A model generated the notes under the pieces. The model had not been told where the DNA came from. It did not search any database and saw nothing but the letters and a program-made list of their open reading frames with translations. DNA of 39,357 nucleotides, taken from Propionibacteriaceae bacterium (GTDB lineage Bacteria; Actinomycetota; Actinomycetes; Propionibacteriales; Propionibacteriaceae). A program made the translations under genes and the position numbers. Positions 1-39,357 of this stretch are shown here, piece by piece (within the stretch, counting starts at the first letter, position 1; each line of letters opens with the position of its first letter). The stretch lies in the NCBI GenBank assembly GCA_031266665.1, contig JAISAO010000006.1, positions 1 through 39,357 on the forward strand, read 5' to 3'.

Positions 1-131
1 CCCGGATGTCCAACACCTCTGCCAGTCACGCCCCCAAGGCAATAACCAGACGCCCCCACCCCGCTCAGCGACTAGGCCAAACACCCCCCTGGGAGACACA
101 CATTTTTGCCGATAACCCTCGTCGTGTTGGT

Positions 132-160
132 TTGCCCCGCCTGAGGGGCGTTGGTATCGT
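132..160 (+). promoter_or_regulatory. Probable promoter of the tRNA cluster
   Basis: A -35-like TTGCCC (132-137) and a -10-like TATCGT (155-160) are separated by exactly 17 bases and lie 27 bases upstream of the first tRNA. A small GCCCC/GGGGC inverted repeat sits in the spacer. I see nothing else in bases 1-131. The assignment rests on spacing and position only. Confidence 0.5.
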
Positions 161-187
161 TACATCCCGCGCCCGCTCAAGGGCGGC

Positions 188-260
188 GCGGACGTGGCTC
201 AGTTGGTAGAGCATCACCTTGCCAAGGTGAGGGTCGCGGGTTCGAATCCCGTCGTCCGCT
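188..260 (+). tRNA. tRNA-Gly (anticodon GCC)
   Basis: A 73-base cloverleaf. The acceptor arms GCGGACG (188-194) and CGTCCGC (253-259) pair fully, with discriminator T at 260. The anticodon loop reads CTTGCCAAG, giving anticodon GCC. The T-loop is TTCGAAT. CCA is not encoded. It is the first gene of a Gly-Cys-Val tRNA cluster. Confidence 0.97.
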
Positions 261-272
261 CGGAGACAACAC

Positions 273-343
273 GGTGGAGTGGCCGAGAGGCGAGGCAACG
301 GACTGCAAATCCGTGTACACGGGTTCAAATCCCGTCTCCACCT
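273..343 (+). tRNA. tRNA-Cys (anticodon GCA)
   Basis: A 71-base cloverleaf. Acceptor arms GGTGGAG (273-279) and CTCCACC (336-342) pair fully, with discriminator T at 343, as is typical of tRNA-Cys. The anticodon loop contains CTGCAAA (anticodon GCA), and the T-loop is TTCAAAT. It lies 12 bases after tRNA-Gly and is probably cotranscribed with it. Confidence 0.96.
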
Positions 344-344
344 C

Positions 345-416
345 GCGCGGCTGGCGCAGTGGTAGCGCGCTTCCCTGACACGGAAGAGGTCACTGGTTCG
401 AACCCAGTGTCGCGCA
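345..416 (+). tRNA. tRNA-Val (anticodon GAC)
   Basis: A 72-base cloverleaf separated from tRNA-Cys by a single base, so the two must be processed from one transcript. Acceptor arms GCGCGGC (345-351) and GTCGCGC (409-415) pair with one G-T, with discriminator A at 416. The anticodon is GAC within CCTGACACG, and the T-arm is ACTGG/CCAGT. CCA is not encoded. Confidence 0.96.
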
Positions 417-447
417 CAAGGCTCGACCTTGTGAAGCCGAGGACCGT

Positions 448-477
448 CCCCCGACCCCGCACGAGTCGGTCGAGGGG
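448..477 (+). terminator. Possible terminator hairpin after the tRNA cluster
   Basis: CCCC-CGACC (448-456) can pair with GGTCG-A-GGGG (468-477) with one bulge, about 30 bases after tRNA-Val. There is no T tract. It is weak and is supported mainly by its position. Confidence 0.35.
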
Positions 478-540
478 CCGGTTGGTGTGACCTTGTGCGG
501 CCGACCGACGGGACCCGGCCGACGCTGCCTCGGAGCCCCC

Positions 541-587
541 GGTCTGACCACGGGACGGTCGCCCACGGGCGCAGGACGCCGACAACC
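541..587 (+). repeat. Duplicated remnant of the AbiLi/RloB gene junction
   Basis: These 47 bases match 1949-1995 at 42 positions. The downstream copy spans the last codons and stop of the ATPase gene and the first codons of the RloB gene. The upstream copy has lost the ATG (ACG instead) and the reading continuity, so it is a relic and not a gene. The two copies flank the ATPase gene as direct repeats. Confidence 0.8.
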
Positions 588-674
588 GCCGCCTCACAAT
601 CGCGGTGTGAACTCGGTTCATCGTCTTTTTTGGCCGATTACGCCCGAATCGTGCCTGACGATGGGGCACCTGGG

Positions 675-680
675 TATCAT
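675..680 (+). promoter_or_regulatory. -10 box of a leaderless promoter
   Basis: TATCAT lies exactly six bases before the ATG at 687, so transcription would begin at or next to the start codon. No Shine-Dalgarno sequence is visible. The same TAnnnT-N6-start arrangement occurs before the genes at 6062, 30056 and 34090. Confidence 0.6.
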
Positions 681-686
681 GCGGAC

Positions 687-1955
687 ATGTTGATCTCGTT
701 CTCGACGCGCAACTACCGGTCGTTCCGCGACCAGGCGACGCTCGACCTGCGCTCCCCCGGGGGAGCGGCGGCCGGGGCCAAACCGTGGGACGGCAATGTG
801 CAGGCCGTCGCGGGTCTCTACGGGGCGAACGCCTCTGGCAAGACCACTTTTTTCAACGCCATCTTGTCCATGGCCCAGCAGGTGGCGCAGTCATACCGCC
901 GCTCGGCGGTGGTCGGGGAGCCGTTCGCGTTCGACTCAACCAGCCGCGATCAGCCGACCGAGTTCTCGGCCACGTTCATCGCCGCCGATGGCGTGTGCTA
1001 CGCCTACGGCTTCGGCGTGCTGAACGGGAAGGTGGACGCTGAGTGGGCGGAACGGTACACGACGGCGCGACCGACGACGCTGTTCCAGCGCGACGGCCAG
1101 TCGTTCAAATACGGGGCGGCCTTGAAGGGCGCGAACAAGGCGGTGGAGAGGACCGTCCAGCCGTCCGCGCTGTACCTGTCGGCCGCCGCCGCCGCCGGCC
1201 ACGAGGGCCTGGCGCCGTTGTCCAACTGGTTCTCCCAGCGGTTGCGCGCTTTCCCGGCCGGCGGGCACGGGTCGCTGCTCGGGCATGTCTTGGACTCCCT
1301 GGCCAAGGACGCCGCTCGGCGCGGCCGTTTGGAGGGCATGTTGGTACGGGCCGACCTCGGCCTGGCCGGCCTCGACCTGACAAAACGCGACCTGTCAGAG
1401 GTGGAGAGGTCGCAGCTACTGAGAGCCGACGCGGCGCTGCGCGCGTTGACCGGCCAGGACGTGTCTATTGATCTGTCCGCGGCGGACTGGGAGGCCCACG
1501 GCGTCCACCGTTTCGCGGGACAAGATTGGCAGTTGCCGCTGGATTTGGAGTCCGACGGCACGAGGGCGATGCTGTGCCACGCCTTCGTCGTCGATGAGGC
1601 GCTGCGCGCCGGGGCGACCATCGTGTTCGACGAGGTCGACACCAGTTTGCACCCGCTGCTGGTCCGGGAACTCGTCCTCACCTTCCGAGAGCAACGGTTC
1701 AACCCGCTGCAGGCCCAGTTGGTCTTCACCACCCACGACGTGTCGCTAATGGAGGCCGGGTACGGCAACGGCTCCCAATTGGGCCGCGACGAGGTTTGGC
1801 TGGTCCAGAAAGACGCCGCCAGCGGCCGGTCGACCTTGGCCGCGCTGGCCGACTACAGCCCGCGCGCCCGAGACAACTTAGCCCGCCGCTACCTGTCGGG
1901 CCGCTACGGCGGGGTGCCCGAACCGATGGACCTGGTCGATCCGGTGCTGGTCTGA
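687..1955 (+). CDS. AAA ATPase of an AbiL-like (ATPase + RloB) phage-defence pair
   Basis: A 422-residue ABC/SMC-like ATPase. The N-terminus has the ISFSTRNYRSF lead strand typical of AAA_15/AAA_21 proteins. Walker A is GANASGKT (46-53), Walker B is ATIVFDEVD (about 310-318), followed by LHP and a switch histidine in FTTHD (about 350). The next gene, two bases downstream, encodes an RloB protein. An AAA ATPase followed by RloB is the composition of the lactococcal AbiL abortive-infection system, so a defence role is inferred. By family analogy the ATPase would sense infection and license the partner. I place the start at the ATG at 687 and not at the longer in-frame opening at 495. The upstream part has no family similarity and overlaps a duplicated relic, while 687 has a leaderless -10 box. 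Confidence 0.85.
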   Translation: MLISFSTRNYRSFRDQATLDLRSPGGAAAGAKPWDGNVQAVAGLYGANASGKTTFFNAILSMAQQVAQSYRRSAVVGEPFAFDSTSRDQPTEFSATFIAADGVCYAYGFGVLNGKVDAEWAERYTTARPTTLFQRDGQSFKYGAALKGANKAVERTVQPSALYLSAAAAAGHEGLAPLSNWFSQRLRAFPAGGHGSLLGHVLDSLAKDAARRGRLEGMLVRADLGLAGLDLTKRDLSEVERSQLLRADAALRALTGQDVSIDLSAADWEAHGVHRFAGQDWQLPLDLESDGTRAMLCHAFVVDEALRAGATIVFDEVDTSLHPLLVRELVLTFREQRFNPLQAQLVFTTHDVSLMEAGYGNGSQLGRDEVWLVQKDAASGRSTLAALADYSPRARDNLARRYLSGRYGGVPEPMDLVDPVLV

Positions 1956-1957
1956 CC

Positions 1958-2596
1958 ATGGGACGATCGCCCACGGACGCGGGACGCCGGCAACCACGAC
2001 ACCGCCCTCAGCGTCGTCGCTTCCTGATCGCCTGCGAGGGTGACAAAGAGGTCGCCTACTTCAAGTGGCTGGGCAAGCGCCTGGGCGGGAGCGTAGTTCT
2101 CAAACCGGTGCATCGCTGGCCCGCGCCCGAGCATGTCCTCGACCTGGCCCTACGCGAGCGCGACGCCGACCGGCGGGCGGCGCGGGACTCCGGCGACCCC
2201 GGCGACGTCTACGACGGCGTGTGGATAGTCGTCGACGTGGACGAGCACGCCCACCTCGTCCAAGCGCTGGCCGACGCCGACAAGGCTGGTGTGAGCAGCG
2301 CGGTCAGCGGCCCCTGCTTCGAAATTTGGCTCATTCTGCACGAGAGGGATCTCAACGCCGCCCTCAGTCGGCCAACGCTGGCGAAGAACCTCTGGGCGAG
2401 CATCGCCGGTCATCCTCATACCACCCAGCAGGAGTTCGACCGCCTGGCCGGCCATCTGTCCGACGCCACCGCCCGGGCCGATGCCCTGCTGGCCCGTCAC
2501 ACTCGCGACCAGACGCCCCGCCACGAGCGCAACCCGTCGACCGAGGTCGGTCTGCTCGTCCGCGCCATCACCGCCGCCGACACCGACTGGCTGTGA
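1958..2596 (+). CDS. RloB-family protein, probable effector of the AbiL-like pair
   Basis: 212 residues. FLIACEGDKEVAYF (22-35) is the glutamate motif of RloB and related TOPRIM-like folds. VVDVDEH (91-97) carries the paired aspartates, VSGPCFEIWLILH (116-128) is the characteristic RloB block, and NPSTEVGLL near residue 192 is the C-terminal block. These acidic motifs suggest a metal-dependent nuclease, which is an inference from the fold. The ATG at 1958 follows the ATPase stop by two bases, so translation is probably coupled. The first about 20 residues are basic (RRQPRHRPQRRR) and may contact nucleic acid. A decayed copy of this 5' end lies at 541-587. Confidence 0.85.
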   Translation: MGRSPTDAGRRQPRHRPQRRRFLIACEGDKEVAYFKWLGKRLGGSVVLKPVHRWPAPEHVLDLALRERDADRRAARDSGDPGDVYDGVWIVVDVDEHAHLVQALADADKAGVSSAVSGPCFEIWLILHERDLNAALSRPTLAKNLWASIAGHPHTTQQEFDRLAGHLSDATARADALLARHTRDQTPRHERNPSTEVGLLVRAITAADTDWL

Positions 2597-2619
2597 ACTC
2601 GACACCCTCACCAGACAAA

Positions 2620-2817
2620 ATGGTGACCGTGGAACCACGCATGACCCCGGAAGAGGCCTTGGCCACGGCCACCGAGGCGTACTGCCCGACCGCCGCGCCG
2701 GACGAGTTGGTGTTTCCCGACGGCAGCCCTATAACAGACGAGGTGATCAACGAACTGGTCGAGGCGGCCCGCCGCACCGCCGGACGTCCATCGCTGACCG
2801 GTCCAGGCAGGCATTAG
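2620..2817 (+). pseudogene. Truncated antitoxin-like fragment (ribbon-helix-helix part missing)
   Basis: A 65-residue reading frame (an in-frame GTG also occurs at 2593, overlapping the RloB stop). The sequence runs through TPEEALATATEAY, DGSPITDEVINELVEAA and ends GRPSLTGPGRH. The GRPSLTGPG motif is familiar from RHH/CopG-type antitoxins, where it is followed by a DNA-binding ribbon-helix-helix segment of about 40 residues. Here a TAG stop follows directly and the bases beyond it encode no such segment. No toxin gene follows either. I read it as the toxin-neutralising half of a broken antitoxin. Alternatively it is a small functional protein of its own. Confidence 0.55.
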
Positions 2818-2844
2818 CCCCAGATCACATTGAAGGAGGGTTGG

Positions 2845-4617
2845 GTGCCGACCAAACGTTCCCAGGTCTGCTCCACATTGGGATGCGACAACCTGACTGC
2901 GTTCAACACTAAGACCAGGCCCGCCTGGTGTATCTCCTGCCTGGACATAATGCTGGCAGGCCAAGGCCTGACAGCCACCGAGCCCTTCCCTGGAGACCCG
3001 AACGCATACTGGCTAATCCGGTGCAGCACCTGTGGGGTTGAGTCACACTGCCGGCTGAACTACTTCCTGGACAAGACCGCAGCAGGGGAAACCGTCTGCC
3101 AGGCGTGCCGCTGGACGGCATGGCAGAGGTGGGCCGACAGCATCGCCGGTGGGCCGTCTTTGGCACTCGACATGGACTATGTCAAGGAAAGTCTCGACGC
3201 CTCAGGGCACGCTCTCATCGCCGCGCTCGTCCAGCCCGCGACACAGAACAGTCCAATCGTCATCCGGTGCATCAGATGCGGCAAGCAAAGCGCTCTGAGG
3301 CTCTCCGACGCCATGTGTAGATGCAGTTGCCTTGCCAACCCCAGCGGAGGGCAGGACGGCCAGCCTCGCGGGCGGGTGGGCTTAGCCGACTCCAGACACG
3401 AGGCGCTGGGATGGTGGAGCCACGACCTCAACGCGGAAGAGGTATACCTGTCCTCCAGTCTGCACGCGAGAACCGAGGCGTGGTGGCGGTGCCTAGAGCG
3501 TGGGCACACGTTCCAGGCACCCATCCACCGCATGACGGGCAGTAGCGGTCCCACCTGTCCCGAGTGCGCAGCCCTGTCCACCGCCGCCTTACGGCAGATG
3601 TGGGGAGAACTCGCGGGCAAGACCGTGTATGACGTGCCCGAACTGGCACAGACGTGGGCAGACCAAGACGATCCGCGCCTCGTACCAGTGCTCGGCCGCG
3701 GCATGAGACGGTTCGAGTGCCCCAACGGCCACCATCCTCGCGTCAGCCCACTGTCATATTTTCAAAGCGGATGCCCGCACTGCCGGGCTGCCAGAAACCG
3801 TGTGGAGCGACCCCATGCGACTGTGGCAGAGGCGATGCCGGAACTCGCCAGCCAGTGGCACCCGACCCTGAACGGGAGGCACACGCCGGAGAACGTGGGT
3901 GCCGGGTCGGCCCTGTCCATCTGGTGGCTGGCCGACTGCTGCGGCCTGGAATGGCAGGAGCGTGTGGCCTACCGTGACAAGAGACCACGTCTGCGATGCC
4001 CCAGGTGCCAGACAATCCTCGGGTCTCTCGCCTGGCAGGACCCAGGCCTCGCGGCAGAGTGGAGCACCAACAACTCGCTCACCGCCTGGCAGGTTCGCCC
4101 CACCAGCACTCTGAGATTCACCCCCGAATGGGTCTGCTCGGTCGACCCGGCCCATGTGTGGACGATGCCCCTCCCGTCGCGCGGCAACGGAGCCGACTGC
4201 CCCGAATGCCGACAGTTCGGAAAGTCCAGGCCGGAGTTGGACTGCTTTGAAGCCGCCATAGTGACCTTCCCCGGGACCATCAGGTCTGGGGCCATCTTGA
4301 GGAGTCCCGCCTTCACCACGCGGGACATGTGGACGGGCGACATCGTCGTCGAGGATGCCGGTCGCCCGCGTCTCGTCATCGAGTACGACGGCGCTTACTG
4401 GCACGGGCCTGACGCAAAAGCGCAAGTCGACCGTAGGAAAACGCTCGACTTCTTGGCCTCCGGCTGGCTTGTGGTCAGGCTCCGCGAGGACGGCCTCTAC
4501 CCGCTGGACATCGACCACCCGAATTACCACGAGGAACGCGTCTACTCGGCGGCGGCGCGACCACAGCACACCATGGAACGGATCAAAAGCTGGGCAGACG
4601 GCCACGGATGGGCCTGA
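2845..4617 (+). CDS. Multi-zinc-ribbon protein with C-terminal Vsr/DUF559-like nuclease domain
   Basis: 590 residues from GTG at 2845, chosen because AAGGAGG (2833-2839) ends five bases before it; an in-frame TTG at 2830 lies upstream of that ribosome site. Seven or so cysteine-pair modules follow one another, for example CSTLGCDN, RCSTCG, RCIRCG, CPNGHH...CPHC, RLRCPRC and CSVDPAHVW...CPEC. The central ones fit the DUF4379 probable zinc-ribbon repeat. The last about 130 residues form a PD-(D/E)xK fold: DIVVE (D near 499), LVIEYDGAYWH (E513, D515), then a D/R/K helix and GWLVVRLRED, as in Vsr, DUF559 and DUF2726 proteins. I infer a DNA endonuclease with a zinc-ribbon targeting region. Its place inside a defence island supports a role against foreign DNA, but no described system is matched. 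Confidence 0.75.
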   Translation: MPTKRSQVCSTLGCDNLTAFNTKTRPAWCISCLDIMLAGQGLTATEPFPGDPNAYWLIRCSTCGVESHCRLNYFLDKTAAGETVCQACRWTAWQRWADSIAGGPSLALDMDYVKESLDASGHALIAALVQPATQNSPIVIRCIRCGKQSALRLSDAMCRCSCLANPSGGQDGQPRGRVGLADSRHEALGWWSHDLNAEEVYLSSSLHARTEAWWRCLERGHTFQAPIHRMTGSSGPTCPECAALSTAALRQMWGELAGKTVYDVPELAQTWADQDDPRLVPVLGRGMRRFECPNGHHPRVSPLSYFQSGCPHCRAARNRVERPHATVAEAMPELASQWHPTLNGRHTPENVGAGSALSIWWLADCCGLEWQERVAYRDKRPRLRCPRCQTILGSLAWQDPGLAAEWSTNNSLTAWQVRPTSTLRFTPEWVCSVDPAHVWTMPLPSRGNGADCPECRQFGKSRPELDCFEAAIVTFPGTIRSGAILRSPAFTTRDMWTGDIVVEDAGRPRLVIEYDGAYWHGPDAKAQVDRRKTLDFLASGWLVVRLREDGLYPLDIDHPNYHEERVYSAAARPQHTMERIKSWADGHGWA

Positions 4618-4759
4618 CATCACCATCATGAAACCAGACTGCACATATCATTACTAGAAGGAAATTCTGTATGCTGACCAGAACGGTGGTTCACCGGTAG
4701 GCTCCAAACCAAACCACGAATCCGTCAGACTACTTAGCTTACCCTTAGTTACGGCTTCG

Positions 4760-5002
4760 CTAGCCGTGTCGGTCTGGGATTTCCTCGAAGTAGCGGTCGG
4801 CTATGTACTCCGCGCTCTCCGCCCACATTAGCGAAGCGGGCTTCTGAAGAGCCTCATGGGCGCGCGTGGCGACGAAACTGGTGTAGGCGTCGTCGAAAGT
4901 CATGCTCCGCCGCCGGGCGATGATGCGGACGACGTGCTCGATCTTCATCGTCACGTCCAGCGTGATGTCCTGGCCTTTGTAGACGAGCCGGTCCTCAGAC
5001 AT
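4760..5002 (-). CDS. Small helical protein of the DUF3990 operon (DUF3791-like)
   Basis: 80 residues, ATG at 5002, overlapping the end of the DUF3990 gene by eight bases, so it is translationally coupled and last in a four-gene minus-strand operon. KIEHVVRIIARRRSMTFDDAYTSFVATRAHEAL and WAESAEYIADRYFEE predict an all-helical protein. Small helical partners of this style (DUF3791-like) commonly sit beside DUF3990 genes, so it may be an antitoxin or chaperone; that is inference. A short ACGGCT/AGCCGT hairpin (4751-4767) overlaps its stop codon and could help termination. Confidence 0.7.
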   Translation of the reverse strand: MSEDRLVYKGQDITLDVTMKIEHVVRIIARRRSMTFDDAYTSFVATRAHEALQKPASLMWAESAEYIADRYFEEIPDRHG

Positions 5003-5468
5003 GTTCGCGGCCTTTCAGAGCCAGTCGGTCCAGCGCCCGCCGAGTGTGGAGCGACACTTGGTCGTTCGTCTTGAAGTGGCGCAGCCTCCGCATGGCCTCC
5101 TCGGCGTCGTACAGGCCGGCGACGTAGAGGGAGATCGTGCGCATCGTGTTGTCGTCGGCGACCGGTCCGATCACAACGTCGAAGTCGTGTCGGAGGCCTC
5201 CGAGCAGCCGGTTAGCCTTCACCATGTCCAGCCACTCGACGTCGATCTCGGGAAACTCTTTCACGACCAGATCGGCGGTGGGGGCGAACTCGAAGATGTA
5301 GAGGCGGGGCCGGCCGCCGAATCGTTCGGCGACGCTTCTGGCCCAGTCTTCGGCCTGCGACCGCAGCGTCGTCGTGTAGAAACCCAGCCCGAAGTCGCGC
5401 CGGTCGCGGCCGGCCCTCAAGTCGGGATGGTCGAACAGCGTGTTGCTGCCGTGGTACAGGGTGGGCAA
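4995..5468 (-). CDS. DUF3990 protein, ADP-ribosyltransferase-like candidate toxin
   Basis: 157 residues. LYHGSNTLFDHPDL at the N-terminus, then RRDFGLGFYTTTLRSQAEDWA, are the DUF3990 signature. LYHGS and GFYTT resemble the NAD-binding H/R and Y motifs of ADP-ribosyltransferases, so a toxin that modifies a cellular target is plausible. The third catalytic residue cannot be assigned by eye. The rest (VKEFPEIDVEWLDMVKANR and HDFDVVIGPVADDNT) is also typical of the family. The start is a TTG at 5468, one base after the stop of the DUF3791 gene; no better start exists in frame. It overlaps the following gene by eight bases. It is flanked on both sides by small helical proteins in one operon. Confidence 0.8.
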   Translation of the reverse strand: MPTLYHGSNTLFDHPDLRAGRDRRDFGLGFYTTTLRSQAEDWARSVAERFGGRPRLYIFEFAPTADLVVKEFPEIDVEWLDMVKANRLLGGLRHDFDVVIGPVADDNTMRTISLYVAGLYDAEEAMRRLRHFKTNDQVSLHTRRALDRLALKGREHV

Positions 5469-5469
5469 T

Positions 5470-5685
5470 TCAGGCCCCCGCGCGGGCGAGAACGTCCTCT
5501 GCGAAGGCCACGCTCTCGTCCAGGCTTTGCGTGTGGAGAACGGGATAATTGTCGCGAATCAGCCGTAACAAGCCTTGGCGGGCGAACGTTTGGATGGTCT
5601 CGCGGGCGGGCACATGATGGCGGCGCGAATAGCCCTCCACGGCGGCGACCACCAAAAGGTTCTCATCGCGCGTCCGCTCATCCAT
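5470..5685 (-). CDS. DUF3791-family small protein, partner of DUF3990
   Basis: 71 residues from ATG at 5685. ENLLVVAAVEGYSRRHHVPARETIQTFARQGLLRLIRDNYPVLHTQSLDESVAFAEDVL follows the DUF3791 pattern: an aromatic-containing first helix, a hinge, F...GL...I...Y..LHT, and a closing helix. DUF3791 and DUF3990 genes occur together. The upstream HTH gene overlaps its start by eight bases and the DUF3990 gene starts one base after its stop, so the four are one transcription and translation unit. A neutralising role is inferred and not shown. Confidence 0.78.
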   Translation of the reverse strand: MDERTRDENLLVVAAVEGYSRRHHVPARETIQTFARQGLLRLIRDNYPVLHTQSLDESVAFAEDVLARAGA

Positions 5686-5887
5686 AGTGCTCCCCCAGCT
5701 TCCCTTCCTGACCCTTGATCCTATCTATCCTATCTCGCTGACGAGGCACGGTGACCCCCGCCGCCGTCGCCAACTGGGCCGTGGTTTTCGCGCCGTCGCC
5801 CAGTAGATCCAGGATCTGCCGCGCCGAGGATCGGTAGCGGGCCGGTTCTAGTGGTGTCAGTGTATGGCGGGCAGCGGACGAACTCAT
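5678..5887 (-). CDS. Small HTH protein leading the DUF3791-DUF3990 operon
   Basis: 69 residues from ATG at 5887. RYRSSARQILDLLGDGAKTTAQLATAAGVTVPRQRDRIDRI has the shape of a helix-turn-helix: one helix, then TTAQLATAAGV as helix-turn, then the recognition helix. The length suits a compact DNA-binding regulator. A longer reading from TTG at 5944 is possible, but that start lies inside the inverted repeat. GAGAGAT upstream of the ATG is a modest ribosome site. It probably binds the inverted repeat at 5937-5958 and regulates its own operon. Confidence 0.6.
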   Translation of the reverse strand: MSSSAARHTLTPLEPARYRSSARQILDLLGDGAKTTAQLATAAGVTVPRQRDRIDRIKGQEGKLGEHYG

Positions 5888-5936
5888 GCCCGATCTCTCG
5901 TCGGGCGTGTCGGGTCCGGCGGCCCGACAACGGACA

Positions 5937-5958
5937 AAAGGCAATTAATCTTGCCTTT
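5937..5958 (-). promoter_or_regulatory. Inverted repeat operator of the DUF3990 operon
   Basis: AAAGGCAA (5937-5944) and TTGCCTTT (5951-5958) form perfect 8-bp arms around a six-base AT-rich spacer, in the only AT-rich stretch upstream of the operon. This is a good candidate site for the small HTH protein. It could also influence the restriction-modification operon that begins about 100 bases away on the other strand. Confidence 0.6.
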
Positions 5959-6049
5959 ACGGGTAGAGGGCCGGTCTTAGGTGAACCCGTGTATACGAAA
6001 CGCCATCAGGCGAGCCGTATCAATCTGATGGGACGTCAGACCCGCCAAT

Positions 6050-6055
6050 TAGACT
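6050..6055 (+). promoter_or_regulatory. -10 box of a leaderless promoter
   Basis: TAGACT is followed by six bases and then the ATG at 6062. No Shine-Dalgarno is present, so the restriction-modification transcript is probably leaderless. No convincing -35 is visible. Confidence 0.55.
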
Positions 6056-6061
6056 GCTGGT

Positions 6062-6757
6062 ATGAGCACGTCGCGGCCACTGACCACCGACCTCTTCAAG
6101 GGGGCGGCGGCGGCGTTCGCCGCCGAACTGAGGTCCACGCCACTGCCCGAGCTGTACGGCGCAACGGATGGGAAGGCCGTCGGCACCCGCGTGGAAGCCC
6201 TGTTCAAGGAGTACCTGCAGCAGCGGTTCGAGCTTCAGGCCGGCAGCGCGGCCACTGGGTTGGACTTCCCGTCAATCAACCTGGACCTGAAGGTCACCTC
6301 GCTGCGACAGCCGCAGTCGTCTTGTCCTTTCAGAGACGCCACCCAGAAGATATTCGGGCTCGGCTACAACCTCTTGGTCATCGTCTATGTCAAGACCGAT
6401 GACGACGCCCGCCGGGCGGCGCTGCTGGACATCAAGCACGTCATCTACATTGATGAGTCCAGAACCGGCGACTTCGCCCTGACCAAAGAGATTCGCGGCC
6501 TTGTCGCCCAAGCGGGTGACGAACCCGGGGACCGGGAGACGGCCATCGAGGACATCGACGCCCTGCTCCAGGACAAGAACCTGCCACTCGATGAGGTCAG
6601 CCGACGAGGACTGGCCGAACGGCTCGTGGCCGAGGCGCCGGAGCAAGGCGTCTTGACAATTTCCAACGCGCTCCAGTGGCGGCTGCAGTATGCCCGCGCC
6701 ATCGGCGCCGCCGTGTCCGGGGCGAGCTCTCCCGAGGTGGTCGATCTGCGTGCCTAA
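6062..6757 (+). CDS. Predicted type II restriction endonuclease
   Basis: 231 residues. GLDFPSINLDLKVTS (66-80) gives a D...DxK nuclease core (D68, D75, K77), with a conserved-looking glutamate helix upstream (VEALFKEYLQQRF, E45). It is followed by QPQSSCPF and QKIFGLGYNLLVIVYVKTDD, in which the hydrophobic strand of a PD-(D/E)xK core is visible. The gene overlaps an adenine DNA methyltransferase by eight bases, the classical arrangement of a type II restriction-modification pair. The endonuclease comes first and the methyltransferase second, so expression timing must be set by translation or by another promoter. The recognition sequence cannot be read from the protein. It would cut DNA that the neighbouring enzyme has not methylated. 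Confidence 0.75.
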   Translation: MSTSRPLTTDLFKGAAAAFAAELRSTPLPELYGATDGKAVGTRVEALFKEYLQQRFELQAGSAATGLDFPSINLDLKVTSLRQPQSSCPFRDATQKIFGLGYNLLVIVYVKTDDDARRAALLDIKHVIYIDESRTGDFALTKEIRGLVAQAGDEPGDRETAIEDIDALLQDKNLPLDEVSRRGLAERLVAEAPEQGVLTISNALQWRLQYARAIGAAVSGASSPEVVDLRA

Positions 6758-8264
6758 CAATGAGTTCGGCGATTTTCAGACTCCCCTATCCCTGGCCCTG
6801 CAATGCCTTCGAGTCATGGGCCTACCCGCCGCCGCCAGGGTGCTGGAGCCGACCTGCGGGACCGGCGGCTTCCTCCAAGCCGCGTCTGTCGTCAGCCCCG
6901 GCTCGGAGCGGATCGGCGTCGAGGTGCAGGCGACCCACGCGCGGCGCGCGTCCCAGTGGGGAACCGTCTTGCGCCAAGACATCTTCTCACTGAGGCCCGA
7001 CCAGCAGATCCAGTGGCGGTCCGACGGCCCGCTGTGCGTCGTTGGCAACCCCCCGTGGGTGACCTCTGCCGAATTGGGCCGCCTGAACTCCGGCAATCTG
7101 CCCGTCAAAGAGAACTTCAAGGGCGCCAAGGGCCTCGACGCGGTCTTGGGCGGCGCGAACTTCGACGTTTGCGAGTACATCATCTTGAAGCTGATCGACG
7201 CCTACCGCGACCAGCGGTTCGCCTTGGGGATGCTGTGCAAGACCCACGTCGCCCGGAACGTCATGTCCCACGCGGCCGCCGCCCGGTGGCCGATGGCCTC
7301 ATCGGCCGTCTACCGGATTGACGCCAAGAAATGGTTCGACGCCGGGGTGGACGCCTGTTGGTTCACGGTCGAGGTGGACAGCCGCCGCCGGGCCGACTAC
7401 ACCACGCCGGTGTACGACGACCTCTTCGCCCCGGACGCCCGCCCGTCGAGCCGGTTCGGGACCGTCGACGGTCGGCTCGTCTCCGACATCGACCGATATC
7501 GCAATGTCAGGCGGGCCGACGGCCATTGCCCCTACGAGTGGCGGTCGGGACTCAAGCACGACGCCTCGAGCGTCTTCGAGTTGGTGGCCACGCCGGAGCC
7601 CGCCACCCGGGCCGGACGCCGCCTCGACCTGGAGCCCGAGTACGTCTACCCGTTCTTGAAGAGCACCGACGTGTTCCGAGACAAGCACCGGGTCTTGAGC
7701 AAGTGGGTCATCGTGCCGCAGCGCTCGTTCGGCGACGACACCGCCCAACTGAGATACCGCGCCCCCAAACTCTGGCTCTACCTGTTGGACAACTCGCTGA
7801 TCCTCGACGGCCGGAAGTCGTCCATCTACCGCCACCGCCCCAGGTTCTCCGTCTTCGGCCACGGCCCCTACACCTACGCGCCTTACAAGGTGACGGTGTC
7901 GGGCCTGCACAAAGAGCCCGTCTTCCGCCTGGTGGCCCCCATCGAGCGGCGACCCGTGGTGCTGGACGACACCTGCTACTTCCTGCCCTTCACAGACCCG
8001 GCGGAGGCTCTGGTCGTGACCGCCATGCTGAACAGCGAGCAATGCCGAGACCTGATCGAGTCCCTCGTCTTCTGGGACTCCAAACGCCCCATCACGAAGA
8101 AACTGCTGGCCCGCATCGACCTCCGCCAGCTCGGCTGCGACCGGGGACAAACCACCGCCATCGCCACCAGCGAGGCGAGGCGTCTGGGCCTGACCTTCGA
8201 CCCGGACGCCGTGGACGGCCTGTTCGCCGACGCCTCGCCAGAACTAGCGGACGCGCTCTTCTGA
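6750..8264 (+). CDS. N6-adenine DNA methyltransferase of a type II R-M system
   Basis: 504 residues from GTG at 6750, which overlaps the endonuclease stop by eight bases. FGDFQTP near the N-terminus, then VLEPTCGTGGFLQAA (S-adenosylmethionine motif I) and VVGNPPWVTSAELGRLN (catalytic NPPW motif IV) identify an amino-methyltransferase acting on adenine. The region GLDAVLGGANFDVCEYIILKLI is familiar from type II enzymes of this size. The C-terminal half (YPFLKSTDVFR, SIYRHRPRFSVFGHGPYTYAPYKVTVSGL, DDTCYFLPF) is the target-recognition part seen in Eco57I/TaqI-like methylases. It protects host DNA from the partner endonuclease. The longer frame opening at 6690 is rejected because it lies inside the endonuclease gene. 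Confidence 0.9.
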   Translation: MPNNEFGDFQTPLSLALQCLRVMGLPAAARVLEPTCGTGGFLQAASVVSPGSERIGVEVQATHARRASQWGTVLRQDIFSLRPDQQIQWRSDGPLCVVGNPPWVTSAELGRLNSGNLPVKENFKGAKGLDAVLGGANFDVCEYIILKLIDAYRDQRFALGMLCKTHVARNVMSHAAAARWPMASSAVYRIDAKKWFDAGVDACWFTVEVDSRRRADYTTPVYDDLFAPDARPSSRFGTVDGRLVSDIDRYRNVRRADGHCPYEWRSGLKHDASSVFELVATPEPATRAGRRLDLEPEYVYPFLKSTDVFRDKHRVLSKWVIVPQRSFGDDTAQLRYRAPKLWLYLLDNSLILDGRKSSIYRHRPRFSVFGHGPYTYAPYKVTVSGLHKEPVFRLVAPIERRPVVLDDTCYFLPFTDPAEALVVTAMLNSEQCRDLIESLVFWDSKRPITKKLLARIDLRQLGCDRGQTTAIATSEARRLGLTFDPDAVDGLFADASPELADALF

Positions 8265-8322
8265 TTCCGAACTTTCTGGGAATGGCGAAAACGTTGGCTC
8301 GGCGCGCTCGTCAGGCCACTTA

Positions 8323-8366
8323 GACGGCTCCCGGTCGTGTCGCCAGACCATCGGTCGGGAGACGTC
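8323..8366. terminator. Possible bidirectional terminator between R-M genes and aspS
   Basis: CTCCCG (8328-8333) pairs with CGGGAG (8356-8361), extended by GACG/CGTC (8323-8326 and 8363-8366). It sits between two convergent genes. There is no T tract and the loop is long. Confidence 0.35.
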
Positions 8367-8376
8367 ACCGCCGTGG

Positions 8377-10155
8377 TCAGGCCGGCTTGCCCGGCACCCG
8401 GTCGACGCCGGCCTCTTGGCGCTGCTTGGGGGTGATCGGGGTGGGGGCGGCGGTCAGAGGGTCGTAGCCGTTGCCCGTCTTGGGGAAGGCGATGACCTCG
8501 CGGATCGACTCGGCACCGGCCAGCAGGGCCGTGATCCGGTCCCAGCCGAAGGCGATGCCGCCGTGGGGCGGGGCGCCGAACTGGAAGGCGTCGAGCAGGA
8601 AGCCGAACTTCTCCCGGGCCTCGTCCTGGCCCAGGCCCATGACCTGGAAGACCCGCTCCTGGACCTCGCGGCGGTGGATTCTAATCGAGCCGCCGCCGAT
8701 CTCGTGGCCATTGCAGACGATGTCGTAGGCCTGGGCCAGGGCCGCGCCGGGGTCGGCCTCGAAATCGTCCAGGCACTGTGGGGCGGGGCTGGTGAAGGCG
8801 TGGTGCATGGCCGTCCACTGGCCCGAGCCGACCGCCACATCGCCCTCGGCCCGGGCGGCGGCCACCGGCTTGAACAGGGGCGCGTCGACCACCCAGAGCA
8901 GGCTCCAGGCGGCCTGGTCGATCAGCCCCAAGCGGGCCGCGATCTCGTCCCGCACGGCCCCCAACAGGGTCAGGGCGGCGGTCTTGTCGCCGGCGGCGAA
9001 GAATATGGCGTCGCCCGGCCGCGCCCCGGTGGCGGCCGGCAGCTGGGCCAGCTCGGCCGGGCTCAGGTTCTTGGCCACCGGCCCGCCCGGCTGGCCGTCG
9101 GCCGCCAAGGTGACGTAGGCCAGGCCCTTGGCGCCGCGCTGACGGGCCCAGTCCTGCCAGGCGTCGAACTGGCGCCGGGGCTGGCCGGCCCCCCCGGCCA
9201 TGACCACGGCGCCGACGTGGGGGGCCTGGAAGACCCTGAAGGCGGTGTCGCGGAATAGGTCCGTGACATCGCTCAACTCCAGGTCGAAACGCAGATCGGG
9301 CTTATCCGAGCCGTAGCGGGCCATGGCCTCGGCGTAGGTCAGGCGGGGCAGCGGGGTGGCCAGCTCGACCCCGGCCGTCCGCCACAGCGCCGCCAGAATG
9401 TCCTCGGCCAAGGCGATGACATCGTCTTGGCCGACGAAGCTCAGCTCGACGTCGAGCTGGGTGAACTCGGGCTGGCGGTCGGCCCGGAAGTCCTCGTCCC
9501 GGTAGCAGCGGGCGATTTGGTAGTAGCGCTCCAGGCCGGCCACCATCAACAACTGCTTGAACAGTTGGGGCGACTGGGGCAGGGCGTACCAGGAGCCCGG
9601 GGCCAGCCGGGCCGGGACCAGGAAGTCGCGCGCCCCCTCCGGGGTCGAGCGGGTCAGGGTCGGCGTCTCGACCTCGACGAAGTCGTGCTCCTCCAAGACC
9701 CGGCGGGCGGCGGCGTTGAGGCGCGAGCGCAGCCGCAGCCGCTCGGCCTGGCCGGGGCGGCGCAGGTCGAGGTAGCGATACTTCAACCGGGTCTCCTCCC
9801 CCACCGTCACCCGCTCGTCCAGCTGGAAGGGCAGCGGTGAGCTGGGGTTCAAGACCTCCAGCTCATCCACCACCACCTCGATCTGGCCGGTCTCTAACTG
9901 GGGGTTGTCCGTGCCCTCGGGCCGCCGGGCCACCTGGCCGCGCACCATCACGCAATACTCGTTGCGAACTTGGTCGTCGCCGTGGCCCAGATGGGCACCG
10001 CCCAGGTCGCGTAGTTGGACCACGCCGGAGGCGTCGCGCAGGTCGATGAAGGCGACGCCGCCCAGGTCGCGCCGCTTGGCCACCCAGCCGGTCAAAGTGA
10101 CGGTGGCGCCGATGTCGGCCGGCCGCAACAAGCCGGCCTGGTGGGTCCGCAGCAC
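8377..10155 (-). CDS. aspS: Aspartyl-tRNA synthetase
   Basis: 592 residues, the usual size of bacterial AspRS. An N-terminal OB-fold anticodon-binding domain ([20 protein letters not shown]) is followed by the class II core: motif 2 in [19 protein letters not shown], the bacterial insertion containing GSDKPDLRF, and motif 3 in [13 protein letters not shown]. It charges tRNA-Asp. Actinobacterial AspRS enzymes are often non-discriminating and also act on tRNA-Asn; this cannot be settled here. The start is GTG at 10155, with AAAGGA eight to nine bases upstream. It lies downstream of hisS in the same orientation with a GC-rich hairpin between them. It marks the right edge of the defence island. 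Confidence 0.98.
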
Positions 10156-10209
10156 GAAAGAATCCTTTTCTAAGCATGGTCAAAAGCGATCACCAGGCTA
10201 CCCCACCGC

Positions 10210-10230
10210 CGCCGCCGGGACCCGGCGGCG
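10210..10230 (-). terminator. GC-rich hairpin between hisS and aspS
   Basis: CGCCGCCGGG (10210-10219) and CCCGGCGGCG (10221-10230) are perfect 10-bp arms around one base; the real loop must open a few pairs. It lies about 80 bases after the hisS stop and has no T tract, so it could terminate or attenuate read-through into aspS. Confidence 0.45.
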
Positions 10231-10311
10231 CGACCGGCGGCGGACTTGGACACGACGCCCGGGACTCGGCGGCCTTGGGCAGCCTCGGGGACCGGCGTCC
10301 CGCGACTCGGC

Positions 10312-11685
10312 TCAGTCGGCGGCCCCGGCCTCCAGGCGGGGCCAGAGGTCGGCCGGGGGCGGATTCCAGGAGGCCGCGTTGGCCGGGCGCTGCTCGCCGG
10401 AGCGGATGTCCTTGACCTCGTCCGGAGCCTGGTCCAGGCCGGGGAACCAGACGTAGGGGATGCCACGGCGGTGGGCGAACTTGATCTGCTGGCCGAACTT
10501 GGCGGCCTCGGGGGCGACATCGGTCGGGATGCCGCGACGGCGCAGCGCCCGGGCGAGGGCCTCGGAGCGGGGGCGGTCGGACTCGTCCACCACGGCCACC
10601 AGCACGGCGGTCGGCGTCTGCCGGCTGATCTGGACCAGGTCGCGGCCCAGCAGCCACGACACCAGCCGCGACACCCCGATGGACAGGCCCACTCCGGGGT
10701 AGGTCCTAGCGCCGTCGCTGGCCAGCGAGTCGTAGCGCCCGCCGGAGCAGATCGAGCCCAGGTCCTCCTGGCCGACCAGGAAGGTCTCGTAGACCGAGCC
10801 GGTGTAATAGTCCAGGCCGCGGGCGATCTTGAGATCGGCCGCCACCGCCCCCGGCTGAACGGCGGCGGCCCGCTCCAGCAAGGCCGTGACCTCGCCCAGA
10901 CCGACGGCCAGCAAGTCGGAGCGGACGCCATGGCGCCCGGCCAGCCCCCAGACCGCCCGCTGCACGGCCTCGGGGTCGGCGCCGTGGATGGCGGCCAACT
11001 CCAGGCAGGCCTCGGCCTGGGCGGCGTCGGCCCCGGCCTGGGAGCGCAACAGCTCGACGGCGGTCTGGGGGCCGATCTTGTCCAGCTTGTCGACCACCCG
11101 CAGGACCTCGTCCACCGCCTCCAGCCCCAGGCCGCGATAGAAACCCTCGGCCAGCTTGCGGTTGGCCACCTTGACCTGGACCGGGCCGAGGGGCAGCCCG
11201 GACAGGGCCTCGGCCATCACCAACGGCAGCGCCACCTCGTGGTGGAAAGGCAGACGGTCTTGGCCGACGATGTCGATGTCGGCCTGGACGAACTCGCGGA
11301 AACGCCCGGCCTGGGGGCGCTCGCCGCGCCAGACCTTCTGGATCTGGTAACGCTTGAAGGGAAACTCCAACTGGCCGGCCTGCTGCAAGACGTAGCGCGC
11401 CAGCGGCACCGTCAAGTCGAAGTGCAAGCCCAAGGTCTTGGCGTCCAGCCGGATCAGGGCCTGGTCCTGGCCCTGGAACTGCTGCAGCCGAGAGAGGACA
11501 TAGACCTCTTTGGAGGTCTCGCCCTTGAGCAACAGGCTGGACAGCGGCTCGACCGCCCGGGTCTCCAGGGGCGTGAAACCGTGCAACTCGAAGGTGTGGC
11601 GCAGCGAGTCGGTCAGACGTTGTTCCACCAGGGCGCCGGCGGGCGTCCATTCGGGGAAACCGGACAATGGGGCCGGGCGAGCCAT
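10312..11685 (-). CDS. hisS: Histidyl-tRNA synthetase
   Basis: 457 residues. The N-terminus LSGFPEWTPAGALVEQRLTDSLRHTFELHGF leads into the class II catalytic core. ETRAVEPLSSLL and DLTVPLARYV form motif 2 surroundings, and FVQADIDIVG, GLDYYTGSVYE, ICSGGRYDSL and GVGLSIGVSRL are the HisRS-specific motifs. The C-terminal anticodon domain starts at TAVLVAVVDES. It charges tRNA-His and is essential. ATG at 11685. It diverges from the DUF349 gene across a 68-base gap that must hold both promoters. Confidence 0.98.
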   Translation of the reverse strand: MARPAPLSGFPEWTPAGALVEQRLTDSLRHTFELHGFTPLETRAVEPLSSLLLKGETSKEVYVLSRLQQFQGQDQALIRLDAKTLGLHFDLTVPLARYVLQQAGQLEFPFKRYQIQKVWRGERPQAGRFREFVQADIDIVGQDRLPFHHEVALPLVMAEALSGLPLGPVQVKVANRKLAEGFYRGLGLEAVDEVLRVVDKLDKIGPQTAVELLRSQAGADAAQAEACLELAAIHGADPEAVQRAVWGLAGRHGVRSDLLAVGLGEVTALLERAAAVQPGAVAADLKIARGLDYYTGSVYETFLVGQEDLGSICSGGRYDSLASDGARTYPGVGLSIGVSRLVSWLLGRDLVQISRQTPTAVLVAVVDESDRPRSEALARALRRRGIPTDVAPEAAKFGQQIKFAHRRGIPYVWFPGLDQAPDEVKDIRSGEQRPANAASWNPPPADLWPRLEAGAAD

Positions 11686-11753
11686 CAGATTCTCCCCGGG
11701 CGGTCAAGCGGCAGATGCGGCACAGCGCCACTCTATCGGGCAAGATAGGGCGC

Positions 11754-12998
11754 ATGACTGAGATGGCGGGGCCTGCGTCCTGGGGCCGGGTCGACGATGA
11801 CGGCAGCGTCTTCGTCGTCACGGCCGGAGGCGAGCGCAAGGTCGGACAGATTCCCGACAGCACACCAGAGGAGGCCCTGGCTTTCTTCCAGCGACGTTTC
11901 GAGGCTTTGACGGTCGAGGCCGGCCTGCTCAGCCAACGGGTCAAGCGCGGCGCCCTGGGACCGGACGAGGCCCCCAAGGCCATCGCCCGCCTCCAGGCCG
12001 AGATCCTGTCGGCCAACGCCGTCGGCGATCTGGTCGGCCTGGCCGCCAGCCTGGCCCCCCTGACCGAGGCGGCGGCCGAGGCCGCCCAGCAGCGCCGCCA
12101 GGAGAAGGCCCAGACACTGGAGCGGGCCCGCGAGCGCAAACACGAGTTGGTGGCCCAAGCCGAGACCCTGGCCCAGAGCGACGACTGGCGCAACGGCACG
12201 GCCCGCTTCCGCGACCTGGTGGCCGAGTGGAAGACGCTGCCCCGCCTGAGCAAGAGCGACGACGAGGAGTTGTGGCAGCGCCTGGCGGGTGCCCGGGCGA
12301 CCCACGCGCGCCGCCGCCGGGAGCATTACGCCGACCTGGAGGAGGTCCACCAGACCGCCCGCCAGGCCAAGGAGGCCATCATCCAGCAGGCCGAGGCCCT
12401 GGCCGACTCGACCGACTGGGGGCCGACGGCGACCCAGTTCCGCCAACTGATGGACCGCTGGCGGACGGTCGGCTCGGCCGGCCGGGCGGCGGACGATGAG
12501 CTGTGGGGCCGCTTCCGGGGGCTGCAGGACAATTTCTTCAACCGTCGCAGCGCCGTTTTCACGGCCCAGGAGAGCGAGTTCCAGACCAACCTGGAGGCCA
12601 AAGTGGCCCTGCTGGGCGAGGCCGAGAAGACCATCCTGCCGATCACCGACCCGGCCGCCGCCCGCAACGCCTACCGCGAGCTGCTGGGACAGTTCAACCA
12701 GCTCGGCAAGGTGCCTCGGGAACAGATCCGGGCGGTCGACGGCCGGCTGCGCGCCCTGGAGGCGGCGGTGGGCGAGGCCGAGCGGCGCGAGTGGGCCCGG
12801 ACGGACCCCCAGACCCGGGTCAAGGCCGAGGGCACGGTCAACCTGTTCACGGACAAGCTGGACCGGCTGCGGGGCGACCTGGAGCGGGCCCGGGCCAAGG
12901 GCGACGCCAAGAAGGCCCAGTCCCTGGAAGCCCAACTAGCCTCCCTGCAAGCCTTGTTGGACCAGGCCACGGCCACCTTGGACGAGATCAGCGCCTGA
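11754..12998 (+). CDS. DUF349 coiled-coil repeat protein
   Basis: 414 residues from ATG at 11754 (an in-frame opening at 11667 would run into hisS and lacks similarity). After a short N-terminal domain (WGRVDDDGSVFVV) come repeated helical modules typical of DUF349. The clearest are LAQSDDWRNGTARFRDLVAEWKTL...DDEELWQRL and LADSTDWGPTATQFRQLMDRWRTV...DDELWGRF, about 80 residues apart. Long charged helices at the C-terminus predict a coiled coil. Actinobacterial genomes keep this gene beside hisS and rel. Its function is unsettled; the family has been linked to the stringent response and to RNA-associated roles. A CAAGAT box seven bases before the ATG suggests a leaderless or very short leader. 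Confidence 0.9.
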   Translation: MTEMAGPASWGRVDDDGSVFVVTAGGERKVGQIPDSTPEEALAFFQRRFEALTVEAGLLSQRVKRGALGPDEAPKAIARLQAEILSANAVGDLVGLAASLAPLTEAAAEAAQQRRQEKAQTLERARERKHELVAQAETLAQSDDWRNGTARFRDLVAEWKTLPRLSKSDDEELWQRLAGARATHARRRREHYADLEEVHQTARQAKEAIIQQAEALADSTDWGPTATQFRQLMDRWRTVGSAGRAADDELWGRFRGLQDNFFNRRSAVFTAQESEFQTNLEAKVALLGEAEKTILPITDPAAARNAYRELLGQFNQLGKVPREQIRAVDGRLRALEAAVGEAERREWARTDPQTRVKAEGTVNLFTDKLDRLRGDLERARAKGDAKKAQSLEAQLASLQALLDQATATLDEISA

Positions 12999-13004
12999 GG
13001 GTCA

Positions 13005-13044
13005 GCCCAGCGGTGCCTGAGTGAGTCGAGTTCAGCGCCTGGGC
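13005..13044. terminator. Possible shared terminator of DUF349 gene and rel
   Basis: GCCCAG (13005-13010) and CTGGGC (13039-13044) can pair across the 52-base gap between two convergent genes. The stem is short and the loop is long. Support is positional. Confidence 0.3.
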
Positions 13045-13050
13045 CGGGGG

Positions 13051-15807
13051 TCAGACCCCGACCCGCTCCACGCTGGTGACATCGCGGACCTGGCGCAGAC
13101 GGTTCAGGATGTGGTCCAAGAAACCGGGCTCGGGGATCTCGAAGGTGATGCTGGCCCGGGCGGTGTGGTCGCCGGTCGCCAGATGGGCGCTCAGGATAGA
13201 CACCTTGGCCTCGGCCATGACACGGCTGACATCGGCCAGCAGGCCGGAGCGGTCGAGGCCGTCCAGACGGATCGTGACCAGGAAACTGGCTTGCACCCGG
13301 TCGCTCCACGCCACCGGCACCAGCCGTTCGGGCGAGCGCTCCAAATTGGTCACGTTGCCGCAGTCGCGGCGGTGGACGGAGATGCCCTGGCCGTGGGTGA
13401 CGAAACCGATAATGTCGTCGCCGGGCATCGGCTTGCAACACTTGGCCAGCTTGACCCAGGTGCTGAGGTCACCGCCGGTCACCTCGATGCCGGGGTTGGT
13501 CGGCCGGGCCCGAGTGGTCGGGGCCTCGGGCGGCAGCCGGTCCTCGAAAGACTCGTCGGCGGCCGCCTCGGCCCCGCCGTCGGCCGTGATCAGCCGTTCC
13601 ACCACGCTCTGGGCCGACACCCGGTTCTCGCCCACGGCGGCGTAGAGGGAGGCCACGTCGGCCAGGTGCAGGTCCTCGGCCACGGCCGTCAGATAGGGCA
13701 GGGTCAACAAGCGGTTGAGCGCCAACCCGGCCCGGCGCAACTCACGGGCCAAGACTTCTTTGCCCTGCTCGATGGCCTCGTCGCGGCGCTCGGACTTGAA
13801 GTACTGACGGATCTTCTGCCGCGCCCGAGGCGATTTGACGAACTCCAGCCAGTCCCGGGAGGGGCCGGCGTCGGGGGCCTTGGAGGTCAGGATCTCGACC
13901 ACGTCGCCATCGCGCAGGACCGTCTCCAGCCGGACCAGCTTCTGGTTGACGCGCGCCCCGATACAGCGGTGGCCGACCTCGGTGTGGACGGCGTAGGCGA
14001 AGTCGATCGGAGTGGCGCCCTGGGGGAGGAAGAAGAGGTCCGACTTGGGGGTGAAGGCCATGACCTCCTTGGAGCCCAGGTCGAACATCAAGGAGTCGAG
14101 GAAGACCTTGGGGTCGGCCTCCTCCGTGCCCCACTGGGCCACCCGTTTGATCCAAGCCAGGTCCAAGGGGTCGAGGCGGCCCTGGCGGCGGATGCCCCGG
14201 CGGTTGGCGGCGTCCGGGTCGGACTTGTACTTCCAGTGGGCGGCGACGCCGTACTCGGCGTTGCGGTGCATCTCTAAGGTCCGGATTTGGAACTCGACCG
14301 ACTTGCCCTGGGGGCCGACCACGGTGGTGTGGATCGACTCGTAGGTCGAGAACTTGGGGTTGGCGATGTAGTCCTTGATCCGGCCCGGCAGCGGCACCCA
14401 GGTCTCGTGGATGACGCCCATGGCGACGTAGCAGTCGTCTTTGCTCGGGACTAGGACGCGCAGCCCCAACAAGTCGAAGATGTCGTCGAAATCGCGCCCC
14501 CTCACGACCATCTTCTGCCAGATCGAGTAGTAGTGCTTGGGCCGGCCGTAGACCGTGGCCTCGACCGAGCGGGCGCGGAAGGCGTCGGTGATCTTGGCGA
14601 TGACCTCGCGCAGGACGGCCTCGCGGGCGGGCTGCTTGGCCGCCACCTGCTGGACCAACTGGTCGTAGATCTTGGGGTGGAGGGTGGAGAAGGCCAGGTC
14701 CTCCAACTCCCATTTGATGGTGTTCATGCCCAGCCGGTGGGCCAGGGGGGCGTAGATCTCCAGGGTCTGCTGGGCGATCCGGTTCTGTTTGTCGGGGCGG
14801 AGGACGCCGATGGTGCGCATATTGTGCAGCCGGTCGGCCAGCTTGATGACGACGATGCGGACGTCTTGGACCATCGAGATGATCAGCTTGCGCACCGTCT
14901 CGGCCTTGGCCGTGTCGCCGTGGGTCTCGGAGGGCAGCTTGGTGACGCCGTCGACCAGTCGGGCGACCTCGGGGCCGAAGTCTTGGCGACACTGCTCCAG
15001 GGTGTAGACGGTGTCCTCGACCACGTCGTGCAGCAGGGCGGCCGCCAAGGTGGTCTGGGTCATGCCCAGGCCGGCGCAGATGGTGGCCACGGCCAACGGG
15101 TGGGTGATGTAGGCCTCGCCCGACTTGCGGGTCTGGCCCTGGTGGTATTGGGCGGCGGTCTGATAGGCCCGTTGGAGGTAGTCGAAGTCGGTGTCGGGGT
15201 GGTTCTGGCGCACGGCCGTGAACAGGGGCTCCAGAATGGCGTCGTAGTCGGCCGTCGGCTTGGGGGCGGCGCGGGCGATGATCCACTGCAGCGGGTTGAG
15301 CTTGGCGGCGGCCGGGGCCGGGGGCGGCGGCTCGGGGGCGGCTTTGGCCTTGGACTTGGCCTTGTCCCGGCTGCGACTGCGGGCTGGACGGGCGGCCGTC
15401 GGCGGCTCGGCGGCGAGTTGGTCCTCGGCCGCCTCCGGCAACAGCGGCGTGACGGCTGACACGGCCGCCTCGGCCGACGACTCGACGGCGGGCGGGACCT
15501 CGGACGCCTCCGGCAGGAGAGGCGTGACGGCTGACACGGCCGCCTCGGCCGAGTCGGCGGCGGTTGGGGCGACGGGCGGGACCAAGGTGGCGTCGGGCTC
15601 CACCGACGCGGCGGCGGACTCACCCGGGGCGGCCGGAGCCGATGCGGCCGGAGCGGACGCGGCTGGGGATGGCGTCACCGGCTCGGCGGCGGGCTCCAGC
15701 GGAGCGGACGGGTTGGGGGCGGCGTTGGGGGCGGCGGCGTCGACGGTGTCGACAACATCTGACGCAGTGGCAGGGGGAACGGCGGTTTGGACAAGGCCGG
15801 CCGTCAT
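13051..15807 (-). CDS. relA: Bifunctional (p)ppGpp synthetase/hydrolase Rel
   Basis: About 918 residues. A long Ala/Pro/Glu/Ser-rich, then basic, N-terminal extension of about 170 residues precedes the conserved enzyme. Next come the HD hydrolase domain (ALLHDVVEDT near 260-268) and the synthetase domain (KDDCYVAMGVIHE, GRIKDYIANPK, YESIHTTV, EFQIRT, AEYGVAAHWKYK). A TGS domain (FFLPQGATPIDFAYAVHTEVGHRC), a zinc-finger/RIS region (KCCKPMPGDDIIGFVTHGQGISVHRRDC) and a C-terminal ACT domain follow. The intact HDxxED implies that hydrolysis is active as well as synthesis. ATG at 15807 is preferred over GTG at 15813 because a run of five Gs ends five bases before it. Other actinobacterial Rel proteins are about 750-850 residues, so the N-terminal tail accounts for the excess. 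Confidence 0.97.
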   Translation of the reverse strand: MTAGLVQTAVPPATASDVVDTVDAAAPNAAPNPSAPLEPAAEPVTPSPAASAPAASAPAAPGESAAASVEPDATLVPPVAPTAADSAEAAVSAVTPLLPEASEVPPAVESSAEAAVSAVTPLLPEAAEDQLAAEPPTAARPARSRSRDKAKSKAKAAPEPPPPAPAAAKLNPLQWIIARAAPKPTADYDAILEPLFTAVRQNHPDTDFDYLQRAYQTAAQYHQGQTRKSGEAYITHPLAVATICAGLGMTQTTLAAALLHDVVEDTVYTLEQCRQDFGPEVARLVDGVTKLPSETHGDTAKAETVRKLIISMVQDVRIVVIKLADRLHNMRTIGVLRPDKQNRIAQQTLEIYAPLAHRLGMNTIKWELEDLAFSTLHPKIYDQLVQQVAAKQPAREAVLREVIAKITDAFRARSVEATVYGRPKHYYSIWQKMVVRGRDFDDIFDLLGLRVLVPSKDDCYVAMGVIHETWVPLPGRIKDYIANPKFSTYESIHTTVVGPQGKSVEFQIRTLEMHRNAEYGVAAHWKYKSDPDAANRRGIRRQGRLDPLDLAWIKRVAQWGTEEADPKVFLDSLMFDLGSKEVMAFTPKSDLFFLPQGATPIDFAYAVHTEVGHRCIGARVNQKLVRLETVLRDGDVVEILTSKAPDAGPSRDWLEFVKSPRARQKIRQYFKSERRDEAIEQGKEVLARELRRAGLALNRLLTLPYLTAVAEDLHLADVASLYAAVGENRVSAQSVVERLITADGGAEAAADESFEDRLPPEAPTTRARPTNPGIEVTGGDLSTWVKLAKCCKPMPGDDIIGFVTHGQGISVHRRDCGNVTNLERSPERLVPVAWSDRVQASFLVTIRLDGLDRSGLLADVSRVMAEAKVSILSAHLATGDHTARASITFEIPEPGFLDHILNRLRQVRDVTSVERVGV
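15430..15552 (-). repeat. In-frame 48-bp direct repeat in the rel 5' region
   Basis: 15505-15552 and 15430-15477 encode the same 16 residues, SAEAAVSAVTPLLPEA, 25 codons apart within the disordered N-terminal extension of Rel. The DNA copies are nearly identical. They could mediate length variation of the tail without a frameshift (75-bp period). Confidence 0.8.
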
Positions 15808-15885
15808 AGACACCCCCTAACGCTTCGACCGCTGGGGCGAAGATTACCCCGGCGTCCCAGGGTTGGGGAAACCGGCGGGCCGGCC

Positions 15886-16740
15886 CTAGCGCCGGGGCAC
15901 GCCCCAGAGATCCAAGATTCGCACCAAGCTGAGTTTGTGGTTGATGGTCTCCGCGCCCAACAGCGCGACCCCGAGCTTGGAGTCGGCCGTGAAACGCACC
16001 ACCACCTCGCTGACCGTCTGGTCGACGGACAGCCCGGTCACCGGCTTGGCCAGGGTGTAAGACTCGATATCGGCCAGTGCCACCGGCCGGCCCTGGCGCC
16101 ATAACTGGCCCGAGACTAGCTCCAACTGGTCTCCCTTGCCCAGGCCACCGCCGAACTTCAGGCTCAGCCGGGACAGCGAGGCGGGGAAGTCGGCCCCCAG
16201 CCAGAAGTCGCTGTGGGCCTGCTGCAGCACCTGCGAGAGCTGGTTGTAATCGTCCTGATCGGCGAATAGGCGGGGGTAGATACGGTCGAACTTACGGCCC
16301 TGATCGGGATCGGCCAACACCAGTTGGCGGGTGGAGCGCCACTTCAAGTCGCGCACATACGGGGTCGAGGCGAAGGGGAAGACCAGGGGGCCGCCGACTG
16401 GGCGCCCGGCCTCCAGTCGGTCCCGGTAAACCTCGATCCGGCCGTTGATCTGCTTCCCCCGGGCGTTCAACTCGCGCCCGAAACCGATCAGGGCGACCAC
16501 CCCCATAGCCGTCAGAACGATCCAGCCGATGCGGTCGTAGGCGCTCAAGGCCTCGGCCAGCGGGTCGGGCGGGGCGACGATCTGCCACAAAATGTCATGC
16601 AACGGCCCGATAAATCGCGGCGCCAGGCCCAGGCCGAGAAAGATCAAGCCGACGGCCAGGGAGCCGATTTTGGCGGAGGTTTTGAGATGGGCTTCGAAGC
16701 TGGCCAGCGGCGTCGAGGCGGAGAAAGCGGCGTCAGTCAC
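15886..16740 (-). CDS. Hypothetical protein with two membrane segments
   Basis: 284 residues from GTG at 16740; a TTG at 16767 is also in frame. A TACACT box eight bases before the GTG suggests a leaderless or short-leader start. Two hydrophobic segments are visible, about residues 25-45 (IGSLAVGLIFLGLGLAPRF) and 75-95 (IGWIVLTAMGVVALIGF). A soluble C-terminal part of about 180 residues follows. I recognise no family. The tail has regularly spaced hydrophobics (LELVSGQLWRQGRPV, TVSEVVVRFTADSKLGV) that suggest a beta-rich domain. It lies between rel and the sec genes but has gaps on both sides, so it is probably transcribed alone. Confidence 0.75.
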   Translation of the reverse strand: MTDAAFSASTPLASFEAHLKTSAKIGSLAVGLIFLGLGLAPRFIGPLHDILWQIVAPPDPLAEALSAYDRIGWIVLTAMGVVALIGFGRELNARGKQINGRIEVYRDRLEAGRPVGGPLVFPFASTPYVRDLKWRSTRQLVLADPDQGRKFDRIYPRLFADQDDYNQLSQVLQQAHSDFWLGADFPASLSRLSLKFGGGLGKGDQLELVSGQLWRQGRPVALADIESYTLAKPVTGLSVDQTVSEVVVRFTADSKLGVALLGAETINHKLSLVRILDLWGVPRR

Positions 16741-16816
16741 GGAGCGGAAGTGTAACCGGCTGTTCAACCCGGATCGACCCGTCCACCGTCACCGAAGGGG
16801 AAAGTCCGAAGGCGTC

Positions 16817-16843
16817 GGCCCCGGACTGGCGTCCGCTGGGGCC
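16817..16843 (-). terminator. Possible terminator after secF
   Basis: GGCCCC (16817-16822) and GGGGCC (16838-16843) form a 6-bp GC stem immediately beyond the secF stop. There is no T tract. Confidence 0.35.
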
Positions 16844-16844
16844 G

Positions 16845-18077
16845 CTACTTCTTCTTGCGCTGGGCGCGGGACTGGTGAGTGCGGCGTTGGGCGGCGTTGG
16901 CGGCCGGAGACGAGGTGGCCTGGGCGGCCGGGGAGGCCTGGTTCGAGGAAGTCTGGTCCGAGGAGGCCTGGTCCGGGAGCGTCAGGCTGATCGTCTCGAC
17001 GGTCACGGCGGCCGGGACCAGCTTGGCCTTGGCCCGGCGGCGGCGGACGCGATCGTCGTGCTCCTTGACCTTGGGGTCGAGGTCGGTCAGCTGGGACAGC
17101 AGCGGCGTGGCGATGAAGATCGAGGAGTAGGCCCCGACCAACATGCCGACGAACAGGGCCAGGCCGATGTCCTCCAAGGGCCCCGAGCCCAGAACTAAGG
17201 CGCCGGCGAAGAGCAGGGCGGCCACCGGCAGGACGCCGATGACGGTGGTGTTGATGGAGCGCATCAAGACCTGGTTGTCGGCCAGGTTGGCCGCCTCGGC
17301 GTGGGTCAGACGGGAGTCCTCGAGCTCGGCCCAGTTCTCCCGCACCTTGTCGAACACCACCACCGTGTCGTAGAGCGAGTAGCCCAAGATCGTCAACACA
17401 CCGGTCAGCGTCGCCGGGGTGACGGAGAAGCCGACCAAGGCGTAGACGCCGACCGTCACCACCAGGTCGTGCAGCAGGCAGACGATGGCGGACAGGGCCA
17501 TCTTCCAATGGCGGAAGTACAAGCCGATGAGGGCGAAGACCAAGACCACGAAGACCACCAAGGCGATGATCGCCTTCTGGGTCACCTGTTTGCCCCAGGA
17601 GGCGCCGATCTGGTCGTAGGCCACATCCTCGGCCTCCACGCCGGCGGCCCGGCCGATGGCGGCGCGGATGGCGACCTGCTCGTCGACGTTGAGCGACCGG
17701 GTCTCGACCGACACCTGGCCGGAGCCGATGGTCGTGACCGTGGGGTCCAGGTCGGACACGCCGGAGTCCTCGACGGCGGCCCGGAAGTCGGCCACCGTCT
17801 GATCCGTCACCGGGACGGAGACCTGGAAACGGGAGCCGCCGGAGAACTCGATGCCGAGGTCCAGGCCACGCCAGGCCAGCCCCACCAGACAGAGCACCAA
17901 CATGGTGACCGACAGGGCGTACCAGATCTTGCGCCGGCCGACGAAGTCATAGGACACCTGGCCGGTCCACAGCTTATGGGCCAGACCGCCCCCCGGCCTC
18001 TTCGGCTGGGACTGGGGTTGTGGTTGGGGCTCGGCCACGACATCGGGCGTGGTCGCCGGGTCAAGCGTCGGTTCCAT
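16845..18077 (-). CDS. secF: Protein translocase subunit SecF
   Basis: 410 residues with six predicted membrane segments. YDFVGRRKIWYALSVTMLVLCLVGL is the first, followed by GIEFSGGSRF, the hallmark SecD/SecF motif. The periplasmic P1-like loop is at about 75-170, and the rest of the channel-like bundle includes SIYDTVVVFDKVREN-type residues (here YSLYDTVVVFDKVREN) and VLPVAALLFAGA. The about 75-residue C-terminal tail is polar and ends in a basic run (RRTHQSRAQRKKK). SecF with SecD uses the proton gradient to help pull exported proteins through SecYEG. ATG at 18077, one base after the secD stop. Confidence 0.97.
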   Translation of the reverse strand: MEPTLDPATTPDVVAEPQPQPQSQPKRPGGGLAHKLWTGQVSYDFVGRRKIWYALSVTMLVLCLVGLAWRGLDLGIEFSGGSRFQVSVPVTDQTVADFRAAVEDSGVSDLDPTVTTIGSGQVSVETRSLNVDEQVAIRAAIGRAAGVEAEDVAYDQIGASWGKQVTQKAIIALVVFVVLVFALIGLYFRHWKMALSAIVCLLHDLVVTVGVYALVGFSVTPATLTGVLTILGYSLYDTVVVFDKVRENWAELEDSRLTHAEAANLADNQVLMRSINTTVIGVLPVAALLFAGALVLGSGPLEDIGLALFVGMLVGAYSSIFIATPLLSQLTDLDPKVKEHDDRVRRRRAKAKLVPAAVTVETISLTLPDQASSDQTSSNQASPAAQATSSPAANAAQRRTHQSRAQRKKK

Positions 18078-18078
18078 C

Positions 18079-19992
18079 TCAGGCCCCCTTAGTGGCGGCG
18101 GCCAGGCGGCGCCCGGGTCGGGGCCGTCGGGCCGGGTTGACGCCGAGGTGTTCGGCCTCCAGCCCCGAGCCGGGCTTGCCCTGGCCGAAGAACTCGGTCT
18201 TGACCAGCAATGAGACCAGCGGCTTGGTGCAGAAGAAGATGATGGCCAAGTCGATGGCGGTGGTCAGGCCCAGGGCGAAGGCGAAGCCCTGGACGGCGCC
18301 GATGGACAGGATGTACAAGATGACGGCCGACAGCAAGGAGACGCAGTCCGCCACCACGATGGTGCGCCGGGCCTTGAGCCAGCCGGTCTCGACGGCGTTG
18401 CGCAGGCTGCGACCCTCGCGGGCCTCGTCGCGCACCCGTTCGAAGAAGATGACGAAGGAGTCGCCGGTGATGCCGATGGCGACGATGATGCCGGCCAGGC
18501 CGGGCAAGGAGAGGGCGAAGCCGATCGACTCGCCCAGCAAAACGATCAGCAGGTAGGCGGCGACGCCGGCCACGGCCAGGGAGGACACCACCGCCACGCC
18601 CAGGCCGCGATAGTAGATGAAGCAGTACACCAGCACCAGCAGCAGACCGATGCCGCCGGCGATCAGTCCGGCACCCAACTGGTCGGCGCCGAGCGAGGCC
18701 GAGACGTTGGAGACATTGCCCAGTTCGAAGGACAAGGGCAGGGCGCCGTAGTTCAAGACGGTGGACAAGGCGCTGGCCGAGGCCTGGGTCATATTGCCGC
18801 CGCTGATCGAGGCCGAGCCGCCCATGATGGGCTCATTGGTGGTGGGGGCGGACATCACCAGACCGTCGAGGACGATGGCGAAGCGGTTGAGGTCGCCGGT
18901 CTGGGAGGCCAAGGTGGTGGTGGCTTGGCCGAATAGGTCGGCCCCCAGGGAGTCGAAGCTGAGGCTGACCTGATAGGCCAACTGGCCCTGGGGGATGCCG
19001 TAGGAGGAAGTGTCCACCCGCTCGCCCTCGATGATCGTCGGACCCAAGAGATATTTCTCCTGGTAGCCGGCGGCGCGCATGGCGTCGGACAGCTCGTCGT
19101 CCCCCAGGCAGGTCAACAGGGGCTGGTCCCAGACGTCGGCGTAGTCGTCGCCGCACTGGTACTCGGAGAAAGCCGCCGTGTCCTGGTCGGAGGGCTGCCA
19201 GGCCATCAGCTCTTGGAACAGGGCCTGTCGGGCGGTCTCGTCTTGGGGCAGGGCGCGGGACAAACGGAGTTTGAAGGAGCCGTCGGCCGCGCCAGGGGCG
19301 GTCCAGGCGAAGGTCAGGGCGCCGGAGTCGTCGGCTGTGGCCGTCACCGGATCGGACCAGGCCGAGTCGTCGTCGTCCCGGGCCGCCGTCCAGGTCACCT
19401 GGTCGCCACCTTGGTAACCGGAGGCGGAGAAACTAAAAATGTTGCCGCTCTGGGTGATGGCGTCCAAGCTGGTGACCGTGCTGGGGGCGTAGCCGATGGT
19501 GACCTGGCCGGAGGCGGCCGTGAACTCGAACACCCCCTCGGCTGAGGACTCGTCCGGCGTCTGGGGGAAGGTGGTGGCGATGGTCGGATCGTCGGTCGCG
19601 GCGTAGACCGTCTCGGAGCTGTAAACCCGGCGGAACTGGAGCTGGGCGGTGGTGCCGACCATGTCGACCAGTTCGTTGGACTGGACATTGGGCACGGCCA
19701 CAACAATCTGGTTGTCGCCCGAGGTGGTGACGGAGGACTCGCCCACGCCGAGCGAGTTGACCCGCTGCTCGATGATGGAGCGGGCCTGCTCCAGACTGTC
19801 GGCGTTGATCGAGCCGGAGCCGGTGACGGTTTGGGCGGTCAAGGTGATGGTGGTGCCGCCGGACAGGTCGAGACCCAGCTTCGGCGTGTAGGTGCCGGTC
19901 AAGAACATACCGATGGCGAGCAGGGCCAAAACGGCGAAGAAGCCGATCAGAGAGACGGCCGGGTGACGGCGAACGGGTTTCGGTGTGGCCAC
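18079..19992 (-). CDS. secD: Protein translocase subunit SecD, with an extra inserted domain
   Basis: 637 residues. The first membrane segment (SLIGFFAVLALLAIGMFL) is followed by KLGLDLSGGTTI (39-50) and the P1 base region (SIIEQRVNSLGVGE). The segment at about 155-246 is beta-rich and Thr/Ser/Asp-rich (VTIGYAPSTVTSLDAIT, GDQVTWTAARDDDD, GALTFAWTAPG) and resembles an Ig-like domain inserted in the P1 head. The conserved part resumes at GQLAYQVSLSFDSLGADLFGQAT, GRFAIVLDG-type strands and five more membrane segments (AGIIVAIGITGDSFVIFFERVRDE). GTG start at 19992. It lies within yajC-secD-secF and acts in the membrane with SecYEG. Confidence 0.97.
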   Translation of the reverse strand: MATPKPVRRHPAVSLIGFFAVLALLAIGMFLTGTYTPKLGLDLSGGTTITLTAQTVTGSGSINADSLEQARSIIEQRVNSLGVGESSVTTSGDNQIVVAVPNVQSNELVDMVGTTAQLQFRRVYSSETVYAATDDPTIATTFPQTPDESSAEGVFEFTAASGQVTIGYAPSTVTSLDAITQSGNIFSFSASGYQGGDQVTWTAARDDDDSAWSDPVTATADDSGALTFAWTAPGAADGSFKLRLSRALPQDETARQALFQELMAWQPSDQDTAAFSEYQCGDDYADVWDQPLLTCLGDDELSDAMRAAGYQEKYLLGPTIIEGERVDTSSYGIPQGQLAYQVSLSFDSLGADLFGQATTTLASQTGDLNRFAIVLDGLVMSAPTTNEPIMGGSASISGGNMTQASASALSTVLNYGALPLSFELGNVSNVSASLGADQLGAGLIAGGIGLLLVLVYCFIYYRGLGVAVVSSLAVAGVAAYLLIVLLGESIGFALSLPGLAGIIVAIGITGDSFVIFFERVRDEAREGRSLRNAVETGWLKARRTIVVADCVSLLSAVILYILSIGAVQGFAFALGLTTAIDLAIIFFCTKPLVSLLVKTEFFGQGKPGSGLEAEHLGVNPARRPRPGRRLAAATKGA

Positions 19993-20015
19993 AGTCGGGA
20001 TCGGTCCTCGGGGGT

Positions 20016-20531
20016 TCAGCGCTTAGTCTCAGGCCGGTCGGCCCGGTCGGGGTCGCCGTCGGCCTTGCCGGACTGGTCCGAGGGGGCGTCCTGGGAGAGG
20101 GCGTCGGCCTCGGTCTCAGCGGCCTGAGACGGCTGGTCGGCGGCATCGCTCAGCAGGGAGTCGATCTCGGCGTCGATGTCGACCGGCGAGCCGTCCGCCT
20201 GGGTGGCGTCGGCCTCGTCCTCGACCGCCGGGTCGGCGTACTCGAACTCCTCCTCGTCGGCCGTCGCCACCTTGGTGATGGCCCGCCGCAGGACGGTCAG
20301 GTCGACCCCGGGGGAGATCTCGATGATGGCCTGGCGGTCGCCCAGGTGGCGGATGGTGCCGAAGACGCCGGAGGTCAGCATGACCCGGGCCCCGGGGGTG
20401 AGCGAGTTCATCAGGTCTTGTTGCTTCTGCTGCTGCTTCTTGGCCGGGCGGATCATGAGGAAGTAGAAAATGGCACCGACGGCGGCGACCATCAGGAGCA
20501 GCGTGCCGTTCTGGCTCAAGAATTCCGTCAT
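20016..20531 (-). CDS. yajC: Preprotein translocase subunit YajC
   Basis: 171 residues. One N-terminal membrane helix (TLLLMVAAVGAIFYFLMI) is followed at once by RPAKKQQQKQQDLMNSLTPGARVMLTSGVFGTI, the YajC signature. The remaining about 90 residues form a very acidic tail with DEEEFEYADPAVEDEADAT, longer than in enterobacterial YajC (about 110 residues). ATG at 20531 has GGAGGGG a few bases upstream, which decides the start against a longer frame. First gene of the yajC-secD-secF operon. Confidence 0.95.
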   Translation of the reverse strand: MTEFLSQNGTLLLMVAAVGAIFYFLMIRPAKKQQQKQQDLMNSLTPGARVMLTSGVFGTIRHLGDRQAIIEISPGVDLTVLRRAITKVATADEEEFEYADPAVEDEADATQADGSPVDIDAEIDSLLSDAADQPSQAAETEADALSQDAPSDQSGKADGDPDRADRPETKR

Positions 20532-20819
20532 TTGCCCCTCCGAAGGGTCTTGTCGACTGCCGTTTGGGCCAACGGCCTCGCCCAGCTTAGTGGTGTCCCG
20601 GGGTTTGGGGTGAATCGCCGCCCCGGGCGCGGCCCGCGACCGGCGGCCGGCGGGCGTGGGGTCGAGACTAGCCCACCGGGTCAACGCCTCGACCAGGCGG
20701 CGGGCGAGGGCCGGGGATAAGGGGCCTGGGCGGTCCGGGCCGGTGGAGCCGACCGGGGCGGTCGAACCGGGCGGTCGGACAAGGCTGGAGCAAAACGGCG
20801 GCGAGTCAGTCCAACCGGG

Positions 20820-21842
20820 TCAGTCGAATAGGGCGGCCGGGCCGGCCGGGGACAGGCCGAGGTGGCGGCAGCCGGCGGCGGTGGCCACCCGGCCCCGGGG
20901 AGTGCGCATCAGAAAGCCGAGGCGGACCAGGAAGGGCTCGGCCACCTCGGCCACGGTCTCGGTCTCCTCGCCCACGGCGATGGCCAGAGTCGACAGTCCC
21001 ACCGGGCCGCCGCCGAACTTGCGGCAGACGGCCTCCAAGACCGACCGGTCGAGCCGATCCAGGCCCAGCGGATCGACCTCGAACAGCTCCAGGGCGGCGT
21101 CGGCCAGTTCGGGGGTGACCCGGGGGTGGCCGTGGACCTCGGCGTAATCGCGCACCCGGCGCAACAAGCGGTTGGCGATCCGGGGCGTGCCCCGGGAGCG
21201 GCCGGCGATGACGGCGGCGGCGGTCGGATCGAGGTCGACGCCCAGGACCTCGGCCGAGCGGGCCAGGATCTGTTCCAGGTCGGCCGGGTCGTAGTAGTCG
21301 AGCTGGGCGGTGAAGCCGAAGCGGTCCCGCAGCGGGCCGGGCAGCAGGCCGGCCCGGGTGGTGGCGCCGACCAGGACGAAGGGCGGCAGCTCCAGGGGGA
21401 TGGCGGTGGCCCCGGGACCCTTGCCCACGATGACATCGACCCGGAAGTCCTCCATCGCCAGGTAGAGCATCTCCTCGGCCGGCCGGGCCAGGCGGTGGAT
21501 CTCGTCCAGGAAAAGGACCTCGCCCGGGGCCAGCGAGCTGAGGATGGCGGCCAGGTCGCCGGCGTGCTGGATGGCCGGGCCGGAGGACAGGCGCAGCGGC
21601 GCCCCCAGCTCGGTGGCGATGATCATGGCCAGCGTGGTCTTGCCCAGCCCCGGCGGGCCGGACAGCAGAACGTGGTCCGGGGAGCCCTGGCGCCGCTTGG
21701 CCGCCGCCAAGACCAGGCCGAGCTGGTCGGAGACGCGGGTCTGGCCGGTGAAGTCGGCCAGCCGGGTCGGGCGCAGGCCGGCCTCCAAGGCTTTCTCCTC
21801 CGGCTGGGCGAAGGGATCGAGGGGCGAGCGGCGGGGTTCCAC
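20820..21842 (-). CDS. ruvB: Holliday junction branch-migration ATPase RuvB
   Basis: 340 residues. [13 protein letters not shown]-type opening (here [15 protein letters not shown]), Walker [12 protein letters not shown], Walker [10 protein letters not shown], sensor [19 protein letters not shown] with the arginine finger region, and a C-terminal winged helix ([18 protein letters not shown]). RuvB hexamers drive branch migration with RuvA. GTG at 21842, three bases after the ruvA stop. The next 288 bases (20532-20819) before yajC hold GC-rich sequence with a CCCGGGG/CCCCGGG pair (20597-20627) and no gene that I can support. Confidence 0.98.
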
Positions 21843-21845
21843 GGC

Positions 21846-22490
21846 TCACCGGGCCAACTGCTTGAGGGCCGCCCGCATATAGGCGGCCACGGACCGGTCG
21901 GCCGGACCCGCCTGGCCCATTTGTTCGGCCTGATCGGCCTGGTCGGCGGCGGCGGCCACGGCCCGTTCGGCCTCCTTGGCGGCGTAGCCCAACCCGGTCA
22001 GGCCGGCCACCACCTGCCCCCGGCGGCGCTCCTCATCCGAACGCCGGGCGGCCCCGTCGTCGTCCACTTGGTCCACGGCCGGGGCGGCCAGGGCGGCCAC
22101 CTTGTCCCGCAGCTCCACCACCAGACGCTCCGCCACCTTCTTGCCCACCCCGGGGATCTTGACCAGGGCGGCCAAATCGGACGCGGCCACGGCCCGGGCC
22201 AGGGCGGGGGCGTCCATGACCGCCAGGATCGACAGGGCCAGCTTGGGGCCGACGCCGGCGGCGGTCTGGACCAGTAGAAAGGCCTCCCGGTCGTCCGGGC
22301 GGGCGAAGCCGTACAGGGTCAGATCGTCTTGGCGCACGGCCAGATGGGTCAACAAGGTGGCCCGCTCCCCCAGCCGCAGGCTGGCGGCGGTGGTCGGCGG
22401 GCACAACAGCTTGAAGCCGACGCCGCCGACGTCGAGCACGGCGGCGGTCGGGCCGAGGGCGGTGACCACACCGGTCAGGGAGGCGATCAC
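21846..22490 (-). CDS. ruvA: Holliday junction-binding protein RuvA
   Basis: 214 residues. [12 protein letters not shown] and [14 protein letters not shown] form the N-terminal OB fold. [11 protein letters not shown] and [20 protein letters not shown] are the paired helix-hairpin-helix motifs, and the C-terminal domain III ([19 protein letters not shown]) contacts RuvB. It ends in a longer tail with [13 protein letters not shown]. RuvA tetramers hold the four-way junction. GTG at 22490 overlaps the ruvC stop (GTGA), so translation is coupled. Confidence 0.98.
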
Positions 22491-23197
22491 GAGGCCCGCC
22501 GGACCAAGACGGGACCGGCCCAGGCCGGCGGCGCGGCCGTGGTCGTCGGAGCCGTGGCCGCTCGGGCCGGAGCCGCTTGGGCGCGGGCGGCGGATGACAT
22601 TCGGGCGGCGGCCGGGGTGGCTTGGGCGCGGGCGGCCTGAGTCGCTTGGGCGCGAGCGGCGGATGACGTCCGGGCGGCGGCCGGAGTGGCTTGGGCGCGG
22701 GCGGCGGCCTCGGCCCAGCGTTGGCCGGCGGCGCCGCGCCAGGCGTGGCAGATGGCCAGGGCCACGGCGTCGGCGGCGTCGGCCGGCTTCGGGGCCTGGT
22801 CCAACCCCAGGATGCGGCTGACCATGTAGCCGACCTGGGCCTTGTCGGCCCGTCCCGAGCCGGTGATGGCGGCCTTGACCTCGGACGGCGTGTGACAGGC
22901 CACGGGCAGGCCATGGCGGGCCGCCACCAGCAGGGCCACCCCGGCGGCCTGGGCCGTGCCCACGACGGTCATCAGGTTGTGCTGGGCGAAGACCTGCTCG
23001 ACGGCCACGGCGTCGGGGGCGATGCGGGCGATCCAGTCCTCCAGCTCGGCCTCCAGTCTAAGCAGGCGGCGAGCGGTGTCGAGGCCGGCGGGGGTGCGGA
23101 TGACGCCGGCGTCCACGAACTCGGCCCGGCCCGGCCGGCCGGCCACGACCCCCAGCCCGCAGCGGGTCAGACCGGGATCGACCCCCAAGACGAGCAT
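22487..23197 (-). CDS. ruvC: Holliday junction resolvase RuvC with a repetitive C-terminal extension
   Basis: 236 residues. [12 protein letters not shown] carries the first catalytic Asp, [11 protein letters not shown] the Glu, and [16 protein letters not shown] the closing Asp pair. The catalytic domain is complete by about residue 170, the normal RuvC length. The remaining about 65 residues are Ala/Arg/Gln/Thr-rich and repetitive ([22 protein letters not shown]) and are encoded by a 69-bp tandem repeat. The protein cuts Holliday junctions. It is the first gene of ruvCAB and has an SOS (LexA) box upstream. ATG at 23197. Confidence 0.97.
22574..22705 (-). repeat. 69-bp tandem repeat encoding the RuvC tail
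   Basis: The unit at 22574-22642 repeats at 22643-22705 with only a few substitutions, starting in both cases CGCTTGGGCGCG and containing GGCGGATGAC. 69 is a multiple of three, so copy-number change would alter the tail by 23 residues without a frameshift. Confidence 0.8.
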
Positions 23198-23238
23198 GCG
23201 GCCTCCTCAGTCCGATCAGTCCGACTCTGGTCGGCCTT

Positions 23239-23272
23239 GTCAGCTTTAGAACAATGTCAGCTTTAGAACAAT
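23239..23272. repeat. 17-bp tandem duplication in the ruvC promoter region
   Basis: GTCAGCTTTAGAACAAT occurs at 23239-23255 and again at 23256-23272, head to tail. Read on the minus strand, each copy contains ATTGTTCTAAAGC, so the duplication doubles half of the LexA box and a possible promoter element. Confidence 0.85.
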
Positions 23273-23279
23273 CGTTCGA
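23264..23279 (-). promoter_or_regulatory. Probable LexA (SOS) box of ruvCAB
   Basis: On the minus strand the site reads TCGAACGATTGTTCTA, which matches the actinobacterial LexA consensus TCGAAC-N4-GTTCGA at 11 of 12 fixed positions. It lies 67 bases upstream of the ruvC start. DNA-damage induction of ruvC is known in other Actinobacteria, which supports the reading. Confidence 0.75.
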
Positions 23280-23336
23280 CAGCCTAGCGCCGGCCGACGG
23301 CCGGGCGGGGCCGCCACGCCGGGGCGGGGCCGCCGC

Positions 23337-24101
23337 TCAGTCCTCCTGCTCCAACAGTTCCTGGATCTCTGGCGCCAGGTCCTCGTTGGAGTAGACATTT
23401 TGGACGTCGTCGATGTCGTCCAAAGCGTCGAGGATGCGGTAGAGCTTGCGCGCCGTCTCCAGGTCCGTCAGCGGCGAGGTGAAGCTGGGGACGAATTGGA
23501 TCTCGGCCGAGTCGTAGTCGAGGCCGGCCGCCTGGACCGCCTGGCGGACCTCGACCAGCGAGTTGGGCTGGCAGACGATGGCGTAGTAGTCGCCCTCGTC
23601 GTCGATCGACTCGGGGTCGGCCTCGAGCGTGGCCTCTATCAGCTCCAACTCGGTCACACCGGGGGCCTTGGCCACTTGGATGACGCCCTTGCGGGTGAAC
23701 AGGCGCTGGACCGAGCCGACGTCGGCCATGGTGCCGCCGGCCCGGGTGACGGCGATGCGGACCTCGGAGGCGGAGCGGTTGCGGTTGTCGGTCAGGCACT
23801 CGATCAAAACGGCCACCCCGCCCGGGCCGTAGGCCTCGTAGGTGATGGCCAGCCAGTCGGCCCCGCCGGCCTCGGCCCCGGAGCCGCGTTTGACCGCCCG
23901 GTCGATGTTGTCGGCCGGGACCGAGTTCTTCTTGGCCTTCTGAATGGCGTCGAACAAGGTCGGATTGCCCATCGGGTCGCCGCCGCCGGTCCGGGCCGCC
24001 ACCTCGATGTTCTTGATCAACTTGGCGAACAACTTGCCCCGCTTGGCGTCGATGGCCGCCTTCTTGTGCTTCGTCGTCGCCCACTTGGAGTGGCCGCTCA
24101 T
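23337..24101 (-). CDS. yebC: YebC/PmpR-family protein
   Basis: 254 residues. The N-terminus [37 protein letters not shown] is diagnostic, followed by [28 protein letters not shown] and the two alpha/beta domains ([36 protein letters not shown]). YebC proteins bind DNA as transcription regulators, and some members act at the ribosome to relieve proline stalling; the sequence does not decide between these. ATG at 24101. It is next to ruvC as in many bacteria, but a 139-base gap carrying the ruvC promoter separates the two. Confidence 0.97.
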
Positions 24102-24243
24102 ACGGGCTCCTCTCTTCCGGCATCCACCGGCACCGCGAACTCGGGGGCCACTCTACGGCCCCCGGCCGAGTCGGGGCCAAATACGCCCCCGATCAGGGTT
24201 CTCCCGGACTGGCCGGCCGGGTCCGGCGTGGCAAAATCGAACC

Positions 24244-24324
24244 ATGCTCTCCAGCATTGCCAACCAGGCCATCGTCGCCCACCAGGCCGGCGCCGACCGC
24301 CGGGCCGACGCCGCCCGGGCCTGA
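24244..24324 (+). CDS. Possible 26-residue leader peptide
   Basis: A short frame, MLSSIANQAIVAHQAGADRR and six more residues, begins at an ATG six bases after CAAAAT (24232-24237), the leaderless arrangement seen elsewhere in the window. It ends 17 bases before the App1 gene. It could simply mark the transcription start of that gene. No similarity is recognised. Confidence 0.3.
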   Translation: MLSSIANQAIVAHQAGADRRADAARA

Positions 24325-24341
24325 GCCGGCGCCGCCGTGGG

Positions 24342-25400
24342 ATGTCGGATATGTCGGATATGTCGGACCGCCCCTTCTGGGCCGCTCGGGTCGAGACCGC
24401 CTTGGATCGTGGCGCCGAGCGGATGTTGCGGCGTTGGGGCTGGCACGACTGTGTCATCGGCTTCACCGGCTACGGCTCGACCAGCCGGCTGAGGGTCTTG
24501 GCCCGGATCATCTTGACCTCGCCCTCCCAGACGGTCCCGGGGTCGTTTCGGAGCGAGGCTTGGAACCGGCGGCGGGGCTGGCGCAACCTCTGGGCCACAC
24601 CCTGCGTCGAGCGGGCGGCCCGGCTGCGCGTTGGCGATGTGACGGTCGAGGTGACGGCCGACCGGGGGGGCTACATCGACGCCCGCGTCGATTGCCGGCT
24701 GTCGCCGGGCTGGCACCACGTCGCCATCGACACCGCCTCCGGCCAGACCCACCTGGCCCCCGTCCTGATCCTGGCCGACGACACCACCAGCGGGTTGATC
24801 TCCGACGTCGACGACACCATCTTGCAGAGTTTGATTCCCAGACCCCTGCTGGCGGCGCGGAACGCCTTCCTGACCCCGGAGTCGGACCGGCGGGCGGTCC
24901 CGGGGATGGCCCGGCTGTACCGCCAGATCCTGTCGCGGCGCCCCGACAGCCCGACCTTCTACCTCTCCACCGGATCGTGGAGCACCTTCCCCTTCCTCAC
25001 CCGCTTCACCGACCACCATGGCTTCCCGGGCGGGCCGATGCTGCTGTCGGACTGGGGGCCGACCAACACAGGTTGGTTCCCGGTGGGGCGGGCGCACAAG
25101 ATCAAGGCGCTATCGTCCTTGGCCCACGACTTCCCCCGCGTCCGCTGGATCCTGGTGGGCGACGACGGCCAGCACGACCCCGCCATCTACGCCGGCTTCG
25201 CCCAGCGCTTCCCGGACCAGGTCGAGGCCATCGCCATCCGCCAGCTCAACCCGGTCCAGTCGGTGCTGGCCCACGGCCTGCCGGGGGAATTGCTGGGCGA
25301 CGCCCGGCGGCCCGCCGCCGGCGCCGTGCCCTGGGCGCGGGGCTCGGACGGGGACCAGTTGTGGGCCCAGTTGGAGCCCCGACTGCGACCGGCGGACTGA
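24342..25400 (+). CDS. App1/DUF2183 phosphatidate phosphatase-like protein
   Basis: 352 residues. LISDVDDTIL (about 153-161) is the DxDxT HAD-type catalytic motif of the App1 family, followed by FYLSTGSWSTFPFLTRF, LLSDWGPTNTGWFP, HKIKAL and WILVGDDGQHDPAIY, all in the order found in that family. The N-terminal half contains FTGYGSTSRLRVLARI and a beta-sandwich-like stretch. Yeast App1 dephosphorylates phosphatidate; the bacterial substrate is not established. The start is ambiguous among three ATGs 9 bp apart (24342, 24351, 24360), which encode MSD three times. No signal peptide is seen, so it is probably cytoplasmic. Confidence 0.88.
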   Translation: MSDMSDMSDRPFWAARVETALDRGAERMLRRWGWHDCVIGFTGYGSTSRLRVLARIILTSPSQTVPGSFRSEAWNRRRGWRNLWATPCVERAARLRVGDVTVEVTADRGGYIDARVDCRLSPGWHHVAIDTASGQTHLAPVLILADDTTSGLISDVDDTILQSLIPRPLLAARNAFLTPESDRRAVPGMARLYRQILSRRPDSPTFYLSTGSWSTFPFLTRFTDHHGFPGGPMLLSDWGPTNTGWFPVGRAHKIKALSSLAHDFPRVRWILVGDDGQHDPAIYAGFAQRFPDQVEAIAIRQLNPVQSVLAHGLPGELLGDARRPAAGAVPWARGSDGDQLWAQLEPRLRPAD

Positions 25401-25527
25401 GCCTAAATCCACCGATCCTCAACCCCGACCCAATCATCCCTCAACCCTCTCGGACCCAACCCGCCCGCGCGTCGGCCCCAAGCCCCGAGGCGCCGTTGAC
25501 CACAGAGATCAGCCGTGGGCCGAGACT
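25400..25527. repeat. Degenerate copy of a small inverted-repeat element
   Basis: The gap 25401-25705 holds no supported gene. AGCCTAAATCCACCGAT (25400-25416) matches 15 of 17 bases of the terminal repeat seen at 32079 and 38795. The far end (about 25511-25527) is only weakly complementary. The first base is the last base of the App1 stop codon, so the element may serve as its 3' end. The remaining stretch to 25705 holds the parC leader. Confidence 0.45.
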
Positions 25528-25705
25528 GAAGGGCCGGGGTGGAAGCGGGACTCGCCGGGCGAGGCCGGGGCTCGCCGACGGGCGGCCGGTGGCGACTCGC
25601 GCTAACCTGGCCGGCGACCGGGAGACGACTACGGGCGGCCCGGGGATGGGCGGCCCGAACGCCCCGGCGACCGCAGACCAGCCGTGACAAGGAGCAGATG
25701 AGCCG

Positions 25706-28153
25706 ATGGCAGCCAAGACGACCGGCCGCGACGAGGACTTCGAGCAGCGGATAGTCGACGTCGAGGTCTCCCAGGAGATCGAGGCCAGCTATCTGGAGTA
25801 CGCCTACTCCGTGATCTACTCCCGCGCCCTGCCCGACGCCCGGGACGGCCTCAAACCGGTCCAGCGGCGCATCCTCTACTCGATGGACCAGCTGGGCATC
25901 CGCCCGGACAAGCCCCACGTCAAGTGCGCCCGGGTGGTGGGCCAGGTCATGGGCGTGCTCCACCCCCACGGCGACTCGGCCATCTACGACGCCCTGGTGC
26001 GGATGGCCCAGCCCTGGTCGCTGCGCCTGCCCCTGGTCGACGGCCACGGCAACTTCGGCTCGCTCGACGCCTCGCCGGCGGCGATGCGTTACACCGAGTG
26101 CCGGATGGGGCCGGCGGCGGCCGCCATGACGGCCGACCTGGACTGCGAGGTGGTCGACTTCCGGCCCAACTACGACGGCCGCGAGTCGGAGCCGGTGGTG
26201 CTGCCGGCGGCCTTCCCCAACCTGCTGGTCAACGGGGCCGCCGGCATCGCCGTCGGCATGGCCACCAACATGGCGCCGCACAACCTGATCGAGGTGGTGG
26301 CCGGGCTGAAACACCTTCTGGACCACCCGGAGGCCTCGCTGGACGACCTGATGCGCTTCGTGCCCGGCCCCGACCTGCCGGGCGGCGGCAAGATCATCGG
26401 CCTGGACGGCGTCCGCCAGGCCTACGCCAGCGGCCGGGGGGCCTTCCGGGTGCGGGCCGCGGCCCGGATCGAGCAGGTCTCGCCGAGGCGCAAGGGCATC
26501 GTCGTGACCGAGCTGCCCCACCTGGTCGGCCCGGAGAAGATCATGGAGCAGATCAAACAGCTGCACGACAAGAAAGCCATCCAGGGGGTGGCCGACGTCA
26601 AAGACCTGACCGACTTGAGCCACGGGCTGCGCCTGGTGATCGAGATCAAGAACGGCATCAACCCCGAGGCCATGTTGGAGACCCTGTTCGCCAAGACCAA
26701 GCTGGAGGACTCCTTCGCCATCAACAACGTCGCCCTGGTCGAGGGCCAGCCCCGCACCCTGGGGCTGGTCGAGCTGATGCGGGTCTATCTGGACCACCGC
26801 CTGTCGGTCAGCCTGCGCCGCGCCCAGTTCAAGCTAGCCCGGGCGGCCGAGCGCCTCCACCTGGTGGAGGGGCTGCTGATCGCCATCCTCGACATCGACG
26901 ACGTCATCGCCATCATCCGCCGCTCGGACGATGTGGCCGAGGCCCGGGAGCGGTTGAAGCAGGCCTTCGACCTGGACGACCCGCAGGCCAACCACATCCT
27001 CGACCTGCAGCTGCGCCGTCTGACCCGGCTGTCCAAGTTGGAGCTGGAGAAGGAGCGGGACTCGTTGCAGTCCCAGATAGCCGAATTGTCGGAGATCATC
27101 GCCTCGCCCCAGCGGCTGCGCCAGGTCGTGGCCCAGGATCTGGACGAGGTGGCGCGGCGCTTCGGCACACCGCGCCGGACCGTGCTGCTGTCCGGCGCGG
27201 GCCAGCCGGAGGCCAAGGCGGCGGCCGCCCAGCCGATCGAGATCCCGGACGGCCCGGCCCTGGTGGCCCTGGGGGCGGCCGGCCTGGTGGCCCGCCTCGA
27301 CACCGCCGACAGCCCCGGGGCGGGCGGTCCCAGAGCGGCCCACGATGTGGTCTTGTCGGCCGTCCGCAGCACCACCTTGGGCCAACTCGGCGTCTTGACC
27401 TCGCTCGGCCGGGTGGTTCGCCTGCAGGCCATCGACCTGCCCTCCATCCCGCCCACCGCCGGGGCCGTCAACCTGCAGGGCGGGGCGCCGCTGTCGGAGC
27501 TGGTCGAACTGGCCCCAGGCGAGCGCCCCCTGGGGCTGACCGCCCTGGGGGCCGACGGCCCGGGCTGGGCCTTCGGCACCCGCCGGGGGGTGGTCAAACG
27601 CACCGCCGTGGAATTGTTGTCCAAGCCGGCCTGGGAGCTGATCCGCTTGGACGAGGGCGACGAGGTGGTCGGCGCGCTCGAGTTAACAGAAGGGGCGAGC
27701 GACTTCGTCTTCATCACCTCGGACGCCCAACTGCTGCGCTTCCCGACAGCGGCGGTCCGCCCCCAGGGGCGCGGCGGCGGCGGCATGGCCGGGATCAAGC
27801 TGGCGCCCGGGGCCGAGGTGGTCTTCTTCGGGGCCGTCGACCCGGGCGAGGCGGAGGTGGTGACGGTGGCCGGCTCCTCGGCCGCCCTGCCCGGGACCGA
27901 CGCCGGCACGGCCAAGGTGACGCCCTGCGACCTCTACCCGGCCAAGGGCCGGGCCACCGGCGGCGTCCGCTGCCACCGCTTCCTCAAGGGCGAGGACCGC
28001 CTGCTGCTGGCCTGGGCCGGCTGGGCCCCGGCGGTGGCCACGGCCGCCAGCGGCTCCCCCATCGTCTTGCCCACCCCCGACTCCCGCCGCGACGCCTCCG
28101 GGCTACCGGTCCCCCAGCCGATCGCCGCCATCGGCGCCCGCCGGCTGGACTGA
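25706..28153 (+). CDS. parC: DNA topoisomerase IV subunit A
   Basis: 815 residues. [28 protein letters not shown] opens the breakage-reunion domain, [17 protein letters not shown] (86-102) is the quinolone-determining region with Ser91 and Asp95 at the usual sensitive positions, and MRYTECRM carries the active Tyr129. A long coiled coil (near 430-480) and a C-terminal pinwheel follow; QGRGGGG near residue 690 is a relaxed GyrA-box. The wording of the N-terminus matches actinobacterial ParC better than GyrA, but a gyrase-like paralogue is not excluded. parE is not in the window. AGGAG lies 11 bases before the ATG. Confidence 0.92.
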
Positions 28154-28194
28154 GCCCAGCGGCCCTGGCCGCCGGTTTGAGCGGGACCGCGCTA

Positions 28195-28218
28195 CCCTAC
28201 TTGTAGGGACTGTAGGGA
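28195..28218 (+). promoter_or_regulatory. Operator-like repeats before the AbrB-type antitoxin
   Basis: CCCTAC-TT-GTAGGG (28195-28208) is an inverted repeat, and TGTAGGGA occurs twice in tandem (28202-28209 and 28211-28218). They lie just before the ATG at 28231 and overlap the likely promoter, as expected for an autoregulated toxin-antitoxin operon. GGAG at 28221-28224 serves as ribosome site. Confidence 0.6.
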
Positions 28219-28230
28219 TAGGAGAAGCCG

Positions 28231-28506
28231 ATGGCGCAGCCGGTCTTGATCGAGGTGGCCAAAGTGATGCCTAAGGGACAAATCACGTTGCCCAAGGACA
28301 TCCGCCAGAAGCTCTCGCTGGACACCGGAGACCGGGTGGCGCTGATCTGGGACCAGGACCGGGTGGTGATGATGAACCCGGCCGTGTACGCCATGCGGAT
28401 GCTGCAACGGGATTTGGAGGGGGCCGCCGCCGAGGCCGGCTTCAACACCGAGGAAGACGTTTCCGACCACATCACTCAAATGCGCCGCCAGGCCCGGCGG
28501 GTGTGA
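28231..28506 (+). CDS. AbrB/SpoVT-type antitoxin (VapB-like)
   Basis: 91 residues. AKVMPKGQITLPKDIRQKLSLDTGDRVALIWDQDRVVMM (10-48) is a complete swapped-hairpin AbrB DNA-binding domain. The C-terminal part (MRMLQRDLEGAAAEAGFNTEEDVSDHITQMRRQ) is the usual toxin-binding helix plus tail. Its stop overlaps the GTG of a PIN-domain reading frame (GTGA), the standard vapBC arrangement. Since that toxin is cut off, this antitoxin is now an orphan or acts on a toxin elsewhere. Confidence 0.88.
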   Translation: MAQPVLIEVAKVMPKGQITLPKDIRQKLSLDTGDRVALIWDQDRVVMMNPAVYAMRMLQRDLEGAAAEAGFNTEEDVSDHITQMRRQARRV

Positions 28507-28604
28507 GATACCTACTAGACACCAATGTGCTGGTCTCAGGAATGGGAGAGTCCGAGTCCCGGGAATGGGAGAGTTCGAGTCCTGGGAATGGGAGAGTCGG
28601 CTAG
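28503..28604 (+). pseudogene. Truncated PIN-domain toxin (vapC remnant)
   Basis: The frame starts GTG and reads VRYLLDTNVLVSG, the canonical first strand and first catalytic Asp of VapC. After 12 codons the sequence changes into a 23-bp tandem array that is translated as low-complexity residues to a TAG. The other three acidic residues and about 115 residues of the fold are missing. The break falls inside the codons for VSG, exactly at the first array unit, so the array replaced the rest of the gene. Confidence 0.85.
28536..28600 (+). repeat. 23-bp tandem repeat array, copy 1
   Basis: GGAATGGGAGAG starts at 28539, 28562 and 28585, a strict 23-bp period, with near-identical linkers (TCCGAGTCC, TTCGAGTCC). 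The same unit, also three times at 23 bp, stands before the ATPase at 30056. The array abuts the stop codon of the next minus-strand gene at 28601. It is not a CRISPR array: units are contiguous and there are no spacers. Confidence 0.9.
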
Positions 28605-29737
28605 CCGGCGGTCACCGTCAACGTCGCCCGCTCCCGGCCCAAGTAACGGGCGTAACGGTCGGCCGCCTCGGCCAGCAGGGCCGGATCGGCTAAGCGGCGG
28701 GCCGCCCGGTCGAACCAGTTGACCGCGACGGGGACCGGCTTGTCCTGGGGCAGCCGTTTGAGGCCGCCGCGAGCCAAGGGGCGCCAGACGCCGGCGCAGA
28801 CGCCGTCCACCAGCACCACCGGCTTGAAAATGCCGTTGCCGCCGGGACAGATCAACTGGGCGTGGGCCGGGTCCAGCGTCAGACCGCGGTCGCGGTAGCC
28901 CAACAGGTGCTCGTCGAAGGCCGGCAACAGATCCACCCTGGGTGGCGGGGCCGCGGCGGCCGTGTCGTCGGCCAGGGTGGCGGCCATCCAGTAGACGCCG
29001 CCGTCGGCCGCCTCGACTTGGACCACACGGTCGCCCGCCAGGGCCAGGCCCTCTCGCACCTCGCGCTTGCCCAGCCCCGACCACCAGGCCAGGTCGTCCA
29101 CCGTGGCCGGGCCGTGGGAGTCCAGGTAGCGGGCCGCCAACTCGGCCAGCCCCTCATCGCGCCCCAGGTCGCGAGGCCGGGCCACCCACTCGTCGGCCAG
29201 GACCAGCAGCGGCTGGCCGTCGGCCACCGGCCCGAACAGCAGCGTGCCGGTCTGGGCCAAGATCCAGATCAGGTGGTACTTCCACTGGCCGGACAGTTCG
29301 ATCCCCCGGGCGGCCACCTCGTCCAGCAGGGCCTCCCGGTCGAGCGCCCGCCCGCCGGCCAGCAGCGCCACGACCTGTTCCCGCACCCGCTCGATCTGCC
29401 CCAGGTCGAGGCCAAGACGTGCCCGCCGCCGCTCGGCCGAGGCTCCCAGGACCTTGGCCGAGGTCAGCCGCTGGAGCCAGCCCACGTCCTCGGCCGGGCT
29501 GGCGTGCAAGGTGCCGCGCAGCGGCCACGACCGCACCACCAGCCCGTCTTGATAAGCCCGCTCGACCGCGCCCACGGCCGCGCCGGAACGCAGCCCCAAG
29601 GCCCAGCAGGAGGCCGGGAAGTCCTGGGCCTGCATGGCCAGGAAGCGCCGGGCCACGGCCGCCGGGCCGGCGGCCAGCCCGCCGTCCAACAGCGCTGAGC
29701 GCAACCGCAGGCGGAGCAGATCACGGTCACCGAGCAC
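28601..29737 (-). CDS. Winged-helix DNA-binding protein of the AlkZ-like (HTH_42) family
   Basis: 378 residues. LLRLRLRSALLDGG and RRFLAMQAQDFPAS open the protein; QAQ at 36-38 fits the catalytic Q-x-Q motif of AlkZ-type DNA glycosylases. VVRSWPLRGTLHASPAEDVGWLQRLT, WARPRDLGRDEGLAELAARYLDSHGPATVDDLAWWSGL and VDLLPAFDEHLLGYRDRG follow the family order. Family members such as AlkZ and YcaQ excise bulky or cross-linked alkyl adducts; here repair or self-resistance is inferred. GTG at 29737. Between two 23-bp arrays, it may be part of an inserted segment, and a 166-bp inverted-repeat element lies just upstream of its start. Confidence 0.88.
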   Translation of the reverse strand: MLGDRDLLRLRLRSALLDGGLAAGPAAVARRFLAMQAQDFPASCWALGLRSGAAVGAVERAYQDGLVVRSWPLRGTLHASPAEDVGWLQRLTSAKVLGASAERRRARLGLDLGQIERVREQVVALLAGGRALDREALLDEVAARGIELSGQWKYHLIWILAQTGTLLFGPVADGQPLLVLADEWVARPRDLGRDEGLAELAARYLDSHGPATVDDLAWWSGLGKREVREGLALAGDRVVQVEAADGGVYWMAATLADDTAAAAPPPRVDLLPAFDEHLLGYRDRGLTLDPAHAQLICPGGNGIFKPVVLVDGVCAGVWRPLARGGLKRLPQDKPVPVAVNWFDRAARRLADPALLAEAADRYARYLGRERATLTVTAG

Positions 29738-29746
29738 TCCCCCAAC

Positions 29747-29912
29747 CTAGTGGTCTGTCGCACCTAAAACGTCGGACTCGCGGTGTCGGACGACGCCGCT
29801 GGCGGCGTTGTCGTCACTCGGCGGGCGTCCAGTCCGCCTCCATCCTCCACCTTGCCACCGACACCACCCGACACCGCTCACCACCCAACTTTTAGACGCG
29901 ACAGACCACTAG
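29747..29912. mobile_element. MITE-like element with 23-bp terminal inverted repeats
   Basis: The left end begins CTAGTGGTCTGTCGC (29747) and the right end finishes GCGACAGACCACTAG (29912). Over 23 bases the ends are complementary apart from three positions (29747-29769 against 29890-29912). The 166-bp body has no coding capacity. It contains an internal imperfect hairpin (29789-29815). The termini end in CTAG, so a TA or CTAG target duplication is possible. No transposase is in the window, which makes it a non-autonomous element. Confidence 0.75.
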
Positions 29913-29956
29913 CGGCCAGCCGCCCCGGCCCGAGCGCCGCCGGCCCGGGACGAGCG

Positions 29957-29993
29957 GATCAGATCTATGTGATACCGCAATCAGAATCCGGGA
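29957..29993 (+). repeat. 37-bp direct repeat, left of DUF4143 ATPase 1
   Basis: Matches 31463-31499 at 35 of 37 positions. It includes GATCAGATCTATGT and ATACCGCAATCAGAAT. It leads straight into the 23-bp array, and its last bases (CCGGGA) are also the beginning of the first unit. Confidence 0.9.
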
Positions 29994-30056
29994 ATGGGAG
30001 AGTTCAGGCTCCGGGAATGGGAGAGTTCAGCTACCGGGAATGGTAGAGTCCAGCTG
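29988..30056 (+). repeat. 23-bp tandem repeat array, copy 2, forming the ATPase promoter
   Basis: Three contiguous 23-bp units (29988-30010, 30011-30033, 30034-30056), each beginning CCGGGAATGG. The third ends on the first base of the GTG start codon of the ATPase gene. Units one and two read GAGAGT where unit three reads TAGAGT, so only the last unit supplies a -10 box. Confidence 0.9.
30044..30049 (+). promoter_or_regulatory. -10 box of a leaderless promoter inside the array
   Basis: TAGAGT lies exactly six bases before the GTG at 30056. There is no Shine-Dalgarno. The same spacing is used at 675, 6050 and 34078. Confidence 0.6.
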
Positions 30057-31324
30057 TGGAGTACCGTCGGCGTGTCATCGACCAGACCCTTGACGAGGTG
30101 ATCGGCTCTCTGCCCGCCATCGCCATCGAGGGGGCCAAGGGGGTCGGCAAGACGGCCACCGCGACCCAGCGGGCGGCCGATGTCTTCACCCTCGACCACG
30201 AGGGCGTCCGGCAGACGATCACGCTGGCCCCCGAGTTGGTGCTGCAAGGCCGACCCCCGACCTTCATCGATGAGTGGCAGATGGTTCCCGCCGTCTGGAA
30301 CGAGGTGCGCCACGCGGTCGACGCCGGTGCCCCGGCGGGACGTTTCCTACTGGCCGGATCGGCCACGCCGAGCCCCGGCGCCCGCCTCCACTCGGGAGCG
30401 GGACGCATCGTCCGGCTGGTCATGCGACCGATGACACTGCCGGAGCGGGGCCTGACGACCCCGACCGTGTCGCTGGCCGCCCTGCTGGCCGGCGGCGGTC
30501 CCGACATCGCCGGCCGCGCCGAGTTGACCACGGTGGACTACGTCCGGGAAATCATCGCCTCGGGCTTCCCGGGCATCAGGGCGGCGGACGCGACGGCGCG
30601 GCCGTACCTGCTCGACAGTTACGTCGCCCGCCTGGTCGACCACGACATCGCCGAGGCCGGCGGCGCCGTCCGCCGACCCCAATCCCTGTTGAACTGGTTA
30701 CGGGCCTACGCGGCGGCCACCGCCACCACCGCCTCGTACACCTCCCTGCTCGACGCGGCCACCCCGGGAGACGAGGCCAAGCCGGCCAAGCAGACGGCCA
30801 CGGTCTGGCGCGACTTGCTCCAGCGTCTCTGGGTGCTCGATCCACTGCCGGCCTGGCTGCCCACCGCCTCTCACCTCAAACGGCTCGGCCTGGCCCCCAA
30901 ACACCACCTGGTCGACCCGGCGCTGGCGGCCCATCTGGTCGGCGCCACAGCCGATTCCCTGATACGCGGCCAGGGGCCGGCCCGCCCCGGTGACTCGACC
31001 TTTCTCGGCGCCTTGTTCGAGTCGCTGGCGGCCCAAACCGTGCGCGTGCTGGCCGAGGCCAACCGGGCCCAGGTCTTCCACCTGCGCACCCAGGGCGGCG
31101 AGCACGAGATCGATCTCATCGTCCGCCGCCCCGACGGCCAGGTGGTCGTGATCGAGGTCAAACTGTCCAGCGCCGTCCGACCGGCGGATGTCGCCCACTT
31201 GAACTGGCTGGCCCGCCAATCGCCACACGCCGTCATCGACCGGGTGGTCCTCAACACCGAGCAACGGGCCTACCGCCGACCCGACGGCATCGCCGTCGTG
31301 CCTCTGGGCCTGCTGGGCCTGTGA
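30056..31324 (+). CDS. AAA+ ATPase with DUF4143 domain, copy 1
   Basis: 422 residues from GTG at 30056. The N-terminus EYRRRVIDQTLDEVIGSLPAIAIEGAKGVGKT holds Walker A (26-33), FIDEWQ is the Walker B-like motif, and GSATPSPGARLHSGAGR is the sensor region of the AAA_14 family. The DUF4143 domain follows, and near the C-terminus EIDLIVRRPDGQVVVIEVKLS has the look of a PD-(D/E)xK nuclease-like core. Such proteins are numerous in host-associated Actinobacteria and Bacteroidota; their role is not known. It is related to the protein at 34949-36211. It is flanked by 37-bp direct repeats and preceded by a promoter-bearing repeat array, so it looks like a mobile cassette. Confidence 0.92.
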   Translation: MEYRRRVIDQTLDEVIGSLPAIAIEGAKGVGKTATATQRAADVFTLDHEGVRQTITLAPELVLQGRPPTFIDEWQMVPAVWNEVRHAVDAGAPAGRFLLAGSATPSPGARLHSGAGRIVRLVMRPMTLPERGLTTPTVSLAALLAGGGPDIAGRAELTTVDYVREIIASGFPGIRAADATARPYLLDSYVARLVDHDIAEAGGAVRRPQSLLNWLRAYAAATATTASYTSLLDAATPGDEAKPAKQTATVWRDLLQRLWVLDPLPAWLPTASHLKRLGLAPKHHLVDPALAAHLVGATADSLIRGQGPARPGDSTFLGALFESLAAQTVRVLAEANRAQVFHLRTQGGEHEIDLIVRRPDGQVVVIEVKLSSAVRPADVAHLNWLARQSPHAVIDRVVLNTEQRAYRRPDGIAVVPLGLLGL

Positions 31325-31338
31325 CGCAGGCCCAACGA

Positions 31339-31390
31339 CCAATCAACAACATTCACAGTTTTCAAGCAACAGAACACACGATTAGCGACC
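31339..31390 (-). repeat. Orphan copy of the ATPase 2 upstream region (52 bp)
   Basis: Matches 36221-36272 at 43 of 52 positions, including ATTCACAGTTT and CAACAGAA. At the other site this sequence lies directly upstream of a leftward DUF4143 gene. Here it points leftward into the 3' end of ATPase 1 and has no gene of its own, so it is a relic of a lost or replaced gene. Confidence 0.8.
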
Positions 31391-31462
31391 AGCCTCGCAC
31401 ACACCCCTCGAAGCCTCCGTCCGACCCCCGCCCGAGGCCGCCGCCCCACCGGCCGGCCAGGC

Positions 31463-31508
31463 GATCAGATCTATGTAATACCGCAATCAGAATACGGGAT
31501 TACATAGA
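31463..31508 (+). repeat. 37-bp direct repeat, right copy, extended to an inverted repeat
   Basis: 31463-31499 matches 29957-29993 at 35 of 37 positions. Unlike the left copy, it continues into ATTACATAGA (31499-31508), complementary to TCTATGTAAT (31470-31479). With CCG/CGG inside, the arms are 14 bases with one mismatch around an 11-base loop. It resembles an ATPase leader without a gene. The gap 31325-31542 contains this and the 52-bp relic and no gene that I can support. Confidence 0.88.
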
Positions 31509-31542
31509 AACCAACTCCTGTTCCCACGGTGTCAGGGCCTCG

Positions 31543-32067
31543 TCAAGTCAGTCGCGCCAGTAGGGCGGCCATCTGTGCGGGCGGCTCCGCCATGCCCCGG
31601 CCCACCCAGGCCGCGATCAGGTGGACGACACCCTGCTCGAAGAAGGCGCGGACGTAGTCCAACTGGCGGTCGTCGAGATCCGGGTACCGCTCCCGGCAGG
31701 CCCGCTCCAGCCGGGAGCGCTTGAAGGCGAAGAAACGCTCCACCAGCCTCGAGCCGGGCTGGAGCACGAGCTGGGCGGCGTCGGGATCGGCCGCCAACTC
31801 CCGCAGCACGACCAGCCCGAAGGTGTGGTCGTCCACGGCCTCCGCGCCGCGCAGCGGAGCGGTGAAGCGGTCGAACAACTCGTCCTCGACCTCCTCCAAC
31901 AGTTCGGCCGGGCTGGCGTAGTGCAGATAGAACGTGCCCCGGCTGAGGTCGGCCCCACGGCACAACTCGGCCACTGTGACAGCCGTGATCGGCTTGTTCC
32001 GCAAGGTCTCGATCAGCGCCTGACGCAACGCCAGGCGCGTGTAACGGGTCTTACGACTTTCCCGCAC
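31543..32067 (-). CDS. TetR-family transcriptional regulator
   Basis: 174 residues. The N-terminal HTH is complete (RLALRQALIETLRNKPITAVTVAELCRGADLSRGTFYLHYASPAELLEEVEDELF). The ligand-binding helical domain follows and ends QGVVHLIAAWVGRGM. GTG at 32067 is chosen because AGGAGG (32071-32076 on the minus strand) precedes it by a few bases; the longer frame to 32397 has no support. It is transcribed away from a metallo-hydrolase and a quinone reductase gene. The palindrome at 32332-32345 in front of those is its likely operator, so it probably represses them until a ligand binds. Confidence 0.92.
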   Translation of the reverse strand: MRESRKTRYTRLALRQALIETLRNKPITAVTVAELCRGADLSRGTFYLHYASPAELLEEVEDELFDRFTAPLRGAEAVDDHTFGLVVLRELAADPDAAQLVLQPGSRLVERFFAFKRSRLERACRERYPDLDDRQLDYVRAFFEQGVVHLIAAWVGRGMAEPPAQMAALLARLT

Positions 32068-32078
32068 ACGTCCTCCTA

Positions 32079-32235
32079 AGCCCAGATCCACCGATTCTCT
32101 ACTACCGACCGGCCCCATCCGGGCGCGCTGACGGCACCGCCGACGCTCAACGGACGTCCAGTCCGCCTTCACGCCGACGACACCGCCCACCCGCCTGACG
32201 CCGCTCGCCACGGAGACCATCGGTGGCTCAGGGCT
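32079..32235. mobile_element. 157-bp element with 17-bp terminal inverted repeats
   Basis: The ends AGCCCAGATCCACCGAT (32079-32095) and ATCGGTGGCTCAGGGCT (32219-32235) are complementary at 15 of 17 positions. The left end is identical to that of the 55-bp element at 38795. There is no coding capacity. It sits in the 310-base intergenic region 32068-32377, directly before the tetR ribosome site, and may carry part of that promoter. The interior shares CGTCCAGTCCGCCT with the element at 29747-29912. Confidence 0.65.
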
Positions 32236-32331
32236 GAACACTTCCCGGCGCGGCTGTCCGTTTCCGTCCACCGGCCACCCGTTATGGTCATGGCGCCTCT
32301 CGCCGGCCCAGATTAACATCATGTCAAGTAT

Positions 32332-32345
32332 TAGACACCTGTCTA
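32332..32345 (+). promoter_or_regulatory. Probable TetR operator
   Basis: TAGACA-CC-TGTCTA is a perfect inverted repeat with a two-base spacer in an AT-rich stretch (TTAACATCATGTCAAGTATT) upstream of the metallo-hydrolase gene. Its size and symmetry suit TetR-family dimers, and the only such regulator nearby is the divergent one at 31543-32067. Confidence 0.65.
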
Positions 32346-32377
32346 TTTCCACCGACTCCCAAGGAGGCCCGTCCGAT

Positions 32378-33097
32378 ATGCGGCTCCGCGCCCACAACGG
32401 CTTCTGGCAGCTGACTGGCCTGCCGCGCGTCTTCCCGATCAGCGTCTACCTGGTGGACGACGACGGTCTGACGCTGATCGACACCGGTCTGCCGGCGATG
32501 GCGCCGGGCGTTCTGGCCGCCGCCAGACGCTTGGGCCGACCGATCCGGCGCATCGTCTTGACCCATGCCCACCGCGATCACGCCGGCGCGCTCGACCGGC
32601 TGGCCGCCGCCCTGCCCCGGGCTGAGGTGGCCTGCTCGGCCCGCGAGGCGGCCGTCCTGGGCGGCGACTTGGCCATCCGCCCGGGCGAGCGGGCCAACGC
32701 GACCGGTCGGCTGCCGGGCCGCTTCGCCCCGGCGACGACTCGGCCGACCCGCCTGGTCGGCGACGGCGACCAACTCGGACCCCTGACCGTCGTGGCCACC
32801 CCGGGGCACACGCCAGGCCATCTGTCGTATTTCCACCAGCCGTCCGGCGCGCTGTTCGCGGGCGACGCCCTGCAGACTCGCGGCGGGCTGGCGGTGGCCG
32901 GGGACCGCCGGCCGCTGTTCCCCTTCGTGGCGGCGGCGACCTGGGACCGGGCAGTGGCGGTCGCCAGCGCCCGGAAGATCGCCGGGCTGCCCATCCGCCA
33001 CTTGGCCACCGCCCACGGCGAGGTTCTGACCGACCCCGCCGCCCGATTGCGGGCCGCCATCGCGCGGGCCGCCAGCCAGACGGCCGCCGATGTCTGA
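32378..33097 (+). CDS. Metallo-beta-lactamase-fold hydrolase
   Basis: 239 residues. THAHRDHAG (62-70) is the HxHxDH metal motif. The remaining ligands appear in TPGHTPGHLSYF, FAGDAL and LATAHGE, in the correct order for the fold. LIDTGLP precedes the motif as usual. The substrate cannot be predicted; members include thioesterases, lactonases and glyoxalase II-like enzymes. AAGGAGG (32361-32367) lies ten bases before the ATG at 32378, which decides the start. Its end overlaps the quinone reductase gene by eight bases, so the two form an operon under the divergent TetR. Confidence 0.9.
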   Translation: MRLRAHNGFWQLTGLPRVFPISVYLVDDDGLTLIDTGLPAMAPGVLAAARRLGRPIRRIVLTHAHRDHAGALDRLAAALPRAEVACSAREAAVLGGDLAIRPGERANATGRLPGRFAPATTRPTRLVGDGDQLGPLTVVATPGHTPGHLSYFHQPSGALFAGDALQTRGGLAVAGDRRPLFPFVAAATWDRAVAVASARKIAGLPIRHLATAHGEVLTDPAARLRAAIARAASQTAADV

Positions 33098-33857
33098 GGT
33101 GGAACAAAGACCCGGCCACGGCCGGGCGGAGGGTCGCGAAGACGTGTTCCCCGCCCCAGGGGCGGCCGACTGGTCGCGGGCGGCCGATTCCGTCCGGCCG
33201 GTCGACAGCGGTCCGACAAGGGTGCTCGTGGTCCTCGGGCATCCCGACCAGGAGAGTTTCAACCGCGCCCTCTTCGACGCCTATGTGTCCTCCCTGCCTT
33301 TGACCTGCGCGGTCGAGCCGTTGCCCCTCGGCGCCTTGGACTTCGACCCCGTGCTGCGCTTCGGCTACCGCCGACGCATGGCCCCGGACCCCGTGATCGA
33401 GCGCAGCCAGCGACTGGTCGCCTGGGCCGACCATCTGACGTTCATCTTCCCCTGCTGGTGGGGCGGCATGCCGGCATTGCTCAAAGGCTGGTTCGACCGC
33501 GTGCTGACCCCTGGATTCGCCTACAACGAGGACAATTCCAGCTTGCTCTCACTCGGCTTCGGCTTCCGCCAACACCTGGCCGGCCGCAGCGCCACCATCA
33601 TCACCACCTACGACGGGCCGCCCTGGTGGTTCAGCCTCATCGGCGTCAGCCCCACCCGCCTGCTGAAACGACAGATCCTGGCCAACTGCGGCATCCGCAC
33701 CACCCAGACCCTCCAGCTCGGCTGGATCGGCAGTCCCAAGAAGGACTCCCCCGAACGCCGCGCCCGCCTGCTGGCCCGCGTGTCCCAGGCGGCGGCCGCC
33801 CTGGACGCCGGGAGGCCTCGCGCCGGCCGGCCCGGCCGACCGCCGGCCAAGGTTTGA
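33090..33857 (+). CDS. NAD(P)H quinone reductase-like flavoprotein (Flavodoxin_2)
   Basis: 255 residues. After a divergent N-terminal stretch of about 42 residues comes RVLVVLGHPDQESFNRALFDAY, the FMN-binding loop of the NQO1/KefF/YwrO group. FIFPCWWGGMPALLKGWFDRVLTPGFAY is the second flavin-contacting signature, and TTYDGPPWWFSLIGVSPTRLLKRQILANCGI completes the fold. It would reduce quinones or similar electrophiles by two electrons. ATG at 33090 overlaps the previous stop. With a TetR regulator and a hydrolase beside it, an inducible detoxification operon is likely. The 232 bases that follow (33858-34089) hold nothing except the next operator and promoter. Confidence 0.9.
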   Translation: MSEVEQRPGHGRAEGREDVFPAPGAADWSRAADSVRPVDSGPTRVLVVLGHPDQESFNRALFDAYVSSLPLTCAVEPLPLGALDFDPVLRFGYRRRMAPDPVIERSQRLVAWADHLTFIFPCWWGGMPALLKGWFDRVLTPGFAYNEDNSSLLSLGFGFRQHLAGRSATIITTYDGPPWWFSLIGVSPTRLLKRQILANCGIRTTQTLQLGWIGSPKKDSPERRARLLARVSQAAAALDAGRPRAGRPGRPPAKV

Positions 33858-34052
33858 TTCGTCAATTCCCAGGATCTGACGCCGTGAACCGGACACGCCG
33901 CCACATCCTTGCCCTAAGCCAGAATCGGCGCGGTTTGACCACACGGCCAGAGATGGGAGCCCGTTCCCGTCGAACAGCGGACGCTCTCCGCCCAGTCACA
34001 CCGAACGAGGCGTTCATCGGCCACAACAGCTGGTCCGGCCCGAGAACTACCT

Positions 34053-34070
34053 TGTCGCACATGTGCGACA
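34053..34070 (+). promoter_or_regulatory. Perfect 18-bp palindromic operator of the Phd-VapC pair
   Basis: TGTCGCACATGTGCGACA is identical to its own reverse complement. It lies immediately upstream of the -10 box TAAGCT (34078-34083), itself six bases before the ATG at 34090, so it covers the -35 region. This fits autorepression by the antitoxin-toxin complex. Confidence 0.8.
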
Positions 34071-34089
34071 GACGTCGTAAGCTAATGAC

Positions 34090-34368
34090 ATGACTGAGCG
34101 ATTGATCGGGATCAGAGAACTCCAACGCGAGGCCTCGCGCGTCGTGCGGTCGGTCGAGGAGGACGGCGCCGCTTACCGCGTGACGGTCCAAGGCCGACCC
34201 ACCCGGGCGGTGTTGGGCGCCGCCCAGCCGCCCCCGCCCGGCGCCAGCCCGGCGCGGGTCCGCGCGTCGGACCTGTACCAGGGCATCACGGCGGAGACGG
34301 CGACCTTCTGGACGGCTGAGATCGACGCCGCCCGCGCGGCCGAGGGACGACCCGGAGATCGGTCCTGA
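34090..34368 (+). CDS. vapB: Phd/YefM-type antitoxin
   Basis: 92 residues. LIGIRELQREASRVVRSVEEDGAAYRVTVQGRPTRAVL (5-42) is the Phd/YefM DNA-binding fold. The rest, from ASDLYQGITAETATFWTAEIDAARA, is the flexible toxin-binding segment. The gene appears leaderless. Its stop overlaps the toxin start (TGATG), which keeps the pair in fixed proportion. It neutralises the PIN toxin and should repress through the palindrome at 34053-34070. Confidence 0.9.
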   Translation: MTERLIGIRELQREASRVVRSVEEDGAAYRVTVQGRPTRAVLGAAQPPPPGASPARVRASDLYQGITAETATFWTAEIDAARAAEGRPGDRS

Positions 34369-34763
34369 TGCGCGTCCTGCTCGACACCAACTTGCTCATC
34401 TGGGACCCCCGCCTCGACTGGCTGCCCCCCGGAGAACATGTGTTGGTGACGGCGGCGCTGTGCTACGCCGAACTGCAAGAGGGCGAGTTCTCCGCCCACG
34501 CGGCCGTGCGGGCGCGCGCCCCGATCCAGTACGCGCGCGCGGTCGAGACCTTCGGACCAGGTCTGCCCTTCGACCACCGGGCGGCGGTCCTGTACCGCGC
34601 GGTCTGCCGGTCCGCGCGCGACGCGGGCCGGTCGGTCGGGCGAGCCCGCCGGGTCGACTTGATGGTCGCAGCGGTGGCGCTGGCGCACGATTGCGCCCTG
34701 GCCACCCGCAACCGAGACGACTTCGCCGGACTGGAGGACATCCTCCCCGTCATCGCCTTGTGA
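34368..34763 (+). CDS. vapC: VapC-type PIN-domain ribonuclease toxin
   Basis: 131 residues, normal PIN length. All four acidic positions are present: D6 in VLLDTNLLI, E35 in CYAELQEGE, D97 in RRVDLMVAAVAL and the aspartates at 117-118 in TRNRDDF. RxxDLMVAA is the tRNA- or rRNA-cutting VapC style. It should cleave structured RNA unless bound by the antitoxin. It overlaps the antitoxin gene by one base. In contrast to the broken locus at 28503 it looks intact. Confidence 0.92.
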   Translation: MRVLLDTNLLIWDPRLDWLPPGEHVLVTAALCYAELQEGEFSAHAAVRARAPIQYARAVETFGPGLPFDHRAAVLYRAVCRSARDAGRSVGRARRVDLMVAAVALAHDCALATRNRDDFAGLEDILPVIAL

Positions 34764-34773
34764 CCATGAGACT

Positions 34774-34875
34774 GAGGGCTTATTCACGGCCAATCCGAGA
34801 CCCTGGCCGAACCCGGCCTGACAATGGGTGTCGCCTGATCGGCCGAGGCTCGCCACCGTGCCGTGAATAAGCCTC
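34774..34875. mobile_element. Short element with terminal inverted repeats
   Basis: GAGGGCTTATTCACGGC (34774-34790) and GCCGTGAATAAGCCTC (34860-34875) are complementary with a single extra base. The 69-base centre has no coding capacity. It lies just behind the vapC stop and could be an insertion-sequence relic, a small MITE or a terminator-like hairpin. It has no T tract. Confidence 0.6.
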
Positions 34876-34948
34876 ACTGAAGGAAATGCCTGTCATCACA
34901 TCGCGAACCGTCCGAACTGACTCGCGCGACAGTGCCGAATCTCCACGG

Positions 34949-36211
34949 TCATGGTCCGAGGCAGCCCAGGGGAATCACATGCACACCGTCGTCGCGGGTG
35001 TAGGCCATGGAGGTGGCGGTGACGACGGCCAGCGCCCGGGGCGGGCGCGAAACCCGGTCCGCCAGCGCGATCAGCGAATGGGCCGCTTTCTCCACCTCGT
35101 GCTCTCCCATTTTGACCTCAATGCCCACCCAATCTCCGGCGCGGTCCTCCAAAACGTAATCGACTTCCAGCCGCCCGTCCATCTCCCGGTAGTGAAACAC
35201 TTGCGCTCTCGCCGCCGCGGAGTAGACCTTGAGCTCATGGGCGACAAGGCTTTCGAATAAGTATCCGGTGGTGTTCAGATCGTCCAGCAGGCGTGCTGGC
35301 CCCAGCCCCAGCAACGACACCGCCAGAGAAACGTCGCCCAAATGCCGTTTGGGCGTGGCCGTCAACCGTTTCGAGGATCGGACGGACGGGTCCCAGGCCG
35401 ACACCTCGTCCACGACACGCATACGCCGTAAAGCGTCGAGATAGTCCGTGGCAGCATATCGGCTCGGACCGACCGCTTCGGAGTCCAGGTCGTCGTGGGC
35501 TCGGCGCAGGATCGTGCTGAGGCTGGCCGGATGGGCGGTGAGTTGCGCGTAGGCCTGGAGGAACCGGCGCACCAGACGCGGATTGCGGGTCACACTCGAC
35601 ACCTCGTCGATGTCATGCTCGATGATCAGATCGAGGTATCCGTCCAAGAACACCTGCGCGGCAGACTGGCTGGCCCCCACCAGATAGGGCCATCCACCGA
35701 CAATCATATGGTCTAAATAATCTCGGAACCCGACCGGGCAGTTCACAGGCTCGGAGCCGACGCCGGCTAGCAGCCCGGCCACCGAGACCCGTGGAGACGC
35801 CGACCGCTTCTCGACCAGGGTCATCGTTCGCATCTCCACCACCGCGAAACGACCGGCGCCGGAGTGTCGCTGGACCGAGTCGTCAGGCGTCGCCGAGCCG
35901 GTCAAGATGAATTGTCCCGGACGCCTCCGGTCGTCGACGGCTCGCCGGACGGCGTCCCACACCCGGGGGACCCGTTGCCACTCGTCCAACAGCCTGGGCG
36001 TGGCCCCGTCCAGAATGAGTCTGGGGTCGAGTAAGGCTCGGCGCTCAGCGTTGGCATCGCTCTCCAGCAGCACCTCGCTGGCAGCCCACCGACGGGCCGT
36101 CTCGGTCTTGCCACAGCCTTTGACCCCTTCGATCAAGACTGCCCCCATGGCGCCCAGCCGGGCGTCCAGAAGGCCGTCCGCGACTCGGGGCAAGTAGTCG
36201 GCCGATGGCAC
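34949..36211 (-). CDS. AAA+ ATPase with DUF4143 domain, copy 2
   Basis: 420 residues. GTG at 36211 is chosen because GGAGG lies six bases before it and because the protein then begins VPSADYLPRVADGLLDARLGAMGAVLIEGVKGCGKT, which lines up with the N-terminus of copy 1. Walker A is GVKGCGKT, LLDEWQRVPRVWDAVR the Walker B region, and GSATPDDSVQRHSGAGRF the sensor. The C-terminal RLEVDYVLEDRAGDWVGIEVKMGEHE is the nuclease-like core, and VIPLGCLGP matches VVPLGLLGL at the end of copy 1. The two copies are clearly related but well diverged, so they are not a recent duplication. Function is unknown. Confidence 0.92.
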   Translation of the reverse strand: MPSADYLPRVADGLLDARLGAMGAVLIEGVKGCGKTETARRWAASEVLLESDANAERRALLDPRLILDGATPRLLDEWQRVPRVWDAVRRAVDDRRRPGQFILTGSATPDDSVQRHSGAGRFAVVEMRTMTLVEKRSASPRVSVAGLLAGVGSEPVNCPVGFRDYLDHMIVGGWPYLVGASQSAAQVFLDGYLDLIIEHDIDEVSSVTRNPRLVRRFLQAYAQLTAHPASLSTILRRAHDDLDSEAVGPSRYAATDYLDALRRMRVVDEVSAWDPSVRSSKRLTATPKRHLGDVSLAVSLLGLGPARLLDDLNTTGYLFESLVAHELKVYSAAARAQVFHYREMDGRLEVDYVLEDRAGDWVGIEVKMGEHEVEKAAHSLIALADRVSRPPRALAVVTATSMAYTRDDGVHVIPLGCLGP

Positions 36212-36220
36212 GATCCCCCT

Positions 36221-36272
36221 CCAATCCACAGTATTCACAGTTTCCAACCAACAGAATACACAGTTGGCGACC
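36221..36272 (-). promoter_or_regulatory. Conserved upstream region of DUF4143 ATPase 2
   Basis: On the minus strand this reads through TGTGTATTCTGTTGG, with TATTCT (36253-36258 on the plus strand AGAATA) as a good -10 box about 45 bases before the GTG. The 52 bases match the orphan sequence at 31339-31390 at 43 positions. Confidence 0.6.
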
Positions 36273-36449
36273 CACATCACACACATCTGGACCGGGCGGA
36301 TCACGGCGCGGCGCGCTCCCTGGGATCAAATGACTGGCTCCCAGCCATGGGCCCGTCCCCACGTCAGGACGACCGTCCGGGCGGCCTCCCGCCGGACCCC
36401 AGAGCCAAATTCTTCTTGTCTATCGGTCCCTCGACGCGGCCCGGGGCGG

Positions 36450-36455
36450 TATAAT
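36450..36455 (+). promoter_or_regulatory. Consensus -10 box of the lysR gene
   Basis: A perfect TATAAT stands eight bases before the ATG at 36464, so the transcript would be leaderless or nearly so. No convincing -35 is seen at 16-18 bases. Confidence 0.6.
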
Positions 36456-36463
36456 GCCCAGTC

Positions 36464-37369
36464 ATGCTCGACCCGGCCAAGGTGTTGGTCTTCCAGGCGG
36501 TGGTGCGCCAGGGGTCGATCTCCGCCGCCGCCCGGACGCTGGGCTGGACTCAGCCGGCCGTATCCCAGCAGATGCGGTCGCTGGAGCGGGCGGCCGGGAC
36601 GCCGCTGTTGGCCCGCAGCTCCAAGGGGGTGACGCCGACCGAGGCCGGGCGGGTGCTGTTGGGCCACGCCGAGGTCATCATCGGCCATCTGGAGGCCGCC
36701 GACGAGGTCTTGCGCCGGTTCGCCAATCTGGAGCGCGGCACCGTCCGACTGACCGCCTTCCCCTCCGCCCTGGCCACCTTGGTGCCGTCGCTGCTGAGTC
36801 GGCTGCGGGCCGCGAGCGGCGCCGAGGTCGAGTTGCTGCTGTCCGAGAACGAGCCGCCGGAGGCCTTGGACGCCTTGCGCGGTGGCGTCGCCGACGTGGC
36901 GCTGACCTTTGTCCACGACGACCTGACCGAGGTCCAAGCCATCCCGGACGATCTGCGCGGCCTCCCGGTGGGCTCGGACGAGGTGGTCGTGATTCTGCCG
37001 GCCGGCGACGCCCGCGGCGGGCAGCCGACGGTGGAACTGGCCCGGCTGGCCGAGGACGATTGGATCGCCGGCTGCGCCCGCTGCCGCAACCATTTGGTGC
37101 ATCAGGCCCACCAGGCCGGTTTCGACCCCCGCATCCGCCACCAGATCGACGACTACGTCACTACCCAAGCGCTGGTGGCCCAAGGGTTGGCGGTGTCAAT
37201 GGTGCCGAGCAGCACGCTGACGGCCTACCGCTACCCCGGGATCGTGGCCCTGGCCACGGCCCATCCCATGCGGCGGCATTTCTACGCCCTCCACCGCCCC
37301 GGGGCCGAGCGGGTGGCCGCCGTCCGACTGGTGATACGTCTGCTGCGGGAGCTGAGCCAGCGGACATAA
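36464..37369 (+). CDS. LysR-family transcriptional regulator
   Basis: 301 residues. VFQAVVRQGSISAAARTLGWTQPAVSQQMRSLERAAGTPLLARSSKGVTPTEAG (9-62) is a complete LysR winged HTH. The substrate-binding domain follows (GTVRLTAFPSALATLVPSLLSRLRA, VVVILPAGD, VAQGLAVSMVP). GCARCRNHLVHQAHQAGF carries two cysteines not usual at that place. It precedes a racemase and a RidA gene in the same direction and may regulate them, or a divergent target outside; the ligand is unknown. Confidence 0.94.
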   Translation: MLDPAKVLVFQAVVRQGSISAAARTLGWTQPAVSQQMRSLERAAGTPLLARSSKGVTPTEAGRVLLGHAEVIIGHLEAADEVLRRFANLERGTVRLTAFPSALATLVPSLLSRLRAASGAEVELLLSENEPPEALDALRGGVADVALTFVHDDLTEVQAIPDDLRGLPVGSDEVVVILPAGDARGGQPTVELARLAEDDWIAGCARCRNHLVHQAHQAGFDPRIRHQIDDYVTTQALVAQGLAVSMVPSSTLTAYRYPGIVALATAHPMRRHFYALHRPGAERVAAVRLVIRLLRELSQRT

Positions 37370-37438
37370 CCGGATTTTATGGTTGGCCCAAGCAGAAGCC
37401 GTCTTCACAGGCCCGCCGCCGCCCATCAGAGTGAGGCC

Positions 37439-38134
37439 GTGAGAACCATTGGCATCATCGGCGGCATGAGCTACCACTCGACCGTCGAGTATTACACCGG
37501 TATCAACAACTTGGTGGCGGAGGCCCTGGGCGGCCACGCCTCAGCCCAGATAATTCTCGACTCGATCAATTTCCAACCGATTCGCGACATGCAGGTGGCC
37601 CAGGCTTGGGACGAGGCCGGTCGGACGCTGGCCTGCCACGGCCAACGACTGCAGGCGGCCGGCGCCGACGCCGTCGCCATCGGCACCAACCTGATGCACA
37701 AAGTGGCCCCGGCGGTCGAAGCGGCCATCGATGTGCCGCTGCTCCACATCGCCGACGCCGTGGCCGCCCAAGCCACCAAGGCCGGGATCAAGCGGCTCGG
37801 CGTCATGGGCACCGGCTGGGTGATGCGGGAGAACTTCTACACCGACCGGCTGGCCCGACACGGCGTGGTCGGCCTGAAAGCCTCGGACCAGGACGCCGAC
37901 TTGGTCGACGGCATCATCTGGGGCGAGCTGACCCGGGGCATCGTCACCGCAGTGGCCCGGGAACAGCTGGTGGGCGTCATCCAACGGCTGCGCCTGGCCG
38001 GGGCCGAGGGCGTCCTGCTGGGCTGCACCGAACTCGACCTGAGCATCGACCAAGCGGTCAGCCCCCTGCCGGTGATCGACTCGACCGCCGCCCACATCGC
38101 CCGGCTGGCCGATTTCGTGCTGGAGCGGGACTAG
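37439..38134 (+). CDS. Aspartate/glutamate racemase family protein
   Basis: 231 residues from GTG at 37439. RTIGIIGGMSYHSTVEYY is the family opening. VAIGTNLMHKVAPA occupies the place of the first catalytic cysteine motif (usually CNT) but has Thr, and GVLLGCTELDL holds the second cysteine. The same Thr/Cys pair is known for E. coli YgeA, which acts on L-Asp and L-Glu, so this is probably a YgeA-like enzyme and not a typical Cys/Cys racemase. It lies between lysR and ridA. Confidence 0.88.
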   Translation: MRTIGIIGGMSYHSTVEYYTGINNLVAEALGGHASAQIILDSINFQPIRDMQVAQAWDEAGRTLACHGQRLQAAGADAVAIGTNLMHKVAPAVEAAIDVPLLHIADAVAAQATKAGIKRLGVMGTGWVMRENFYTDRLARHGVVGLKASDQDADLVDGIIWGELTRGIVTAVAREQLVGVIQRLRLAGAEGVLLGCTELDLSIDQAVSPLPVIDSTAAHIARLADFVLERD

Positions 38135-38159
38135 TAAAGCGTCTAATAGAGTCCTCCCG

Positions 38160-38188
38160 CAGGAGAAGAACTGTACAGGAGAAGAACT
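38160..38188 (+). repeat. Duplicated ribosome-binding segment before ridA
   Basis: CAGGAGAAGAACT occurs at 38160-38172 and, after GTA, at 38176-38188, directly before the ATG at 38189. Both copies carry AGGAG. Only the second has proper spacing to the ATG. Confidence 0.85.
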
Positions 38189-38587
38189 ATGACTGAGAAC
38201 CCACCAGCGGTGGTCGCCATCGCCACGACGGCCGCCCCGGCGGCCATCGGGCCGTACTCGCAGGGCGTCGACACCGGCCAACTGGTGTTCTGCTCGGGGC
38301 AGTTGCCGATCGATCCCGAGACGGGGGCCATCGACGGCGCCACGGCGGCGGCCCAGGCAGAACGTTCGATCAGCAACCTCCAGGCCGTGCTGCGGGCCGC
38401 CGGCCTGTCCTTGGGGCAGGTCGTCAAGACCACCGTCTTCCTGGCCGACATGGCGGACTTCGCGGCCGTCAATGAGGTTTACGCCGCCCGCTTCCCCGGC
38501 CCGGTCAAACCGGCCCGCTCGGCCTTCCAAGTGGCGGCCCTGCCCAAGGGCGCCCTGGTCGAGATCGAGGCCATCGCCATCCGCTGA
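38189..38587 (+). CDS. ridA: RidA-family reactive imine/enamine deaminase
   Basis: 132 residues. AAPAAIGPYSQGV and LVFCSGQLPIDPETG are the N-terminal signature. The catalytic arginine is in KPARSAFQVAALPKGALVEIEAIAIR. RidA hydrolyses the 2-aminoacrylate and imine by-products of pyridoxal-phosphate enzymes, which fits a place next to an amino-acid racemase gene. It works as a cytoplasmic trimer in known cases. It ends one base before a strong terminator. Confidence 0.95.
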   Translation: MTENPPAVVAIATTAAPAAIGPYSQGVDTGQLVFCSGQLPIDPETGAIDGATAAAQAERSISNLQAVLRAAGLSLGQVVKTTVFLADMADFAAVNEVYAARFPGPVKPARSAFQVAALPKGALVEIEAIAIR

Positions 38588-38588
38588 C

Positions 38589-38643
38589 TGCCCTCAACCC
38601 CCCTGGGCCGACCGATTCAGCCGGCCCAGGGGGGTTGAGGGCA
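38589..38643 (+). terminator. Very stable terminator hairpin after ridA
   Basis: Perfect 22-bp arms (38589-38610 and 38622-38643), starting TGCCCTCAACCCCCC, enclose an 11-base loop, two bases after the ridA stop codon. No T tract follows, as is common for high-GC terminators. Confidence 0.8.
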
Positions 38644-38650
38644 CGACGGA

Positions 38651-38735
38651 CCCGGCCGGACGCCCACAGTCCCCCTGCCAACCGTCGCGAGGCGCCGACC
38701 AAGTGACGCCTGCCCGGCCGGACGCCCACAGTCCC
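38651..38735. repeat. Pair of 23-bp direct repeats
   Basis: CCCGGCCGGACGCCCACAGT and three further bases occur at 38651-38673 and identically at 38713-38735, 62 bases apart. The stretch 38644-38865 is intergenic and I see no gene in it. Confidence 0.8.
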
Positions 38736-38794
38736 GCGACCGGCGAGCGCGGTCGCCCGGAGCGCCATCCGGGCGACCGCCCCGGCCCGGACTC

Positions 38795-38849
38795 AGCCCA
38801 GATCCACCGATTCTCGACTGCCGGGCGACCCCATCGGTGGATCTGGGCT
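38795..38849. repeat. 55-bp inverted-repeat element, possible bidirectional terminator
   Basis: AGCCCAGATCCACCGAT (38795-38811) and its exact reverse complement (38833-38849) enclose a 21-base loop. The left end plus four further bases are identical to 32079-32099. It lies between convergent genes, so it may double as a terminator. Confidence 0.75.
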
Positions 38850-38865
38850 CAACGCGGGCGCGGCC

Positions 38866-39324
38866 TCAGCGTCGGACCAGGCGGGCGGTGGGGAAGAGAT
38901 ATTCCAACTCGGCCGTGAAACGGTCCAAGAAGTCGCCGTACGGGGCCGTCCCGTAGACGTGCGGGGCGATCCGGAGGACGAGTTTAGACGGCCCCGAGGC
39001 GACTCCCCCGCTCCTCCGAGACCGGTTCGCGCCGATGACGCCGACCGTCAGACGGTTGCCCGACAGGCGCACCTCCACGACCAGATCGGGCTCTTTCCCC
39101 AGGAACAGGTCGCTGACGCTGAACGTTCTGGCCCGCTGTCCGCCGGACTCGAGGAAGCCCAACTCAATGCGACCGGCGGCCTCGTCCAGCTCGACTATTC
39201 TGACGGTCGCGCCCCCCATGGCCGCGACCACGCCATCGACCACCTCCCTGACTTGGGCGAAATTGAAGCTGCCCGTGGCGGCGACGCCATGACCCACTTT
39301 ACTATTAGTCAAACTTCTATCCAT
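38866..39324 (-). CDS. Hypothetical protein of about 152 residues
   Basis: I do not recognise the family. From ATG at 39324 the protein begins MDRSLTNSKVGHGVAATGSF; a TTG at 39336 and later starts are possible. TACATT ten bases before the ATG could be a -10 box. The predicted fold alternates helices and strands (FAQVREVVDGVVAAMGGATVRIVELD, RIELGFLESGG, LVVEVRLSGNRLTVGVIGAN). No signal peptide or membrane segment is seen. The C-terminus YGDFLDRFTAELEYLFPTARLVRR looks like an amphipathic helix. Expression is convergent with ridA. The window ends 33 bases beyond this start. Confidence 0.65.
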   Translation of the reverse strand: MDRSLTNSKVGHGVAATGSFNFAQVREVVDGVVAAMGGATVRIVELDEAAGRIELGFLESGGQRARTFSVSDLFLGKEPDLVVEVRLSGNRLTVGVIGANRSRRSGGVASGPSKLVLRIAPHVYGTAPYGDFLDRFTAELEYLFPTARLVRR

Positions 39325-39357
39325 CCTAGACTTCAATGTATTTGCCGGAATGGCTGG

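Follow-up and report, generated by a model that had tools for sequence, protein, structure and literature searches.

The DUF4143 gene of the analyzed Propionibacteriaceae contig (JAISAO010000006.1 of assembly GCA_031266665.1; 39,357 bp, the whole of which is referred to as the window) is preceded by an array of 23-bp direct repeats that reaches up to its start codon. The best reading of this locus places it in a large family of mobile single-gene units with 22-23-bp direct repeats at the promoter. With moderate confidence, we regard it as a horizontally mobile one-gene module that encodes an ATP-dependent nuclease and carries its own operator array, to which the gene product is probably bound.

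The gene (30056–31324, + strand) begins with GTG and encodes 422 amino acids; its product has AAA_14 and DUF4143 domains. The tandem array, which had been missed by the first-pass annotation, consists of three 23-bp units in register with the start codon (29987–30009, 30010–30032 and 30033–30055; together 29987–30055, + strand), and the third unit directly abuts the GTG. This last unit contains an extended −10 element (TGGTAGAGT; 30041–30049, + strand) located 6 nt upstream of the start codon. At the same position, the two upstream units read TGGGAGAGT instead. A −10 box six nucleotides before the start codon is found in leaderless actinobacterial genes. Should transcription begin at the start codon, which is what the promoter suggests, then the array works as DNA only. 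A search of the region 28000–32500 for known RNA elements gave no Rfam match up to an E-value of 1.

Comparison of 156 distinct genes displayed an array in most of them. An array at a tandem score of 13 was present in 129 genes, with a period of 23 bp in 123 and of 22 bp in 4. The motif TANNNT was located six nucleotides upstream of a candidate start codon in 92 of the 156 genes, and its strict form, preceded by TG, in 54 of 156 compared to none of 476 upstream control windows. In the 101 arrays that could be anchored in this way, TANNNT occurred in register in only 26 of 202 upstream units. As the remaining 176 units are devoid of the motif at this position, most upstream units look like protein sites lacking promoter function.

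About 4 kb from the first unit, the window harbors a second DUF4143 unit on the minus strand (34949–36290). The gene occupies 34949–36211 when the chosen start codon is used, while the longest open reading frame begins at 36304. Its array (36220–36290, − strand) also has a 23-bp period and differs in unit sequence from the first.

Arrays are the rule in the subfamily to which the window gene belongs; nearly all have a period of 23 bp and each has its own sequence. The genome of origin (3.28 Mb in 106 contigs) contains 26 PF13635 matches, three of them short, and an array at a score of at least 13 was found in 16 of its 18 full-length subfamily genes, each with a distinct sequence. A wider set from genus and order comprised 16 genomes; the own genome contributed all of its 26 matches, and the other genomes contributed 27 loci and 60 stretches, a part of the matches counted there. 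Of 125 profile matches, 14 were discarded for want of a recognisable Walker A motif, and merging of duplicates resulted in 110 genes, two of which were left out because of short upstream sequence. Of the 108 upstream regions, 62 had a tandem score of 16 or more, versus 8 of 107 downstream regions. Within the window's subfamily, which is represented by 81 genes of the genus set including one from another family of the order, 60 genes reached this score (56 with period 23, 4 with period 22), compared to 3 of 91 ordinary open reading frames from twelve 18-kb control stretches. No array at a score of 13 was detected upstream of 13 of the 81 subfamily genes. Among the other 27 genes of the genus set, three carried an array at that score.

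The arrays extend beyond the genus. In a GTDB-wide scan evaluated for the best 80 of 436 relatives, a score of 16 was reached by 54 of the 80 and a score of 13 by 66, versus 5 and 9 of 208 control pieces, respectively. Among these best 80, 65 of the 66 arrays at score 13 have a period of 23 bp, and exclusion of five genes of the first set left 49 of 75 at score 16 and 61 of 75 at score 13. Judged by their titles, the best-80 records are mostly from Actinobacteria (Propionibacteriaceae, Tessaracoccus, Nesterenkonia, Cutibacterium and others). One of the four planctomycete records among the best 80 of 436 reaches a score of 13, two of the four being near-identical, and a record titled Gammaproteobacteria has a tandem score of 26. 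Furthermore, 14 plasmid loci picked for spread and three viral contigs were inspected. An array was present in 12 of these 17 relatives, always at a period of 22 or 23 bp, and they include members from Chlorobiota, Bacillota, Bacteroidota, Alphaproteobacteria and Coriobacteriia. The array of Bacteroides ovatus stops some 60 bp upstream of the start codon. A single-contig actinobacterial genome of 3.4 Mb from outside the genus (G168) contains 23 DUF4143 matches and is another genome rich in such genes.

An extension of the rule to all DUF4143 genes failed, as most of the more distant ones have no array. In a phylum-wide sample, an array was found in 5 of the 28 usable best PF13635 matches, while 8 others displayed a palindrome with a score of at least 12 and 15 had neither array nor palindrome. 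A palindrome was also present upstream of 18 of the 37 genus-set genes with a tandem score under 13, versus 5 of 91 controls. At several loci (L030, L044, L073, L077 and others), near-perfect palindromes replace the array before the start codon. Two loci (L054 and L055) contain C-terminal fragments of DUF4143 genes behind what by eye seem to be 23-bp arrays that the automatic score did not flag; they look as if deletions had run from the array into the gene.

The protein encoded in the window matched PF13635 and PF13173 above cut-off (82.9 and 41.5 bits), and all 19 members of the set A2 matched both profiles at an E-value of 0.01. DUF4143 and AAA_14 were the only domains above cut-off in the unit, and no transposase domain was detected. 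The PADLOC profile PDLC04790 (PDC-S01) covered residues 2–420 with an E-value of 1.6e-70. Sequence search up to an E-value of 1 retrieved no solved structure. The AlphaFold2 model has a mean pLDDT of 92.7, and Foldseek ranked the archaeal AAA ATPase 2qen (PABY2304) first (E 3.2e-6) and 2fna (SSO1545) fourth (E 1.4e-4); ranks 2 and 3 were Can2 and Cdn1 with TM-scores of about 0.2. The likeness to the two archaeal proteins is one of fold, but TM-scores were 0.39–0.47. According to Pfam, the fold search and our reading of the alignment, the protein consists of an AAA domain followed by a helical and winged-helix part and a nuclease-like end. The E...D...ExK residues that mark membership in the PD-(D/E)XK group are present in the window's family. 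In 89 array-bearing sequences, D353 and K369 were kept in all 89, E367 in 87 and E322 in 86, and the Walker residues were likewise conserved (86–89 of 89). At the level of sequence, the conservation of the Walker and E322-D353-E367-K369 residues speaks for a working nuclease.

The repeats are private to their genes. Own-genome searches with three arrays gave matches only beside the respective gene, with the exception of one 19-base match at an E-value of 0.13, and two of the three arrays have a second array nearby. The possibility of a dispersed repeat was thereby ruled out for these three arrays. The repeats also diverge faster than the proteins. Mean repeat identity was 0.33 at 50–60% protein identity and 0.57 above 70%. 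A repeat likeness of 33% at 50–60% protein identity fits a fast change of specificity and also fits weak constraint. Based on few pairs, the repeats of paralogues within one genome were not clearly more different than those of equally related genes elsewhere.

The only hint of binding in the sequences is a weak covariation between repeat and protein, which connected residues 244–255 with repeat positions 12–23 and residues 340–354 with positions 3–7 (r 0.17–0.18; permutation 95% levels about 0.13), values obtained with four position sets tried, positions 3–7 picked after the mutual-information result and kinship partly controlled. The residue window 55–66 gave a similar score, and repeat positions 1–11 showed no covariation with protein windows. 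Per-residue mutual information was noisy, and the partial-correlation version yielded weak windows. The helix comprising residues 245–257 is taken for the recognition helix, and residues 340–354 lie beside the catalytic D353.

Related genes share array and open reading frame and almost never their flanks. The comparison took in all pairs whose nucleotide identity over 800 bp was 71% or higher, resulting in 66 pairs that are not independent since they were drawn from 46 genes. In 65 of the 66 pairs, homology stopped no more than 35 bp from the stop codon; the remaining pair consists of near-identical contigs (99.2%). On the upstream side, homology covered one or more repeat units ahead of the start codon in 47 pairs and two units in 35. 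No blastn match outside the unit was found in 61 of the 66 pairs (flanks with a median of 2.8 kb, both strands). The five pairs with flank matches were the near-identical pair, three pairs with matches of 35–64 bp, and the window versus its relative in genome G025. In 13 chosen pairs, the 69 bp before the start codon were 57–81% identical, versus 42–58% for the next 200 bp upstream and 41–59% for 200 bp downstream. In 10 of the 66 pairs, homology did not pass the start codon. Single genes under ordinary transfer would likewise lack common flanks, and only DUF4143 genes were compared. Because homology misses the array in these 10 pairs and the flank comparison covers this family alone, our confidence in the mobile array-gene module was trimmed.

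In the first-pass annotation, two 37-bp direct repeats flanking one complete ATPase gene had been proposed to delimit a gene cassette that can be gained or lost. The repeats (29957–29993 and 31463–31499, both + strand) are real: they are identical at 35 of 37 positions and have the same orientation, and when the own genome was searched with the left copy and its surroundings (91 bases), the right copy was retrieved with an E-value of 2.8e-10. Once gaps are allowed, the similarity grows to 75 bp at 81%. The last 7 bases of the left copy overlap the first array unit. The inverted repeat described as running on from the right copy is present as well (31470–31508). It encloses most of that copy, and 13 positions of its 14-base arms pair by eye. 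No third copy of the 37-bp repeat was found in 19 genus genomes including the own genome when 91 bases around the right copy were used as query. The next-best match had an E-value of 0.0015 and covered query bases 1–30 only, while the repeat corresponds to bases 24–60. The right copy had also been interpreted as the intact leader of a lost gene, which is possible because palindromic leaders stand before other DUF4143 genes, but the copy was absent from the relatives searched.

The notion of a cassette was supported, with different borders. Homology to the closest relatives, G025 and G023, begins at the array and ends at the stop codon, which defines the unit as the 23-bp array plus open reading frame and not as the stretch between the 37-bp repeats. 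The G025 relative is 87% identical over exactly 29987–31325 (1339 bp), its protein being 89% identical to that of the window, and G023 shows 68% identity across the same interval. The 37-bp repeats are secondary to the 23-bp array, which is the decisive repeat, and the 37-bp pair is probably a scar.

An exchanged site in a related genome, one of the observations expected for such a cassette, was found in G025, where the orthologous unit lies directly beside an AlkZ-like gene. In the window, the AlkZ-like DNA glycosylase gene (28601–29737, − strand) adjoins the unit on the opposite side. The G025 unit is located 3′ of the AlkZ-like gene, where the window holds a solo array of three copies of the window gene's 23-bp unit with no DUF4143 gene (28537–28598, + strand). 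Alignment of the window and G025 revealed that the array and the AlkZ-side flank are shared by both and that the gene is absent from the window's solo-array site; the window has its DUF4143 gene beyond the AlkZ-like gene, flanked by the 37-bp repeats. Most simply, this reads as loss from the earlier AlkZ-side place and gain at the present one, and independent gains are the alternative. The G025 unit showed no flank duplication, and an empty version of the present site of the window unit was not found in the related genomes searched. Two other genomes with the AlkZ-like gene (L145 and L147) showed neither a DUF4143 gene nor an array beside its 3′ end. The array of L191 is identical in its letters to that of the G025 locus.

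The solo array cuts a PIN-like toxin reading frame behind an antitoxin gene (28231–28604). The antitoxin gene is of the MazE/AbrB type (28231–28506, + strand) and lies upstream of a truncated open reading frame (28503–28604, + strand), the start of which we take by its motif to be that of a PIN-domain toxin; after about 12 residues this frame reads through the solo array.

Duplicated flanks are not confined to the window. At an E-value of 1e-6 or better, 13 of 101 DUF4143 genes lie between direct repeats of flanking DNA, versus 1 of 91 control genes. True pairs scored up to 93, whereas all of 199 mismatched upstream-downstream pairs stayed at or below 14.8. The sole control gene with a flank duplication (L288, 8886–12453) has one of 60 bp at 87%. 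The duplications around DUF4143 genes are 29–135 bp long and include 104 bp at 95% (L140), 99 bp at 91% (L120) and 83 bp at 90% (L076); at two loci (L032 and L038) the array itself is present on both sides of the gene. Where an array is present, the left duplicate ends between 13 bp inside it and about 220 bp before it, and the right duplicate starts 10–357 bp past the stop codon. By eye, the bracketing repeats differ in sequence among the loci compared, which argues for duplicated host DNA and not for shared recombination sites. Since the duplications vary in sequence, length and position, we read the 37-bp pair of the window (75 bp with gaps) as host DNA duplicated at entry. At L140, the repeated 104 bp look like the 3′ end of the neighboring gene and exist as a single copy in three other genomes together with that gene. 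The other flank is not conserved in these three, one of which (L176) has another DUF4143 gene close by. A clean empty site for L120 was not found. Homing to array-like sites was rejected as an explanation, as the duplicated target resembled the array unit no more than shuffled DNA did (0 of 8 cases).

These results can be combined into a model of the mobile array-gene module. Most likely, the protein would bind its array with one protomer per unit, neighboring protomers being spaced 23 bp apart. Bound in this way it would cover its own promoter, and expression of the nuclease would be held low. Private repeats might prevent paralogues in one cell from controlling one another, and the 37-bp repeats would be host DNA duplicated where the unit entered.

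An ordinary defence gene might instead be carried passively by transformation, plasmids and phages and be integrated by illegitimate recombination, with the array serving as promoter and the duplications as repair scars. We consider this possible though rather unlikely. The variable length of the filler between gene and duplicate, the occurrence on plasmids and a few viral contigs and the status as a PADLOC defence candidate are consistent with it. However, a promoter needs no multiple in-register copies, and 176 of 202 upstream units lack an in-register −10 motif; moreover, the 23-bp period is conserved across several phyla.

It is doubtful that the unit mobilises itself, the nuclease cutting a target with a long stagger, inserting the array-ORF unit and leaving variable duplications, with solo arrays as footprints of excision. 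The unrelated contexts of the units, the flank duplications at 13 of 101 genes, the solo array at the position matching the G025 unit and the conserved nuclease site point in this direction, but duplications of 29–135 bp with 10–357 bp of filler suit the capture of random fragments equally well, the targets were unlike the array unit in 8 of 8 cases when compared with shuffled sequence, and the protein of the unit is devoid of a transposase domain.

A more speculative and distinctly improbable version holds that the nuclease is kept on its private array, which silences gene and enzyme alike, and is freed when array and protein become unbalanced, so that the array acts as a DNA antidote. Phage takeover or loss of the locus may trigger such a release. 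Arrays without a gene could then represent orphan antidotes, and insertion accompanied by long staggered duplications could be driven by this nuclease as well. Finally, the view of the 37-bp pair as a functional site at which homologous recombination removes or adds the gene, although compatible with the common orientation and 35/37 identity of the two copies, is very improbable given that no further copy was found in the 19 genomes searched, that the other bracketing repeats are by eye unrelated in sequence and that the G025 homology begins at the array and not at the 37-bp copy.

The mobile array-gene module shares single features with several known systems. Iteron-controlled plasmid replication genes have direct repeats of about 22 bp beside or in the promoter, which are bound by the gene's product. 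The window's family likewise has 22-23-bp direct repeats beside the gene, whereas the window's unit encodes an ATPase-nuclease and no Rep domain. In REPIN-RAYT systems a gene is tied to its own repeat; in contrast, the repeat of the window's family is not dispersed, as examined for three arrays in the own genome. Homing endonuclease genes are compact one-gene nuclease units that spread horizontally. They differ from the present family, in which likeness between duplicated target and array unit was seen in 0 of 8 cases; the array would be the recognized sequence only by inference. Unlike insertion sequences and other DNA transposons, the window's unit lacks a transposase domain and the length of the duplications is not fixed (29–135 bp).

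A close counterpart is PDC-S01, described as a fusion of an ATPase with a PD-(D/E)XK-type domain and as the fourth most common defence across all prokaryotes (PMC12988326). Most such phage-defence candidates still await validation, according to the same paper (PMC12988326). The window protein, with its ATPase and PD-(D/E)XK-type domain, is a full-length match to the PDC-S01 profile. It differs in its array, in the privacy of this array for each gene and in the travelling array-ORF unit, none of which appears in the accessible parts of the published description. Among open-licence papers, none reporting an array of DUF4143 or PDC-S01 genes was found. The finding applies to a large branch of a gene family that is very common and unexplained, and the private array gives a first handle on the control of a highly abundant candidate anti-virus gene. 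The 156 collected genes, of which 129 carry an array at score 13, provide natural protein-repeat pairs for learning a recognition code.

Two further repeat families were observed near the unit. The segment 29747–29912 is an element with 23-bp inverted ends and CTAG at both tips; it occurs at no fewer than ten other places of the own genome at 87–92% identity and looks like a MITE. Another short repeat family is represented at 32075–32241 and was found at five or more places of the own genome at 85–89% identity.
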